Shown: piece by piece, positions 1-64,000 of the stretch
Layout: the number at the start of each line of letters is the position of its first letter
Numbering within the stretch: position 1 is the first letter of the stretch
Assembly: GCF_000384255.1 (NCBI RefSeq)
Contig: NZ_KB913035.1
Location: forward strand, 2,034,808-2,098,807
DNA length: 64,000 nucleotides
Reading direction: 5' to 3'
Origin: Methylotenera mobilis 13
Lineage (GTDB): Bacteria; Pseudomonadota; Gammaproteobacteria; Burkholderiales; Methylophilaceae
Position numbers and translations under genes: made by a program
The notes under the pieces: generated by a model
Database searches by the model: none
The model's input: only the letters and a program-made list of their open reading frames with translations
What the model was told of the DNA's origin: nothing

Positions 1-809
1 TTCGCCATATCAAAACTGAAATACCCTCCTTAGAAAGCTTAGGGTTACCACCTGTGCTAAAGGATTTAATCACCCGCAAACGCGGTCTTATTTTGGTAGT
101 TGGTGCGACTGGCTCTGGTAAGTCCACCACACTAGCATCCATGATTGACTTCCGAAACGAAACAACCAACGGCCATATTCTTACCCTTGAAGACCCTATT
201 GAGTTTATACACCCGCATAAAAAATCAGTAGTAGATCAACGTGAAATTGGCATAGACACGCTATCGTTTGAGAATGGCCTTAAGAATGCAATGCGCCAAG
301 CACCGGATGTTATCTTAATTGGTGAGGTGCGCGATATGGATGGAATGAAAAATGCCCTTGCCTATGCTGAAACTGGCCATTTATGTTTAGCCACTCTACA
401 TGCGAACAATGCCAATCAAGCGCTTGAACGTGTTATTTCGTTCTTTCCAGAAGATGGTAGAAATGGTTTATTGCTAGGCATGTCGATGAACCTAGTTGCA
501 ATTATCTCGCAACGTTTGGTACCGGGTAAGCAAACTAAGCGCGTAGCAGCCACTGAAGTCATGATTAATACGCCGTATATGGGCGAGTTGATACAAAAAC
601 AAAAAATGGGTGAAATCAAAGAGATTATGGGAGAGCATGGGGATATTGGCATGCACACTTTTGACCAGTCTTTGTTTAAACTATATGCAAATGGCAAAGT
701 CGACGAAGACAATGCATTAGCCTACGCAGACTCACGCAACGATTTATCTCTGAAAATTCGCTTCGCAGCAGAAGGAACCCGTAACGGGAATGGTGGTATC
801 GGGCTATAG
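1..809 (+). CDS. pilU: Type IV pilus retraction ATPase PilU (5'-truncated by window edge)
   Basis: This is the C-terminal two thirds of a PilT/PilU-family hexameric ATPase that powers pilus retraction and twitching motility at the inner membrane. The reading frame is open to the left edge, and the residues before the first possible GTG (position 54) already match the family, so the real start lies outside the window. Visible motifs are Walker A (GATGSGKST), the Asp box (EDPIEFIHPHKKS), Walker B (VILIGEVRD) and the His box (TGHLCLATLHANNA). The EFIHPHKKS stretch and the long tail after the ATPase core fit PilU better than PilT. pilT would be expected just upstream, out of view. Confidence 0.9.
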   Translation, partial: RHIKTEIPSLESLGLPPVLKDLITRKRGLILVVGATGSGKSTTLASMIDFRNETTNGHILTLEDPIEFIHPHKKSVVDQREIGIDTLSFENGLKNAMRQAPDVILIGEVRDMDGMKNALAYAETGHLCLATLHANNANQALERVISFFPEDGRNGLLLGMSMNLVAIISQRLVPGKQTKRVAATEVMINTPYMGELIQKQKMGEIKEIMGEHGDIGMHTFDQSLFKLYANGKVDEDNALAYADSRNDLSLKIRFAAEGTRNGNGGIGL

Positions 810-908
810 TCGAACAACTCACTCTACATCTACAGTTCAAATAGCCTATACAAACATGGTGATGAGTGCAGCTAACCATGGCAAAACACTATTAAACCTA
901 ACTCATCA

Positions 909-954
909 TTTTTAATGCATTCACAATCACTAATACTCATGAATGCATTAAAAA
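909..954. repeat. 15-bp perfect inverted repeat between convergent genes
   Basis: Arms at 909-923 and 940-954 (TTTTTAATGCATTCA and its complement) enclose a 16-nt loop. The element lies between the 3' ends of pilU and the convergent cache/CheW gene. The stem itself ends in A/T runs, but no T tract follows it on either strand, so a bidirectional terminator is plausible rather than certain. Confidence 0.5.
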
Positions 955-967
955 GATGACACCGTAT

Positions 968-3508
968 TTATTGCTGTTTCACAGGATCAAACGGATTTGT
1001 CAGCATTCTTAGTAAGAAATCCACATCAACGCATTGAATAAACAAATTTCCCTCATTCGCCTTAATAATCCACTTAATCAAATTGCCGCGTTTATCGTTG
1101 GCAAGTGGCGTCATGCTTATTTGTGTTTGATTAAACTGCGCTACAGAGTGCAAAGCCCCTACCAGCAAGCCTATTTTATGTTGACCGCACATGATGACAA
1201 TCACTTGGCTATTGCTATCAACCACAGATGGAACACCGCTTAATAGATAGCTCAGATCATAAACCCACACATAATTCTGGCCCTTGCCCTCATGCTGAAC
1301 GGCTATCACACCCACACGCTCTGAACGACTACCAATTGACACTGAAGATATCTCTGAGGCCGACAAGGCCTCTAGAACAATTTCCGCTTCTAATGCAAAT
1401 AGCGTCTCATCCACAAAAAAGGTTGCAAACTCAGGATCTGATGACTGTGTAGAGTCAGATTGAATAATAGATGCTGAGTCATTACCAGAACTAAAGTGAT
1501 TTCTCACTTCACCGAACGCATCATAAACGACAGCAATGACATCCTCTTTATATCCATCAGTGACTTTAAACTCTCGATAGCCATTAGACACACTGCAACC
1601 AAGAATGCAGTAATGACCATCACGTATCACAATACGTGACGCGCTTTTACCATTGGGCAACCTGAGCAAGTCCGGATCAATGTCTAGAGTAGAACCTACC
1701 GGACGAGAAGGATCGGTGCTCGAGATAATCTTCGCCTGTCTATCAACGTAAAATGCCTTAATAGATTGATTTTCGGCAATGCCGCCCAGCAACATGGCAT
1801 TAAACTCAGGCGTGGCATCAAAAACAATGCCGATACCACCAACAACATCAACCCCATCAGGTGACATAATCGCTGCATGGTAAATATAAGTAGGATTATC
1901 TTGATAAATTGAACTAGGCTCGAATGGTGAAACATAGTACTGCTGTTCATTACGCAAAGATAACACTTCATTCAGTGTTACATCATCAATAGTCGTGCCT
2001 ATAATTGAACCATTCTCATCAACAGAGTTAGTGCTAGCGATGATAATGCCTTGTTTATCATAAACAAATATACGCGTGTAAACAGTATACAGTTGGTTAA
2101 TGTAATTCAATATCTCTGTAATACGGGACACACTCGCCACATCTACTTTTCCAGAAGCAAGCGCCACTCTCAATTCAGGGGTCACCGCCCACCAACGGCA
2201 ATCATCAGAGCGTTCATATAAATTACGGTCTAGCAAATCAACTAATAAATGCGACATAAACTCAGAATCCTGCAGTCTAGAAGCAAGCACAGTCTCATAA
2301 AGATCATTAATTGATTGAGCAAACAACTCGTTACTTCGTGTACCAGTTTCACTAATCTGGTCTAGTATTGTTTTGAGTTTAAACAACTCACCAGTTTGTC
2401 CAACAGTCATGACCTGACCATTCCACACAACCCGACGAATCGTTGAGGCAGCCGTCATCACCTCATAAAGCGGAGGACAAAAAGACTGTGCATGAGATAA
2501 CAACCCTCTGGCCACTTTAGCATCTAAGGATTTCAGAGCACTCGTTTCCTGCCCAGTAAAAGCAATATCTACAGGCGTCATCACTTGGCCTTGCCAACCC
2601 TCTGGCCCCATATATCCTTGGTAGCCATTAGCTTTAAAAGTAGCAACAAGGTACTCTCGTCCGCCGTATATCATTAATCCTGATTGAGCATCATGATTCA
2701 CAGGCACCACAGCACCTACAGGAATCCAGCGAGGATCACTGGTTTCAATCACCTGCTGATTCTGATCTAGCAATAACATCACAGAACGCAAGCTAGGATC
2801 GCGATGAGACTGGAAAATGCCAGCCATCTCTTCAACGAAGTTAAAACACAAACATAAAATACCAATCACAGCGCCAGTATCTGGATGCAACATACGTTTA
2901 GAATAAATCAGCGCTTTATCTTTGTTTGGGCGCAAATCGGTATGTCGATAAGTTTCTACATAGTCATCAGAGGCTATCGTTTCATGAATCAAAGGATCCA
3001 AACTGCCCTCAATCGGTGTTTCTTGATTAATCTGCACCAAAACGTTGCCATGAACATCGAGAAGGATAATTTCATCATAAACCGTATATTTGCTTCTGTA
3101 AGCTCTTAAGCGCAAGCGTATATCTTCAATACTCCCACCTACACCAGCCACAAAGCTACATAACTCACGATCTGTCGCTAAAAATCCAACATCTGCAGTA
3201 CGCTCATAAAGATTACGCACCAAGATATCGATCACATATTTTGCCTTAGTGCCAATCTCGTTAAACACAGTGGCCACTTTCTCATGCACTAAGCTTAACA
3301 CCAACTCTTTTTCCAACCGATTAAAGCCATCACGGGTTGCAGCCATTGTAGGCAGGATGCTCTTTGCCTCCACTGGGCAGTTCATTTTTGCTGAAGACTC
3401 AATAATTCTCCACATTAAATTTAGCTCATGAAGTGATTGTTCACAACGAACAACATCTCTCATAAAAGGTAAATAATTATCTATTTGAAAAGAAGAAATC
3501 TGACTCAT
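968..3508 (-). CDS. Soluble tandem-Cache sensor protein with C-terminal CheW domain
   Basis: This 846-residue protein has no signal peptide and no clear membrane helix. After an N-terminal helical region of about 80 residues there are two similar sensor blocks, each opening with an NLYER[ST]xD motif (about residues 97 and 440) followed by Cache-like strands (TVYDEIILLDVHG and TVYTRIFVYDKQG). The last 150 residues, from ATFFVDETLFALEAE onward, resemble a CheW/SH3-like coupling domain. A protein of this layout could bind a cytoplasmic ligand and dock onto CheA arrays. Both the function and the exact Cache class are inference. It is monocistronic, convergent with pilU and divergent from the neighbouring cyclic-di-GMP gene. 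Confidence 0.7.
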   Translation of the reverse strand: MSQISSFQIDNYLPFMRDVVRCEQSLHELNLMWRIIESSAKMNCPVEAKSILPTMAATRDGFNRLEKELVLSLVHEKVATVFNEIGTKAKYVIDILVRNLYERTADVGFLATDRELCSFVAGVGGSIEDIRLRLRAYRSKYTVYDEIILLDVHGNVLVQINQETPIEGSLDPLIHETIASDDYVETYRHTDLRPNKDKALIYSKRMLHPDTGAVIGILCLCFNFVEEMAGIFQSHRDPSLRSVMLLLDQNQQVIETSDPRWIPVGAVVPVNHDAQSGLMIYGGREYLVATFKANGYQGYMGPEGWQGQVMTPVDIAFTGQETSALKSLDAKVARGLLSHAQSFCPPLYEVMTAASTIRRVVWNGQVMTVGQTGELFKLKTILDQISETGTRSNELFAQSINDLYETVLASRLQDSEFMSHLLVDLLDRNLYERSDDCRWWAVTPELRVALASGKVDVASVSRITEILNYINQLYTVYTRIFVYDKQGIIIASTNSVDENGSIIGTTIDDVTLNEVLSLRNEQQYYVSPFEPSSIYQDNPTYIYHAAIMSPDGVDVVGGIGIVFDATPEFNAMLLGGIAENQSIKAFYVDRQAKIISSTDPSRPVGSTLDIDPDLLRLPNGKSASRIVIRDGHYCILGCSVSNGYREFKVTDGYKEDVIAVVYDAFGEVRNHFSSGNDSASIIQSDSTQSSDPEFATFFVDETLFALEAEIVLEALSASEISSVSIGSRSERVGVIAVQHEGKGQNYVWVYDLSYLLSGVPSVVDSNSQVIVIMCGQHKIGLLVGALHSVAQFNQTQISMTPLANDKRGNLIKWIIKANEGNLFIQCVDVDFLLRMLTNPFDPVKQQ

Positions 3509-3860
3509 TTTAAACTCACAGACAATGATTGATAGTTAGTCTTATTACTTGCATTGGTGTTAGATAAGCAATATGTAGGCCAATATAAATATCAATTTAC
3601 TCCCCTTTAATATTTATATAGGTTGCAGTTACTTAGTGTTTTTAAAATAGAAAAACATGATGGTGCAATGCACTAACTCATGCACTTTAAATGTGCACAA
3701 ATACTTGGAAAGTAAAAAGGTGAATTAATCATGATGTTGATTTAGGCCGTTTAAAAAGAAGAGCTTGAATGATTAATCCTGAAGTAACGGACTACCATTC
3801 AATTGGCATAGTTAATGCTTAATTAATATTGATATAAAACTTGGTATCACATCAACATCA
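3509..3860. other. Intergenic region between divergent signalling genes
   Basis: This AT-rich stretch should hold the promoters of the cache/CheW gene and the GGDEF-EAL gene. A cluster of TGCA-containing words lies around 3662-3700 (GTGCAATGCAC, ATGCAC, GTGCAC). No convincing promoter pair, terminator or small gene was recognised. Confidence 0.4.
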
Positions 3861-3899
3861 ATGAAACTTGCATCACCATCATCTCAATCAGGAACATCA

Positions 3900-5987
3900 A
3901 TGACCGCTTTTAAAAACGATAAGCACATGCATGATGCGCTGATGCACAACCTTGAAGGGATGTTGTATTGCTGCCTTTATGATCAAGACTGGACGATGAT
4001 TTTTGTCAGCAATGGCTGCAAAGAGCTAACTGGTTATGACACCGAAGATCTACTTCATAACAAGTATATTTCTTATGAAATCATGACGTATGAAGATGAC
4101 CGAGTGATGGTACGTGATGCAATCAAAAACGCACTAAGCAATGGTAACCGATACGAAATTGAATATCGTATCAAGCATGCTAATGGCACTGTTATTTGGG
4201 TATGTGAGCGAGGAAATCCAATTTATAACGATGCTGGGGTTGTTACCGCGTTAGAAGGCTATATTCAGAATATTACAAAACGTAAAAGTATCGAACAATC
4301 ACTTTTAGCAGCAGAACTTAAATACCGCTCGATCTTTGAAAACACGCTCGAAGGTATCTTCCAGACAACCGCTGACGGTCATTATCTAATAGTAAATCAA
4401 TCACTTGCTCGCATGTATGGTTATAGCTCGCCAGATGAGCTCATCCACGCATTCAACAATATACAAGAGCAGTTATATGTGAAGCCTGGACGTCGTGTGG
4501 AATTTGTACAGCTACTTAAAGAAAACGATAGCGTAGAAAAATTTGAATCATTAGTTTACCGAAAAGATAAAAGTACAATCTGGATCTCTGAAAATGCACG
4601 AGTTGTGCACGACGAGGCAGGCAACTTGCTCTACTACGAGGGAACAGTTGAGGACATCACAGCACGCAAGAGTTATGAAGAAAAACTCGAATATCAAGCG
4701 ATGCATGATAGCTTGACGGGTTTACCCAACCGTAACATGCTCAACGATAGACTACAGTTGTGCATCAACTTTGCAAACCGCTATAAAAATAAAATGGCGG
4801 TTGCGTTTTTAGACTTAGATCAATTTAAACTGATTAATGACAGCATGGGCCATGAAGTTGGAGACCAGTTGCTTATTATTATGGCAAAAAGATTATCTAG
4901 TGCCGTACGCGAAATTGATACTGTAGTTAGGCTAGGTGGCGATGAGTTTGTGATACTACTCACCAATATTGATGATACCAATGATATTTTTCTTAGCATG
5001 CAACGCGTGCTTGAGGCGGTTGCTGTTCCATTAACCATCAACAATCTAGATTATTTAGTCACCTGCAGTATTGGTGTCAGCATTTACCCTGATGACGGGC
5101 TCGATGCAAATGCGTTACTTCGTAATGCCGATACCGCCATGTACAAAGCCAAAAAAGCAGGTAGAAATAATTTCCAAATTTATACGCAAGCACTAAATGC
5201 AGCATTAACCGAACGTGTCACTTTAGAATACAACTTGCGCCAAGCGATTGAACTAGAAGAATTTATATTGCACTATCAACCTAAAGTGAATTTTGCTACA
5301 GGTAAGATTTGTGGAGCAGAAGCTTTAATTCGCTGGCAGCCAGAAAATGGTGAATTAATATCGCCACTTAAGTTTATCAATATTGCCGAAGAAACAGGTT
5401 TAATAGAGACGATTGGAGAATGGGTGCTTGCAACCGCCTGCTATAAGGCCAAAGCTTTGCAGGAAAAAACTGGCCAATATATCCCTATTGCAGTTAATGT
5501 TTCCCCTAGGCAATTTAGACAATCCAACCTAGCCAATACTATCAAAAAGATTTTAGCCGTCACTCAACTAGACCCTAGTTATCTCGAGCTTGAAATTACA
5601 GAAAACTCACTGATAGATGATTCATCTAAATTTATCGAAACTTTACACACGCTGAAGAAAATTGGCGTGAAACTAGCCATTGATGATTTTGGCACAGGTT
5701 ATTCAAGCTTGGCTTATTTAAAAGACTTTCCAATTGATCGATTGAAAATTGATAAAGTATTTGTAAGTAGTATTGAAGATGACCCTGCAAACAAGGCAAT
5801 ACTGAAAGCAATCATTGTCTTAGGACAAAGCCTTGGCATCGAGGTCATTGCTGAGGGCGTAGAAACGCAGTATCAATATGACTACCTTAAATCCATAGGA
5901 TGCGATGAACTACAAGGGTATTATTATAGTAAGCCACTACCTGAACGGAAGTTTGAGGAGTTCCTGCTAGCGCAACTAGAAAACTAA
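3900..5987 (+). CDS. PAS-PAS-GGDEF-EAL cyclic-di-GMP turnover protein
   Basis: Soluble 695-residue protein. Two PAS domains with PAC tails (each ending in a DIT/NIT-type motif) precede a GGDEF domain and an EAL domain. The GGDEF signature is intact (RLGGDEFVIL), and the inhibitory I-site RxxD (REID) sits five residues before it, as in PleD. The EAL domain keeps EALIRW, DDFGTGYSSLAYL and EGVET, so both cyclase and phosphodiesterase activities look possible. The ATG at 3900 is preferred because AGGA lies six bases upstream. An in-frame ATG at 3861 has no ribosome site and would add 13 residues. Membrane anchors are absent, so the signal is probably cytoplasmic (redox, gas or flavin), which the sequence does not settle. 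Confidence 0.9.
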   Translation: MTAFKNDKHMHDALMHNLEGMLYCCLYDQDWTMIFVSNGCKELTGYDTEDLLHNKYISYEIMTYEDDRVMVRDAIKNALSNGNRYEIEYRIKHANGTVIWVCERGNPIYNDAGVVTALEGYIQNITKRKSIEQSLLAAELKYRSIFENTLEGIFQTTADGHYLIVNQSLARMYGYSSPDELIHAFNNIQEQLYVKPGRRVEFVQLLKENDSVEKFESLVYRKDKSTIWISENARVVHDEAGNLLYYEGTVEDITARKSYEEKLEYQAMHDSLTGLPNRNMLNDRLQLCINFANRYKNKMAVAFLDLDQFKLINDSMGHEVGDQLLIIMAKRLSSAVREIDTVVRLGGDEFVILLTNIDDTNDIFLSMQRVLEAVAVPLTINNLDYLVTCSIGVSIYPDDGLDANALLRNADTAMYKAKKAGRNNFQIYTQALNAALTERVTLEYNLRQAIELEEFILHYQPKVNFATGKICGAEALIRWQPENGELISPLKFINIAEETGLIETIGEWVLATACYKAKALQEKTGQYIPIAVNVSPRQFRQSNLANTIKKILAVTQLDPSYLELEITENSLIDDSSKFIETLHTLKKIGVKLAIDDFGTGYSSLAYLKDFPIDRLKIDKVFVSSIEDDPANKAILKAIIVLGQSLGIEVIAEGVETQYQYDYLKSIGCDELQGYYYSKPLPERKFEEFLLAQLEN

Positions 5988-6056
5988 AATTGCTATTCAA
6001 CAATCAAAGTGACGGGCCCAAAAGGCAGACCGCCACTTGATTGGCACTAAAGCAAG

Positions 6057-6170
6057 CTAGATGCAATTGCCTTTTTTTGCTTGTCCTGGTGGACAGTGAT
6101 GCCCAAAGTGATGACAGCCACTGATCAACAAAGCAGAAGCAACTAATAGTATTGAGATTGTTTTTTTCAT
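6057..6170 (-). CDS. Very small lipoprotein (37 residues)
   Basis: A short frame encodes a hydrophobic signal (MKKTISILLVASALL) followed by a lipobox LISGC. The mature peptide would be only 19 residues, starting at the lipidated Cys and rich in His and Cys (CHHFGHHCPPGQAKKGNCI). The CPPGQAKKGxC ending recalls tails I have seen on small proteobacterial lipoproteins of unknown role. The His/Cys content could bind metal, which is speculation. The ribosome site is weak. It stands alone between the GGDEF-EAL gene and the EamA transporter. About 145 bases without any recognised feature separate it from the transporter stop. Confidence 0.65.
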   Translation of the reverse strand: MKKTISILLVASALLISGCHHFGHHCPPGQAKKGNCI

Positions 6171-6315
6171 CTGGTTAAGATAACACAATTTCAGTCTTAA
6201 CTGACAATTTGTATGATGCATTTCTGATCAAAATATAGTCTAAGCCCATCATTTTTAAGGTGCTGTAGTCATTGACATGAGTAAGCATCAACAATCGGTG
6301 AGTCTTCAATATCAG

Positions 6316-7209
6316 TTATGTAGCAGTATCTTGATGATGAATACCGGCAAAGATGGCAGCAACAACAATTAAGCTCCCACCAATCCACTCATTCAACGCC
6401 ATCGTTTCATGGGCAAGATAATAAGAAGCGATGGCAGCAACCACTAATTCAAATAAAAACAATACAGAAGCTCTAGTGGCTTCAACTTTTGATACACCAT
6501 ACTGCACAAAGAAAGTGGCAGCGATTAGCAGTAGTGCAATTAAGAACATCACACCCCAATCGTTTAAAGTAAATATTGTTGGGTTTGGAATTGGCAACTG
6601 CATAATCGGCACAAGTAGCAGCGCCACCGTCATCACGCCCACCCAAATAGCATAGGACTTAGCGACTAATGATAAATGGCTAGACTTTCTAGTAATAACA
6701 TTAGTAAATGAAAACCCTATCCCAGCAGATAGGGCAAGCCATTCTGCTGTATTTCTAGGTAGCGGTAAATATCCGAACTTAGGATCGTGAAGCATAATAA
6801 ATGCACCAAGCAATGAAGCAGCAATCGCAATATATCCTGTCAGTTGCGTTTTCTCTTTTAACCAAAAATGGGCAAGAATTAAAGTCCATAACGGTGACAA
6901 ATAAAACAGCAACATGACGCGCATCACTTCACCATCGATAATGGCAAGCACATAACTCAAGTTAGTCCAACCAGCCACCAATCCAAGCCACACGATACTC
7001 ACCGGGAGTTTGGCGACATCTCGCCAATATTTAGCAAAAAAAACAGATGCGATGACAATCGTAATCGCGTAAGTATAGAAACTAGACGCGACTCCCGATA
7101 TGCCAGCCTCAGACAACAGACGATATGGATACCAGATAATTCCCCAGCAAAACGCACCGAAAAGTAGACCAAATACCGCAAAAAAGTTTTTATTATTGCT
7201 GTTGCTCAC
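6316..7209 (-). CDS. EamA/DMT-family membrane transporter
   Basis: A 297-residue integral membrane protein with about ten hydrophobic segments arranged as two EamA repeats of five helices, typical of the drug/metabolite transporter superfamily. The first repeat opens with GLLFGAFCWGIIWYPYRLL and the second with WLALSAGIGFSFTNVITRK. The substrate cannot be read from sequence; relatives export amino acids, nucleobases or other metabolites. The gene is divergent from dapC, with only 14 bp between start codons, so the two must share a compact promoter region that reaches into coding sequence. Confidence 0.85.
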   Translation of the reverse strand: MSNSNNKNFFAVFGLLFGAFCWGIIWYPYRLLSEAGISGVASSFYTYAITIVIASVFFAKYWRDVAKLPVSIVWLGLVAGWTNLSYVLAIIDGEVMRVMLLFYLSPLWTLILAHFWLKEKTQLTGYIAIAASLLGAFIMLHDPKFGYLPLPRNTAEWLALSAGIGFSFTNVITRKSSHLSLVAKSYAIWVGVMTVALLLVPIMQLPIPNPTIFTLNDWGVMFLIALLLIAATFFVQYGVSKVEATRASVLFLFELVVAAIASYYLAHETMALNEWIGGSLIVVAAIFAGIHHQDTAT

Positions 7210-7223
7210 TATAATGTTACCTT

Positions 7224-8426
7224 ATGAATCCAAATCTAAATTTATTACAACCATACCCATTTCAACGCCTGCGCGACCTATTTAAAGGGATTACGCCCAA
7301 TGCAGCGTTTCAACCGATTAACTTATCAATTGGTGAGCCTAAACACGAAACACCACAACTCATTAAAAATGCATTAGTCAACAACCTGAGTGGTTTAGCT
7401 AATTATCCCACGACTATAGGCGCTATTGAGCTAAGAAGCACGATTTCCGATTGGATTTCACGCCGCTATCAAATACCTGCACTCAATCCTGAAAAAGCAA
7501 TCCTGCCAGTTACCGGTAGCCGCGAAGCGCTCTTTGCTTTTGCTCAAGTCATTATTGATCAAACAAAGCCTGACCCGATTGTCATCTCTCCAAATCCGTT
7601 TTATCAGATTTACGAAGGAGCTGCCTTTTTAGCTGGTGCTACCCCCTACTTTTTAAATACACTGCCCCATCAGGATCCAACCTATAACCATGTGATGGAT
7701 TTTTCAAGTGTACCTACTGAAGTGTTAGCGCGTACCCAATTGGTATATGTTTGCAGCCCAGGCAACCCTTCTGGCAAAGTCATGAGTTTAGAGCAATGGC
7801 GGACTGTTTTTAGTTTATCAGACCAATACGGCTTTGTAATTGCAGCCGACGAATGCTACTCAGAAATCTATTTTGATGAAGCATCACCACCATTAGGTGC
7901 ATTACAAGCCGCACATCTACTCGGTAGAGACTATAAAAATCTGGTTGTGTTCAGCTCACTTTCCAAGCGCTCCAACGTGCCGGGCATGCGCTCTGGCTTT
8001 GTTGCTGGCGATGAAAAAATTATTGAGTCATTCACGCTTTACCGTACTTATCACGGATGTGCGATGAACCCGGCCGTTCAAGCCGCTTCTATTGCTGCAT
8101 GGAATGACGAAGCACATGTGATTGAAAACCGCAGGCTCTACGCAGCAAAATTTAAATATGTGACGCCGCTTCTCACTAAAGTGTTGGATGTAGCTATTCC
8201 AGATGCAGCATTTTATCTATGGGCAAAAATTAATGACCCTAGCATTTCAGATACGGATTTTGCTGTGAGGTTATATCGAGACCTTAATATTACCGTGCTG
8301 CCTGGCAGTTTTTTGGCTCGTGAAGCGCATGGTGTTAATCCAGGAAAAAACTTCATCCGCATGGCACTAGTGGCCTCATATGATGAATGTATTGAGGCTG
8401 CTCATCGAATTAGCACTCATTTTTAA
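7224..8426 (+). CDS. dapC: Succinyldiaminopimelate transaminase DapC
   Basis: A 400-residue fold-type I PLP aminotransferase. It probably converts N-succinyl-2-amino-6-ketopimelate to N-succinyl-diaminopimelate in the lysine and peptidoglycan pathway. The N-terminus (PYPFQRLRDLFKGI, then LSIGEPKHETPQLI) is characteristic of the DapC subgroup. The cofactor-binding lysine lies in SSLSKRSNVPGMRSG, the Asp that contacts the pyridine ring in AADECYSEIYFD, and the carboxylate-binding Arg near FIRMALV. It is monocistronic and ends before an inverted repeat. Confidence 0.9.
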   Translation: MNPNLNLLQPYPFQRLRDLFKGITPNAAFQPINLSIGEPKHETPQLIKNALVNNLSGLANYPTTIGAIELRSTISDWISRRYQIPALNPEKAILPVTGSREALFAFAQVIIDQTKPDPIVISPNPFYQIYEGAAFLAGATPYFLNTLPHQDPTYNHVMDFSSVPTEVLARTQLVYVCSPGNPSGKVMSLEQWRTVFSLSDQYGFVIAADECYSEIYFDEASPPLGALQAAHLLGRDYKNLVVFSSLSKRSNVPGMRSGFVAGDEKIIESFTLYRTYHGCAMNPAVQAASIAAWNDEAHVIENRRLYAAKFKYVTPLLTKVLDVAIPDAAFYLWAKINDPSISDTDFAVRLYRDLNITVLPGSFLAREAHGVNPGKNFIRMALVASYDECIEAAHRISTHF

Positions 8427-8437
8427 TCGATTAATCC

Positions 8438-8476
8438 AACATGGCTAAACCTGAAACACATCAGATTAGCCATGTT
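8438..8476. terminator. Inverted repeat between convergent dapC and a membrane-protein gene
   Basis: The 11-bp perfect arms AACATGGCTAA (8438-8448) and TTAGCCATGTT (8466-8476) flank a 17-nt loop. It is placed where a shared terminator for dapC and the convergent gene would lie, but no T tract follows on either strand. Confidence 0.4.
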
Positions 8477-8497
8477 GTGATGACGTTTGCACGTATG

Positions 8498-9430
8498 CTA
8501 CTTAATGTATTGATTATTTAAACGCACAGCAAGTGCACTCAAACCAATTAAAGCAATGCCAATCATCACCAAAGCAATAGGCCAACCCACAGTATCAGCA
8601 AAATGCTCTGCAGTATAATATCCAATATATAACAACATCGTTATTGTACCTACCAATAAGAGTGTCCTACTGCGCACATACGTACTTAAAAATATCGTAA
8701 AAGCCGTAGCGCCCAGATACAAAGGTTCCAACAAAGTATTTTCTACAGATTCAAATATTGACCACAATAACAAAATAGCACCAACAAAGTACCAAAACGG
8801 GCTAATCGCCATATGCTTAGACTTGTTGATAGCATAAGCGATACACAATAAAGAGCTACCGATTACCATGCCGATCAACTTCTCATTTATATCCCAGATA
8901 TCAAATAAGTTTGCAAAAAAGATACACCCAAAGAGTATCGCGCCGAATGCCAACACTGTGCGCTGCTTTGCCCAAAAAGTCGCCCCTTGCTGAACCAGCA
9001 TATAAGCTGCCATAAATAACAAGCCATGACGCACATCACCTCCTGATGAGTACTCTTGCAACATCACCATGATGCCCGTCGGTTGTAATACCGAGGAGAT
9101 TAAAAATAATGGCGTTGCGGCCCGTTCATATTTACTATCCGCCACACAAATCAATCCCATCACGAATGCCATCAGACCCGTGCCTAATGTCACAATCACA
9201 CGCGATGCAGAACTAAAGTCATCCCAGTACATTGAAATAAAGACACCAATACCTGCAAATACAAAGATACCGCCTATATATCCAAACAGTTTAGACAGTA
9301 CACTGCCAGACTCCTCTTGATTAGGTTGTCGTGTGTGCGCCTCTAATGCCAATGCAATTTCTGCCAGACTGATTTGGTTATGTTTCGCTAATGAAACTAT
9401 ATCCTGCAACGCATCATCTTTAAGTGACAT
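8498..9430 (-). CDS. DUF2157-like multi-pass membrane protein
   Basis: A 310-residue protein. About 50 soluble residues (LKDDALQDIVSLAKHNQISLAEI, helical) precede roughly nine hydrophobic segments. The layout, a short cytoplasmic head followed by GYIGGIFVFAGIGVFISMYWDDF, resembles the DUF2157 family, often found beside GDYXXLXY/DUF4401 proteins. No function is established. The second of two adjacent ATG codons is chosen because AGGAG lies five bases before it. It follows the next gene upstream by 9 bp and is probably co-transcribed with it and miaA. Confidence 0.65.
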   Translation of the reverse strand: MSLKDDALQDIVSLAKHNQISLAEIALALEAHTRQPNQEESGSVLSKLFGYIGGIFVFAGIGVFISMYWDDFSSASRVIVTLGTGLMAFVMGLICVADSKYERAATPLFLISSVLQPTGIMVMLQEYSSGGDVRHGLLFMAAYMLVQQGATFWAKQRTVLAFGAILFGCIFFANLFDIWDINEKLIGMVIGSSLLCIAYAINKSKHMAISPFWYFVGAILLLWSIFESVENTLLEPLYLGATAFTIFLSTYVRSRTLLLVGTITMLLYIGYYTAEHFADTVGWPIALVMIGIALIGLSALAVRLNNQYIK

Positions 9431-9439
9431 CATCGCTCC

Positions 9440-10030
9440 TTATTTTTTGATAACCCAACCGATAAACTGCACTTGGTTATAGTAATAATGCTGTTGTGTA
9501 TTTGGAATCTTATAACCAATACTTCCTTTCTTCAGCCTAAAACCGCTGTTACGATAACCATCACCAAACAAGCCACCCACCATACCACCACTGCCGCCAT
9601 AATTCGGGCCATCTAGGCTATAACCATCAGGAGAAACAATGGTTGTATCAATCAGCAACCCTTCGGTTTCATGTAACACAGCAACACCATTAACCGCTGA
9701 AGCAACCGCATTAGGCACATCGATTACAATCTCTCGCACAGTATTCGTCTTAGCATCGTAAGCCATTAATCGTTTCAAATCGTAATTGATATCTTTATTT
9801 TCACGTTTCTTCACTTTCACCATCAATTGTTGATTTTTCACTGAAAAATCAAGTGTGTAATCAGTGCTATTTTGGTAGTCATATAACTTGGTGCTGAACA
9901 ACATTTCATATTGTGGCGGCGCACTCATCAGCTTAGGAATTACGGTCGATGCAAAAAATATAAGAATCAGTATTAATGGAAAAGTCAAACCGACCACTAA
10001 AACTAAGTTTTCTTTAATAAAGTTTTTCAT
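9440..10030 (-). CDS. Uncharacterised membrane-anchored protein
   Basis: About 196 residues. One N-terminal transmembrane helix (LVLVVGLTFPLILILIFFA) is followed by a probably periplasmic, strand-rich domain. That domain contains a Gly-rich loop (GPNYGGSGGMVGGLFGDGYR) and ends in a Trp-Val-Ile-Lys-Lys tail. I do not recognise the family. Its start overlaps the miaA stop (TGATG), so it is translationally coupled to miaA. The DUF2157-like gene follows after 9 bp, suggesting the two membrane proteins act together. The second ATG is favoured by AGGA five bases upstream. Confidence 0.65.
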   Translation of the reverse strand: MKNFIKENLVLVVGLTFPLILILIFFASTVIPKLMSAPPQYEMLFSTKLYDYQNSTDYTLDFSVKNQQLMVKVKKRENKDINYDLKRLMAYDAKTNTVREIVIDVPNAVASAVNGVAVLHETEGLLIDTTIVSPDGYSLDGPNYGGSGGMVGGLFGDGYRNSGFRLKKGSIGYKIPNTQQHYYYNQVQFIGWVIKK

Positions 10031-10980
10031 CATTGTCCTTTAATAAATGCTGAAACGATATTGAATACATCTTGATGCATTTCTGCACTCAAACAGTCTA
10101 TTTGTTGCAAATCTTCCATACCACGCAACCAAGTCAACTGCCGCTTTGCGAGCTGGCGAGTAGCAAAAATGCCTCTGTCCCGCAATTCAGATTCTTGATA
10201 CGCTCCAGCTAAATACTCTAAAGCTTGGCGGTAGCCTACACAGCGCATTGAAGTGCTATCTGATGTCAATGCAGGGTACTTTTTCACTAACGCTTTCACT
10301 TCATTAACAAAGCCATCTGCCAGCATATGATCAAACCTGACGGCGATTCGCTCATGTAATACTTTTCGATCACTCGGAACTAGTGCTAACTTGAGCAATC
10401 GATATGGCAAGGTATCACCGCTTGTTGCTTGATGTAATGATGTCATCGATTGCCCTGTAATTCTATATACTTCTAAAGCACGTTCTATTCTTTGTACATC
10501 ATTAGGCTGCAAACGTGCAGCACTTTCAGGGTCAACCAATGCTAATTTGGCATGCATGGCTGGCCAGCCAACTTTCGATGCTTCCTCTTCAATCATGTGC
10601 CTAACTTCAGCATCAGCCTCTGGTAACTGGCTAAATCCATTTTCTAAAGCTTTAAAATATAACATCGTGCCACCTACTAACAGTGGAATCTTCCCACGTG
10701 AGGTAATGTCAGCCATTAATCTTAATGCATCATTTCTAAATTGTGCAGCTGAGTAAACCGCAGTTGGCGAAATAATATCAATCAAAGCATGCGGCGCCTC
10801 TGCTAACAACGCTGCGTTAGGTTTGGCAGTTCCAATATTCATCTCTTGATAAACCAATGCTGAATCTACGCTGATCAGTTCTACAGGTAGATTTTTATAA
10901 AGATATGCTGCTAAATCGGTTTTTCCGCTAGCAGTTGGCCCCATTAAAAAGATAGCTGGTGGCAGTGTTGTTTGATTCAT
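10030..10980 (-). CDS. miaA: tRNA dimethylallyltransferase MiaA
   Basis: A 316-residue enzyme that transfers dimethylallyl to N6 of A37 in tRNAs reading UNN codons, the first step toward ms2i6A. The P-loop GPTASGKT sits at about residues 14-21, followed by SVDSALVYQEMNIGTAKP and the LVGGTMLYFKAL motif that mark MiaA. The C-terminal TRQLAKRQLTWLRG helix is the tRNA-binding signature. It begins a three-gene minus-strand run with the two membrane proteins downstream. Betaproteobacteria often have mutL next to miaA, and here a potassium-channel pair is inserted between them. Confidence 0.95.
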   Translation of the reverse strand: MNQTTLPPAIFLMGPTASGKTDLAAYLYKNLPVELISVDSALVYQEMNIGTAKPNAALLAEAPHALIDIISPTAVYSAAQFRNDALRLMADITSRGKIPLLVGGTMLYFKALENGFSQLPEADAEVRHMIEEEASKVGWPAMHAKLALVDPESAARLQPNDVQRIERALEVYRITGQSMTSLHQATSGDTLPYRLLKLALVPSDRKVLHERIAVRFDHMLADGFVNEVKALVKKYPALTSDSTSMRCVGYRQALEYLAGAYQESELRDRGIFATRQLAKRQLTWLRGMEDLQQIDCLSAEMHQDVFNIVSAFIKGQ

Positions 10981-11190
10981 TCAATACATTCTTAATTAAG
11001 ATACACTCTGAAGTAATGTAACTATTGTTAATCATAGCAATGACCCTTTTGGGCCGTTACTTCTTGCAATCAGGTCTAGATGAAATCTGTATAATATTGT
11101 TATTAGCTGATATTAATTTGCCTTGATTGTATGGCGCACACCATAAATTAGTATATATTTTTCGCACGCTCTTTGTTGATAGGATTATCC

Positions 11191-11565
11191 ATGAATTTAG
11201 AAAAAGTTGTTTTTGGTTTTTTCATCGTTCTCGCCATGACACTGAATTTTGGTTTCTTTATTGGCGAAATTGATGAACCTACACATCACCATGTTTACGA
11301 GCTCTACGCGGCGATTATCGTCAGCCTGATTGCAACTGTACTTAAGTTTGGCGACCGTACCCACGTAGGCGCCATCTTACTATCAACCAGCTTAGCTGCT
11401 GACTTACAACTGATCACTGCGGCAATATTATGGGCGGCTCTGAGTGGTAGCTATGATGAGGCAAGCCTGACTGTATATATCGTTTCATTATCAGGTGGTG
11501 CATTAATGGCTAATATCATTTCAGTGGTACTGTTAATTTCTGAAACAATTAGCCAAAAACGCTAA
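11191..11565 (+). CDS. DUF6394-type small membrane protein, probable partner of the adjacent K+ channel
   Basis: A 124-residue protein with four hydrophobic segments and a conserved-looking acidic/His loop (IGEIDEPTHHHVYELYAA) after the first helix. It matches my recollection of the DUF6394 family. The ATG at 11191 is chosen because AGGA lies just upstream; an earlier in-frame TTG at 11173 has no support. The RCK channel gene starts 28 bp downstream on the same strand, suggesting an operon and a shared role in ion transport, perhaps as accessory subunit. That partnership is inferred from position only. Confidence 0.7.
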   Translation: MNLEKVVFGFFIVLAMTLNFGFFIGEIDEPTHHHVYELYAAIIVSLIATVLKFGDRTHVGAILLSTSLAADLQLITAAILWAALSGSYDEASLTVYIVSLSGGALMANIISVVLLISETISQKR

Positions 11566-11593
11566 ATATCATTAGCTCAGAAGATTAATCAGC

Positions 11594-13294
11594 ATGGATA
11601 GCATACTGTTTTTAATATTACGTAGGTTAAGACGTCCGCTGATCTTAATCATCGTGAGCTTTGCGATTGCGATTATCGGTCTAACACTTATGCCTGGGGT
11701 TGATGATAAAGGTCAACCTTGGAAAATGAGCATCTTTGATGCCTTGTATGTCATTAGCTACACGGCTACGACCATCGGCTTTGGTGAGATTCCCTACGCT
11801 TACAGTAAAGCACAGCGTTTATGGCTCACATTTTCGATTTACTTTACTGTTATCCCATGGTTTTACGCTATCGGTAAAATCATTACCCTACTGCAAGATA
11901 CAGGGCTTCGCCAAGCAATCACCACAGAACGTTTTGCAAACAAAGTACGTCAATTCCAAGAACCTTTTTATATACTCTGTAGCTACGGTCAGTCATCTAG
12001 CTTATTAGCGAAAGCCTTAGATGAAAAAGGCATGCGTGTCGTCGTCATTGAACCTCAACAAGACCGCCTCAACGAGTTAGAACTCATCGATACAAGAAAC
12101 ATCATTCCATATTTATGTGCAGATGCCATACTGCCAGAAAATCTGGAGAGAGCTGGTGTGCTTCATCCATTATGTAGCGGAGTGATTACACTTACCGATG
12201 ATGACAATGTCAATCTTGCAGTAGCCGTTGCAGTCAAGCTGATGAATCCTGACCTATTAGTTATTGCGCGCGCAGAGCGTGACGACATTGCTGCTAACAT
12301 GGCATCATTCGGTACAGATCACATCATCAACCCTTACACGCTGTTTGGTGACCAACTAGCGATGCGTGTTCATGCGTTGGGGACTTATCTATTACACGAA
12401 TGGCTTACTGGTGTACCAGGTGACACATTACCTCCACCAGAAAACCCGCCCAAAGGCAGATGGGTAGTCTGTGGTTATGGTCGGTTTGGTAAGTCTGTCG
12501 TACAAAATCTAGAGCGTGAACACATCACCACCACAATTATTGAAGCAATGCCAGAAATGACTGGTTGTGATCACTGTATTGTTGGTAGCGGTACTGAAGC
12601 AAAAACCTTACTTGAAGCCGACATCACCAATGCTGTGGGTATCGTTGCAGGAACAGATAACGACACTAACAATTTGTCTATTGTGATGACAGCGTTTGAG
12701 CTTAACCCAAAACTGTTTGTGGTGATCCGTAAAAACAGACGTCACAATGGTCGGTTATTTAAGCAGTTTAATGCGGACATCACCATGCAACCTACTGAAA
12801 TCATTGCACATGAGTGTTTGGCTCACATGATTTCACCCTTACTTGCACAATTTTTAAGCTTAGCTCGGAGCCAAACAAACGATTGGGCAAACAAATTAAT
12901 CAGCCAACTTGTGATGACTATGGGTGAAACTGTGCCTGAAACTTGGGCAGTCAGAATCGACAAAGAAAATAGCCCTGCAGTGATAGAGCTAATCAAAACA
13001 GGTTTACATGTGACGGTACAGCATCTCATGCAGGACCCTGCTAACAGGAATGATCAGCTAGAGCTTGTCCCTATCTTACTTTTACGTAACAACGTGCCTA
13101 GCTTAGTACCAGATCCGTCTACTCGCTTAAAAGCTGGTGACCGCATTTTATTCTGTGGTAGCCCTGAAACCAAATCGACCTTACCCTCAATATTAAACAA
13201 TACAAAAACATTGACTTACATTATTGATGGGATTGAAGTACCGAACAGTTTAGTTTGGCGATGGCTGGAAAAGAAATTTAAAAGAGTAAATTAA
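11594..13294 (+). CDS. Potassium channel with two RCK (TrkA-N) domains
   Basis: A 566-residue protein. An N-terminal helix, pore loop and second helix (residues about 10-100) carry a selectivity filter TTIGFGE, a bacterial variant of TVGYG. Two Rossmann RCK domains follow, the first opening with FYILCSYGQSSSLLAKAL and the second with WVVCGYGRFGKSVV. A TrkA-C-like segment (PVLIL-type strand, LKAGDRILFCG) ends the protein. It should conduct K+ across the inner membrane under control of NAD(H), nucleotide or ion binding to the cytoplasmic ring. The GFGE filter departs from GYGD, so selectivity may be altered. Confidence 0.88.
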   Translation: MDSILFLILRRLRRPLILIIVSFAIAIIGLTLMPGVDDKGQPWKMSIFDALYVISYTATTIGFGEIPYAYSKAQRLWLTFSIYFTVIPWFYAIGKIITLLQDTGLRQAITTERFANKVRQFQEPFYILCSYGQSSSLLAKALDEKGMRVVVIEPQQDRLNELELIDTRNIIPYLCADAILPENLERAGVLHPLCSGVITLTDDDNVNLAVAVAVKLMNPDLLVIARAERDDIAANMASFGTDHIINPYTLFGDQLAMRVHALGTYLLHEWLTGVPGDTLPPPENPPKGRWVVCGYGRFGKSVVQNLEREHITTTIIEAMPEMTGCDHCIVGSGTEAKTLLEADITNAVGIVAGTDNDTNNLSIVMTAFELNPKLFVVIRKNRRHNGRLFKQFNADITMQPTEIIAHECLAHMISPLLAQFLSLARSQTNDWANKLISQLVMTMGETVPETWAVRIDKENSPAVIELIKTGLHVTVQHLMQDPANRNDQLELVPILLLRNNVPSLVPDPSTRLKAGDRILFCGSPETKSTLPSILNNTKTLTYIIDGIEVPNSLVWRWLEKKFKRVN

Positions 13295-13347
13295 CTCACT
13301 TGTGTATCCATCAATCTACAGAGTAGTAGGATGGTAGTTCAGTGGCA

Positions 13348-15192
13348 TTATTTGCCACGCATGAACATTTTATCTAAATCAAACATGCTCACTTGAAACC
13401 AAGTAGGTCGACCATGATTACACTGTCCTGAACGTTCAGTGGCTTCCATATCTCGCAGTAAAGCATTCATCTCAGGAATAGTAAGGCTACGGTTCGCCCT
13501 AACAGCCGCATGGCATGCCATGGTGCCAAGTAATTCGTTTCTGCGCTCTGTGAGCACTCGGCTAGCACCAAACTCTCGAATATCTCGTAACACATCTCGC
13601 GCTAAGCTTACAGCATCAGCATCTTGCAACATGGTAGGCACTGCACGGACAGCTAGTGTTGTTGGCGACAACACGGCAATATCAAACCCCAACTGCTGCA
13701 ATGCGGCATGGTTACCTGCCAAAGCTTCTTGCACTGTAGCAACTTCAAACTTGTCCGCATTAAAACTAACAGGCAACAATAGTGGCTGCATTTGCACTGC
13801 CTTGTTATCTAGTGCATTTTTCAATTTTTCATACATAATTCGCTCATGCGCCGCATGCATGTCAACCACCACTAATCCCTCTTTATTTTGAGCGAGCACA
13901 TATACGCCATGCACCTGCCCCAGAGCAAAGCCCATTGGGTAGTCATGTGGCGCTTCTTTATTAGCTAAGTTATCAGATAATAAATTTGTAAATGCGGGAG
14001 TTACGTTGGATGCTTGATGCTGATTAACATCAAATATTGATTGATAAAAGCTAGGGCTTTCGTGGGCACTTAAGTTAATTTGAGATTGATATGTTGGATA
14101 TAAAACTGTATTAGAAGAACCTGTATTCGGAAAGCTAGCATGCGAAGCTTGTGGACTAAATGGATTATATTGCGCTTGATTTGCAGTCACCGCATTTGAA
14201 ACACCCGTTGGAATCGCCAACGCTTTGTTAAGCGAATGAAATATAAAACGATGGATAGACTGACTATCTCTAAATCTAACTTCAGTTTTAGCAGGATGAA
14301 CGTTAACATCCACCAAGCTAGGGTCCAACTCTAGGAACAACACAAAAGCTGGATGCCTATCGTGATGTAATACATCTTGATAAGCTTGACGTATCGCGTG
14401 TGAAATTACTTTATCTCGAACAAAACGTCCATTCACATAAACATACTGGGTGTCTCGACTATTCCGGTTAAAAGTCGGTTTTGCAGCCATTCCCCATAAT
14501 CGCAAACCAGCGGCTGATTCATCCACACTAATAGACTCCGCCACAAACTCGCTTCCCAAAACTTCAGAGAATCTTCTTTCAGGCTGGCCTATCGCTAAAC
14601 GACTTAACGCTCGTCCGTTATGTTGCAACATTAGCCCAACATCTGGGCGCGACAGTGCAATACGTGTGAACATCTCCTCACAATGCCCAAACTCAGTGGC
14701 CTCTGTTTTCAAGAACTTGCGACGGGCGGGCGTATTAAAATACAAATCAGACACTTCAATCACCGTGCCAGCATCTAACGCTGCTGGCTCTATCACAGAT
14801 ATATCACTACCTTCCGATGCGATACGCCATGCATGCTTACTGTCAACTTGGCGACTTAATAACTGTGTACGGGAGATTGAAGCAATACTCGCCAAAGCCT
14901 CACCACGAAAACCCAGACTGGCAACAGACTCTAAATCTTCGAGACTGTTTATTTTGCTAGTAGCGTGGCGCGTTAGTGCTAGGATCAAATCCTCTTTAGC
15001 TACACCAGCACCGTTATCTGTGACACGCATTTGTTTAATGCCGCCTTGTAACAAAGCGACTTGAATATCAGTGCTACCAGCATCTAAACTATTTTCCAGC
15101 AACTCTTTCAAGGCGGATGCCGGCCGCTCAACCACCTCGCCCGCGGCGATTTGGCTAATAAGTTGGTCAGGAAGTAAACGTATGGTGGCCAT
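13348..15192 (-). CDS. mutL: DNA mismatch repair protein MutL (nuclease-proficient type)
   Basis: A 614-residue protein. The N-terminal GHKL ATPase is clear: IAAGEVVERPASALKELLENSLDAG, VTDNGAGV and GFRGEALASI. A Ser/Ala-rich linker (about 330-420) leads to the C-terminal dimerisation domain. That domain carries DMHAAHERIMYE, fitting the metal-binding endonuclease motif DQHA(x2)E(x4)E, plus ACHAAVR and GQCNHGRPTW. The protein should therefore nick DNA itself, as in organisms without MutH. It starts with ATG at 15192 and converges on the channel gene. Confidence 0.95.
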   Translation of the reverse strand: MATIRLLPDQLISQIAAGEVVERPASALKELLENSLDAGSTDIQVALLQGGIKQMRVTDNGAGVAKEDLILALTRHATSKINSLEDLESVASLGFRGEALASIASISRTQLLSRQVDSKHAWRIASEGSDISVIEPAALDAGTVIEVSDLYFNTPARRKFLKTEATEFGHCEEMFTRIALSRPDVGLMLQHNGRALSRLAIGQPERRFSEVLGSEFVAESISVDESAAGLRLWGMAAKPTFNRNSRDTQYVYVNGRFVRDKVISHAIRQAYQDVLHHDRHPAFVLFLELDPSLVDVNVHPAKTEVRFRDSQSIHRFIFHSLNKALAIPTGVSNAVTANQAQYNPFSPQASHASFPNTGSSNTVLYPTYQSQINLSAHESPSFYQSIFDVNQHQASNVTPAFTNLLSDNLANKEAPHDYPMGFALGQVHGVYVLAQNKEGLVVVDMHAAHERIMYEKLKNALDNKAVQMQPLLLPVSFNADKFEVATVQEALAGNHAALQQLGFDIAVLSPTTLAVRAVPTMLQDADAVSLARDVLRDIREFGASRVLTERRNELLGTMACHAAVRANRSLTIPEMNALLRDMEATERSGQCNHGRPTWFQVSMFDLDKMFMRGK

Positions 15193-15597
15193 AAAGATTT
15201 AGTTATTTTTTGATGTTAATATTTTACCCTGCTTTATATGTGTCGATTTAACTATTACAGATGACTTAATGGTTATTTAATTTTGCCCAACCATGAAAAA
15301 ACTGCAATCTAGCTAAGGTAGATGACTGCCAAATGATAAAAATTTTAAACTGAGATTTAATGCTTAAGTTGAATGAAGCAATTGATAGTTGCGCACTATC
15401 AAGCCACATTAACAACGCCCCAAAGTAGTGCTAACGCACTACTCTGAAATATTTTGGTTAGAGAAACTAGTCTAAAAATCCTCTGTACAAGCTCAAACAT
15501 GGCATCAAAAATAAACCATTACCATGCTATTTCTGACCGTGAAATACTTAGCGATAATCTCTAAACTGATGAGGTGTGAATAAAAACCAACCTGACA
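15193..15597. other. Intergenic stretch with one strong small hairpin
   Basis: This stretch lies upstream of mutL and downstream of the PilJ-like gene, both on the minus strand. It contains an 8-bp perfect stem AGTAGTGC/GCACTACT at 15424-15443 with a TAAC loop. Read on the minus strand the stem is followed by TTTGGGG, so it may weakly terminate the PilJ-like transcript. No gene is apparent. Confidence 0.4.
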
Positions 15598-16290
15598 CTA
15601 AACAGATACATTGCCTACTGCAACTCGCACTAATTCATCAATCTTAGCGGTAATATTAGTCAACTCACCGGCAACGACAGCAAATTCACGTCCTACTTCA
15701 CCTGCACGGGCCGCGACAATTTGTGCATTCACAGATACGATACGTGCCTGTTTTGCAATGTTTTGAATACTGCTCATTAACTCATGGTGCTGTTTACGTT
15801 GTACTTTTGCATGTTTCTTCGACTCATCTTCATAAACTACGGTAATGCGATTAAGTAATGCAACAATTGGTGTCGCTTGCTTTCCCAGCTCATTAAGTAG
15901 ATCCGGTACTGTACGAAAACCAGACTCACAAGCACTTAATGCTTTTTCTACTAAATTGGTAAAGTCGACTATTTTTCGATCACCCTCAATTTCGCCAAAA
16001 TAAACTAAGCGTAACTCTTCAAAAAATACACCTGGCAATTCACTGTTTCCATGTACTAATGCAGCATGACTCACTTTAAACAAAGCTAGTGCTTCACGTG
16101 CCGTTTCCAACGCTGTTTCGTGCCCCATAGTAGAAAGTACGGCGTTCAATACAATACGTTGTGACAACATACGCTGACGACCAGCTAAGTTAATTAGTGC
16201 GCCAAATGTTTCTGCACTAACGGCCATACTTGATGTATTAAATTTATGGCTACGCTCTGTAGCTTGATGAGGCTTTAAATCTGCTAACAA
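15598..16290 (-). CDS. Short PilJ-type (NIT-like) receptor fragment without membrane helices
   Basis: About 230 residues. The N-terminal half resembles the PilJ-type methyl-accepting transducer sensor (LAGRQRMLSQRIVLNAVL, residues about 40-60). The C-terminal 60 residues keep only part of a chemoreceptor signalling helix (ARIVSVNAQIVAARAGEVGREFAVVAGEL). No transmembrane helix and no full hairpin tip are present. Start choice: TTG at 16290 has AGGGAG seven bases upstream, whereas in-frame ATG (16332) and GTG (16338) have no ribosome site. Whether it is a soluble modulator of chemotaxis arrays or a receptor relic is open; the clean frame argues for a working gene. Confidence 0.7.
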   Translation of the reverse strand: MLADLKPHQATERSHKFNTSSMAVSAETFGALINLAGRQRMLSQRIVLNAVLSTMGHETALETAREALALFKVSHAALVHGNSELPGVFFEELRLVYFGEIEGDRKIVDFTNLVEKALSACESGFRTVPDLLNELGKQATPIVALLNRITVVYEDESKKHAKVQRKQHHELMSSIQNIAKQARIVSVNAQIVAARAGEVGREFAVVAGELTNITAKIDELVRVAVGNVSV

Positions 16291-16534
16291 AATATTCTCC
16301 CTTTTATTGATATCATTAACATCGAACGTCATCAGCACAATTACTCAGCACTTAGAAACCATTCACATTACGCATTCAATACAAGCAATTTCTATTCCAT
16401 GCATATTCATAGGCAGATCAGCGAAACGCATCAAATGTCGATGTTGTTCAGCTATCATTAAAAACCATTGACTAGCGTGTCGCTGATATTTGCATGTTGG
16501 TGTTTTAAATGTTTTGATATAAATTCACGTCAAC

Positions 16535-18073
16535 ATGAAAATAAGCAACCAAGATTTAACACCTACTAGCTATACAGATAGCTTTAGTCTTGCTCGCAAG
16601 CTCAAACGCCACCATCACTTTTATCTTGGCCCTACCAACTCTGGTAAAACCTATCAAGCACTCCAAGCATTAGAAAAAGCAAAATCTGGTGTGTATCTAG
16701 CACCACTGAGGCTACTGGCAATGGAGATACGTGACAGACTGGTGGCATCTGGTGTGCCCTGCAACTTAATTACAGGTGAGGAGCGCGTCATCATGGCTGG
16801 CGCTAAGCATACGGCATCAACCATTGAAATGATGAATGCGAACAAAGAGGTGGATGTCGCAGTCATCGACGAGATTCAAATGGTACAAGACCCAGACCGT
16901 GGTGCAGCATGGACAGCTGCATTAGTTGGTGCACCCGCATCAACAGTTTTTATTTGCGGCTCTACAGCAGTCACAAGCCCATGCATCGCAACAATTGAAT
17001 CATTAAATGAAACTTACGAAATCACACAGTTAGCACGTAAAACACCGCTAGTATTAGAGCATGAAAGCATGTGTGGAAAGCATTACAATCGCCAGAAGCT
17101 CAAGCCTAAACTACAAAAAGGTGATGCCATCATTGCATTCAGCCGCAAAGATGTGCTGACATTGTCGGCTAGATTCCGCCAATGGGGTTTCAATGTAGCA
17201 AGTATTTACGGCGCACTCTCCCCCGAGGTAAGACGAACGGAATCAGAACGCTTTAACACTGGTGAGGCAGATATCCTAGTGGCAACAGATGCCATCGGCA
17301 TGGGCTTAAACCTACCAATACGTCGTGTAATATTTTCTAATATTCATAAGTTTGATGGCGTAGCTTCGCGATTACTCAATATGACAGAGGTGCGTCAAAT
17401 TGCAGGGCGTGCAGGTCGATTTGGTATTTATGAAACAGGCTATGTCAATGTACTTGAAAATGATGAGCTGATTCACATTGAGCATATGTTATCGACCGAT
17501 GACACTGCTGATTTAAACAAGCTCCCCGTGAGCATTAATTTAATGCAGATTAGCAGCCTTGCTCACTCACTACATACAAATAAAATTGCTGAAGTACTCA
17601 GTTACCACCAAGAAAGAACTCGTTTTCAACACGCTCTTTTTGAACAAGCACCACTAGAAACTCAAATTTCACAAGCCATCCTTATTGATGAGTATGCACC
17701 TAAAATGTCCCTAAAAGATAAGTATATCTTCGTATGTGCGCCAATTTCATTGAATGTTGCATTTGAAAAAGACTACTATCTAATGTGCCTAAAAAGTGTA
17801 TCAGAATCTACTATTCGATATCTACCGCCAGCACCAAGCTGGCTAGACGCACAAAATCCAAAACATCTGGAAGAAGCAGAGTTGCTTAGCCACAATCTAA
17901 GCCTGTATGCATGGCTGAGTTATAAGTTCCCACAATATTTCACAGACGGCGAAAAAGTCCCTGAGTTACGAAGAAGAATAAGTCGTTACATAGAAAGCGC
18001 ATTACTCACACAAGCTGGATATGGTGATACCAGCAGAGAAATCGATTACATCATGACAAAAAGAAGATATTGA
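16535..18073 (+). CDS. SUV3-like ATP-dependent RNA helicase
   Basis: A 512-residue superfamily 2 helicase of the Ski2/SUV3 type known from mitochondrial RNA degradosomes and scattered proteobacteria. Motif I is GPTNSGKTYQ, motif II the DExH variant DEIQM, motif III CGSTAV, and motif VI QIAGRAGRFG preceded by ATDAIGMGLNLP. The C-terminal 140 residues (PLETQISQAILIDEY onward, then APSWLDAQ) match the SUV3 C-terminal region. It likely unwinds RNA 3' to 5' and may assist exonucleases. It converges with a beta-CASP nuclease gene 21 bp away. Confidence 0.88.
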   Translation: MKISNQDLTPTSYTDSFSLARKLKRHHHFYLGPTNSGKTYQALQALEKAKSGVYLAPLRLLAMEIRDRLVASGVPCNLITGEERVIMAGAKHTASTIEMMNANKEVDVAVIDEIQMVQDPDRGAAWTAALVGAPASTVFICGSTAVTSPCIATIESLNETYEITQLARKTPLVLEHESMCGKHYNRQKLKPKLQKGDAIIAFSRKDVLTLSARFRQWGFNVASIYGALSPEVRRTESERFNTGEADILVATDAIGMGLNLPIRRVIFSNIHKFDGVASRLLNMTEVRQIAGRAGRFGIYETGYVNVLENDELIHIEHMLSTDDTADLNKLPVSINLMQISSLAHSLHTNKIAEVLSYHQERTRFQHALFEQAPLETQISQAILIDEYAPKMSLKDKYIFVCAPISLNVAFEKDYYLMCLKSVSESTIRYLPPAPSWLDAQNPKHLEEAELLSHNLSLYAWLSYKFPQYFTDGEKVPELRRRISRYIESALLTQAGYGDTSREIDYIMTKRRY

Positions 18074-18094
18074 TATTAACAATCCAATATTAAA

Positions 18095-19456
18095 TTAGTC
18101 CAGTCTTACCGTTTCCAAGTACTCGGGCACTTCCACTTGCCAATGCAATTTTTCTTGAATATGGCGTCGCATCGAATCCGCTGCAACGGGCTCTCCATGT
18201 ACGATAAAAGTTTTTTTAGGTGGTGCTTCAAATCCGCTAAGCCAATCCAAGATTTCCGCATAATCAGCATGGGCAGACAAATTCGAAATCAACTCAACAC
18301 TTGCTCGAACTGGGATATATTCACCATGAATCTTAATGCTTTCTGCGCCGTCCAACATAGCAGCACCTCTGGTTCCCGCAGCTTGAAACCCAACAAATAA
18401 TATAGTGTTATTAGACTTGGGGGCAAATGCTTTCAGATGATGAACAACACGCCCTCCAGAAGCCATTCCACTTGCGGATAAAATAATCATCGGACCTTTA
18501 AGCTCATTAAGGGCTTTTGATTGCTCAATACTATTGACCATATGTGCCGTCCGAAATAGCGCACGGCATTGCTCGGCGTTTAAGCGATGTTCACCATGAT
18601 ATAGATTAAAAATCTCAGTGGCATCGACGGCCATTGGACTGTTTAAATAGACAGGAATATCTTCTGCAATCGCTCCGGAAGTTTTCAATAAGTGAATGTA
18701 ATAAAGTAACTCTTGTGCTCTACCTACCGCAAAAACAGGGATAACAACCACGCCCTTTCGCTTCACAGTCCGATTAATAATCGTTGCTAGCTTAGCTTTG
18801 GGATCATCATTCTGATGTAAACGATTGCCGTAAGTAGACTCAATTAACAAATAGTCTGCTTGCTTGATACGGACAGGAGGCTTCATCAAAATATCATTAG
18901 CGCGCCCAATATCACCTGAAAACAGGATAGAAGTCTTTTGGTGATGAATGCGTACGAACGCAGATCCCAAAATATGACCACTTGGTGAAAGCCTCAGCGT
19001 TAAACCACCACCCAAATCCACATCTTGCTCAAAGCTCACAGGCGTCAATAAAGCAAGTGCATTTTCGGCATCTTCTTTGGTATATAAAGGTAGTGCTGGA
19101 TGATGTTTAGAAAAGCCACGGCGATTTGCATACTCGGCCTCTTCTTCTTGCAAGTGTGCAGAGTCTGGCAACATGATTTTGCATAAATCGGCAGTGCCTT
19201 CACTGCAATAGACTTTGCCAGAGAACCCATTTTTAACCAGTAAAGGTAAATACCCACTATGATCGATATGCGCGTGTGTTAACACCACGGCATCAATTTT
19301 TGCTGGATTGATAGGTAACTTCGACCAGTTTTTTAATCGTAATTGCTTTAACCCCTGAAACAAACCACAGTCAACCAAGATATGCTTTGTGTCAGTCTTT
19401 AGTAAATACTTTGAACCAGTAACAGTGCCTGTTGCACCTAAAAATGTGAGCTCCAT
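18095..19456 (-). CDS. Beta-CASP metallo-beta-lactamase RNase (CPSF/RNase J-like)
   Basis: A 453-residue metallohydrolase. The zinc-binding motif HAHIDHSGYLP sits near residue 60, with the second motif at SGHILGS and the Asp motif at LFSGDIGR. The beta-CASP insertion (residues about 195-370) is followed by the RNA-specificity segment with GMASGGRVVHHL, FVGFQAAGTRG and the final SAHADYAEI and FIVHGEP. Family members process or degrade RNA. No signal peptide. Its convergence with a SUV3-like helicase hints at related RNA work, though convergent genes need not be co-regulated. Confidence 0.9.
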   Translation of the reverse strand: MELTFLGATGTVTGSKYLLKTDTKHILVDCGLFQGLKQLRLKNWSKLPINPAKIDAVVLTHAHIDHSGYLPLLVKNGFSGKVYCSEGTADLCKIMLPDSAHLQEEEAEYANRRGFSKHHPALPLYTKEDAENALALLTPVSFEQDVDLGGGLTLRLSPSGHILGSAFVRIHHQKTSILFSGDIGRANDILMKPPVRIKQADYLLIESTYGNRLHQNDDPKAKLATIINRTVKRKGVVVIPVFAVGRAQELLYYIHLLKTSGAIAEDIPVYLNSPMAVDATEIFNLYHGEHRLNAEQCRALFRTAHMVNSIEQSKALNELKGPMIILSASGMASGGRVVHHLKAFAPKSNNTILFVGFQAAGTRGAAMLDGAESIKIHGEYIPVRASVELISNLSAHADYAEILDWLSGFEAPPKKTFIVHGEPVAADSMRRHIQEKLHWQVEVPEYLETVRLD

Positions 19457-19542
19457 ACAACCTCTCCCCTATACTCAGTGCCGTCAATTAAATCAGTGCA
19501 ATTAATTCAACTAGCACTGCGAACGCTATCCAGTAAAAAAGA

Positions 19543-20988
19543 TTAATCCAATGCGACCTTTGTTTTAGCTAGCGCAGGATTTGTTGAAAAATATTTTTTA
19601 ATTCCAGTTAAAATGGATAGCACTAACTTATCTTGATAAGCACTGTCGTTAAGCCTGCGTTCCTCATCAGGATTACTAATAAATGCAGTCTCTACAAGAA
19701 TAGAAGGAATGTCCGGTGATTTCAATACAGCAAAACCTGCTTGCTCCACATGGTTCTTATGTAACTTATTAATCTCGCCAATATTACCTAATACTGCTTT
19801 ACCAAGCTTCAAGCTGTCGTTAATCGTTGCGGTTTGAGATAAATCTAATAAGGTTCTAGCAAGCAATGGGTCTTTTACGTTTAAGCTCACTCCACCTATT
19901 AAATCAGACTGATTTTCTTTATTTGCTAAATATCGTGCGCTGGCACTTGTTGCACCTTTTTCAGATAATGCAAATACTGATGAGCCCCTTGCCGCTGGGT
20001 TAGTAAAAGCATCAGCATGAATCGAAATAAACAAATCTGCTTGTAATTTACGCGCTTTGAGCACACGCATATGCAACGGAATAAAATAATCTCCATCACG
20101 GGTTAGTAAAGCACGCATATTTGGCTCTTCGTCTATTTTTGCCTTTAACTTCTTAGCAATCAACAAAGTAATCTCTTTTTCACGGCTACCTGTAGCACCT
20201 ATTGCACCAGGGTCTTCCCCACCATGTCCAGGGTCAATCGCAATAGTAATCTGGCGTAAGCCTTTAGATGATGGCTTATTGTCAGGGACCTCTTTGCTAA
20301 CTTCCGCTTGCAGAGTAGCAGAGGTTTGGCTGGTCTGTGATGTAGTTTCGACTGCATTAACACTATTAGTTGTTGTCGTATTAGCTGGCTTAGCACCCTC
20401 ATCAATTTTCACCGCAGCAACATTACTATCTACTGTTACAGACGGAACATCAGTGGATTGTGGCAACGTAACTACCTGTGTAGACTTGTTATTTGCAGTC
20501 ACATCAACCGTTTGAGGTGGATTATCACGTTCATCTAGCATCGCCATCAGCGGGTCTTTAGTTGGGTAAATATCCAACACTAATCGATGCTTGTAATCAC
20601 CTGCTGGCGGTAACGTAAATATCGCAGGTTTAGCCTCGCCTTTTAAATCCACTACCAAGCGCACCACTTTAGGCTTAAAGTTCGCTACACGTATTTTAGA
20701 AATATACGGATCACTCTCTGAAACCTTTTCACTTAACGCCTTAATCACCACATTTAAATCAACATCTTCCACATCAACAACTACGCGCTCAGGATCTTTT
20801 AAAGTCGTCATTTTATAGAGGATGGGTTTTTCTGCTTCTATCGTAATTCTTGTGTAAATATCTGCAGGCCAAATGCGAACAGCCGTGACAGTGTTCGCTT
20901 GAACTGGCGTAGAGAGCATCAAGCCCACCACAGAAAAAGTGAAACACATTAATATAGAAAAACAGTATTTAATCAAATAGTTACTCAT
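19543..20988 (-). CDS. amiC: N-acetylmuramoyl-L-alanine amidase AmiC (AMIN + Amidase_3)
   Basis: A 481-residue periplasmic enzyme that cleaves the stem peptide from MurNAc during septal splitting. A signal peptide ends near PVQA-NT (residue about 32). The AMIN domain (about 35-150, VRIWPADIYTRITIEAEKP) targets septal peptidoglycan. A Thr/Ser/Val-rich linker follows (about 165-245), then the zinc amidase with IDPGHGGEDPGA, SREKEITL, SIHADA and LVETAFISNPDEE. A regulatory helix with NENQ/NKENQSDLIGGV is present, as in EnvC/NlpD-activated amidases. It follows tsaE by 5 bp, a common proteobacterial pair. Confidence 0.93.
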   Translation of the reverse strand: MSNYLIKYCFSILMCFTFSVVGLMLSTPVQANTVTAVRIWPADIYTRITIEAEKPILYKMTTLKDPERVVVDVEDVDLNVVIKALSEKVSESDPYISKIRVANFKPKVVRLVVDLKGEAKPAIFTLPPAGDYKHRLVLDIYPTKDPLMAMLDERDNPPQTVDVTANNKSTQVVTLPQSTDVPSVTVDSNVAAVKIDEGAKPANTTTTNSVNAVETTSQTSQTSATLQAEVSKEVPDNKPSSKGLRQITIAIDPGHGGEDPGAIGATGSREKEITLLIAKKLKAKIDEEPNMRALLTRDGDYFIPLHMRVLKARKLQADLFISIHADAFTNPAARGSSVFALSEKGATSASARYLANKENQSDLIGGVSLNVKDPLLARTLLDLSQTATINDSLKLGKAVLGNIGEINKLHKNHVEQAGFAVLKSPDIPSILVETAFISNPDEERRLNDSAYQDKLVLSILTGIKKYFSTNPALAKTKVALD

Positions 20989-20993
20989 ATGGT

Positions 20994-21482
20994 TTAGCTA
21001 TACAATTCTTTAATATTCTTCACACACGCCTGAGCGTTTAAGGAATGTCCATCAATATGCACATCGCGCCCAGTGGGCTTAATCTTGAAGTAAATATCAA
21101 TATCTGGCATTGGCAATATATGCTCAGCTTTTTCTGGCCACTCAATGAGGCAAACACTTTCCTTATTGAAGTAGTCCCTAAAACCGGCAGATTCCCACTC
21201 TTCCTCATCATTAAAACGATACAAATCAAAATGGTACAAATTCAACAATCCGTTTTCTGTCGTCAGATTTTCATAGGGTTCTACCAATGTATATGTTGGA
21301 CTTTTAACCTTACCACTAAACCCCAAACCCTGTAACAACCCTCGCACTAAAGTTGTTTTACCAGCACCAAGATCTCCGTGTAAATAAATGGTGAGATTAG
21401 GTATGATAGCTTTGCCCAAAGTAGATCCAAAAGAGAGCGTTGCCGCTTCATCCGCCAAATCAAGTGTAAAATTATTATCCAT
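20994..21482 (-). CDS. tsaE: tRNA threonylcarbamoyladenosine biosynthesis ATPase TsaE
   Basis: A 162-residue P-loop ATPase that drives the TsaBDE complex making t6A37. Motifs are GDLGAGKTTLVRGLL, SPTYTLVEPY and NLYHFDLYRF, then a late CLIEWPEKAEHILP block. It starts the tsaE-amiC operon. Its ATG (21482-21480) overlaps by two bases the ATG of queG on the opposite strand, so each gene has its upstream control inside the coding sequence of the other. The N-terminus (FTLDLADEAATL) matches the usual family start, which supports this codon. Confidence 0.93.
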   Translation of the reverse strand: MDNNFTLDLADEAATLSFGSTLGKAIIPNLTIYLHGDLGAGKTTLVRGLLQGLGFSGKVKSPTYTLVEPYENLTTENGLLNLYHFDLYRFNDEEEWESAGFRDYFNKESVCLIEWPEKAEHILPMPDIDIYFKIKPTGRDVHIDGHSLNAQACVKNIKELYS

Positions 21483-22557
21483 GAGCCATTCTACTAAAAA
21501 CTTGAACGATCTGAGCCATGCAATTAAAAAATGGGGGCTTGAACTCGGCTTTAATCAAGTCGGCATTACCGACACCAACCTGCAAACTGCAGAGCAGGAA
21601 CATCAAGCTTGGATTGAAAAAGGTTTCCATGGTGATATGGATTATATGGCAAAACATGGAGTTAAACGTACTCGCCCAGCCGAATTAGTCCCGAATACTC
21701 AACGCATTATCTCTGCACGGCTAGATTACTTACCTCCAGAGGCAGAAAATAGCACATCTATCCTTCAAGATAGTCATAAAGCTTTTATTTCTCGTTATGC
21801 ATTGGGCCGTGATTACCATAAGGTCATGCGTAATAAGTTACAAAAGCTGTGTGAGAAAATTCAAAGTGAATTGCAATCCTTTCAGATAGATCAATTTGAA
21901 TATCGTGCTTTTACTGACAGCGCGCCTGTACTTGAAGTTGCACTAGCTGAAAAAGCGGGCCTAGGATGGCGCGGAAAACATACATTATTAATCGACAAAA
22001 ACAATGGCTCATGGTTTTTTATCGGTGAGATATATACCAACCTCCCTTTACCGATTGATGAGCCTGCCAGCAACCACTGTGGTAGCTGTAGTAAATGTAT
22101 AGAAGTATGTCCTACGCAAGCAATTACAGCGCCTTATGAAGTAGACGCAAGACGTTGCATTTCTTATCTCACTATTGAACTGAAAACTAGCATTCCAGAA
22201 GAGTATCGCCCTTTAATTGGCAACCGTGTGTACGGTTGCGATGACTGCCAGCTATATTGCCCATGGAATAAATTTGCAGAAATCACCCAAGAACCAGATT
22301 TCTCGGTAAAACATGGTTTAGCTGATGTGAACTTAATTGACTGCTTTAATTGGTCAGAGGACGAATTCAAATCAAAAATGGCGGGTAGTGCCATTTATAG
22401 AATAGGCTATTTGCAATGGTTAAGAAATATTGCAGTAGGTCTAGGCAATTCAGAAACAACGCCAGAAATCATCGACACACTCAAACAACACCTCCATCAT
22501 GAAAATGAAATGGTGCAGGAACATGTACGCTGGGCACTCGACCGCCATTTAGCGTGA
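21481..22557 (+). CDS. queG: Epoxyqueuosine reductase QueG
   Basis: A 358-residue cobalamin-dependent iron-sulfur enzyme that makes queuosine from epoxyqueuosine in tRNA. The first 4Fe-4S motif is CGSCSKCIEVCPTQAI, the second CDDCQLYCPWNKF. The N-terminal half (WGLELGFNQVGITD, GRDYHKVMRNKL, SAPVLEVALAEKAGLGWRGK) matches the family's cobalamin-binding part, and a HEAT-like helical tail ends the protein. The ATG at 21481 gives the usual N-terminus (SHAIKKWGLELGF). The frame extends upstream to a GTG at 21388, but that part is antisense to tsaE and unlike QueG. Confidence 0.93.
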   Translation: MSHSTKNLNDLSHAIKKWGLELGFNQVGITDTNLQTAEQEHQAWIEKGFHGDMDYMAKHGVKRTRPAELVPNTQRIISARLDYLPPEAENSTSILQDSHKAFISRYALGRDYHKVMRNKLQKLCEKIQSELQSFQIDQFEYRAFTDSAPVLEVALAEKAGLGWRGKHTLLIDKNNGSWFFIGEIYTNLPLPIDEPASNHCGSCSKCIEVCPTQAITAPYEVDARRCISYLTIELKTSIPEEYRPLIGNRVYGCDDCQLYCPWNKFAEITQEPDFSVKHGLADVNLIDCFNWSEDEFKSKMAGSAIYRIGYLQWLRNIAVGLGNSETTPEIIDTLKQHLHHENEMVQEHVRWALDRHLA

Positions 22558-22572
22558 GTGTTTTGAGCTAAA

Positions 22573-25077
22573 TCAGGCCTCACCTAAAAGCAAATATTGC
22601 TGAATAGCATCCAAACCAATCGGTTTTGAATACAAGTAACCCTGTGCATAACGACAATCATATGACTTGAGTAGCTCAGCCTGCTCGAGTGTCTCAACGC
22701 CCTCTGCAACCAGCTCTTTATTGAGAGTCGCGGTAAGCGCGATAATGGCTCTAACTAAAAGCGCATCATGAGGGTTATTGATAATTTCTTTCACAAAAGA
22801 ATAATCAATTTTCACTTGATGTATAGGAAACTTGCTTAAATAGGCTAACGCAGATTGGCCTGTTCCAAAGTCATCTAGCGAGATTTTGATACCAAGTTCA
22901 TGAAAGGCCTCTAGGGCTTTTAATACCTGCTGATTACTCTCTAACAAGAGGCATTCAGTAATTTCAAACTTTATCCATGCAGGGTTACAACCTTCCTCTT
23001 CTAATAAATGGCTAACCTGATGGGCAAAGTCTATCTCAAAAAACTGGCGTGCGGACAAGTTCACTGAAACTGATATAGGTTGCTTAAGCTGCAGATTAAT
23101 TAGGCGTGCAGATTTAAATGCTTCTCGCATAATCCATTTACCTAATTCGACAATCATGCCCGTTTCTTCCGCAATCTGAATAAAAACCATTGGCGAAACC
23201 ACACCCAGCTTGCGACTATTCCACCTACATAATGTTTCCAGCCCCATCACTCGCTGACTCGCAATATCTACGATAGGCTGGTATTGCAAATAAACCTCAT
23301 TACCTTCAATAGCCCTTCTTAATTCAGTTTCAATATTGAGGCGCTTTTGTATGGATTCAGTCAGATTTGGAGAGTAGGTATGGTAACGATTGCGCCCACT
23401 TTTCTTTGCGTGATACATGGCTGAGTCTGCATATTTTAGCAAATCATTCATGTCTTCACTGTCATCTGGATAATATGAAATCCCGATACTAGCCGAAATA
23501 AAATACTCGGTCCCTTCAATCAAATAAGGCTGCACGATTTGATTAAGCAAAGTGTTAGACATGTGCTCGACATGCGCGCGATTTGATAATGGATCAACTA
23601 AAATGATAAATTCGTCACCTCCTAGACGCGCACATGTATACTGACCTTCAAGACCATCAGTTACTCTTTTAGCGACTTCAATCAACAACTTATCACCTAT
23701 CGCGTGCCCCATTGTGTCATTGATAGATTTAAACTGATCTAAATCAAGCATCATCAGCGCAAATTTACTATTGTCAGTTTGCGCCTTACTAATAGCGGTT
23801 AATAATTTTTGCGAAAATAATGTGCGATTAGGTAACCCTGTTAACTGATCGTGAAACGCCATATTCTCGATTTTTCGTCTGTACTCAGCCACTTCAGTAA
23901 TATCTGTTGCTATTGTGAGTGCACCACATATCTGATGGTTTTCGTCAAACTCAGGCACAATACGTACCTGATGCACAGCAACTAAGGCTTCATGTACACT
24001 ATGAATTTCTAGCGTCTTCTGCAAATTAAATTGCATTACCTCCATTAACTCAGCCATAAAAGCTTCGCCCGTCATATTAACGATATAGGGGCTCCACAAC
24101 TCTAATGGTGTTTTGTTAAGCTCATAAGGGATCTCTACATCATATGTTTCATGGCAGCGTGAGTTGACAAAAATTCTTTTACCATCAAGGTCATAACGAA
24201 TAATGGTTGTCGGTAAGTTTTGTACTAAAGACTGATAAGCGTTTTGTTGTTTAGTGACCTCAGATTGCAGATACTGCTTTTCGGTAATATCGCGTGCAAA
24301 GCCCACGGTGCCAATGACTTCGCCGTCCAGCCTCACTGGTGACTTATAAGTTTCTGCCCAGTAGATTTCGCCAGACTCTTTTTTAATCTGTTCACTCACA
24401 CTTTTAGGCACACCGTTTTTTAAGATATCGAGATCATCATTCACATAACCTTGTGCCATCTCGGTGGGAAAAAAATCAAAATCCGTTTTACCCTCTAAAT
24501 CTTCATAATGCTCAGCACCAACCACCTCTACAAACTTCTGGTTTGTGGCTAAAAAACGTCCAGCTTTGTCTTTCATCCACACAATAAAGGGAAATGTATC
24601 CATCAATGCACGTAAGTACTGCTCACGTTGTTCTGTTTCTTGATTTTGCTGTTGTTTATTAAAATCGAGATCTCGACCAACTGCTATCACACCAATCACT
24701 TGGTTTTTATGATTTTTTATTGCAGAGAAATTAACAAGGTCATAAATCACGCGGGAAATGCGCTGATGCTCAAAGTTCAGCAAAATTGCACAGGGTTCAC
24801 CAGTCGCTAATGTTCGATTAATCGCATCATAATAGTGATCAAATGCGCGCTGACCTTTTAGGTCAACATAATCGGTGTCAGCTTCTTGTTTTAGATTTAA
24901 GGTGTTTAATAATGCTTGATTGGCATAGGCCAAGTGACCGGAGGGTCCATATATGGCAATATTATCAAAAGAGGTATCAAAAAGAGCTCGAAATAAAAAT
25001 AATAGCTTGGTCACGTCTTCAACATCGTCGTCAACACCAACTTGTTGATTAAGCCCGCTAGATTCCAGCTCTATCAT
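22573..25077 (-). CDS. Multi-PAS GGDEF-EAL protein with altered EAL and I-site
   Basis: An 834-residue soluble protein. Three PAS/PAC units (about 25-145, 155-280 and 285-405) precede GGDEF and EAL domains. GGDEF is intact (RLGGDEFIILV), but the RxxD inhibitory site is missing (EGQY at that spacing). The EAL signature reads ETLCRW rather than EALxRW; the metal-binding Glu is kept, as are LDDFGTG and EGVET. The PAS blocks have the form FPFIVWMKDKAGRFLATNQKF. A near-perfect GGAGGTGAT lies just upstream and favours ATG at 25077 over the TTG before it. It is monocistronic and converges on queG. Confidence 0.88.
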   Translation of the reverse strand: MIELESSGLNQQVGVDDDVEDVTKLLFLFRALFDTSFDNIAIYGPSGHLAYANQALLNTLNLKQEADTDYVDLKGQRAFDHYYDAINRTLATGEPCAILLNFEHQRISRVIYDLVNFSAIKNHKNQVIGVIAVGRDLDFNKQQQNQETEQREQYLRALMDTFPFIVWMKDKAGRFLATNQKFVEVVGAEHYEDLEGKTDFDFFPTEMAQGYVNDDLDILKNGVPKSVSEQIKKESGEIYWAETYKSPVRLDGEVIGTVGFARDITEKQYLQSEVTKQQNAYQSLVQNLPTTIIRYDLDGKRIFVNSRCHETYDVEIPYELNKTPLELWSPYIVNMTGEAFMAELMEVMQFNLQKTLEIHSVHEALVAVHQVRIVPEFDENHQICGALTIATDITEVAEYRRKIENMAFHDQLTGLPNRTLFSQKLLTAISKAQTDNSKFALMMLDLDQFKSINDTMGHAIGDKLLIEVAKRVTDGLEGQYTCARLGGDEFIILVDPLSNRAHVEHMSNTLLNQIVQPYLIEGTEYFISASIGISYYPDDSEDMNDLLKYADSAMYHAKKSGRNRYHTYSPNLTESIQKRLNIETELRRAIEGNEVYLQYQPIVDIASQRVMGLETLCRWNSRKLGVVSPMVFIQIAEETGMIVELGKWIMREAFKSARLINLQLKQPISVSVNLSARQFFEIDFAHQVSHLLEEEGCNPAWIKFEITECLLLESNQQVLKALEAFHELGIKISLDDFGTGQSALAYLSKFPIHQVKIDYSFVKEIINNPHDALLVRAIIALTATLNKELVAEGVETLEQAELLKSYDCRYAQGYLYSKPIGLDAIQQYLLLGEA

Positions 25078-25153
25078 CAAACATCACCTCCAATAGCAGA
25101 ACATCAACACACCAACACTAGATGACAGTAAAGTAGCCTATGCTGGAATCACC

Positions 25154-26104
25154 TCAATCATTTGAATGCGATGCTAACATTGCTGCGCCGACAATACCAG
25201 CCTGATCTCCCATATTAGAAATACGCAGGTTTAATTTACCGCGTAACGCTGGGATTAAATCTTGTACTAACTGCTGTTGAAAAGAAGGAGCTATCAAAGG
25301 CCATGCAGCACTCATACCTCCACCTAAGACTATATCGGTCACATCAATCACTTTAAGGATATGTGCTAATGCTTGCGCCAGCGACTTTCCTGCAAGCGCG
25401 TAGGCAGAAGTTGCTGCTGTATCACCCTGCTCTGCACGCCTAGCAATTTCAGCAGCAGTACAATGCTGTTGAGCCGATTCAAAATAACTAATGGCAACCC
25501 CACTGGCTGAAGCATATTGTTCCATACAGCCAAAATTACCACAACCGCATAATCTGCCACCGTCCTTCACGACAATATGCCCAACTTCCATCGCTACGCC
25601 ATGTGCCCCTTGGAATGGAAGCCCATTTAAAATCAAACCACCACCAACCCCTGTGCCTAAGCCAATGTAGATTAAATTATTAAGTCGAGATGGGTGCATC
25701 ACATACTCACCGTAAGCAGCAGCAAGCGCATCATTTTCAGTAATGACTGGCAAGCCAATCAATGCCGACAAATCTTTACTTAAATCAACATCTTGTAGGC
25801 CTGGCAAGTTGGGTGATTGTGAAATAACCTGTGTATGTGGATCAATGAATCCGGGAAAGCCAATACCAATAGCAGAGATTTCAGGATATTGCTTTCGTAC
25901 CTCATTAATTGCATTTGCAATAGTCGATAGAATTTTTTGCCATGCGAATCTAGGTTCACATTGGTGTTGTTTACATAAACTTGAAAAGTCTGCCTGAAAT
26001 CGCATTTCCTCAATTAAACGAGGTTTGGGTGATTCAATTGAAACTGCATCATCGACTACCCCTAGGCGCAGATTTGTACCACCAATATCAATCCCAATTA
26101 ACAT
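25154..26104 (-). CDS. ROK-family sugar kinase (probable glucokinase)
   Basis: A 316-residue kinase. The N-terminal ATP-binding motif is IGIDIGGTNLRLGVVDD. The ROK signature with structural zinc follows as GHIVVKDGGRLCGCGNFGCMEQYAS, where the three cysteines and the His of GHI coordinate Zn. The catalytic Asp lies in TENDALAAAYGE. The neighbours all handle glucose polymers, so phosphorylation of glucose released by MalQ or debranching is the likely role. Fructose or another hexose cannot be excluded. It starts 14 bp after malQ and ends the minus-strand run. Confidence 0.85.
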   Translation of the reverse strand: MLIGIDIGGTNLRLGVVDDAVSIESPKPRLIEEMRFQADFSSLCKQHQCEPRFAWQKILSTIANAINEVRKQYPEISAIGIGFPGFIDPHTQVISQSPNLPGLQDVDLSKDLSALIGLPVITENDALAAAYGEYVMHPSRLNNLIYIGLGTGVGGGLILNGLPFQGAHGVAMEVGHIVVKDGGRLCGCGNFGCMEQYASASGVAISYFESAQQHCTAAEIARRAEQGDTAATSAYALAGKSLAQALAHILKVIDVTDIVLGGGMSAAWPLIAPSFQQQLVQDLIPALRGKLNLRISNMGDQAGIVGAAMLASHSND

Positions 26105-26118
26105 AAATATCGTTTTTA

Positions 26119-27621
26119 CTAACGCCCAGTGCGTGAAATGACCGTACGAATTGATTCTTTTTGTGCTGACGTTAACTGTTGCCAGCCAAAGCGCCAGTGC
26201 CAGTTCCCCGTAACAGTCCCTGGCGTGTTCATACGATGCTGACCATTCAATTGCAAAATATCCTGCATCGGAATAATCGCTAGCCGGGCCTTGCTCTCCA
26301 ATGCCATATCAATCAAATCACTAGGCATATTCGGCACATAACCTTCAGCATGTGTTGCGGTCAAATAGGCATGCAGATTTCCTCGCTGATAATCATCCAG
26401 ATTGTTATACCAACTTAACGTCGTATCGTTATCATGTGTACCTGTATACACCACACTATTCTCTGAAATATTCTCAGGCAAATAAGGGTTATCACTTGCA
26501 CCACTAAAAGCAAACTGCAAAATCTTCATACCAGGTAAATGGTATTTCTTTCTCAGCGCTTCAACTTCTACTGTGATGATGCCCAGATCTTCAGCAACTA
26601 AATTAATCTCTGGCAATGCTTGCTTAATCGCTGCAAGTAAACCATCCCCTGGCGCCAGCACCCACTCACCATTAATCGCAGTTTCTTCTGTTGCAGGGAT
26701 TTCCCATGCGGCCTCTAACCCCCTAAAGTGGTCGATACGAACAATATCGAACAGTTCGCTTTGTGTCGCCATGCGAGATATCCACCAGCCAAAACCATCA
26801 CGTTGCATCGCATCCCAGTTGTAATGCGGGTTTCCCCAGCGCTGGCCAGTCTCAGAAAAATAATCTGGTGGCACACCCGCCACTACGCTAACTGTTTTGT
26901 CAGCATTAAGTTTGAATAAATCAGAATGCGCCCATACGTCGGCACTGTCATAGGCAACAAAAATTGGAATATCACCAAATAACGCGATATTTTTTTCGGT
27001 AGCATACTTCTTAAGGGCAAGCCATTGGCTAAAAAATATAAACTGTGTAAATTTAACAACAGCAATCTCATGTGCTAACTGCTCTTGCGCTTGTTTGAGT
27101 GTTTTTTTATCACGGTTCTTGTAAAGTTCAGGCCAGTGGCTCCATCCAGCCTCATTGAAGTGGTGCCGTAAAGATAGAAACAATGAAAAATCATCTAACC
27201 AACTCGCTTGTTTTTTACAAAAACGGGCGAACGCTAGATGCAGTTTTTTATCTTCAGGCAGACTGTCAGATTGCTTACTAAAGTTAAGATATGCCTTGTC
27301 GAGCAAATCTAGTTTACTGGTAATTAAACCAGTACAGTCTTCCTTTGTGAGTAGCCCTTGAGCCTGTAGTGACTCTAAACTAATAAAGTCTGGGTTACCT
27401 GCGTGTGCAGATAAGCATTGGTAAGGAGAGTTATCCGCATGTGGCATATTGATTGGCAGTGTCTGCCAAACACTAGCGCCTATTTCACGCAAAAAATCAA
27501 TGAACCGATAAGACTCAACACCTAAATCACCCGTATAAAAAGCACTTGGTAAAGAGCTTATATGAAGTAAAACACCTGCCTGGCGCTGATTTAAAAGTGA
27601 TGCTTGAGTCTGTAACGTCAT
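26119..27621 (-). CDS. malQ: 4-alpha-glucanotransferase MalQ
   Basis: A 500-residue GH77 amylomaltase of the short, Thermus-like type. It moves maltodextrin segments between glucans and releases glucose. The N-terminus GVLLHISSLPSAFYTGDLG and SPYQCLSAHAGNP are typical. The catalytic nucleophile Asp lies in VRIDHFRGLEAAWEIP, the acid/base Glu in LVAEDLGIIT, and the transition-state Asp in THDNDTTLSWY. It lies between the GH57 and ROK genes and should recycle linear oligosaccharides from glycogen. Confidence 0.93.
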   Translation of the reverse strand: MTLQTQASLLNQRQAGVLLHISSLPSAFYTGDLGVESYRFIDFLREIGASVWQTLPINMPHADNSPYQCLSAHAGNPDFISLESLQAQGLLTKEDCTGLITSKLDLLDKAYLNFSKQSDSLPEDKKLHLAFARFCKKQASWLDDFSLFLSLRHHFNEAGWSHWPELYKNRDKKTLKQAQEQLAHEIAVVKFTQFIFFSQWLALKKYATEKNIALFGDIPIFVAYDSADVWAHSDLFKLNADKTVSVVAGVPPDYFSETGQRWGNPHYNWDAMQRDGFGWWISRMATQSELFDIVRIDHFRGLEAAWEIPATEETAINGEWVLAPGDGLLAAIKQALPEINLVAEDLGIITVEVEALRKKYHLPGMKILQFAFSGASDNPYLPENISENSVVYTGTHDNDTTLSWYNNLDDYQRGNLHAYLTATHAEGYVPNMPSDLIDMALESKARLAIIPMQDILQLNGQHRMNTPGTVTGNWHWRFGWQQLTSAQKESIRTVISRTGR

Positions 27622-27668
27622 AAATACCTACTTAATCATTAAGGGCATTGAAACTTAGACAGTACTAA

Positions 27669-29402
27669 TCATTCCTGCCCACGTCTCATTGTGCCAGCGT
27701 TATCTGCATTCCCGCCACCAGCACTGATCTTATGATATAGGGCATCGGGAATTGGTTCGCCAAGCAGCGTGTATAAATTAATTAAATTACGGCGATAAAG
27801 TTGGTCAAAGCTGGAAACACTATCTGATGAGTTGTAATCCCCAAACCACCAGAACCAATCAGAACCTTCACAAATAGCTAGTTGACGCTCAACGGCTTCA
27901 AGCTGCTGCTTATTTAAAGCGTTCTTGGCCAGTACTTTGTCATACGTTTTCTTAGCTGCACATAGTAAATCCCAGGCCAAATTCTTATCTTTACTGCCTA
28001 TCCATGTGCTAAAGGTACCGTACACCCAGCTACCTGCTGCAATCTGTGGCAACACCTTTGCAGATAATCCCTCATCTAAGGCATTGTTGGCTTGATACAT
28101 GTCAACAATATCGCTAAAAGTAGTCATGACAATGTCAGGGTGATTTGACAAGGCAGTGTACAACTCACTCAGGAAATAGAAGCCATTATATGGAAAGTAC
28201 TCCCAAGCATTTTCACCATCTAAAATCACACTGACAATCTTAGGGATACTGCTGTGATTATTAGATTGAATTTGCGCTAAGGTCTGGACAAAATCATTGA
28301 CTGCATCGTGCGAATGCATTTTTGCGTATTCAAACCCGATTTTGTCTGATAACTGATCATCTCTAAAAAAGCATAAAATATCATTCTTGCCGTTAGTAAC
28401 ACGGTAAGGCTGATACAAGTAGTCATGCTTATCGTCTGCACTTAATTGCGACTTCAATAAGCTATTTGCTAACACACCTTGCCCAGTAGCTGCCCAATCC
28501 AAATCGTATTCTGCCATTAAAGAAAGAGCCGCATGAGAAACTGCCCCTTCTGCTGGCCACATCCCACGAGGGGTGGCACCAAAATAGTGCTCATGCGCTT
28601 TTTTAGCTGCTGTGATATGCGCAATAGATCGACTCTGCCCTCCTGCATAACCATTACTTTCAGGTAATGGAGCATCAGGCATCGCATCTAAAGTAGATTT
28701 AAAGTCTAAAAGCAAAGGTAATATTGGATGGTAATAAGGTGTGGTAGAAATCTCAATCTGCCCACTTTGCATTAATGCTTTATAACGTGGAATCAAACCA
28801 GAAATGGTCTCTGCAATCACATCATATAATTGCAAACGCTCTTCATAGGTGAATAATACCCCTTTAGTCATCAATGCCTGAACCACAGTATTTGTTCTGC
28901 GTAAGCTTTCACCACACCAAGCCAAATGATACCAAACCAACAAATCGGCTTTATATTGTGCTGATAAGTAGTGAAACTGATCATTGGTCATCATCGGCTC
29001 TACCAACTGATACATATGCAGTAGGCGTTGATAATGCGGGAATGGACTCAACATTTTTTCATGATGACTTTTGAAGCAACTTTGCACAATCAGATGACAT
29101 TCCTCATTACTAATGTCAGTAAGATTTTCTTTCGCTAGCAACGCCAACAATGGGTCACGAATTGTGTTTTGTTTAAACTGCTGAGCGTAATCGTCCAGTT
29201 GTTCTAACAGGATAGGCACAAAGTTAAAACTTACGCGCGCTTTAGGATTCACTTCAAGGTGATACGCCATATCACTGTAATCTTTAATGGCATGCAAATA
29301 TGTCCATGGAAGTACATATTTATTGGTTGCCAAATCCCTGTAATCTGGCTGATGCATATGCCAGTAGAGATTGAGAAATAACTTGGGACGAGCAGTATTC
29401 AC
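27669..29402 (-). CDS. Glycoside hydrolase family 57 (alpha-amylase/glucanotransferase-like)
   Basis: A 577-residue GH57 enzyme. Conserved region 1 is LYWHMHQPDYRD, region 2 GQIEISTTPYYHPILPLLLD, region 3 MWPAEGAVSHAAL with the nucleophile Glu, and region 4 SVILDGENAWEYF with the acid/base Asp. No signal peptide, so it acts on cytoplasmic glucan such as glycogen. Exact specificity within GH57 (amylase, 4-alpha-glucanotransferase or debranching) is not decided by these motifs. The start is GTG at 29402, with AAGG ten bases upstream. It sits between glgC and malQ. Confidence 0.85.
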   Translation of the reverse strand: MNTARPKLFLNLYWHMHQPDYRDLATNKYVLPWTYLHAIKDYSDMAYHLEVNPKARVSFNFVPILLEQLDDYAQQFKQNTIRDPLLALLAKENLTDISNEECHLIVQSCFKSHHEKMLSPFPHYQRLLHMYQLVEPMMTNDQFHYLSAQYKADLLVWYHLAWCGESLRRTNTVVQALMTKGVLFTYEERLQLYDVIAETISGLIPRYKALMQSGQIEISTTPYYHPILPLLLDFKSTLDAMPDAPLPESNGYAGGQSRSIAHITAAKKAHEHYFGATPRGMWPAEGAVSHAALSLMAEYDLDWAATGQGVLANSLLKSQLSADDKHDYLYQPYRVTNGKNDILCFFRDDQLSDKIGFEYAKMHSHDAVNDFVQTLAQIQSNNHSSIPKIVSVILDGENAWEYFPYNGFYFLSELYTALSNHPDIVMTTFSDIVDMYQANNALDEGLSAKVLPQIAAGSWVYGTFSTWIGSKDKNLAWDLLCAAKKTYDKVLAKNALNKQQLEAVERQLAICEGSDWFWWFGDYNSSDSVSSFDQLYRRNLINLYTLLGEPIPDALYHKISAGGGNADNAGTMRRGQE

Positions 29403-29516
29403 TTCAGTGGAACCTTAAACAATTAAAATTAAAACCAACATTACTTCATCAAAGACAGCGTGTAATTAGCTAATATCAAAACACGCTACTTTTAGACACA
29501 TAAAACAACAAATCTT

Positions 29517-30809
29517 TTATACCACACGATATAGATCTTGCCCCAACATATCTGGTGTCACTAACACAATTCCTTTTTCAGACACATAAAAACGTTCAGC
29601 ATCCAAGGCTAGGTCAACCCCAATTTGCATTCCCTCAGGAATCACACAGCCACGATCTACAACAACATTTTTAAGAATGACATTACGATGAATCGTTGCT
29701 TTGGGCAAAATCACAGACCCATCAATATTGGCATAACTATGTACACGTACATCTGAAAACAACACTGTGTTGGTAATACAAGCACCACTAATTAAACAGC
29801 CGCCTGAAACGAGCGAGTCTGTTGCCTTACCAGTACGCCCCTCATCTCTAAACACAAATTTAGCTGGTGGCAGCTGTTCTTGATAAGTCCAAATTGGCCA
29901 CTCTCTGTCATATAAATTGAGCTCAGGAATCACTTTAGTTAATTCCATGTTTGCTTCCCAATAAGCATCAATCGTACCAACATCACGCCAATAATAATTT
30001 CCGTTTTGCGCACCTACGCAACTATCGGTAAATCGATGAGCTTGAATTTTATATTTTTTAATAATGTACGGAATAATGTCGCCGCCAAAATCATGGCTAG
30101 ATTTAGAGTCGCCCGCATCTCGAATCAGTTGCTCGTACAAGAATTTTGCGTTAAACACGTAAATACCCATACTCGCAAAAGCTTTGGTAGGATCACCAGG
30201 CATATGTTTAGGATTAGCAGGTTTCTCAGCAAACTCGACCACTCTGTCAGTATCATCCACCGCCAAGACACCAAAACCTTTAGCATCCTCTAACGGCACA
30301 TTGATGCATGCAACCGTCATATCAGCATTGTTACGTACATGCGTTGCTAACATTTTGCCGTAATCCATTTTATAAATATGGTCGCCAGCAAGAATCAATA
30401 CGTATTCCGCTCCACCTTCACGCAAAATATCTATATTTTGATAAACAGCATCTGCTGTACCTTTATACCACTCTTCAGAAATTCTCTGTTGCGCTGGAAT
30501 AATATTGACGTACTCATTGAACTCGCCGCGTAAGAAACCCCAGCCACGTTGAATGTGCTGAATTAAACTTTGGGCTTTATATTGGGTTGCCACGTTAATG
30601 CGGCGTATACCAGAGTTAACGCAATTTGATAGTGGAAAATCAATAATTCTGAACTTTCCACCGAATTGTACAGCAGGCTTTGCACGCCAATCAGTTAGGC
30701 TTTTTAGACGACTGCCTCGACCACCCGCTAAAATCATCGCGACGGTATTTTTGGTTAAGGTACTAATAAAACGATCTGAATTTTGGTCCGCTTGTCGGGT
30801 TTGCGACAT
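29517..30809 (-). CDS. glgC: Glucose-1-phosphate adenylyltransferase GlgC
   Basis: A 430-residue enzyme that makes ADP-glucose, the committed step of bacterial glycogen synthesis. The nucleotidyltransferase motif [12 protein letters not shown] is followed by the allosteric/substrate stretch [28 protein letters not shown], the adenine loop ([12 protein letters not shown]) and FAEKP (substrate lysine) are present. A left-handed beta-helix domain closes the protein (from about residue 300, [19 protein letters not shown]). AGGAGG lies just before the ATG. It leads the minus-strand run into GH57, malQ and the ROK kinase, divergent from glgB. Confidence 0.95.
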
Positions 30810-30990
30810 GATGCCCTCCTGAAGTTTGTATAGTTACTTAAATTGCGCTAGCTGGGCTCTCTAGCTTATTTTACGTACGACTGCTGTCGTTTACATTATA
30901 ATCAGCTTAAAGCACTATAATCTAGCTAAATATAGCGCAAAGAACACAAATAAAAGCTAAAAACCTTAAAATTATTAGGGAAGTGATATT
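30810..30990. promoter_or_regulatory. Divergent control region between glgC and glgB
   Basis: This 181-bp gap must carry promoters for both arms of the glycogen block. On the plus strand, two TATAAT hexamers occur at 30897-30902 and 30916-30921. Neither has a well-spaced TTGACA-like partner (TTTACA at 30890 is too near one and slightly too far from the other), so the assignment is tentative. AGGG AAGTGAT just before 30991 is the glgB ribosome site. Confidence 0.35.
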
Positions 30991-33213
30991 TTGGTAAAAT
31001 CTAAATCAATTCAGGCATCATCTAAAGCTCACACCAATGCCCTTCACCGCATATTAGAAGCGCGTCATCACGACCCTTTCAGCTTTTTAGGGCAGCATGT
31101 AATTGAGCTTGATGGCCATCAATCCAATGCTTATCGCACATTTATACCTAACGCCTCTAGCGTTAAACTAAAAGTCGGAAAATCATGGGTAGATTTAGAA
31201 AAAACACATCCTGATGGTCTATTTGAACTTAGCTATGAAAACGCCATTACAACGCCATGCTTGATTCAGGTAACAGCGGGCGACCAAACATACGAAACAC
31301 ACGACCCCTATAGCTTTGGCTCAAGCATCACTCAAGATGAGCTTTACTTATTTGGTGAAGGTCGCTTAAAACTTGCGTACAAAACACTAGGCGCCCAATG
31401 TATGACGCAGGACAAGGTCACTGGCGTACGTTTTGCAGTCTGGGCACCTAATGCTGAACGAGTAAGCGTAATTGGTAGCTTTAACAATTGGGATGGACGC
31501 ATTCACTCGATGCGTACACACGGCTCCAGTGGAGTTTGGGATATATTCATCCCAAACTTAACAACAAGTGACACATACAAGTTTGAAATCAGAAATCGCC
31601 ATACTGGCCATATTTTGGTAAAAACAGACCCTTACGGTTTTGAGTTTGAACCACGCCCCGGTACCGCAACGAAAATCAGCACGACTCACTACCAGTGGGA
31701 AGATAAGCAATGGTTAGAAGCACGCAAAAAACGTGATTGGTTACATGCTCCGTTTAATTGCTACGAAGTGCATCTAGGCTCTTGGCAGCGCAACGACAAA
31801 GGGCACTTTCTCACTTATCGAGAGTTAGCTAAAACGCTGGTACCTCACGTTGCTGCAATGGGCTATACACATGTTGAGTTACTACCTATCTCAGAACACC
31901 CACTCAATGAATCATGGGGATATCAAACCACTGGTTACTTTGGTGTGACTAACAGATTCGGCTCACCTGATGATTTACGATTTTTAATTGATGCGTTTCA
32001 TCAAGCCAATATCGGTGTCATACTAGACTGGGTTCCTGGTCACTTTCCTAAAGATGACTGGGCGCTGGCACGCTTTGATGGCACCGCACTATATGAACAC
32101 GAAGACCCACGACTAGGCGAGCACCAAGACTGGGGTACTTACATTTTTAATTACGGCCGAAATGAAGTCCGTAACTTCTTAATCAGCAATGCTTATTTTT
32201 GGCTTCAAGAATTCCATATCGATGGCTTGCGCGTAGATGCGGTAGCTTCTATGCTTTATCTTGATTACTCACGCAACCCTGGTGAATGGCTACCTAACAA
32301 ATTTGGTGGCAGAGAAAACCTTGATGTCATTGATTTCTTAAAACAACTCAACATCATGGTAGGCGAGGATTTTGCAGGCGTATTAACGATTGCAGAAGAA
32401 TCAACCGCATGGCCAATGGTATCTCGTCCCGTTTACCTAGGCGGGCTTGGTTTTAGCATGAAATGGAATATGGGCTGGATGAATGACACATTGTCCTACA
32501 TCGAAAATGACCCTGTACATCGACGCTACTACCATGACAAACTAACTTTTGGGCAGCTGTATGCTTATTCTGAGAATTTTGTATTACCGTTCTCACATGA
32601 CGAAGTCGTGCATGGTAAAAAATCTTTGCTCGACAAAATGCCAGGTGACTCTTGGCAAAAATTCGCAAACTTACGTTTATTAGCCACCTACCAAATGACC
32701 ACACCAGGTAAAAAACTCAATTTTATGGGTAATGAGTTTGGTCAAGGTCGCGAGTGGAACGTCAACACTAGCTTAGACTGGCACTTATTAAGCGACAGTT
32801 ACACTGGCAGTAAATGGCATCAAGGTATTCAGCAATTACACACAGATTTAAACCGTATGTATAAAGAGGTCAACGCACTACATACACTAGATTTTGAAGT
32901 GCAAGGGTTTGAATGGATTGACTGTCACGATACAGAACAATCAATTATCAGTTATGTAAGACGTGGATTAGACAATAGTTTTGTTATAATAGTGTTGAAT
33001 TTTACGCCTGTGTTACGTAATGAATACCGTATTGGTGTTCCACAAGCTGGTAGTTACTCAGAAATATTTAACAGTGATGCAAGTTGCTACGGCGGCAGTA
33101 ATCAGGGAAATGGCAAGGGTTTACATACCGAAAACATAGCATGGATGCATCATGCACAATCGCTTGTCATCACCCTGCCACCATTGGCTGGTATCGTTTT
33201 AAAAATACAATAA
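30991..33213 (+). CDS. glgB: 1,4-alpha-glucan branching enzyme GlgB
   Basis: A 740-residue GH13 enzyme that introduces alpha-1,6 branches in glycogen. An N-terminal GlgB-type module and a CBM48 (RFAVWAPNAERVSVIGSFNNWDG, about residues 145-170) precede the catalytic barrel. Motifs are ISEHPLNESWGYQ, DWVPGHFPKD, GLRVDAVASMLYLDYSR with the nucleophile Asp, LTIAEEST with the acid/base Glu, and FSHDEVVHGKKSL. The start is TTG at 30991, supported by GGGAAGTGAT upstream and by lack of an early ATG. pgi follows after 27 bp, so the two form an operon. Confidence 0.95.
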   Translation: MVKSKSIQASSKAHTNALHRILEARHHDPFSFLGQHVIELDGHQSNAYRTFIPNASSVKLKVGKSWVDLEKTHPDGLFELSYENAITTPCLIQVTAGDQTYETHDPYSFGSSITQDELYLFGEGRLKLAYKTLGAQCMTQDKVTGVRFAVWAPNAERVSVIGSFNNWDGRIHSMRTHGSSGVWDIFIPNLTTSDTYKFEIRNRHTGHILVKTDPYGFEFEPRPGTATKISTTHYQWEDKQWLEARKKRDWLHAPFNCYEVHLGSWQRNDKGHFLTYRELAKTLVPHVAAMGYTHVELLPISEHPLNESWGYQTTGYFGVTNRFGSPDDLRFLIDAFHQANIGVILDWVPGHFPKDDWALARFDGTALYEHEDPRLGEHQDWGTYIFNYGRNEVRNFLISNAYFWLQEFHIDGLRVDAVASMLYLDYSRNPGEWLPNKFGGRENLDVIDFLKQLNIMVGEDFAGVLTIAEESTAWPMVSRPVYLGGLGFSMKWNMGWMNDTLSYIENDPVHRRYYHDKLTFGQLYAYSENFVLPFSHDEVVHGKKSLLDKMPGDSWQKFANLRLLATYQMTTPGKKLNFMGNEFGQGREWNVNTSLDWHLLSDSYTGSKWHQGIQQLHTDLNRMYKEVNALHTLDFEVQGFEWIDCHDTEQSIISYVRRGLDNSFVIIVLNFTPVLRNEYRIGVPQAGSYSEIFNSDASCYGGSNQGNGKGLHTENIAWMHHAQSLVITLPPLAGIVLKIQ

Positions 33214-33240
33214 CCTATTGAAAATAAAGTACTAAAATAA

Positions 33241-34899
33241 ATGGCTAGACTTAACAAACACCCTGTATGGCAACTACTTTGTCAACATCAACAAAAAATA
33301 GCATCGCTCCATATGCGCGACATATTCGCCAATGATGCAGATCGTTTCACTAAATATAGCCTTAAATTTTCTGACATATTGCTCGATTATTCAAAACACC
33401 GCATCACAGACGAAACGCTACCACTGCTATTCCAAATGGCACGTGAAGCAAAAGTTGAAGAGTGGCGCGATAAAATGTTTGCTGGTGAAAAAATCAATAT
33501 CACCGAAAACAGAGCGGTATTACATACAGCGTTGCGTAACCGTGCCAATACACCAGTGATGGTAGATGGTCATGATGTCATGCCTGATGTTAATGCAGTG
33601 TTAGCGCAAATGCGCCAATTCTCAGACAAAGTAAGAAATGGTACTTGGCTAGGTTACACTGGTAAACGCATTACTGATATTGTGAATATTGGTATTGGTG
33701 GTTCAGACCTTGGTCCAGTCATGGTGTGTGATGCATTAACGCCATACGCCAGCCCCGACCTTAACGTACACTTTGTGTCCAACATTGATGGTGCGCATCT
33801 AATGCGTGCACTGAATGTATGCAATCCAGAAACAACGCTTTTCATTGTTGCTTCAAAAACATTCACTACTCAAGAAACCATGACTAATGCACATTCTGCA
33901 CGTGCATGGTTCTTAAAAGCTGCAAAAGATGAAGCACATGTGCCTAAACACTTCGTAGCGCTCTCTACCAACGCAAAAGCAGTTCAAGATTTCGGTATCG
34001 ACACCGCTAACATGTTTGCATTCTGGGATTGGGTCGGCGGTCGCTATTCTCTATGGTCGGCTATCGGCTTGTCGATTGCCCTTTATGTTGGCATGGATAA
34101 TTTTGAAGACTTACTCACAGGCGCTTTTGAAATGGATGAGCATTTTAAAAATGCCCCATTAGAACAAAACATGCCTGTCATCATGGCCTTAGTGGGTGTT
34201 TGGTATAACAATTTTTTCCATGTAGACTCTCAAGCTATCTTACCTTATGACCAAGGCTTATCTCGCTTCCCAGCTTATTTGCAGCAAGCAGACATGGAAA
34301 GTAATGGTAAGTTTATTTGCCGCGATGGTAGTCGCGTTTCTTACAAAACTGGCCCTGTGGTTTGGGGTGAGGCAGGCACGAATGGCCAACATGCATTTTA
34401 TCAACTGATACACCAAGGCACACAAATCGTGCCGGCTGACTTCTTAATTCCAGTGCATAGTCACTATAAAGTAAGCAGCAATGGTTATGCACACCACAAA
34501 ATACTGCTCGCAAACTTCCTGGCTCAGACACAATCATTGATGTTGGGTAAAACGACAGAACAAGCACGTGCTGAGCTTGAAAAGCAAGGTTTGTCAGGTG
34601 AAGCATTAGAGCAACTATTACCGCACAAAACATTTGAAGGTAATCGTCCTACTACCTCAATCCTGTTTGACAAGTTAACACCAAACACATTGGGTAAGCT
34701 CATTGCACTATACGAGCATAAAATCTTCGTTCAAGGGATTATTTGGGATATCAACAGCTACGATCAATGGGGCGTTGAATACGGCAAGCAAATTGCACAG
34801 CAAATTTTGCCGCAACTCACCAACGATGAAGTGGTAGGTAATTACGACAGCTCAACTAATGGTTTGATTAATTACACTAAAGCCCTTAAACCTGACTAA
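33241..34899 (+). CDS. pgi: Glucose-6-phosphate isomerase Pgi
   Basis: A 552-residue long-form isomerase interconverting glucose-6-P and fructose-6-P. Motifs are [59 protein letters not shown] and the catalytic segment [16 protein letters not shown]. The late [11 protein letters not shown] motif is also present. It is encoded 27 bp after glgB and ahead of a strong terminator. In a C1-assimilating cell it would link fructose-6-P from the assimilation cycle to glycogen synthesis, an inference from the suggested lineage. Confidence 0.96.
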
Positions 34900-34964
34900 A
34901 CTTAACTTGATTAAGCTATAAAACAGATTAGTGATTACTTTAGCTTGATTTTATTTGCTATGAT

Positions 34965-34997
34965 AAAAGCCCAATGACTGATGTTGTTGGGCTTTTT
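34965..34997 (+). terminator. Rho-independent terminator after pgi
   Basis: AAAAGCCCAA (34965-34974) pairs with TTGGGCTTTT (from 34987), and the stem runs directly into TTTTT. It closes the glgB-pgi operon. Confidence 0.8.
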
Positions 34998-35058
34998 GTT
35001 ATCTAGAATCAACCCCTCTTAACCATCAAACCTACTGAGCAGACTACTTGAGAAAATT

Positions 35059-35868
35059 ATGGCAAATCTTGATAAATATCGTGTGAACCCTAAAAAATTC
35101 TCACTCAAAGATTTTGATACTAAAGACAAAACTGAGCGCAACGGAAGCAAAGAAGAGAACGAAGCCGCACTCTATGAATTGGCAACCGAAATTAATGCAT
35201 TGCAGGATATCCTTCATGCTGAAGGCAAAAAGAAAGTACTACTCATTCTGCAAGGCATGGACACTAGCGGAAAAGATGGCACAGTGCGCCATGTATTCAA
35301 AGAAACGGACCCTCTTGGTATTCGCTTAGCTAGCTTTAAAGCACCCAGTGGTGAAGAGCTTGCTCATGATTACCTATGGCGTGTTCATCAGCAGGTACCT
35401 AAAGCTGGCGAGCTAGTCATTTTCAATCGTAGCCATTATGAAGACGTACTCATCGTTAAAGTACACAATTGGATTGATGAAGCAGAGTGTAAACGTAGAT
35501 ATGCTCAAATCAATGATTTTGAACGCTTACTGACCGAAACCGGCACGACCATCATTAAGTGTTTCTTACATATCTCAAAGCAGGAACAAAAAAAGCGCCT
35601 GCAAGAGCGCCTGGACAACCCGGATAAAACTTGGAAATTCAATCCTGGTGATTTAGAAGAACGCAAACTATGGCCCGACTATACCGACGCCTATGAGCAA
35701 GCGATCAAAGCGACATCAACCGTACACGCGCCTTGGTATATTGTACCAGCAGATTCAAAGACCAACCGAAATCTGCTGATTTCCAGACTATTACTCAATA
35801 CACTCAAAAAAATGAATTTGAATTACCCTCCAGTACCAGAGGCATTCAAATCCATTGTGATTGATTAA
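35059..35868 (+). CDS. ppk2: Polyphosphate kinase 2 family protein
   Basis: A 269-residue single-domain PPK2 that transfers phosphate between polyphosphate and nucleoside mono- or diphosphates. The P-loop region reads LQGMDTSGKDGTVRHVF, the lid contains FNRSHYEDVLIVKVHNW, and Walker B-like FLHISKQEQ and KFNPGDLEERKLWPDY follow. The length and the KFNPGDLEER motif fit the one-domain classes; class I versus class III cannot be decided by eye. Its stop codon overlaps that of sppA on the other strand in a shared TTAA. Confidence 0.9.
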   Translation: MANLDKYRVNPKKFSLKDFDTKDKTERNGSKEENEAALYELATEINALQDILHAEGKKKVLLILQGMDTSGKDGTVRHVFKETDPLGIRLASFKAPSGEELAHDYLWRVHQQVPKAGELVIFNRSHYEDVLIVKVHNWIDEAECKRRYAQINDFERLLTETGTTIIKCFLHISKQEQKKRLQERLDNPDKTWKFNPGDLEERKLWPDYTDAYEQAIKATSTVHAPWYIVPADSKTNRNLLISRLLLNTLKKMNLNYPPVPEAFKSIVID

Positions 35869-36875
35869 CGTAATCTAATTTCACCTGAATCAACAAGCTG
35901 CCTTGAAATCACTTCGCCTATTGCAGTGCTTACACTAGCACCAATACGTTTAGCAATGCGGCTTGCCAAATCATCTTGATAAGTAAAGTCTACAATTTCT
36001 TCCTGCTTGATGACTTCTCGTGCAACATAATCTGCACTACCCACAGCATCGGCCAAACCGATTTTGATACTCTGTTCACCACTCCAGAATAAGCCACTGA
36101 ACGTTTCTGGTGTCTCTTTCAATCGCGAACCTCTGCCTTGACGCACCACTGTTTTGAATTGCTCATGAATTTCATCTAGCATCGCTTGAGCTAACTCCTG
36201 ATGTTTAGGATTCACTGGTGAAAATGGATCTAACATGGCTTTATTTTCACCTGCGGTCATCAATCGGCGCTCTACACCGACCTTCTTCATCGCCTCAGTA
36301 AAACCGTAGCCATCCATTAAAACGCCAATCGATCCAACTATACTGGCTTTATCCACATAAATTTTATCGGCTGCGGCAGCAATATAATATCCACCAGATG
36401 CACAAATGTCCTCAACTACTGCATATACAGGAATCTTAGGATGTAATTTCTTCTGCCTTCTAATCTCGTCATTGATAATCCCGGCTTGAACTGGGCTACC
36501 ACCTGGGCTGTTGATTCTTAAAATAATCCCTTTTGTGCCCTTACTCTCGTATGCATCATTCAAACTAGCCATCACTGCATCGGCTGTAACCTCACCACCA
36601 GCTTGAATAACACCATTAATTTCGATTAAGGCAGTATGTTCATCAAAGGTTTTTTTCTCATCGCCGAAGACACCAAGTAACATGAGCAATAAAATTAGCA
36701 GATAAGTAAATGTGAGTCCTTTAAAAAAAGTACTCCAACGACGTGCCGTTTTTTGTTCAGTGAGCGCCGCTGTTGCCAACTTCTCTATCACGTTACGTTG
36801 CCAAGTAGCATCTTCCGCCACCGTGGGCTTGGTGCCTTCATTGGTGTCTACCGTTTGTTGATTTTGTTCAGTCAT
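35865..36875 (-). CDS. sppA: Signal peptide peptidase SppA-type S49 serine protease
   Basis: A 336-residue inner-membrane protease that digests cleaved signal peptides. A cytoplasmic head of about 45 residues is followed by one transmembrane helix (TFTYLLILLLMLLGVFG). The S49 core has LRINSPGGSP, the catalytic Ser in CASGGYYIAAAADKIY and SIVGSIGVLMDGYGF, followed by KKVGVER, the likely region of the catalytic Lys. It is the single-domain form, about half of E. coli SppA. It is last in the rluC-HAD-Rieske-sppA operon (27 bp after the Rieske gene). Confidence 0.92.
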   Translation of the reverse strand: MTEQNQQTVDTNEGTKPTVAEDATWQRNVIEKLATAALTEQKTARRWSTFFKGLTFTYLLILLLMLLGVFGDEKKTFDEHTALIEINGVIQAGGEVTADAVMASLNDAYESKGTKGIILRINSPGGSPVQAGIINDEIRRQKKLHPKIPVYAVVEDICASGGYYIAAAADKIYVDKASIVGSIGVLMDGYGFTEAMKKVGVERRLMTAGENKAMLDPFSPVNPKHQELAQAMLDEIHEQFKTVVRQGRGSRLKETPETFSGLFWSGEQSIKIGLADAVGSADYVAREVIKQEEIVDFTYQDDLASRIAKRIGASVSTAIGEVISRQLVDSGEIRLR

Positions 36876-36902
36876 TTTTAATTCACCTGTGTTTTATTTT
36901 AT

Positions 36903-37265
36903 TTAGGTTATAGACGCTATATTGATAATAATTTCTTTATTTTGTTCAATTAATTCAATGGGCTTTAAGCGCTTGCCTTTACATGGCCCCATGACACAAA
37001 AACCATTATCAGGACGATAATGTGCCCCATGTGTTGCACAGATGAGATAGTCACCTTGCGAAGTAAAAAACTCGCCTTCGTTCCAATCCAACTCCACAGA
37101 CACATGCGCACATTGATTAACATATGCATAAGGCTGCTGATTAAACCTGACCACAAATCCTGTTGCAAACTCACCTAATTTAACAAGAGGGAACCTAACA
37201 CCTTTACCACCCTCTTGCACAGCTGAACTTTCAATCACAATCTTATCTTGCTCAATATGCATCAT
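36903..37265 (-). CDS. Rieske [2Fe-2S] ferredoxin-like protein
   Basis: A 120-residue protein with the Rieske cluster ligands as C52-A-H54 (NQCAHVSVEL) and C76-A-T-H79 (ICATHGAHYRPD). It is soluble and stands alone without an oxygenase partner. It lies 9 bp after the HAD phosphatase gene in the rluC-sppA operon, an arrangement common in Betaproteobacteria. Its electron partner is unknown. Confidence 0.9.
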   Translation of the reverse strand: MMHIEQDKIVIESSAVQEGGKGVRFPLVKLGEFATGFVVRFNQQPYAYVNQCAHVSVELDWNEGEFFTSQGDYLICATHGAHYRPDNGFCVMGPCKGKRLKPIELIEQNKEIIINIASIT

Positions 37266-37274
37266 GAAGACTTC

Positions 37275-37931
37275 CTATGCGTGCGTCAGCAGCCATTGAC
37301 TCAAATTAGAAAAACTATCAAATTGCTCAATTGGACTTAAATGCTGCCATTGTTCTGCAGGTTGGGCACCATAAGTGACACCGATAGCACTCACACCGGC
37401 GTTTTTAGCCATTTGTAAATCATAACTGGTATCGCCAATCATCAAAGTACGTTCAGGCAATACAACTAAGTGATCCATTAACTCATCAAGCATTTGTGGG
37501 TGCGGCTTTGAAAAGCACTCATCCACAGTACGCGTCGCATGAAACTGCCGACCTAAGCCAGAATGCTCTAATGCTAAGTTAAGTCCTCTACGCCCTTTAC
37601 CTGTTGCAACTGCTAATTTAAAACCACGTTTATTTAACTCAACAATGGTGTCTGCCGCGCCAGTAAACAAGACTATCTCGCTCTCTTCCGCATAATAATT
37701 AGCGTTATATTGTGCAGCAAGTGCCTGGGCCTGCGTAACAGGAATATCCCCATATAAAGCATGAATAGACTCACGTAGACCAAGACCAATAATACTGCTC
37801 GCAGCTTCACGTGTAATGGTCGGCAAACCGACCTGTTCTGCCGCTTTTAAAATGGCATTTACTATCATCCCTGTAGAATCGGCTAAGGTACCATCCCAAT
37901 CCCACACAATTAAATCAAACTTCTTTGGCAT
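37275..37931 (-). CDS. HAD-family phosphatase (phosphoglycolate phosphatase-like)
   Basis: A 218-residue HAD subfamily IA hydrolase with a small helical cap. Motif I is VWDWDGTLADSTG (nucleophile Asp), motif II VATGKGRRG, motif III Lys in FSKPHPQML, and motif IV MIGDTSYDLQMAKNAG. The substrate is not certain: Gph-like enzymes take 2-phosphoglycolate, but this operon position (directly after rluC, 6 bp) holds an uncharacterised HAD protein in many Betaproteobacteria. Confidence 0.88.
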   Translation of the reverse strand: MPKKFDLIVWDWDGTLADSTGMIVNAILKAAEQVGLPTITREAASSIIGLGLRESIHALYGDIPVTQAQALAAQYNANYYAEESEIVLFTGAADTIVELNKRGFKLAVATGKGRRGLNLALEHSGLGRQFHATRTVDECFSKPHPQMLDELMDHLVVLPERTLMIGDTSYDLQMAKNAGVSAIGVTYGAQPAEQWQHLSPIEQFDSFSNLSQWLLTHA

Positions 37932-37937
37932 TACAAA

Positions 37938-38960
37938 TTACTCTTTCTCTAACTTTAGTAAAAATTTATTTAACTCTGGCGGCATTGGTGCAATTAGCTC
38001 TAACTTCTCAGCAGTTAAAGGATGGCGAATCTTAGTCACAGATGAGTGTAAGAACATGCGCTTGAGGCCATGTTTGATTAACGCTTTATTTAAAGCAAAA
38101 TCACCATATTTATCATCGCCTACAATCGGAAAACCCAAATGTGATAGCTGCACGCGTAATTGATGTGTTCTACCAGTCACCAGTTGTGCTTCTAATAAAC
38201 TGAATTTACCCACTGCTGGGCTGTTAAAGTTCTTGAGTAAGCGAAACATAGTTTCTGAAGTTTGGCGCTCACCAAATTTGTCTTTTGAAACATCGGTGAC
38301 TACATTCACACGACGCTCACCATTAGGCAGCACATACTTCTGTAAATCCAGCACAACACGTTTTTTCGGTTCCAACCATTCGCCTTGCACCAACATCAAA
38401 TAACGTTTGTCGGTTTGATTGTTACGAATCGCTTCGTGCAATGCCACCAATGCACTTCTCTTTTTAGCCAGCATCAATACGCCTGATGTTTCTCTATCTA
38501 AGCGATGCACCAACTCCAAAAACTTAGCGCGTGGGCGCTCTAGGCGTAATTGCTCAATCACCCCACGACTAATGCCACTACCACCATGCACAGCAAAACC
38601 AGCGGCTTTATCGATGACTAGCATGGCATCATCTTCATAAATGATGGCTTGTTCAAATTTTGAAGTCACTGGCGTGGCTGATTCTGTTTTCTCAACAGCG
38701 GTTGAGCGCGTAGGCGGGACTCTGACTACATCACCCAAACTTAAGCGAAAATCTGCATTGATACGCTTTTTATTAACACGCACTTCTCCACTCCGCAAAA
38801 TGCGGTAAACGTGGCTTTTAGGAACTCCCTTTAATGTTTTGGTCAGAAAATTATCTACGCGTTGTCCCTCACTTGCCTCATCTACTGTTAAAAATGCAGC
38901 CGCAGACTCGCTCACTGTAGTGACTGGATTGCCTTGCTCATGTGTAATTAAATTGTTCAT
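37938..38960 (-). CDS. rluC: 23S rRNA pseudouridine synthase RluC
   Basis: A 340-residue RluA-family enzyme modifying U955, U2504 and U2580 of 23S rRNA by E. coli numbering. An N-terminal S4 domain (GQRVDNFLTKTLKGVPKSHVYRILRSGEVRVN) is joined to the catalytic domain with the Asp-bearing motif VHRLDRETSGVLMLAK. RTHQLRVQLSHLGFPIVGDDKYG follows near the C-terminus. It is the first gene of the four-gene minus-strand operon and divergent from rne, as in many proteobacteria. Confidence 0.94.
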   Translation of the reverse strand: MNNLITHEQGNPVTTVSESAAAFLTVDEASEGQRVDNFLTKTLKGVPKSHVYRILRSGEVRVNKKRINADFRLSLGDVVRVPPTRSTAVEKTESATPVTSKFEQAIIYEDDAMLVIDKAAGFAVHGGSGISRGVIEQLRLERPRAKFLELVHRLDRETSGVLMLAKKRSALVALHEAIRNNQTDKRYLMLVQGEWLEPKKRVVLDLQKYVLPNGERRVNVVTDVSKDKFGERQTSETMFRLLKNFNSPAVGKFSLLEAQLVTGRTHQLRVQLSHLGFPIVGDDKYGDFALNKALIKHGLKRMFLHSSVTKIRHPLTAEKLELIAPMPPELNKFLLKLEKE

Positions 38961-39494
38961 GCTTTGCTTAAATGGTTGATGTAGCTTATACTCTGCGAAT
39001 TCTTATGAATTTAACAAATTAAATCACAGTTAAATTCTTGATAAGAATACAATTATTGAATATAAATACATCTAATCAAGACAATTACTTGCACTTGATG
39101 TGTTTGTTAATAATAGTGACAACTAAATACTTGGTTAACACCGCTCGCCACATTATAAAGTAGCGGTAAGTAAAAATTAGCGCTCAAGCCGCCGCAGACA
39201 AATAAACATAAAGCGCGACTTAAAGTGAAAAGTTAAATTTGGCACATTATTTAATCAGCTCATAAGCCATTAAATAATTTAGACAAATTAGAATTTACTA
39301 AAGATAGAATTTTAACGAATTTAAGCTGCAACTGGCAGAATACTTGGCCACATTTAAGCATAAATTTAACAATAAATTTGCTTTAACGAATAAATAAACT
39401 TGTTTTGGCATGATTAATATCTGCCGAAACAATAAAACTAGACGATTCAATCTGACGCAGTCCAATTGACCGAATTGATGAATCTATATATGCA
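38961..39494. other. Long AT-rich region between divergent rluC and rne
   Basis: The distal part of a 787-bp gap. It is very AT-rich, with repeated AATTTAA-type words around 39240-39400, and should hold the rluC promoter and the start of the long rne leader. No open frame of note, terminator or tRNA was found. No promoter pair could be assigned with confidence. Confidence 0.4.
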
Positions 39495-39617
39495 GGGTGA
39501 AAGAGTACCCAAGAGGTACGGTTATCCACCCATGTCTTTTCAGTAAGACTTCGTTAATTTGCACTATTGTTACATTGCAAATCGTTAAAGGCCCTCTAGT
39601 CATCATTAACACTAGGG
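39495..39617 (+). promoter_or_regulatory. Structured 5' leader of rne (three hairpins)
   Basis: Three successive stems can be drawn. The first is nested: outer GGGTG (39495-39499) with CACCC (39527-39531), inner GTACC (39505-39509) with GGTAC (39515-39519). The second pairs ATTTGCA (39557-39563) with TGCAAAT (39576-39582). The third pairs GCCCT near 39591 with AGGGC near 39613-39617, using a small bulge. RNase E in E. coli controls its own mRNA through a structured leader, and this region could serve the same purpose. The fold is by eye only. Confidence 0.5.
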
Positions 39618-39747
39618 CTTATTTCATCTGACACATCGTGTCTTTGTTAGTATCAATTCACCACTTCCACTTTAAATACAGCTTTTTTCAGCATTGCATC
39701 ACTTTATGCATTGTGTCTGCCCGCCTTGCGACGCTTAGGAGCAAACA

Positions 39748-42492
39748 ATGAAACGCATGTTATTTAATGCAACGCAATCTGAAGAGTTACGCGTTGCGAT
39801 TGTAGATGGGCAAAAACTCATCGATTTAGATATCGAACACGCTGGTAAAGAACAACGTAAAAGCAATATTTACAAAGGTGTCATCACTCGCATCGAGCCT
39901 TCGTTAGAAGCCGCGTTTGTAGACTACGGCCAAGACCGCCACGGCTTTTTACCATTTAAAGAAGTCGCTCGTAGCTATTACAAAGATGGTGCTGATAGTC
40001 GTGCACGTATCCAGGATGCTTTAAAAGAAGGTCAAGAATTAATCGTTCAAGTAGATAAAGATGAGCGCGGCAATAAAGGCGCAGCATTGACTACTTTCAT
40101 TTCGCTAGCTGGTCGCTATTTGGTGTTAATGCCAAACAACCCACGTGGTGGCGGTGTATCACGTCGCATTGAAGGCGAAGATCGAGACGAACTACGTGAC
40201 GTATTAGCACAGCTTGAAGTACCAAAAGGTATGAGCATCATCGCCCGTACTGCTGGTATTGGCCGCAACGCAGAAGAGCTACAATGGGATTTAAACTACC
40301 TCACACAGTTATGGTCTGCCATTGATGGTGCCTCTGCCATGCAAGCAGGCGCATACTTAATCTACCAAGAAGGCAGCTTAGTGATTCGCGCTATCCGCGA
40401 TTACTTTAGCTCAGATATTGGTGAGATTTTAATCGATACACCAGACATTCACGAACAAGCAGTACAGTTTATGAACCACGTAATGCCAAGCAATGTGGCA
40501 CGTGTTAAATTGTACCAAGATGAAATTCCTCTGTTCACACGTTTCCAGATTGAACACCAAATTGAATCAGCGTTTGCACGTGAAGTGCGCTTGCCATCTG
40601 GCGGCGCAATTGTGATTGACCATACAGAAGCTTTGGTTTCTGTAGACGTTAACTCTGGCCGTGCAACACGTGGTAGTGATATTGAAAACACTGCGTTCAA
40701 CACTAACTTAGAAGCTGCTGAAGAAGTGGCTCGTCAACTACGCTTACGTGACTTAGGTGGCTTGGTCGTGATTGACTTTATTGACATGGAAAATCAGCGT
40801 AATCAACGTGAAGTTGAAAACGCACTCCGTGATGCATTACATGCAGACCGTGCGCGTGTTCAAACAGGCAAGATCTCACGTTTTGGCTTACTTGAGCTAT
40901 CACGTCAACGTTTACGCCCTAGTTTAGGTGAAACTAACCACATTCCTTGCCCACGTTGCCACGGCACTGGACACATTCGCGGTATTGAATCAACTGCGCT
41001 ACATATCTTACGTATCACTCAAGAAGATGCGATGAAAGAAAACAGTGCAATTATTCAAGTGCAATTACCAGTTGAAGTAGCTACATTCTTACTCAATGAA
41101 AAACGTGCTGATATCCATAAGATTGAAGAGCGCATGGGTGTAGAAGTTGTGTTGATTCCAAACATCCATCTTGAAACGCCGAATTACAATATCATTCGTA
41201 TCAAGCATGATGACGTTAACGAAGATACCAGCAAAGCCAGTTATCAAATGGTAGAGCTACCTTCAGAAACAACGTATGTAACAAAAGCGGCTGAAGAAGC
41301 GAAAGCGGTAAAACCTGTTGCTGCGGTTAAAGGCATTACACCAACAGCACCAGCACCAATGTCAGTTGAAAAGGTTGAGCCTAAAGTATCTCTATTTGCG
41401 AAAATCAAAAAATTCTTCGGTTTAGGTGAAAAGTCAGAGGCTGAAAAAGCTGCTGATAAATCTAGTGATGGACGCCGTGATCATCCTCGCAACAACCGCA
41501 ACCGTAACGAGCGTAATCGTAACCGTAACGAGCGTAATCGTAACGAACGTGGTGATAAAAATGTAAACCAAGAGCGCGCGCCAAAAAATGCTGATCAAAA
41601 AACGCAAGACTCTCGTCAAACTGAGGTGAAGCCACAAGAGCAACGTCAGCCAAAACCACAGCAGCAACGTAGTGACAATCAACGTCATGACAACAAAAAC
41701 CAAGAGTCAGTGCGTAACGTTGCACAGGCAAATACAGGTGAGGTTTCTGCAAATGAATCTACAGAACAACGTAGCGAACGCAGTAGTCGTCGTAACCGTA
41801 ACAACCGTCGCAATCGCCGTGATCGTGATGAAAATGCTACACGCGACAACACCCGCACATTTGTTCCAAACGATGAGATCAACACTACTGCACCAACAAG
41901 CGCAGCTGAAGGTACTAATGCACCTAAGAGTGTTGAGCCAACCGTTGCAGTAACAAGCAACCACGTAACAACTAAAGCTGACATTACACCTGCAAACGCA
42001 GCAGCAGAAAAAGCGCCTGTAACAGCCGTGCAAGAGACAGAAACAAAAGCAAAAGAAGCTAGTGCTCAAGAGAACGTACCAGCGAATGTTGTGAATAGCA
42101 CAGAAGTTACGGTATCAGAATCTGCACCTGTGGAAAAAGAAACTAAAAAATCTAAAACACAAAGAAATACTGCCAATAAATCAGCATCAAATAATAAAGA
42201 TGCTGTGGCTAGTGAGAGCCAGCCTGCAGATGCAAATGTTGCAGAAGTTTCTGAAAGCAAGACTGAGAAGAAGCGTCCAGCTCGCCCACGTAAAGCAAAA
42301 GCTGAACCAAAGAAAGTAGACCTAACAGACTCAGGCTTACAATTGGTTGAAACGAAAGCAGATGCGACCAAAGTAATAGCACCGGCTGAAGTTGAAAAAC
42401 GCACTGCTCGCAAACCAGCATCTTGGCAGAAAGAGCAAAAAGCAGAGACTAGCAATGAGCCTCTTGTGATGGTGGAAACTCAGAATAAATAA
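39748..42492 (+). CDS. rne: Ribonuclease E
   Basis: A 914-residue endoribonuclease and degradosome scaffold. The N-terminal half has the S1 domain (IYKGVITRIEPSLEAAFVDYG), the 5'-sensor/RNase H-like part and the DNase I-like catalytic part with VDVNSGRATRG and LVVIDFIDM. The Zn-link is CPRCHGTGHI. After about residue 510 the protein becomes low-complexity: an Arg/Asn block around 575-600, a second near 680, then Ala/Glu/Lys/Val-rich tails. These are typical of the RNA- and partner-binding scaffold. TTAGGAG lies six bases before the ATG. It is monocistronic, between the structured leader and a strong terminator. Confidence 0.96.
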   Translation: MKRMLFNATQSEELRVAIVDGQKLIDLDIEHAGKEQRKSNIYKGVITRIEPSLEAAFVDYGQDRHGFLPFKEVARSYYKDGADSRARIQDALKEGQELIVQVDKDERGNKGAALTTFISLAGRYLVLMPNNPRGGGVSRRIEGEDRDELRDVLAQLEVPKGMSIIARTAGIGRNAEELQWDLNYLTQLWSAIDGASAMQAGAYLIYQEGSLVIRAIRDYFSSDIGEILIDTPDIHEQAVQFMNHVMPSNVARVKLYQDEIPLFTRFQIEHQIESAFAREVRLPSGGAIVIDHTEALVSVDVNSGRATRGSDIENTAFNTNLEAAEEVARQLRLRDLGGLVVIDFIDMENQRNQREVENALRDALHADRARVQTGKISRFGLLELSRQRLRPSLGETNHIPCPRCHGTGHIRGIESTALHILRITQEDAMKENSAIIQVQLPVEVATFLLNEKRADIHKIEERMGVEVVLIPNIHLETPNYNIIRIKHDDVNEDTSKASYQMVELPSETTYVTKAAEEAKAVKPVAAVKGITPTAPAPMSVEKVEPKVSLFAKIKKFFGLGEKSEAEKAADKSSDGRRDHPRNNRNRNERNRNRNERNRNERGDKNVNQERAPKNADQKTQDSRQTEVKPQEQRQPKPQQQRSDNQRHDNKNQESVRNVAQANTGEVSANESTEQRSERSSRRNRNNRRNRRDRDENATRDNTRTFVPNDEINTTAPTSAAEGTNAPKSVEPTVAVTSNHVTTKADITPANAAAEKAPVTAVQETETKAKEASAQENVPANVVNSTEVTVSESAPVEKETKKSKTQRNTANKSASNNKDAVASESQPADANVAEVSESKTEKKRPARPRKAKAEPKKVDLTDSGLQLVETKADATKVIAPAEVEKRTARKPASWQKEQKAETSNEPLVMVETQNK

Positions 42493-42520
42493 TTCAATTA
42501 TTTTAATCACCACATAGCAT

Positions 42521-42558
42521 AAAAACATAAAGCCCGATTTATCGGGCTTTATGTTTTT
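42521..42558. terminator. Perfect 18-bp palindromic terminator after rne
   Basis: AAAAACATAAAGCCCGAT (42521-42538) and its exact complement (42541-42558) are separated by TT. The stem carries a GC core flanked by A/T ends, giving a T run on either strand, so it can stop transcription from both directions. Confidence 0.85.
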
Positions 42559-42755
42559 ATGTAGCAGGTAAATACATACTTGAAACATCATCAAAATTTG
42601 TAAACAACATGCTTGAAAGGCGCTTAAAATATACAAAATGCAATAATCTATTTACAAATTGCAAGCAAAAAATCATCAAAATCAGCTGATTTTTTATAAA
42701 AAATGGTTGACTTATTCACACTATTCTAATGTTTACTACTTAGTCTCTAAAAAAC

Positions 42756-42799
42756 CTATATAAATCAATGTTAAAAACATAAGCGATTGATTTATATAG
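42756..42799. repeat. 14-bp perfect AT-rich inverted repeat
   Basis: CTATATAAATCAAT (42756-42769) and ATTGATTTATATAG (42786-42799) are separated by 16 nt. It lies between the rne terminator and the end of cheZ. It is too AT-rich for a typical terminator; a protein-binding site is possible, but nothing identifies the binder. Confidence 0.4.
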
Positions 42800-42824
42800 A
42801 TTAAATTTTTAGTACAAAGATTAA

Positions 42825-42840
42825 GCTTTTCGAAAAAAGC
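42825..42840 (-). terminator. Short UUCG-loop hairpin after cheZ
   Basis: On the minus strand GCTTTT and AAAAGC close a TTCG tetraloop, followed by TTAATCTTTG. It is downstream of the cheZ stop and could end the chemotaxis operon, though the stem is short and AT-rich. Confidence 0.35.
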
Positions 42841-42887
42841 CTTATAAATTGGTAAGTTACATATAATAGCCACAAGTAATCACAGAG

Positions 42888-42910
42888 TTATCCACAGATT
42901 TTGTGGAATA
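42888..42910. other. DnaA-box-like TTATCCACA with imperfect inverted partner
   Basis: TTATCCACA at 42888-42896 is an exact consensus DnaA box. TGTGGAATA at 42902-42910 is its inverted form with mismatches at the end. A single such site is expected by chance in a genome of this composition, but the same core recurs in the 60-bp repeats near 62.0 and 63.3 kb. Confidence 0.4.
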
Positions 42911-42985
42911 CATATTGATCAGCAAATATATGAACGTAGCGGCAATAAATGTAACTGTGAGTGACTGCTTTATTTGTAGAGATGC

Positions 42986-43645
42986 CTAAAAACCAAGACT
43001 CTCTAAGAGCCCATCAACTTCAGACTGATTAATGTTAGTTTCGCTTACATCTTGAGTGGATAGTGTCTGCTGATGATTTAAATTAGGATGATTTTCAATA
43101 TTGACAGTAGAGAAGTCAACTAAAACCTGCAACAACTGCTTTTCCATTTCATTGATTAACTGCGTGATTTTCTTAATGACTTGTCCTGTGAGGTCCTGAA
43201 AATCTTGAGCCATCATAATCTCAAGGAGAATAGCTTTCGTATCATTTGCCCCTTGATCCAAGTGTTGCAAATGTTTGACCGTTTGCTCAGCAACCAGATT
43301 GTATTCACTTTTTAATGAAGGATGACTCAACACAGTTTGCCATTGTTTAACTAACAAGGCCGTACGATCAGTTAAATCGTCTTGTATTGGTATCGCTTTA
43401 TCAGTTGCATTTAATACACGTTCAGCTGCTTGCTCTGTCATTGTTGAGAGGTAATTAAGTCTATCTCTAGTATCTGGAATATCTCGTGCAACCTGCTCCA
43501 AAATTTGACTCAGGCCCAAAGCAGCCATCGTGTCATGTAGAGCTCTGGCAATGTGACCTACTCTATTTAAAATATTTGTATCAGGGTTAGCACTTTGAAT
43601 TAAGTCCAAATTAGCGATAACGGTTTCTGTATGATTAACAATCAT
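42986..43645 (-). CDS. cheZ: CheY-P phosphatase CheZ
   Basis: A 219-residue helical protein that dephosphorylates CheY-P. The catalytic segment [17 protein letters not shown], with the conserved Gln that attacks phospho-CheY, is intact. A long-hairpin dimer layout is predicted, and the C-terminal CheY-binding helix ends [11 protein letters not shown]. Its ATG overlaps the cheY stop (ATGA), so the two are translationally coupled. It is the last gene of the chemotaxis run. Confidence 0.93.
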
Positions 43646-44049
43646 ATCGCTTCTGCCACTTTATGGATTCTTTCAAATATTTTGGATATTTTTTCGTCTA
43701 ATATTTGTGCTGAGAATGGCTTAACAACATAGCCGTTGGCACCTGCTTTCGCTGCCATTAAAATATTTTCTTTCTTCGCCTCTGCTGTCACCATGAGTAC
43801 TGGTAAATGATTAATATCACGATCTGCACGAACATTTTGCAATAGTGTTAAACCATCCATGTTAGGCATATTCCAATCGGTGATAAGGAAATCATAAGTC
43901 CCACTTTGAAGCTTACGCCAGGCAGCAACGCCATCTTCAGCCTCATCCAAATTTGTATATCCGATTTCTTTTAGTAAATTCATCACAATTCTTCGCATGG
44001 TGGAAAAGTCATCCACTACAAGAATTTTCACATTTGGTTTACTGTCCAT
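43642..44049 (-). CDS. cheY: Chemotaxis response regulator CheY
   Basis: A 135-residue single receiver domain. The acidic pair is D13/D14, the phosphoacceptor D58 ([13 protein letters not shown]), the switch Thr T88 and the Lys K110 (VVKPF). The motif [15 protein letters not shown] and the tight link to cheZ mark it as the motor-binding CheY of a flagellar system. The ATG at 44049 gives the usual N-terminus; an earlier ATG at 44061 adds four residues. Neither has a clear ribosome site, and the small upstream gene overlaps the start by 11 bp, so translation probably depends on coupling. Confidence 0.92.
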
Positions 44050-44251
44050 GCAAAGTACCATTAACGTTGTTAGTCATAACCATATGAGAATTAATAGAAA
44101 AATTAGATGTTAATTCCCACTCGATGTGAGTATCTTCTAAATCATCTTCATGAACTCCATCAATGAAGATATTTAAACTAGGCCTACCTTCAGAAAACTG
44201 ATTTCGTCGACTTGTACAGATTATTTGTTCCATGATGAAAGATGAATGCAT
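44039..44251 (-). CDS. Small uncharacterised protein upstream of cheY
   Basis: A 70-residue frame, acidic in the middle ([16 protein letters not shown]). AAGG lies seven bases before the first ATG, and the frame ends inside the start of cheY. I do not recognise it. Its place in a compact same-strand run, 42 bp after the preceding gene and overlapping the next, supports a real gene or at least a leader peptide for cheY. Confidence 0.5.
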
Positions 44252-44293
44252 TTAACGCCTTAAATTTTAACTAGCTGGTCTATCGTTTAACTT

Positions 44294-44668
44294 CTAATGT
44301 GTTGTTTCGCGATCATTTGAACGCAATTCTGCCTGTAAAAAACTTATAATTGCCTTTAGCTTCTGTACATGTTCAAAACTCACTGAGTTGTTAGACTGAT
44401 GTATATTGACTAATATGGACTCTGATAACGCAAAAGTACGTGCGATATGCGTCTGAGATAGCTCCGTCGAATAGACTATTGCTGCAATTTCCAACATCAA
44501 GCGAATTACATTCACTATTGCATCTAATTCATGCATCTCATCATCTGACACGTCTTCAAGCATGAGCAACTCAGCCTGAGCTAGCAACAACTCGGTTTCT
44601 GATAAAAAAACCTCGTAAGTTTCCTCAATAACAACTTCATTTATCTGATGACTTGCTGTCAGCAACAT
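44294..44668 (-). CDS. Small helical protein resembling a CheA P1/Hpt domain without its histidine (B)
   Basis: A 124-residue, acidic, all-helical protein. An excellent ribosome site (TTAGGAG six bases before ATG) supports translation. The pattern EVFLSETELLLAQAELLMLE followed by LDAIVNVIRLMLEIAA and a helix ending SILVNIHQ can be laid over the P1 domain of CheA (FxxEAxELLxxxExxLLxL, then AIFRAAHSIKGGAG). At the phospho-His place there is R56, and the KG motif is absent. By-eye homology only. It is next to a similar protein encoded at 44735-45166. Confidence 0.6.
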   Translation of the reverse strand: MLLTASHQINEVVIEETYEVFLSETELLLAQAELLMLEDVSDDEMHELDAIVNVIRLMLEIAAIVYSTELSQTHIARTFALSESILVNIHQSNNSVSFEHVQKLKAIISFLQAELRSNDRETTH

Positions 44669-44734
44669 TACGCACTCCTAACTAAATTTAATGGCGTAAC
44701 TAAAAATAATTTATCTCATTAAATTTAGTTAAAA

Positions 44735-45166
44735 TTATTTCGTTACTTGACTCAACTCATGATTAAGTAACGTTTGAATAAAGTTAAGATGCTCATCATC
44801 CACAGGAGTATCAAAGCACAAACTATCCAATTGCATTTTTAATGCATCATTCACTTTTATCAGATTACTAATACGTGATTGCGTTAATATCAATTTATTT
44901 TCAATCATCTTCATAAGTAAAAATTCTAAAATAAATGTCATTTCAGTCACGTCATCAAAACTACATAAGGTACTGCCAATCCTGATTATCTTTGTGTTTC
45001 TTAAAATCGCATCCAAGTACTTTAGATGCTCTGTGTTACTGTTGATGTAATGATCGAAGCTCAACGCTAAATTGATTAAAGACGCTGATATTTCTGCTAA
45101 ACCACTTTCTGCAACATTGAAAAACTTACGATGACCTTCTTTAATATAACGCTGACTATCTATCAC
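44735..45166 (-). CDS. Small helical protein resembling a CheA P1/Hpt domain without its histidine (A)
   Basis: A 143-residue, probably all-helical protein. KFFNVAESGLAEISASLINL, then YLDAILRNTKIIRIGSTLCSF and ILEFLLMKMIENKLILTQSRI, follow the spacing of CheA P1 (helices A, B with the phospho-His, C and D). The residue at the His position is K59, followed by I-I-R instead of S-I-K-G. It could therefore dock kinase or receiver domains but not carry phosphate. The start is GTG at 45166, with GGAG ten bases upstream. It sits between a CheY-like receiver and the second such protein. Confidence 0.6.
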   Translation of the reverse strand: MIDSQRYIKEGHRKFFNVAESGLAEISASLINLALSFDHYINSNTEHLKYLDAILRNTKIIRIGSTLCSFDDVTEMTFILEFLLMKMIENKLILTQSRISNLIKVNDALKMQLDSLCFDTPVDDEHLNFIQTLLNHELSQVTK

Positions 45167-45218
45167 CTATATAGCACTCCGTTTTCATGCAAATTCACAA
45201 AATAACCGTCTATAAAAA

Positions 45219-45587
45219 TTAAGACCCAATCACCTTTTGCACAACATTCACTAGTTGCTCTGGATGAAAAGGCTTCACTATCCATCCATTTGCTCCAGCG
45301 GCCTTACCTTCGCTTTTCATTTCAACGCTAGATTCTGTCGTCAACATTAGAATTGGCACTGTTTGGTAAGAGCCTAGCTCACGTAGCTTTCTAATGAGAG
45401 TTAAGCCATCCATCACTGGCATATTATGGTCAGTCAATACAAGGTCTACCGTTTTCACCTTTGCCTTATCTAAGCCATCTTGCCCATCTACGGCTTGCAC
45501 GACCATGTAACCTGCTTGCTCAAGACTAAATGCAACCATTTTTCGTAAAGAGCCTGAATCATCTACAGCTAAAATTGTTTTGGTCAT
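45219..45587 (-). CDS. CheY-like single-domain response regulator
   Basis: A 122-residue receiver with all key residues: D9/D10, phosphoacceptor D53 (LVLTDHNMPVMDG), T83 and K105 (WIVKPFHP). The TTESS and KAAGANGWIVKPF text is typical of a second CheY class often paired with receptors carrying PAS domains. It is directly after the receptor gene and before the two P1-like genes. Confidence 0.9.
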   Translation of the reverse strand: MTKTILAVDDSGSLRKMVAFSLEQAGYMVVQAVDGQDGLDKAKVKTVDLVLTDHNMPVMDGLTLIRKLRELGSYQTVPILMLTTESSVEMKSEGKAAGANGWIVKPFHPEQLVNVVQKVIGS

Positions 45588-45681
45588 CGATATACCCCAG
45601 TCTCTCTATTTGATGTTATTTATAAAGTTTGCAAAGTTTTTAATCGCTTAAATTTCAATTATCTTTATAGATAACTGATAC

Positions 45682-48600
45682 CTAAAACTCTTCCCATCCA
45701 TCTTCATGCAGTTGACTATTACCGAAGACTCTTAGTGGCATGCCTTTGCTTCTTATCAATTTATTATTAATCTGCACAAAAGGTTTAATAGTTTTGAGTT
45801 TGCTTGTGTCAGTATTGGAGCCTAGCAATTTATACGCAGATACAGTTTCTATTAATCCAGCAGCTTGCTCTACTAGCGATTCAGCAGCCGCTGCGGCTTC
45901 TTCAACAAGTGCCGCATTTTGTTGTGTCACTTCGTCCATGCTGGTGATGGCGTTGTTGACTTGGTCAATGCCTGCACTTTGTTCTATGGATGCTGCTGCG
46001 ATTTCACCCATGATGTCGGTGACGCGTTGAACCGAGGTCACGATTTCTTGCATGGTGGCGCCGGCGTTTTCTACTTGTTTGGTGCCTTCTGCGGTTTTGT
46101 TGACGGAGTCGGTGATGAGTTCTTTGATTTCTTTGGCTGCTGAGGCTGAGCGTTGTGCTAGGTTGCGGACTTCTCCGGCAACCACTGCAAAGCCTCGACC
46201 TTGTTCTCCGGCTCTGGCCGCTTCTACTGCAGCATTGAGGGCTAGGATGTTGGTTTGGAAGGCGATGCCGTCTATCACGCTGATGATATCTTCAATCTTG
46301 TGTGCGCTTTGGTTAATGGCGTTCATGGTGTTGACGACTTGACCAACGACTTCTCCACCTTTGACTGCGACACCTGATGCAGCACTGGCTAGTTGATTGG
46401 CTTGTTTGGCGTTTTCCGCGTTTTGTTTTACTGTCGAGGCAAGCTGTTCCATGCTAGAGGCTGTTTCTTCTAGACTAGATGCTTGCTGTTCTGTGCGGCT
46501 TGATAGGTCGGTGTTGCCTGAGGAGATTTCTCCAGCTGCGGTGTTGATCGCCTCACTAGATTCTCTAACGTGAATAATTACTTCGCAAATCTGATCCATC
46601 AACGCATTCACACCATTGCATAAACTAGCAATATCACCGCTTTTACCTTCTAACGGTACTCGATTACTTAAGTCACCATTTTTTGCTTGCTCAATAATAC
46701 TTTGCGTTTCAGCAACAGCAGACTGTAAAGTCAACGCGTTGTTATGCTGAATGGTAATATCAGTTGCATATTTCACAACTTTGAAAGGCCTACCATTCAT
46801 ATCAAAAATTGGGTTATAACTTGCTTGTAACCATACCTCTTTCCCGCCTTTACCAATACGTCTATATTGACCAAACTCAGCTTCACCCTGGGCTAGATTA
46901 TCCCAAAAAGCTTTATATTCAGGACTATTCTGCTCCGTTGCATCAACAAACATGCGATGATGGTTACCAACTATTTCTTTTTCGCTATACCCTGTTACGC
47001 GACCAAAATTATCATTAACCGCGATAATTTTTCCTGTCAAATCAAACTCAACGACCCCTTGTAGTTTATCGATAGCAGCTATCTGCCCTGCATTATCCGC
47101 CGCTTGCAATTTTTGCTCAGTGATATCAATCGTGTAATTAATCACTTTTGATAGCTTGCCATTTACATCGTAAATAGGGTTATAAGATGCTTGAATCCAA
47201 ACTTCTCTCCCATCTTTTGCGATACGCTTATATTGTCCTGCGTCACTGGCTCCGTTAATCAAGTTACTCCATAGCGTGCTGTAAGCTGTACTTTTTGCAT
47301 AAACTGAATCTAATACCATACTTACATGACGACCAATCAGCTCTTTTTCAGTGTAGCCAAGCATCTCTAAATATACTTGATTCGCCTTCAGTATCTTGCC
47401 GTCTAGTGCGATTTCAATCACACCTTGTGATCGATTAATAGCTGATACCTGCCCTTCAAAGTCAGCATTTTTTATTTTCTGGGCTGTAACATCGGTCGCA
47501 TATTGAACAACTTTATATGGATTACCTGAGGCTGAAATAATCGGATTATATGAAACTTGCAACCATATCTGCTTACCGTTTTTACCGATACGTTTAAACT
47601 CACCTGTTACGGCTTCAGAACGTGTTAGTGTTGCCCAGATTTGGCCATAATCATCAACGCCTTGATTAGCAAGGTCAACATAAGCATCATGTTCCTGACC
47701 GACCACTTCATTACGAGTGCATCCCAATATATTTAGATAGATATCATTCACAGCGATTACTTTTCCACTCATATCAAACTCGATGACACCAGTAGATTGA
47801 CTGATTGCTGCTAACTGTCCTTCATACAGGGTTGATTGCTCCTTCACTTTACCCGCTAGCTCTTTCGCCTCATTCAAATTGACACTTAGCGTCGTTTGTG
47901 TGACTTTCAATGCCCTAAGCACACGAGCTAGTTCATTATTACCGCTAGCTTCAAATTGAGCATCCAGTCTGTTAGATTTAATGTTATCAAGCACTTTAAA
48001 TATCACAGATAACGGATTGGAAATCGAACGCATAATAAAATATGCAAAGCAAATCAGAAGTCCCACAACAACAAGCAAACCTGCAATTGTCCAGTTACGC
48101 ATTAACTGATAATTTGCAACAGATGCCTCGTATTCAGCCTTAGCACGATTGCTTTGATATTTAATTAATGCAGTCACATTCGGATGCGCAATGTCATATA
48201 ACATCCTAGCTTTGGTTGAATATAACTTTGTCTTTTCGTAATTATTGTCACGCAATGATGCCACTGCTGGGAGCAATGCCTCTTTTACAAACGCACCGCG
48301 TGTTTCTGCAAACTTATCTGCCAGTAATTTTTCTTCATTGGCAATCTCTGTCGCCTTGTACTTTTCCCATAGCTCAGTAATTTCACCTATATTCTTCTCG
48401 ATAGACTCAGCAGCTTGTGCTGAAGCTTGTGGATCCATTTCCAATTCTGGTGCTACATTATTTGCTTTATAGACTACTTCACTGAGCGCGATACGTAGAG
48501 CTGTTCTATTCTCGAGCATCAAGTTGGAAATGCGACCAAGATCTTCAATCGGTTGCATACGGTCGTTGTAAATCGACATTGTGCGCTGGTTAGCATGGTC

Positions 48601-49176
48601 CATCTCATTAAGAGACATCCAAGACTGCACTATTAGTAAGATTGCAGAGATAGTGACGATTGCCATCAGACGTTGAGATAGTTTTAAATTCAATAAATTG
48701 TATTGAACTTTGCCAATTAAGCCGTTACTCATGACTTTACCTTCATGAATAACCAAATGCTGCGCTTTACCTTCTTTAAACAAGCGATATGCGGCATCTG
48801 CTTCATTAATTTGCTGACGGCTTGGTTTTCTGCGCGCGGAAAGATAACCAACCAATTGACCATTTTCTAGAATTGGAGAAACGTCCGCCATTACCCAATA
48901 GTAATCACCTTGCTTAGTACGATTTTTTACTAAACCAGTCCAAGGTCTACCAAGTTTTAGATTTTTCCAAAGGTCAGCAAAGGCCTCAATTGGCATGTCT
49001 GGGTGCCTAACAATATTATGACTTGACCCAATCAGTTCAGTTTCTGTAAAACCTGAAGTCTTAATAAAGTCATGATTAGCATATGTAATAATGCCCTTTA
49101 GGTCTGTCTTGGTGAGCATAAACTCATCATCCCCAAACAACACCTCATGATTTGTAATTGGCATATTGACCTTCAT
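45682..49176 (-). CDS. Methyl-accepting chemotaxis protein with four PAS domains
   Basis: A 1164-residue receptor. An Aer-like PAS domain (about 10-125, [24 protein letters not shown]) precedes a first membrane helix ([17 protein letters not shown]). A four-helix ligand region of about 180 residues, a second helix ([21 protein letters not shown]) and a HAMP domain follow. Then come three very similar PAS/PAC repeats (about 455-825) and a class-typical signalling domain with [24 protein letters not shown]. The C-terminus ends DGWEEF, matching the xWxxF CheR-docking pentapeptide. The signalling domain is GC-richer than the rest. The first PAS suggests redox or energy sensing, unproven. Confidence 0.93.
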
Positions 49177-49266
49177 CCGACTCCCCTTTGCTGTATTCTC
49201 TATAATTAAACGTTAGCTAAACATCAAACTTTACAGCACATTAACTAACGTAATTTTTGATCTAGA

Positions 49267-49773
49267 TTAAACACTCGCGTCATCAATTAAACCTATTTCC
49301 TGGCTAGCCATCAGCTCTTCAATCGCAACTAAAATTAACATTCGTTCTTCATAAGTTGCCAAGCCGATAATGTATTTAGTATCAATACCGGTTACTAATG
49401 AAGGCATGGGTTCGATTTGCGCTTGATTCAATGCAATGACATCTGAAACACCATCAACGACTACTCCCACAACACGCCCACTTAAATTTAAAACGATCAC
49501 CACTGTGAATTCGTTATATTCAATATTTTCTAGATTAAACTTAATGCGTAAATCTACTATCGGTACAATTTTTCCTCGAAGATTAACAACACCTTTGATA
49601 AAAGTTGGAGTGTTAGGAATTTGTGTTACTGCGTCATAGCCACGAATTTCCTGGACTTTTAAAATTTCAATACCATACTCTTCATGCCCCAATAAAAAGC
49701 TAAGATACTCACCCTCTTCTGAAGGTAACGCATCTGTCAATGGTGCTGATGATGTCATGTCTAGCTCTGCCAT
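49267..49773 (-). CDS. cheW: Chemotaxis coupling protein CheW
   Basis: A 168-residue CheW that links receptors to CheA. The core begins YLSFLLGHEEYGIEILKVQEIRGY and contains IKGVVNLRGKIVPIVDLRIKF and VVGVVVDGVSDVI. It begins the minus-strand chemotaxis run, 90 bp before the receptor gene. CheA itself is not encoded in the window. Confidence 0.94.
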   Translation of the reverse strand: MAELDMTSSAPLTDALPSEEGEYLSFLLGHEEYGIEILKVQEIRGYDAVTQIPNTPTFIKGVVNLRGKIVPIVDLRIKFNLENIEYNEFTVVIVLNLSGRVVGVVVDGVSDVIALNQAQIEPMPSLVTGIDTKYIIGLATYEERMLILVAIEELMASQEIGLIDDASV

Positions 49774-50171
49774 TTATATAACCCATATCCGTTAAGACCG
49801 TAATTTACACCATTAATAATAAATTAATATTAAATATGATATTAAAATGATACTTAATAAATTAAACATTGTCTACTGATAGGTAATTTATTTTATAAAG
49901 ATATTTATTACTTTATTGACGCTAGTCATTGCCTTACTGAAAACTAAAGCAAGTAATTGACGTAATAATTGATAATAATTAGCACACCAAATATCAAATA
50001 TGTATTAGAATTTCGTAAAATCAGTGAGTTAGCGCTTTTTAAACAATGCCTAGCTAAGACTGCCAATTCAAATGTAGTCAAATCGCGGTATTGAAAAATA
50101 TGACTAAAATATGCTCGCTGTAGCTATGTGTAATCCGAATGAACGCTTAATTAACTTCTCAAAGTAGAAAT
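49774..50171. other. AT-rich intergenic region between divergent cheW and the HTH-receiver gene
   Basis: This gap of about 400 bp carries the promoters of the chemotaxis run and of the two-component pair. It is dominated by ATTAATA-like words (49810-49870) and AATAATTGATAATAATTAG (about 49963-49981). No flagellar-type sigma-28 box, terminator or small gene could be recognised. Confidence 0.4.
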
Positions 50172-50774
50172 ATGTCTATAAAAAAATCAGCGCTTAAAAC
50201 ACTCGATTTAATGACAACGACTGACGTAGCCAAAGCACTAGGTGTTACAGTAAGGTCAGTACAGCTATGGGTAGAGCAAGGCGCATTAGAGGGTTGGAAA
50301 ACACCAGGTGGCCACCGTAGAATCACCCGTGCTTCATTTAACAAATTCAATTCAAATGTTGCTTCTGATGAACATAAAGTAACAACGCGTCTCAATGTTG
50401 TCGTTGTTGAAGATAGCTTAGCGATGCAAAAGCTTTATCAAATGACCATTGCATCTTGGCAGCTACCGATAGACATCAAGTTTGTATCAAACGGGTGCGA
50501 AGGTATTATTTACGTCACCCAACACATGCCAGATCTACTCATTACAGACTTAAAAATGCCTGAAATGGATGGTTTTACAATGTTAAAATCTCTACGTGAT
50601 GTAGATACGTTCGCTAAGATGGCAATTGTTGTTGTGACAGGTATGCAGCCCCAAGAGATTGAGGAAAAAGGTGGCTTACCAAGAGGTGTTAGACTATATG
50701 GCAAAAGCCCAGTGCCATTTTGGGAAATGCGTGAATTAATGCAAGGTTTAATTGATAGAAAATTAGAAGCTTAG
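50172..50774 (+). CDS. MerR/excisionase-type HTH regulator fused to a receiver domain
   Basis: A 200-residue protein with the DNA-binding domain first, the reverse of the usual order. The winged HTH (TTTDVAKALGVTVRSVQLWVEQGAL, then TPGGHRRITRASF) spans about 15-57. The receiver spans about 74-195, with E80/D81, phosphoacceptor D126 (LLITDLKMPEMDG), T156 and K178. It should bind DNA in response to phosphorylation by the kinase encoded 4 bp downstream. The HTH type recalls BldC/excisionase proteins. Confidence 0.85.
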   Translation: MSIKKSALKTLDLMTTTDVAKALGVTVRSVQLWVEQGALEGWKTPGGHRRITRASFNKFNSNVASDEHKVTTRLNVVVVEDSLAMQKLYQMTIASWQLPIDIKFVSNGCEGIIYVTQHMPDLLITDLKMPEMDGFTMLKSLRDVDTFAKMAIVVVTGMQPQEIEEKGGLPRGVRLYGKSPVPFWEMRELMQGLIDRKLEA

Positions 50775-50778
50775 TCGC

Positions 50779-51834
50779 TTGAATACTGATAAAAAAATCC
50801 CCGCGGACGTTACTCAAATTATTGATGCTTGTCCTTTCGGTATTGTGACGGTTAACTCGGCCAGCATTGTAGATTATGCGAATACTGCATTTACTAAAAT
50901 TACTGGCATTGAGATAGAGTCTATCCTCAATACGCCTAACCATGTAATGTGGAAAACTTTACTGAAGTATTATTCAGTAGACGGCAATATGAAAACATAT
51001 ATTGGTGGTGTGTTGACGCTTCGAGCTAACAACTCACTCAACGTGGTGAGATTAAGCTGTCAGTTACCAAAACAAAGTAACACAAAACAGATCCTTTATT
51101 TTCAAGACATTACTGCAGAGTCTGAAGTTGATCGAATGAAAAGTGAGTTTCTTTATTCAGCAACGCACGAACTGCGCAACCCGATTGCAATCATTTTTGG
51201 ATTCTCTGAACTGCTCATCAATAACGAGTTTGATCGTACTGCTTCGCTTGATATTATTGAAACAATTCATCAACAGGCAAAAGATCTCAACCACCTGACA
51301 AATGAGCTATTGGACATTGCAAGAATAGAATCTCGCAAAGGTAAGGATTTTGCGATATCAGAGGAATCTGTCGGTAAAATACTGCTCACAATTGAAAAAG
51401 AATGGTGTGGCAGAGTTGGCAAGGAAAGAATCAGACTCACATTACCATCACAAATACCCAAGGTATTAATAGATAAAGACAAAATAAAACAAGCAATTAC
51501 GAACGTAATGAGTAATGCTTGTAAATATTCGCCTGAAGATAGCGTAGTTTCTATCGATATCGCTTTAGATAAAGTCATGTCTGACAGCATGATTGGTATT
51601 AGTATTCATGATGATGGTTTTGGGATGTCAACTGAAGACATCAGTCATTTATTTGAGCGATTTTGGCGCTCAGATCGATTTAGGCACATACCAGGCACTG
51701 GCTTGGGCATGTCAATCGTGAAGGAAATTGTTGAATATCATCAAGGTGTTATCGACATTGCCAGCGCAGTGAATCAAGGCACTACAGTGACAATATGGTT
51801 GCCCGTCTACATTGATTTAGCGTCTCTGGAATGA
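50779..51834 (+). CDS. Soluble PAS-domain histidine kinase
   Basis: A 351-residue cytoplasmic kinase. A PAS domain (about 8-115, ending FQDITAESEVDRMKSEF) precedes HisKA with H130 in SATHELRNPIA. The ATPase domain has the N box NVMSNACKYSPED, the G1 box HDDGFGM, the F box LFERFWRSD and the G2 box GTGLGMSI. The start is TTG at 50779, four bases after the upstream stop, which points to coupled translation. No closer ATG exists. Likely partner: the upstream HTH-receiver protein. Confidence 0.88.
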   Translation: MNTDKKIPADVTQIIDACPFGIVTVNSASIVDYANTAFTKITGIEIESILNTPNHVMWKTLLKYYSVDGNMKTYIGGVLTLRANNSLNVVRLSCQLPKQSNTKQILYFQDITAESEVDRMKSEFLYSATHELRNPIAIIFGFSELLINNEFDRTASLDIIETIHQQAKDLNHLTNELLDIARIESRKGKDFAISEESVGKILLTIEKEWCGRVGKERIRLTLPSQIPKVLIDKDKIKQAITNVMSNACKYSPEDSVVSIDIALDKVMSDSMIGISIHDDGFGMSTEDISHLFERFWRSDRFRHIPGTGLGMSIVKEIVEYHQGVIDIASAVNQGTTVTIWLPVYIDLASLE

Positions 51835-51875
51835 TAAAGACTCTCCCGATTAAACCAACAATCAATTAAGTAAGG

Positions 51876-53090
51876 CTAGGTATAGTCCATTTGTGATAAC
51901 ACCTGATTCGTCCAAATTAACGCCTCATTTTGACAAGCCATGATTACACTATTACTCGTATGCAATTTTTCTTTGTAGTTCGCTACATGCTCAAACTCAG
52001 CCGCCTCTAGTGCTTCAGCCAATGCTAACAAATCTCCAGCCAACCCAGTCCTATTAAGCAGTGCATCTTGTATTGTTTTGGCTAGACTCATTTTGACCAC
52101 AATGCTTTCCATCGTGTCATTAAGTAACATATCAGCTAAAGATAAAATGCCAGTAATAAAAGCAGCATCATGATGCACGATTGAACCGTGATGATTACAT
52201 TGCGTACTCATTAGCTCCATAAATTTTGCACGCCATATAACTGTGTAAAGCAACATTGTCGGCATTTTCACATGACTATCAATGACGTAAAGCATCACTT
52301 GCAACCAGCGCATGATTTGTCCACGCCCCAAAATCATAATGGCATGCCTAATCGAACTTATTTCTTTTCCAGCACCAATCGCAGCTGAATTTACTATTTT
52401 AAGCATTTGTAAACTTAACGCAGGATTTTCTCTAAAGAACCCTTCTAACCTAGCATCACAGCCATCTGAATTTAACTCTGCAATCAATTCTAAGATTGTA
52501 TGCACGCTCAAAGGCAACTCTTTATTTAAGCTTACTTTCATCCCTTGATAGTAGCGGCCTTGAATAAATTTGATACTTGATAAATTAGCACGACTTTTAT
52601 CTTTATCATCATTTACATCTGTAGCTAAAATATTGAGAGATGGGGAACGCAACGCTTGTATTAATCGAGAGCTATCGTCATCATTAATATTAACTTTTAC
52701 AAAAGTCATATAAGGGATTAGCGTTGCTAGCTGATCAGATCTAATCTGAGTGCCTGTTGCTAAGTAATACCCAGAACTGGATAGCGCTGACAATCGATTC
52801 AATAAGGCTGGTAATATAAACTCACACTCATCAAGCTCAAATACAATCCTATCCATAGGCAATGTGGCATTGACCTCGTTCATCAGAAATAGCTGATTAA
52901 CTTTTATGAAAATCTTATAGTTACTCATCAAACCATTTGATTCAGGTCCTAAAAACGGACTTAGTGCTGACATAACATTTTGCGAATGATTGTTCACTTC
53001 CATTTGTGTTTCATCAATCACTAATGCTATCCCAACCATGTTGCTGTGTTCATCAGTGATGGGCTGATAGGAAACCAATACATCTTGCAT
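51876..53090 (-). CDS. YuxH-like protein: degenerate EAL plus HDOD domain
   Basis: A 404-residue protein. The N-terminal half follows the EAL fold but lacks its catalytic motifs (no EAL, DDFG or EGVE text; it starts SYQPITDEHSNMVGIALVID). The C-terminal half is HDOD (LNSDGCDARLEGFFRENPALSLQMLKIVNSAA, then IRHAIMILGRGQIMRWL). This order matches the YuxH family, regulators without phosphodiesterase activity. AGGAG six bases upstream favours the ATG at 53090 over the TTG at 53096. It converges on the histidine kinase and lies downstream of a receiver gene on the same strand. Confidence 0.85.
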   Translation of the reverse strand: MQDVLVSYQPITDEHSNMVGIALVIDETQMEVNNHSQNVMSALSPFLGPESNGLMSNYKIFIKVNQLFLMNEVNATLPMDRIVFELDECEFILPALLNRLSALSSSGYYLATGTQIRSDQLATLIPYMTFVKVNINDDDSSRLIQALRSPSLNILATDVNDDKDKSRANLSSIKFIQGRYYQGMKVSLNKELPLSVHTILELIAELNSDGCDARLEGFFRENPALSLQMLKIVNSAAIGAGKEISSIRHAIMILGRGQIMRWLQVMLYVIDSHVKMPTMLLYTVIWRAKFMELMSTQCNHHGSIVHHDAAFITGILSLADMLLNDTMESIVVKMSLAKTIQDALLNRTGLAGDLLALAEALEAAEFEHVANYKEKLHTSNSVIMACQNEALIWTNQVLSQMDYT

Positions 53091-53142
53091 TGCCAACTCC
53101 TAGCTTAAATTTAACATTCACAGTGATTGATTGACATCACGA

Positions 53143-53532
53143 TTAAAACAATTTGAAATTTAGATCTTGTGTTAGTCGTGCCAATAATGTTTTTAGCACC
53201 ATAGGACTAAATGGCTTGATAAGATAGGTATCAGCACCCACATCAGCCCCTTGATGAATATCCTTAACCTGCCCTTTACCTGTTAATAATGCAATGTATG
53301 TATGTTTAAGATGTGGGTCGTTTTTCACTGCCTTACAAACCTGAAATCCATTCATTTCACCAGGCATCATAATATCCAATAAAACAATATTGGGACGCCA
53401 CGCTTTAATCGCATTTAAAGCATCCACACCATTAGATACTTCTTTAAGCTCATAAGCGTCACCTGCAAGCGTAAGTTTCAGCAAGTTGCACACCTCTGGA
53501 TTGTCATCCACAATTAATAACTTACAAGCCAT
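53143..53532 (-). CDS. Stand-alone receiver-domain response regulator
   Basis: A 129-residue receiver. Acidic residues D9/D10, phosphoacceptor D53 (IVLLDIMMPGEMNG), Thr in ALLTGKG and Lys in LIKPFSP are all present. The Pro-Gly-Glu-Met loop after the Asp and the DVGADTYLIKPF text resemble receivers of the PilZ/HDOD-associated type. It is 52 bp upstream of the YuxH-like gene and probably co-transcribed with it. Confidence 0.88.
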   Translation of the reverse strand: MACKLLIVDDNPEVCNLLKLTLAGDAYELKEVSNGVDALNAIKAWRPNIVLLDIMMPGEMNGFQVCKAVKNDPHLKHTYIALLTGKGQVKDIHQGADVGADTYLIKPFSPMVLKTLLARLTQDLNFKLF

Positions 53533-53754
53533 TCTGATTAAGCCTTCATTGGTATCATATTTATAAAATAATGCTTAATTACAATCATCATTAACATCAC
53601 ATTTATTGGCTTATCTCGCCATCTAAAAACCAGCTATACATCAGTTTTTACTATAAAAAACTGCTGCGAATAAGCCTTACTTCTGAAAAATCATCAAATA
53701 TCGACACATACAACCGATTAATAAAAAAATTAATTGTCATAATATTACACTTTA

Positions 53755-53790
53755 TTTGATAAATTTGATAAATTTGATAAATTTGATATT
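53755..53790. repeat. Four tandem 9-bp repeats (TTTGATAAA)
   Basis: Three perfect copies of TTTGATAAA and a fourth, altered copy (TTTGATATT) lie in the 335-bp gap between divergent receiver genes, about 80 bp upstream of the pseudo-receiver start. They may form a bent or operator-like element, or be simple slippage. Otherwise this gap shows only AT-rich sequence. Confidence 0.6.
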
Positions 53791-53867
53791 TAATGTAACA
53801 ATTAAGTCGTGCACTAATTCAACTTTAAAGTGCGTTCATAACTAATATTAAATAGATGGGGTGAAAA

Positions 53868-54245
53868 ATGGAGAGAATGTTAATTGTTGATGAAGGCTAT
53901 GATTTACATAACAGCCTATTGCTCACATTTGGGTACGGGGAATATAAAATCACCCAAGCAATGAACGAAAACCAAGCAATCAAAGTAGCAGAAACTGAAC
54001 ATCCTGAAATCATCATCGTAAACTTAACGGGTGATAATGAAAGTGAGCTGGCAACTTGCAAAAAACTAAAGTCTATTCCTCAGCTTCATCATAGCCATAT
54101 CATTTTGCTCACTTCGCAATATCAGCAAGATGAAACATCAAAACACATTGAAAGTGTTGCGAACTATTGTCTACCTAAGCCATTTTGCCCCAATAACCTG
54201 ACAACAGTACTCACTGGGATTAGAAGCAAGAAACTACTGAGTTAA
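53868..54245 (+). CDS. Pseudo-receiver: receiver fold with Asp-to-Asn at the phosphorylation site
   Basis: A 125-residue receiver-like protein. It keeps an acidic residue pair (D8/E9), T82 (ILLTSQ) and K104 (CLPKPF), but the phosphoacceptor position is N52 in IIIVNLTGDNES. Phosphorylation in the ordinary way is therefore unlikely, and it may work as a docking or phosphate-independent switch. GGGG lies upstream of the ATG. It is monocistronic, with a hairpin behind it. Confidence 0.75.
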   Translation: MERMLIVDEGYDLHNSLLLTFGYGEYKITQAMNENQAIKVAETEHPEIIIVNLTGDNESELATCKKLKSIPQLHHSHIILLTSQYQQDETSKHIESVANYCLPKPFCPNNLTTVLTGIRSKKLLS

Positions 54246-54281
54246 CCCAACAGTATTAAAAAATCCTGAACGCCTCAACAA

Positions 54282-54313
54282 ACAATCCTTTTGATAACGC
54301 TCAAAAGGATTGT
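54282..54313. terminator. 13-bp perfect hairpin between convergent genes
   Basis: ACAATCCTTTTGA (54282-54294) pairs with TCAAAAGGATTGT (54301-54313) around a TAACGC loop. It lies where both the pseudo-receiver and tauE-like transcripts should end, but no T tract follows it on either strand. Confidence 0.45.
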
Positions 54314-54323
54314 GATTGCTAGA

Positions 54324-55136
54324 TTAAAATAAGCTAAACACCATCATCAAGGCGATAGATACGCTAATGAAACCGAAGGTAAGCTTAGACAGGTAAGTTG
54401 AAATTTTATGTGAGATTAATTTTCCGACTAAGCTACCAATCAGTGCAGCTGATACAAACGGAATCGCAATATGCAGATTAATGCTGGTGTAACTTGCATA
54501 AGAAATAACGCCTACTAATGAAACTAATGCGGTCATTGTTAACGAGGTCGCCACTACCATTCTATGTTCTAGGTTACTAATTTTTAATAAGCTAGGCATT
54601 GCGACAAAACCACCACCAACCCCTAATAAACCAGAAATAAAACCAGCAGCAGACCCAGTCAATAATAATCGTTGAGTACAAGATGCGGTCCAAAACAACC
54701 TAGATGTTGCAGGATTCAATTCACAGGGTGTTGGACTAGTTTGAAACAAATTATCTTGTAAATAGCGGGGACTTTTAGCGCTGACTAAAGCTTGCCACCC
54801 CACATAAAATAGTACTAAAGCAAATAAAATTTGTAGCCAAAGAGAAGGTATTTTCTGCGCAAGAAAAACACCTATTGGTGCCATGATAATGCCCATTAAG
54901 GCCAGAAGTGCAGCTGCCTTATATCGAACAACACCTTGCTTTAATCCAATCACCGCAGCTGTGCCTGCTGCTACGGACACAGCTAACAATGCTATTGGTG
55001 CAGCGTCTTTAACGCCTAGATGTAAAAAATACATCAACAATGGTAGTGACAGAATTGCACCACCCGCGCCAGTGATGGACATCAGAATGCCAATCAATAC
55101 ACCTAATATGATTGCGATTAGATTAGGTTCAATCAT
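54324..55136 (-). CDS. TauE/SafE-family sulfite or sulfur-anion exporter
   Basis: A 270-residue membrane protein with about eight hydrophobic segments in two repeats. These are marked by GILMSITGAGGAILSLPLLMYF and GFISGLLGVGGGFVAMPSLL, the typical TauE/SafE glycine motifs. It is last in the bigR-sulfurtransferase-tauE run and overlaps the preceding gene by 8 bp. By analogy with the bigR operons of Xylella and Agrobacterium, it should export sulfite formed from sulfide oxidation. Confidence 0.88.
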   Translation of the reverse strand: MIEPNLIAIILGVLIGILMSITGAGGAILSLPLLMYFLHLGVKDAAPIALLAVSVAAGTAAVIGLKQGVVRYKAAALLALMGIIMAPIGVFLAQKIPSLWLQILFALVLFYVGWQALVSAKSPRYLQDNLFQTSPTPCELNPATSRLFWTASCTQRLLLTGSAAGFISGLLGVGGGFVAMPSLLKISNLEHRMVVATSLTMTALVSLVGVISYASYTSINLHIAIPFVSAALIGSLVGKLISHKISTYLSKLTFGFISVSIALMMVFSLF

Positions 55137-55476
55137 GATTTTCTAATGCTAGCTTGCACATCGTTGATGCACGATTCCCTGTTTTACAAAATCCTAATAT
55201 TGGCTTTGGCGCTTTTGCATAAGCTTCTCTAAATTTATCCAGCTGGTGAGGTTGAATGTTATTGGGAATCACAGGAATATGCACATAAGTAATTCCATGG
55301 CTAAGTGCAATCGCTTCTAAAGCTTCACTTTTTGGTTGCTCAGCATTGCCCTCAAAATCAGGGCGGTTGTTAATAATTGTTTTAAAACCCAAACTGGCAA
55401 TTTCTGAAATATCATCCACTTCAATTTGGCTGGTATAACTAAAATCATTATTTAATTGATTGATGGTTAACGTCAT
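55129..55476 (-). CDS. TIGR01244/DUF442 sulfurtransferase-like protein
   Basis: A 115-residue phosphatase-fold (beta-lactamase-hydrolase-like N-domain) protein. The active-site loop is GFCKTGNRAS with Cys97. In other bacteria this domain is fused to, or encoded with, a persulfide dioxygenase and acts as a sulfurtransferase. Here it is a separate gene, 3 bp after the regulator and overlapping the exporter start. The dioxygenase is in the divergent arm. Confidence 0.87.
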   Translation of the reverse strand: MTLTINQLNNDFSYTSQIEVDDISEIASLGFKTIINNRPDFEGNAEQPKSEALEAIALSHGITYVHIPVIPNNIQPHQLDKFREAYAKAPKPILGFCKTGNRASTMCKLALENHD

Positions 55477-55479
55477 TTT

Positions 55480-55800
55480 TTAACCTCCTGATTTCATACA
55501 AATTTCTTGGTATAGCACGTTCATAATTGCTAATGCCGATGTGCTGGATATCATGTAATAGATGCACTTGCCTTCTCGGCGTGTGCTGACCAACTTAGCA
55601 TTTCTTAGCACGGTTAATTGTTGTGATAAGGTTGGTTGCTTTATTTCTAAAATTTCCTCTAGCTCACTCACTGACTTCTCACCTTGTGATAACTGACATA
55701 AGAGCATTAGGCGATCACTATTTGCCATCACTTTTAATAAGCTCGTTGCTATTTCTGCAGAGGCTCTTAACTTTTCAAAATTAACTTCTTGTATTTGCAT
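55480..55800 (-). CDS. bigR: ArsR-family sulfide/persulfide-sensing repressor (BigR/SqrR-like)
   Basis: A 106-residue winged-helix repressor. The recognition region is SVSELEEILEIKQPTLSQQLTVLRNAKLV. Cys35 (MLLCQL) and Cys101 (EICMKSGG) are 66 residues apart, the same spacing as the redox pair C42/C108 of Xylella BigR, so disulfide or tetrasulfide formation should release DNA. Cys79 (GKCIYY) is an extra cysteine. It is the first gene of the minus-strand arm and lies beside an AT-rich palindrome that is its likely operator. Confidence 0.87.
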   Translation of the reverse strand: MQIQEVNFEKLRASAEIATSLLKVMANSDRLMLLCQLSQGEKSVSELEEILEIKQPTLSQQLTVLRNAKLVSTRREGKCIYYMISSTSALAIMNVLYQEICMKSGG

Positions 55801-55821
55801 CTCTAATAAACTCTATTTTAA

Positions 55822-55847
55822 AATATTATATTTAATTATATAATATT
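55822..55847. promoter_or_regulatory. AT-rich palindrome, likely BigR operator
   Basis: AATATTATA (55822-55830) and TATAATATT (55839-55847) flank TTTAATTA. It lies between the divergent regulator and persulfide dioxygenase genes and overlaps where their -10 elements should be. Published BigR boxes are AT-rich palindromes of similar form, so repression of both arms is likely. Confidence 0.7.
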
Positions 55848-55884
55848 AAGTTACAATGTATCAATACTTTTTGAAAGGAATATC

Positions 55885-56580
55885 ATGTTTAAACAATTTT
55901 ATGACGATGCCTCATCTACGCTAACCTATCTAGTTGCTGACATTGACAGCAAACAGGCTGTACTAATCGACCCTGTCACTGAGAACATCAATGAGTATCT
56001 TGATGTAATCAATAAGCATCAATTGACATTAGTTTACTCATTAGAAACGCATGTGCATGCTGACCATATCACAGGTGGCGGAAAACTAAAATCGATCACA
56101 ATGGCAAAAACAGCCGTTAGCAAAGACTGCGGTGCAGAAACTGCAGATATTCAGCTAAAAGATAATGATGTAATTACTTTTGGTGATGATCAAATAAAAG
56201 TGATTGCGACACCTGGTCACACTGCTGGCAGCGTGAGTTTTTTATGGAAAGATCGCCTGTTTACGGGGGATAGCTTGATGATTAATGGCTGCGGAAGAAC
56301 CGACTTTCAAAGTGGAGATGCTGGTATCTTATATGACAGCATTACTGCTAGACTTTTTACTTTAGCAGATGAAACATTGGTCTACCCGGGCCATGATTAC
56401 AATGGTAGGCGCGTTAGTTGTATCGCCCAAGAAAAACTCATTAATCCACGTTTAGCCAATCAATCGAGAGAAGCGTTTATTGGGATTATGGAAAACTTAA
56501 ACCTACCTAAACCTAAAATGATTGATGTTGCTGTGCCAGCAAACCGTCAATGTGGCGTACCTGAGCCACAGCAAGGATAA
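55885..56580 (+). CDS. Persulfide dioxygenase-type metallo-beta-lactamase-fold protein
   Basis: A 231-residue protein of the ETHE1-like group. Metal ligands are seen in ETHVHADHITGG, TPGHTAGSVSF, TGDSLMINGCGRTDFQSG and YPGHDYNGR. The GCGRTDFQ and GHDY motifs mark persulfide dioxygenases, which oxidise glutathione persulfide to sulfite. It is the first gene of the plus-strand arm, with AAAGGA just before the ATG. Its product sulfite would be the cargo of the TauE-like exporter. Confidence 0.9.
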   Translation: MFKQFYDDASSTLTYLVADIDSKQAVLIDPVTENINEYLDVINKHQLTLVYSLETHVHADHITGGGKLKSITMAKTAVSKDCGAETADIQLKDNDVITFGDDQIKVIATPGHTAGSVSFLWKDRLFTGDSLMINGCGRTDFQSGDAGILYDSITARLFTLADETLVYPGHDYNGRRVSCIAQEKLINPRLANQSREAFIGIMENLNLPKPKMIDVAVPANRQCGVPEPQQG

Positions 56581-56584
56581 AACC

Positions 56585-57010
56585 ATGGAAAATTTCACCA
56601 CGATACAATCTTTAGTTGGTGGCTTACTGATTGGACTGTCTGCCTCCATCCTAATCCTTTCAAGCGGTAAAATTGCAGGCATCAGCGGTATTGTTGCAGG
56701 TTTAATGCAATTTAAAAACACATCCAAAGAGCATTACATATGGAGAATACTATTTATAACAGGCTTAGTTATCTCAAGCTATCTCTATTCGTTATTGATG
56801 CCTTTACCGGCATCTGAGATTTCTGCCTCTTACTCTACACTAATGATTGCAGGGTTATTAGTAGGCTTTGGTACCAGAATGGGCTCTGGTTGCACTAGTG
56901 GTCACGGGATATGTGGGCTAAGTAGGCTGTCTTTACGCTCACTAATAGCAACCATGAGCTTTATGCTTTCAGGATTTATCGTTACCTATGTATTGGTGCA
57001 TGTAATTTAA
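56585..57010 (+). CDS. YeeE/YedE half-transporter (first subunit)
   Basis: A 141-residue membrane protein with about four hydrophobic segments. The motif GFGTRMGSGCTSGHGICGLSRLSLRS is the thiosulfate/sulfur-transporter signature, with conserved Cys residues. The ATG at 56585 follows the dioxygenase stop by 4 bp; a longer frame from 56522 is antisense-like overlap with the upstream gene and is not used. It pairs with the next gene to make a full transporter. Confidence 0.88.
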   Translation: MENFTTIQSLVGGLLIGLSASILILSSGKIAGISGIVAGLMQFKNTSKEHYIWRILFITGLVISSYLYSLLMPLPASEISASYSTLMIAGLLVGFGTRMGSGCTSGHGICGLSRLSLRSLIATMSFMLSGFIVTYVLVHVI

Positions 57011-57027
57011 AAATAGGAATAATCTAA

Positions 57028-57462
57028 ATGATGAAACATATGATGAAACATATGATGACATTGATTGCAGGCATTATCTTTGGCATTGGCTTAATCCTTT
57101 CAGGGATGACTAATCCATCTAAAGTGATTGGTTTTTTAGACATTACAGGCAATTGGGACCCTAGCCTTGCCTTTGTAATGGTAGGCGCTATATTGGTTGG
57201 ATTTTTTGGCTTTAGAAAAGCTGAAAAAACAAATACAACACTATTTTGTGAGCCTATTCACTTGCCAGGTAAAACGCATATTTCTAAAGAACTAATAATC
57301 GGCAGTTTATTATTTGGCGCAGGCTGGGCGCTTGCAGGGTTTTGTCCGGGCCCGGCAATTGTTGCACTTGGTGCTGGATATCAAGAAGCTATTACTTTTG
57401 TGATTGCGATGTTATTGGGAATGCTAATCCACGATAATTTATACGAAAAACTAAAAAAATAA
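57028..57462 (+). CDS. YeeE/YedE half-transporter (second subunit)
   Basis: A 144-residue membrane protein with four hydrophobic segments. GIGLILSGMTNPSKVIGFLDI and GAGWALAGFCPGPAIVALGAG are the second-half signatures, again with a conserved Cys. Two copies of the 12-bp word ATGATGAAACAT open the gene (MMKHMMKHMM), so several in-frame ATG codons are possible; AGGA nine bases upstream favours the first. It ends the plus-strand sulfur arm. Confidence 0.88.
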   Translation: MMKHMMKHMMTLIAGIIFGIGLILSGMTNPSKVIGFLDITGNWDPSLAFVMVGAILVGFFGFRKAEKTNTTLFCEPIHLPGKTHISKELIIGSLLFGAGWALAGFCPGPAIVALGAGYQEAITFVIAMLLGMLIHDNLYEKLKK

Positions 57463-57501
57463 TTGTGTGTGCTGATGACAGTTGACTACTCTAGGCAGAT
57501 C

Positions 57502-57539
57502 GACAGTTGATGCCTTTATTCATAAAGGCATCAACTGTC
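57502..57539. terminator. 17-bp perfect hairpin between convergent yedE-like gene and parC
   Basis: GACAGTTGATGCCTTTA (57502-57518) pairs with its exact complement (57523-57539) around TTCA. It is placed to end both transcripts, although a T run is missing on either side. Confidence 0.55.
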
Positions 57540-57575
57540 AATAAACACAGCAATCACTAAAACATCAGATTGGCA

Positions 57576-59861
57576 TTAAAACAGACCGGCCTGTTTTTTG
57601 ATGATAGGTTTACTGTCCAATACGGAAAAACCTTTTCTAGCTCGCTTAGATAAATACTTAGACATAACTTCACCATCAATTATCTTAGTTTTGCTTTTCA
57701 CTACAATAGCGACTGACTGCCCATCACTCAACTCAATACGAGATAATGACACCTTGTCTGGTATATCCATGATGCGCACACCCTTACCACCATTTGGATA
57801 TTCATTCACTTCGCTCAAAGGGAAAACCAGCAGCTTGTTCTCTGATGAAGTCACCGCAAGATGCGTACGTTCATCCAGTTTAATCGGTTGCAGAATGGTC
57901 GATTTATCTTCTGGCTTCATAAAAGCCTTACCCGCTTTAGGTCTTGCTACCAAGCCTTTCAACGGTGCAATAAATCCATAGCTATTAGACGTAGCGAATA
58001 AATATCTATCATCATCTTTACCTGAAAGCGCATGGACTAATTTAGCGCCATTCTGCACCTCGATGATTGAGCTGATTGGTATACCATCTCCTTTGCCGCC
58101 AGGTACTGTAGATGCATCAAATGCGTAGCATCGACCACTTGTATCCAGCAGCACAATTGGCAACACCGTGCGCGTTTCTATCACTGCAAACTCGCCATCA
58201 CCAGCTTTCCAAGCGATAGAGTCACGCTCGACACCATGCCCTTGCCTTGCCCGAATCCAACCATTTTTAGAGATTAAAATAGTCACTGGCTCATCCACGA
58301 CAAAAGCTTTTTGTCCACCCTGCGCACGTTCAACTGGCTCAATCAATGTACGTCGATCATCACCATATTTTTCTGCATCTTGCTTAATTTCTTTTGCGGT
58401 CAATCGACGTAATTTGGTATCGCTACCTAAAATCGTTTGTAAACCATCCGCTTCTTCACGCAAGTCTTTTAGTTCTTTTTCAATCTTAAAGCCTTCCAGC
58501 CTAGCCAACTGGCGCAAGCGAATTTCTAAAATATCTTCCGCTTGTATCTCACTTAACTGAAATGCGGCAATCAAATCTGCTTTAGGCTCATCTGAATTAC
58601 GAATGACCTTAATCACTTCATCAATATGCAGAAAGGCGATCATGCGCCCCTCTAAAATATGGATGCGCTTATTAATCTTGTCTAGGTCAAACTGGCAGCG
58701 CCTGCGCACCACGTTAAGACGGAATGCAATCCACTCTTTAAGAATAGCAATCATGCCTTTTTGTGCAGGGCGCCCATCGGTACCAATCATCACCATATTA
58801 ACTGGGCATGACACTTCCATGCTGGTATGCAGCAACAGAAAGGCCATCAACTCGTCACTAGACACCTTGCTGGTCTTAGGCTCGATAATTAGCCGAACAT
58901 CCTTTTTACCTTCACTCTTTACCGTGTCAATCATGCTCAAGGCTGATTGCTTGACCAGCAATTGGTCTTGATCAATCGTCTTTTTATCTTTTTTCGGCTT
59001 TGGGTTGGAGATAGCAAGAATCTCATCCTGTATCGTTTCTACAGAAACGCCGTGCGGAAGCTCATGAATAATAATGCGCCACTGACCTCGTGCCATCGGC
59101 TCGACTATCCAACGCGCACGCAGCCTTAATGAACCACGACCTGTTTCATACGTAGAAAGAATATCCGCCGTTTGCGTAATCAACTGGCCACCACCTGGGA
59201 AATCTGGGCCTGGCACATGCTGCATGAAATCCGCAGTTGTACAGTTCGGATTCTCCATAATATGCAACACAGCGTTTGCAATCTCACGCATATTATGTGG
59301 CACCATTTCAGTCGCCATACCCACGGCAATCCCAGATGCGCCATTTAATAGCATCATCGGTAACCGCGCTGGCAACAGCACTGGCTCTTGAAAAGCACCG
59401 TCGTAGTTATTCTGAAAATCTACCGTGCCTCGATCAATTTCAGACAGCAGTAAATCTGCAATTGGCGATAAGCGCATTTCGGTGTAGCGCATCGCAGCTG
59501 CACCATCACCGTCACGTGAGCCAAAATTACCCTGTCCGTCAATCAATGGGTAGCGTAATGTAAAGTCTTGCGCCAAACGAACAGCGGCTTCATAAGCAGA
59601 GCTATCACCATGTGGATGGTACATACCCAACACATTACCGACTACGCGAGCCGACTTCACGGGCTTGACGCCAGCGACTAGACCCATTTCCTTCATTGCA
59701 TATAAAATGCGGCGTTGCACTGGTTTCTGGCCATCCTCTACAGAAGGTAATGCACGGCCTTTCACCACCGAGACGGCATAAGCTAAATAAGCTTCCTCTG
59801 CATACTCGCCAATGGGGACTGCATTTTCTTCGTTATTATTTTCTAACATACCTGTATCCAT
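57576..59861 (-). CDS. parC: DNA topoisomerase IV subunit A ParC
   Basis: A 761-residue type IIA topoisomerase subunit. The N-terminal region has [29 protein letters not shown], the quinolone-region [22 protein letters not shown] and catalytic Tyr in [12 protein letters not shown]. The C-terminal beta-pinwheel is short, without the GyrA box, which supports ParC over GyrA. The ATG shares a base with the parE stop (TAATG), giving tight coupling. An ATG at 59849 is an alternative start. Confidence 0.95.
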
Positions 59862-61846
59862 TAAACATCCGCCTCCACATCATTACCGCGACGCTCCATC
59901 CATTCTTTCCTTGCAGCTGATTCATTCTTTGCCATCAGCATATCGAACATCTTCAGTGCGCCACTAACCTCGCCTTCTGGCAATCGCACCTGTATCAAAC
60001 GTCTTGTATCAGGACAAAGTGTGGTTTCCCATAGTTGCTCAGGGTTCATTTCACCTAAACCTTTAAAACGTTGAATGCTCAGTCTTTCCTCAGAAATACC
60101 TTCACGTTTAAGCTTTTCTATCATCGACATTTTTTCAGCATCATCTGACACATAGATTTTACGTAAAGGCTTATTTTTGCCATGTGCTGGTACGTCAATA
60201 CGATACAACGGTGGTTGCGAGATATACACATGCCCACGCTCAATCAACTTAGGCGCGTGTCTTAGCAGCATCGTGAGTAGCAACACCTGAATGTGCGAAC
60301 CATCGACATCGGCATCAGACAATATGCACAATTTACCGTAGCGCAATCCAGAGAAGTCAGGGTTATCTTTTAGCGTATGCGGCTCAATACCAAGCGCGAC
60401 AAAAATGTCATGCACCTCAGAGTTAGCAAAGATGCGCCCAGCATCCACTTCCCATGTATTTAACACCTTACCGCGCAATGGCAATAAAGATTGAAACTCA
60501 TTGTTTCTGCCCATCTTTGCGCTGCCGCCAGCTGAGTCACCCTCAACCAAAAACAACTCAGCTTCCATCGTGCCAGCCGCCTCACAGTCAGTGAGCTTTG
60601 CTGGCATCAGGTTGATACCGGTGGTTTTACGCTTCTCAATTTTCTGTGTGGATTTATTACGGGCAGCTGCCGTACGATTCACTAAGTCAGAAATACGTTT
60701 GGCATGATCTACATTCTGTGTCAGCCAATTTTCCATCATCGGCTTAATCGCAGAAGCCACCATTTTCATGGCGTCTCGATTCGTCAGCTTTTCTTTAGTC
60801 TGCCCCTGAAATTGAGGATCTAACACTTTAGCTGCCAATACATAATAAACGTTATTCCAAACGTCTTCCGATGAGATCTTTACGCCACGCTGCATCATGC
60901 TGTGATGCTCCATGAACGATTTAACCGCCTCAAACACCCCGTTACGCATACCAGCCTCGTGCGTACCGCCAGAGAGCGTAGGAATCAGGTTCACATAAGA
61001 CTCACCACGACCGCCCCCAGCACCGAAAGATAATGCCCATATCGCACCCTCACCTTTCGAGATGCCGTCTGTGTTGTCCTGATGATAGAACTCACCTGAG
61101 ATAATGGGGATAGGCACTTCATCATCCACCACTTCACGCTCACCGATCAGCTCATCCAAATATTGTGGCAAGCCATCCGCATAAGTCCATGAGCGCTCTT
61201 CAAAGCCATCAGCGCCCTCAATCGAAAGTGTCACGCTAACACCGCGTAACAATACAGCTTTTGATTTAATCAGGTGCTCTAACTGTTGAATAGAAACTTT
61301 AGGCGAATCAAAGTATTTAGGGTCTGGCCAACACTTTACCGTGGTGCCTGTGTCTCGCTTGAGACACTTGCCAACCTCTTTTAAAGGCTCTATGCAATTG
61401 CCATTTTCAAAGATAAGGCCATGAATTTTGCCATCACGCTTAACTTTTACCTCTAATCGTGTAGACAACGCATTGGTGACAGAAACACCTACGCCATGTA
61501 GTCCACCCGAAAAACGATACGAACTATTTTCATCTTCTTTATCAAACTTACCGCCTGCGTGCAGCTGCACAAACACAAGCTCAACCGCTGGCTGAGTTTC
61601 ACCTTTAGGAATCTCGACAGGAATACCGCGACCATTATCAGATACTTCAACCGCACCATCCTTAAAAATGGTGACATGAATACTAGCAGCATGGCCACCC
61701 AACGCTTCATCAGCCGCGTTATCAATCACTTCTTGAACAATATGTGTAGGTGAGTCAGTTCGGGTGTACATACCAGGTCTGGCACGCACGGGCTCTAATC
61801 CTCTCAGTACCTTTACCGAATCTGCGTCGTATTCTTTTTCTGCCAT
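59861..61846 (-). CDS. parE: DNA topoisomerase IV subunit B ParE
   Basis: A 661-residue ATPase subunit. The GHKL motifs are [27 protein letters not shown] and [18 protein letters not shown]. The TOPRIM domain has [18 protein letters not shown] and [15 protein letters not shown]. The C-terminus has [18 protein letters not shown]. The length is that of ParE rather than the about 800 residues of GyrB. It leads the parE-parC operon; one copy of a 60-bp repeat lies about 190 bp before its start. Confidence 0.95.
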
Positions 61847-62035
61847 CGATCTAACCTTTTGTATTGATATTTCAAGTGTAATTTATCTGACGTTATTTTA
61901 TAAAACTAATTAACTTTTTTACGTGAGATTCTATTAAAAATTAACGACACCAGTAAATATTCATTCATGTTCAATTCAATCATCATTATTTTTATGCACG
62001 TATATGCCTAAATGGCTTGCCACTATCTAGCTTCG

Positions 62036-62095
62036 CTCCACAATTTCTGTGGATAACATTGTGGGGTGCATGGGGATACACGCGCTAAGTAACTG
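62036..62095. repeat. 60-bp direct repeat with DnaA-box core, copy A
   Basis: The first 30 bases (beginning CTCCACAATTTCTGTGGATA) are identical to copy B at 63259-63318, and 52 of 60 positions match overall. It holds TGTGGATAA, the inverse of a consensus DnaA box, inside a CCACAAT/ATTGTGG inverted repeat. The same strand orientation is kept. It sits in the otherwise featureless gap between the DUF815 gene and parE (61847-62208). Confidence 0.75.
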
Positions 62096-62208
62096 GTGTA
62101 TATGGAAAACGCTAAAAAGAAGCATTTTTAAACAAAGTAACATTACTTAATCTTGTTTTAAATACAGCTTATTCATGAGATTACCCATCTATAGCCATGA
62201 ACAATGCA

Positions 62209-63135
62209 CTAAAGTAGTTTTTCATTTTTCAACAAAGTGCGCCCTGCATAATCACGTGCAAACTGTGAAGCAATACGGCCAGATCTAGACCCGTGCTCAG
62301 TTGCCCAATGTAGTGCCTCATCCCGTACGCTGTCATTCATAGCGAAACCAAAGCTTTTCACCCATTGGCTCACCGCTGTTAAATATTCATCTTGGCTAAA
62401 ACTGTAAAAATGCAAACGCAGGCCGAAACGGTCAGACAGTGAAATTTTCTCCTCCAAACTATCGCTTGGATGTATCTCACCTTGGTGATCTTTACGATGC
62501 TCTAAATTATCTACCATTTTTTCAGTCACTAGATGCCTACGATTCGAGGTCGCATAAATCAACACATTGGCAGCCGCACCTACAACAGAACCATCAAGCA
62601 CAGTTTTTAAAGCTTTGTAGTGATGCTCGCCATCTTCAAAAGACAAATCATCGCAAAATACAATAAAACGTTCTGGGCGCTGACAAACCAGCTCGATGAT
62701 AAGAGGTAAATCATCCAAATGCTGTTTTTCAACCTCTATTAAGCGTAGCCCTTGCTGATGAAACTCATGTAAACAGGCTCGCACTAAAGATGACTTGCCC
62801 GTACCTCTCGCTCCCGTCATTAAGGCATTATTCGCTGGGTAACCGTGCAAAAATTGCAATGTGTTCTGATAAAGTCGCTCTATTTGCAGCTCAATATTGC
62901 ATAACTGGTCAAACGCAATGAGTTGCGGCGCAGTGACTGGTATTAAATGCGGCGCATGATGAATGCCATGGCTACGTTGCCAGCGGTAAGCAAATGCCTG
63001 AGAAAAATCGGTTGTTTGCTGATGTTGTGCTGATGGTGAGGCCTCAAGTGCTGAAGCAATACGATCTAACGAGTCAAACAAGCGTTCAATCTGCTCTGGG
63101 GGTAATAGTGGGTTTGTCATGATATTCGTGCGCAT
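62209..63135 (-). CDS. DUF815-family AAA+ ATPase
   Basis: A 308-residue protein. After about 85 leading residues comes the P-loop ALMTGARGTGKSSLVRACL. A Walker B-like FIVFCDDLSFE, sensor-1-like IYATSNRRHLV and a C-terminal ATPase lid (SGRIASQFARDY) follow. DUF815 proteins are widespread, and their physiological role is not established as far as I know. Two starts are possible, ATG at 63135 and at 63120 (TNPLLPPEQIERL); neither has a ribosome site. It is bracketed by two copies of a 60-bp repeat. Confidence 0.85.
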   Translation of the reverse strand: MRTNIMTNPLLPPEQIERLFDSLDRIASALEASPSAQHQQTTDFSQAFAYRWQRSHGIHHAPHLIPVTAPQLIAFDQLCNIELQIERLYQNTLQFLHGYPANNALMTGARGTGKSSLVRACLHEFHQQGLRLIEVEKQHLDDLPLIIELVCQRPERFIVFCDDLSFEDGEHHYKALKTVLDGSVVGAAANVLIYATSNRRHLVTEKMVDNLEHRKDHQGEIHPSDSLEEKISLSDRFGLRLHFYSFSQDEYLTAVSQWVKSFGFAMNDSVRDEALHWATEHGSRSGRIASQFARDYAGRTLLKNEKLL

Positions 63136-63258
63136 TAAATAGATAACATATTTATTATATGTTTATATCAAGCTATCCAATGCGTTGATTTAATCAACTG
63201 TGTGACAAATCAGCAGTATGTTTGCATCTACCCTGCCGATATCTATCAGCTAACAACA

Positions 63259-63318
63259 CTCCACAATTTCTGTGGATAACATTGTGGGAGGCATGGGGAT
63301 ATAACTGCTAAGTCGCTG
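63259..63318. repeat. 60-bp direct repeat with DnaA-box core, copy B
   Basis: The second copy of the element at 62036-62095, about 125 bp before the DUF815 gene start. The differences fall in the central and distal parts (GTG versus AGG after base 30, and a variable CACGC/TAACT-like stretch), while GCATGGGGATA and GCTAAGT are kept. The rest of the 528-bp gap to the next gene (63136-63663) is AT-rich with no recognised gene. Confidence 0.75.
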
Positions 63319-63663
63319 CAACACTTGGATATCTAGGAATAGAAACAATTTTAAGCAACTCTTATCATCACCTTAATATTCAATCAACCCACTCACATTC
63401 AAGCAAAGAGCTTCTTGCTATCCAACATGAACGTACATGTGCTTATGCGCACATTTATATTCCATTAAGTTATAAAAATATAAATATAGATTATTTTTAA
63501 TTGTTATAAGAAAACGCTACAGTATTTCCATCGTGATTATTCTTAGTAAAGTTAATCATCGAAGGCATGCGAAAAATAAAAGCATTGACACATCATTCAA
63601 ACTAGCAATATAGAGCCGTACCAGACAAAATTTAGTGCGGCTATCAAACAGGAGACTCTCATC

Positions 63664-64000
63664 ATGAGTTCAGTATTAATTGTAGGTGGCGACCAAGTCG
63701 AGGGTATTAAAGAGGTGCTTGGCAACTATGGAGTAAGCAACATTCACCATTGGTCAGGTAGAAACGGTGGTGATGCAAATAAAATGATTCCACAAGGCAC
63801 CAAAGTGATTGTATTGGTGACAAAGTGGGTGAATCATTCCATCACTTATAAAGTGAAGAAACACGCCACAAAGCGTGGTATTAAAGTACTATATACCCCA
63901 AATGGATCTAGAGAAAGAATGTTTGATATTATCAAGAAAGATGAATTAAAGCCAACTATTGCGTCTGCATTTAAAGAAAAGAGATGGTGGCAGTTTAATT
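63664..64000 (+). CDS. DUF2325-domain protein (3'-truncated by window edge)
   Basis: The frame starts at ATG 63664, nine bases after GGAG, and stays open to the last base (112 codons). It begins SSVLIVGGDQVEGIKEVL and continues with IHHWSGRNGGDANKMIP and VIVLVTKWVNHSITYKVKKHA. This matches DUF2325, a small domain thought to bind a ligand or metal in bacterial proteins of unknown role. The KxxP and HHxxGR motifs are present. Confidence 0.8.
   Translation, partial: MSSVLIVGGDQVEGIKEVLGNYGVSNIHHWSGRNGGDANKMIPQGTKVIVLVTKWVNHSITYKVKKHATKRGIKVLYTPNGSRERMFDIIKKDELKPTIASAFKEKRWWQFN

Follow-up and report, generated by a model that had tools for sequence, protein, structure and literature searches.

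A probable satellite chemotaxis module without its own kinase encodes two descendants of the CheA P1 domain in Methylotenera mobilis 13

A run of eight genes in Methylotenera mobilis 13 encodes a CheW, a receptor, two CheY proteins and a CheZ together with two small proteins, here named P1a and P1b, which according to profile comparisons are descendants of the P1 domain of CheA. As a first-pass annotation of the same DNA had noted, the run encodes no CheA, CheR or CheB. On balance we favor the view that it is a plug-in satellite module of receptor and output proteins for a CheA encoded elsewhere in the genome, with P1a and P1b serving as phospho-dead docking proteins. The window, i.e. the whole stretch of 64,000 nucleotides analyzed (C1:2034808-2098807), belongs to a genome that is represented by a single contig of 2.80 Mb. 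Positions refer to the window unless preceded by C1.

Results

All eight open reading frames are located on the minus strand and are tightly spaced, with gene-by-gene gaps of 90, 94, 52, 66, 42, -11, and -4 bp, in agreement with the compact one-directional run that had been described. The first gene, cheW2 (49267..49773), encodes a coupling protein sharing 79% identity over 148 aa with the CheW of the main cluster. It is followed by mcp2 (45682..49176), encoding a receptor of 1164 aa with four PAS stretches, a TarH-type 4-helix sensor, a HAMP domain, an MCP hairpin, and a C-terminal GWEEF, and by cheY2a (45219..45587; 122 aa), whose product is 83% identical to the CheY encoded immediately upstream of the main cheA. 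The genes of P1a (44735..45166; 143 aa, GTG start) and P1b (44294..44668; 124 aa) and of a 70-aa protein (44039..44251) precede cheY2b (43642..44049; 74% identity with the CheY preceding the main cheZ) and cheZ2 (42986..43645), whose product shares 53% identity with its main-cluster counterpart and has retained the C-terminal LLESLGF. Pfam models matched CheW2, the receptor (four PAS stretches, TarH, HAMP, and MCP signal domain), the two receiver domains, and CheZ2 above their cut-offs. CheY2b also scored above the NCBIfam CheY equivalog cut-off, and CheW2 and CheZ2 gave strong equivalog matches that nevertheless remained below cut-off. The motifs that we take to contain the catalytic residues of CheY and CheZ are retained in CheY2a, CheY2b, and CheZ2.

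The conserved start codon of cheY2b, an ATG at 44049, falls within the 3'-end of the 70-aa open reading frame, and cheZ2 overlaps cheY2b by 4 bp. Five database homologues of the 70-aa protein have the identical length and share 77-96% identity. In the 51 other genomes of the genus the only matches were two at chance level (E 0.18 and 0.22), the protein is absent from the copies of the run in the genomes G110 and G109, and no known family was assigned from Pfam or NCBIfam.

A whole-genome search for cheA, cheR, and cheB recovered remote copies of all three. CheW domains occur at six places in the genome, which encodes one CheR, one CheB, and two proteins with an H-kinase_dim domain, namely a CheA of 768 aa and a second protein of 1696 aa that we assume to be ChpA-like. 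The flagellar CheA (Hpt, CheY-binding, H-kinase_dim, HATPase, and CheW domains) and the sole CheR and CheB are encoded in a standard che cluster at C1:1398185-1423187, approximately 672 kb from the run. This main cluster comprises flhDC-like and motAB-like genes, whose identities were assigned by eye, a gene for a CheZ-like protein, cheY, cheA, cheW, four mcp genes, fae, cheR, cheD, cheB, cheY, and cheZ. A cheA immediately outside the run was considered and rejected, since the flanks are formed by rne and by genes for an HTH-receiver protein and a kinase, alike in G110, G109, and a further genome, G145. In the three copies that could be read through (window, G110, and G109), no protein with a CheA domain is encoded in the run and no cheA lies in or beside it.

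The run and the main cluster share paralogous forms of cheW, both kinds of cheY, cheZ, and the receptor hairpin. In the main cluster cheA directly follows a cheY, and in the run the gene of P1a likewise directly follows a cheY. The main cluster differs in encoding a full CheA with His48, CheR, CheD, and CheB, where the run has P1 pieces only, and in gene order, since cheW and mcp precede cheY and the P1 genes in the run but follow cheY and cheA in the main cluster. By these comparisons the run is a diverged and rearranged paralogue of the main che cluster. Phylogenetic trees of 27, 26, and 31 rows placed the second copies of CheZ, CheY2b, and CheY2a each in a clade of their own with support of 100/100 or 100/99. 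Among 200 sampled genomes of the order, the best non-self match of CheZ2 was the CheZ1 of the same genome (52%), followed by other Methylophilaceae (50-51%) and all others (47% or less among matches with E values up to 1e-40). Because of these separate clades and this best match, duplication within the family is the likeliest origin of the module, although the second CheZ clade, itself at 100/100, is only weakly placed among the Methylophilaceae, with a warning of long branches.

The P1-likeness of both small proteins, proposed from the sequence alone in the first-pass annotation, was borne out by HMM-HMM profile comparison. Against 29 P1 sequences of Methylophilaceae CheA, hhalign gave probabilities of 98.4% for P1a (E 5e-15) and 95.8% for P1b (E 7e-9), and the controls (reversed profiles and CheZ) reached 0.2-8.3%. 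In alignments to the P1 of the strain's own CheA the real scores were 143 for P1a and 93 for P1b, compared with maxima of 55 and 62 among 500 shuffles per protein. These controls and shuffles rule out that the likeness is an artefact of helical bundles. The best PDB matches of the P1a profile were the CheA P1 structures 8c5v and 1i5n (E 0.001-0.002); the PDB sequence search with P1b returned no CheA match. An NCBIfam model of CheA matched P1a at its P1 end with 1e-4, far below the cut-off, and the Pfam Hpt model matched neither protein at E values up to 1. AlphaFold2 predicted five helices for P1a (best model pLDDT 87.7, with a mean pLDDT below 55 in two of the five models) and four helices for P1b (best pLDDT 78.0), so that both best models are bundles of four to five helices as in CheA P1 and HPt domains. 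The profiles of P1a and P1b did not align with each other (0.5% probability) and thus give no sign of a simple tandem duplication.

The column of the phosphorylated histidine is His in 29 of 29 CheA rows, which, the strain's own CheA excepted, had been selected by the AHSIKG motif. It is occupied by Lys in seven and Arg in two of the nine P1a rows, and by Arg in 17 and His in four of the 21 P1b rows, 13 of which, that of the window included, share 93% identity or more with the window protein. In the window proteins, His is replaced by Lys in P1a and by Arg in P1b. Altogether, Lys or Arg is found in 26 of 30 rows, and the HxxKG motif is incomplete in all 30. At position +3 P1a has Lys (7/9) or Arg (2/9) and at +4 Ile or Val; P1b has Leu or Met at +3 and Glu or Asp at +4 in all 21 rows. 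Phosphotransfer by P1a or P1b is unlikely because the phospho-His is mostly replaced and HxxKG is broken throughout. A role of the pair as phospho-carriers thus conflicts with the loss of His from every P1a row and most P1b rows. We give little credence to a local relay in which P1b, or some residue that escaped detection, still transfers phosphate and the His-bearing P1b is the active form. The four rows with His at the site speak for it, but they are 95-97% identical to the Arg form of the window and share the altered +3 and +4 positions, all eight P1b rows below 50% identity have Arg, and P1a has no invariant His of any kind.

Both proteins nevertheless appear to be maintained. For P1b, pN/pS was 0.14 between G110 and G109 and 0.42-0.47 between the window and these two, and for P1a it was 0.46 in the single pair of window and G110, synonymous sites being near saturation in these pairs. 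These values point clearly to purifying selection on P1b and, by one pair, to the same for P1a. All 21 P1b and 9 P1a sequences are unbroken and of near-constant length, and P1b has 28 invariant columns. These observations argue against P1a and P1b being functionless, decaying remnants of a second CheA that was lost, within an otherwise simple duplicate of receptor, CheY, and CheZ. We consider this unlikely, but it would fit the loss of the His and of the complete HxxKG as well as the fast divergence of the P1 proteins, which share 45-46% identity between the window and G110 compared with 67-87% for the neighboring module genes. It would also fit G109, where all that remains of P1a at its position is a relic of some 30 residues (alignment score 59; best of 2000 shuffles 43). 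Judged from this relic P1a is dispensable, and the P1a/P1b pair is therefore not obligatory.

The two proteins seem to have kept different parts of P1. With approximate helix limits, helix A of the window's P1b shares 54% identity with the strain's own CheA, compared with 33% for P1a, whereas the B-C loop plus helix C (43% versus 13%) and helix E (33% versus 6%) are better conserved in P1a. Helices B and D showed no difference between P1a and P1b in identity to the own CheA. In published structures and models, P1 contacts P4 via its helices A, B, and D, among whose contact residues are D14 and E15 (PMC10653900), and its interface with CheY6 lies at P1 helices A/B and the B-C loop (PMC2817712). 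The residue E24 of P1b, which aligns with E15, does not vary among the 21 rows, the counterpart of D14 being Ser or Ala, and P1a has Val at the E15 position in both aligned genomes. On comparison of the retained helices and loop with these contact surfaces, P1b may face CheA and P1a may face a CheY.

A search of 5.8 billion proteins, which reaches only relatives sharing exact 5-residue words, found 19 relatives of P1b and seven of P1a, and those with an organism name were from Methylotenera. Among 187 genomes of the family, stand-alone P1a without the His was found in two (the present genome and G110) and P1b in three (these and G109); these counts leave out the G145 copy, as contigs of G145 break inside the module. 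The family search also returned shorter frames in G140, with AHSIKG, and in G077, which was outside the sequence check. Matches to the P1a profile occurred in 132 of 300 sampled genomes of the order. Seven of seven short-frame matches inspected in the order carry AHSIKG and are CheA fragments at contig edges or split frames; the short frames in G218:C12, G277, G388, and G439 were outside this check. A wide occurrence of stand-alone P1 proteins lacking the His is thus rejected as far as sampled, in the order with the P1a profile, since the short frames checked carry AHSIKG.

The receptor is tied to the main cluster at the level of DNA. The hairpin tip of MCP2 is identical at 110 of 110 residues to that of mcpA, the first receptor gene after cheA-cheW in the main cluster, and the two genes share 660 bp at 96% identity, with 89% identity at third positions. 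Third-position identity was 50% and 42% when mcp2 was compared with its orthologues in G110 and G109, respectively, and 49% between mcpA and its G109 orthologue. Because the value for mcp2 and mcpA far exceeds those of the orthologues, the mcp2 hairpin is a product of recent gene conversion with mcpA in this genome. The conversion was not seen in G109 and G110, whose MCP2 tips have 107-108 of 110 residues in common with that of the window. MCP2 ends in GWEEF, and DWEEF is the C-terminus of three of the four receptors of the main cluster as well as of the MCP2 of G110 and G109; we take this WEEF tail to be the docking pentapeptide of CheR and CheB. With both the identity and the conversion the hairpin is compatible with the main array, and together with the tail it points to the remote array. 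MCP2 itself is probably a PAS-type redox or energy receptor. Of the earlier proposal of a module that feeds into a remote CheA, with the P1-like proteins modulating phosphoflow, the P1-likeness and the remote kinase and adaptation enzymes stand and the receptor evidence points in this direction, but a phospho-carrier role of the pair is not supported.

The run is part of a larger block that is either present or absent. In a close relative, G114, rne directly adjoins the gene corresponding to 54324-55136 and the flanks are intact. Similarity to G114 extends up to approximately 42916 and resumes at approximately 54352, hence a block of about 11.4 kb (42917..54351, approximate edges) is missing in G114. 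Four of 52 genomes of the genus carry the block (the present genome, G109, G110, and G145), and homologues of the HTH-receiver protein with at least 92% identity are confined to these four. A second cheZ at this locus was found in the same four of 187 family genomes; this count rests on the second-cheZ loci that were read, those of G109, G110, G145, and G141, and takes in neither the additional CheZ matches in other genera nor a short contig-edge fragment in G157. The second cheZ of G141 (L053) comes with a cheY, but the rest of the module is missing there.

Divergently from cheW2, the block contains genes for the HTH (MerR/excisionase-type) and receiver protein (50172..50774, plus strand) and, adjoining it, a PAS/HisKA histidine kinase (50779..51834, plus strand, TTG start). 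Further members are an HDOD-domain protein (51876..53096, minus strand), which is present in G110 and G145 and was not found in G109, a single receiver protein (53143..53532, minus strand), which is present in G145 and was not found in G109 and G110, and a second single receiver protein (53868..54245, plus strand), which forms the right block edge in four of four carriers.

Two intergenic regions contain tandem WTGATA half-sites. A pair with 11-bp spacing (49836..49852, plus strand) is located between cheW2 and the HTH-receiver gene in all four carriers and is a putative operator, and four half-sites with 9-bp spacing (53756..53788, plus strand) precede the receiver gene at 53868, where each other carrier has three. 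The window contains seven tandem pairs, four at these two sites and three elsewhere (4972, 24975, and 41199); the 19 kb of G114 and the 100 kb of the main region that were scanned contain none. First-order Markov versions of the two regions contained a mean of 0.03 and at most two pairs per set (500 sets), compared with the four observed. As such sites precede two block transcription units in all carriers, a local regulator may act at them, for which the HTH-receiver protein is a candidate. A scan for sigma-28-like promoters upstream of cheW2 gave scores within background, and a sigma-70 scan found 26 sites versus 26.7 expected.

The block composition and the WTGATA sites would also suit a pathway independent of CheA, in which the PAS/HisKA kinase phosphorylates CheY2a and CheY2b with P1a and P1b as adaptors. 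All four carriers have the genes of this kinase and the HTH-receiver protein in the block, and G114 lacks both. This explanation seems improbable to us, because the kinase adjoins the HTH-receiver protein as its likely partner and because CheW2 and the MCP2 hairpin have kept so close a match to the main CheW and mcpA.

Discussion

As its composition is a subset of the gene kinds of the main cluster, to which only truncated, diverged pieces of cheA and the gene of the 70-aa protein are added, the run is a derived satellite and does not represent a new type of system. The first-pass annotation knew of no described system of this kind, and the open-access literature yielded no match for the composition and no pseudo-P1 in chemotaxis.

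In the split CheA of Rhodobacter sphaeroides, the P1 works with partners that provide P3-P4-P5. The separation of CheA domains onto different polypeptides, as in CheA3/CheA4 of this species (PMC2829493 for CheA4), is a likeness to our case, but the split-CheA P1 retains His51 (PMC2817712). HmrX of Caulobacter likewise is a stand-alone bacterial protein with a model resembling CheA P1, but it has a candidate phospho-His, H81 (PMC11481889). AHP6 of Arabidopsis is derived from an HPt protein, has lost the phospho-His, and inhibits a phosphorelay (PMC3572949). It differs from our proteins in being a plant cytokinin HPt and not a CheA P1, and inhibition by P1a and P1b is a proposal. Derivation from an HPt domain, replacement of the His, and maintenance by selection, as in a pseudo-HPt, are found in P1a and P1b, the exceptions being the four His-bearing P1b rows.

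Sharing of one array by paralogous Che proteins has parallels. Che1 and Che4 proteins of Azospirillum brasilense form mixed arrays, although with two kinases, CheA1 and CheA4 (PMC6759762), and in Agrobacterium fabrum one CheA serves two CheW and two CheY (PMC12654446). The abstracts of these two papers do not mention stand-alone P1-derived proteins.

In the satellite module that we favor, MCP2 and CheW2 would be incorporated into the array that the one flagellar CheA, encoded remotely, builds, and the remote single CheR and CheB would adapt MCP2 by docking on its WEEF tail. CheY2a and CheY2b would be phosphorylated by phosphorylated CheA and dephosphorylated by CheZ2. P1a and P1b, freed from the kinase and devoid of the phospho-His, would serve as docking proteins, P1b using its retained helix A to bind the P4/P1 surface of CheA, and P1a binding a CheY through the B-C loop and helix C that it has kept. 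Upon expression of the module they may dampen or bias phosphotransfer. More tentatively, P1a and P1b could be bacterial pseudo-P1 proteins that have split the surfaces of P1 between them, with the plug-in block, when expressed, resetting the output of an array with one CheA.

If this is true, P1a and P1b would show that in nature a kinase domain has become a phospho-dead regulator within bacterial chemotaxis, parallel to AHP6 in plants. P1 sequestration and liberated P1 are discussed in PMC10653900, and the debated effect of free P1 docking on CheA P4 upon kinase output would become testable in nature. For Methylotenera, the present-or-absent block would supply an existing array with a further receptor and output branch while bringing no kinase of its own.

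Receptors and additional genes of the main che cluster

The two receptor genes at C1:1413095-1415605 and C1:1415674-1418295 of the main flagellar che cluster (region L010) share a hairpin DNA identity of 1.00 after rounding over 660 bp. This DNA-level identity is a further sign that the receptors have undergone gene conversion with one another.

A homologue of the formaldehyde-activating enzyme (Fae) was identified by Pfam within the same cluster (L010:18501-19061, C1:1418501-1419064), flanked by receptors on one side and by cheR on the other, and gene order places it at the same position in two further loci, L089 and L054. Ahead of the cheY that directly precedes cheA, a CheZ-like protein of 182 aa is encoded (L010:2318-2863), for which the Pfam CheZ match was under the cut-off (E 9e-4) and the FQDLTSQ motif is present. 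An ORF of equal length and similar start lies at the same place in G109 and G110, two Methylotenera genomes carrying the satellite che module.

CheW-domain and P1-related proteins

In the window, an 846-aa protein encoded on the minus strand (968-3508) has a C-terminal CheW domain and a weak Cache-type match in Pfam; no Pfam match to an MCP or kinase domain was found in it. This protein is an adaptor-type sensor of an unusual kind.

In two genomes of the order, the CheA P1 domain, with its His kept, forms a separate ORF (L084:915-1394 and L085:987-1493) overlapping the remaining cheA, which is in another frame. This frame split is either a draft error or a natural split.

Four close variants of P1b, the stand-alone P1 descendant of the module (P0008, P0010, P0012, and P0013), carry His in place of Arg at the old phospho-site, and HxxKG is absent from them. 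The homologue P0005 is 98% identical to the P1b of the window, whereas P0031 shares only 77% identity with its 70-aa protein; the longest contig is 63264 for both. Provided that P0005 and P0031 share one contig, the 70-aa protein would thus evolve much faster than its neighbor P1b.
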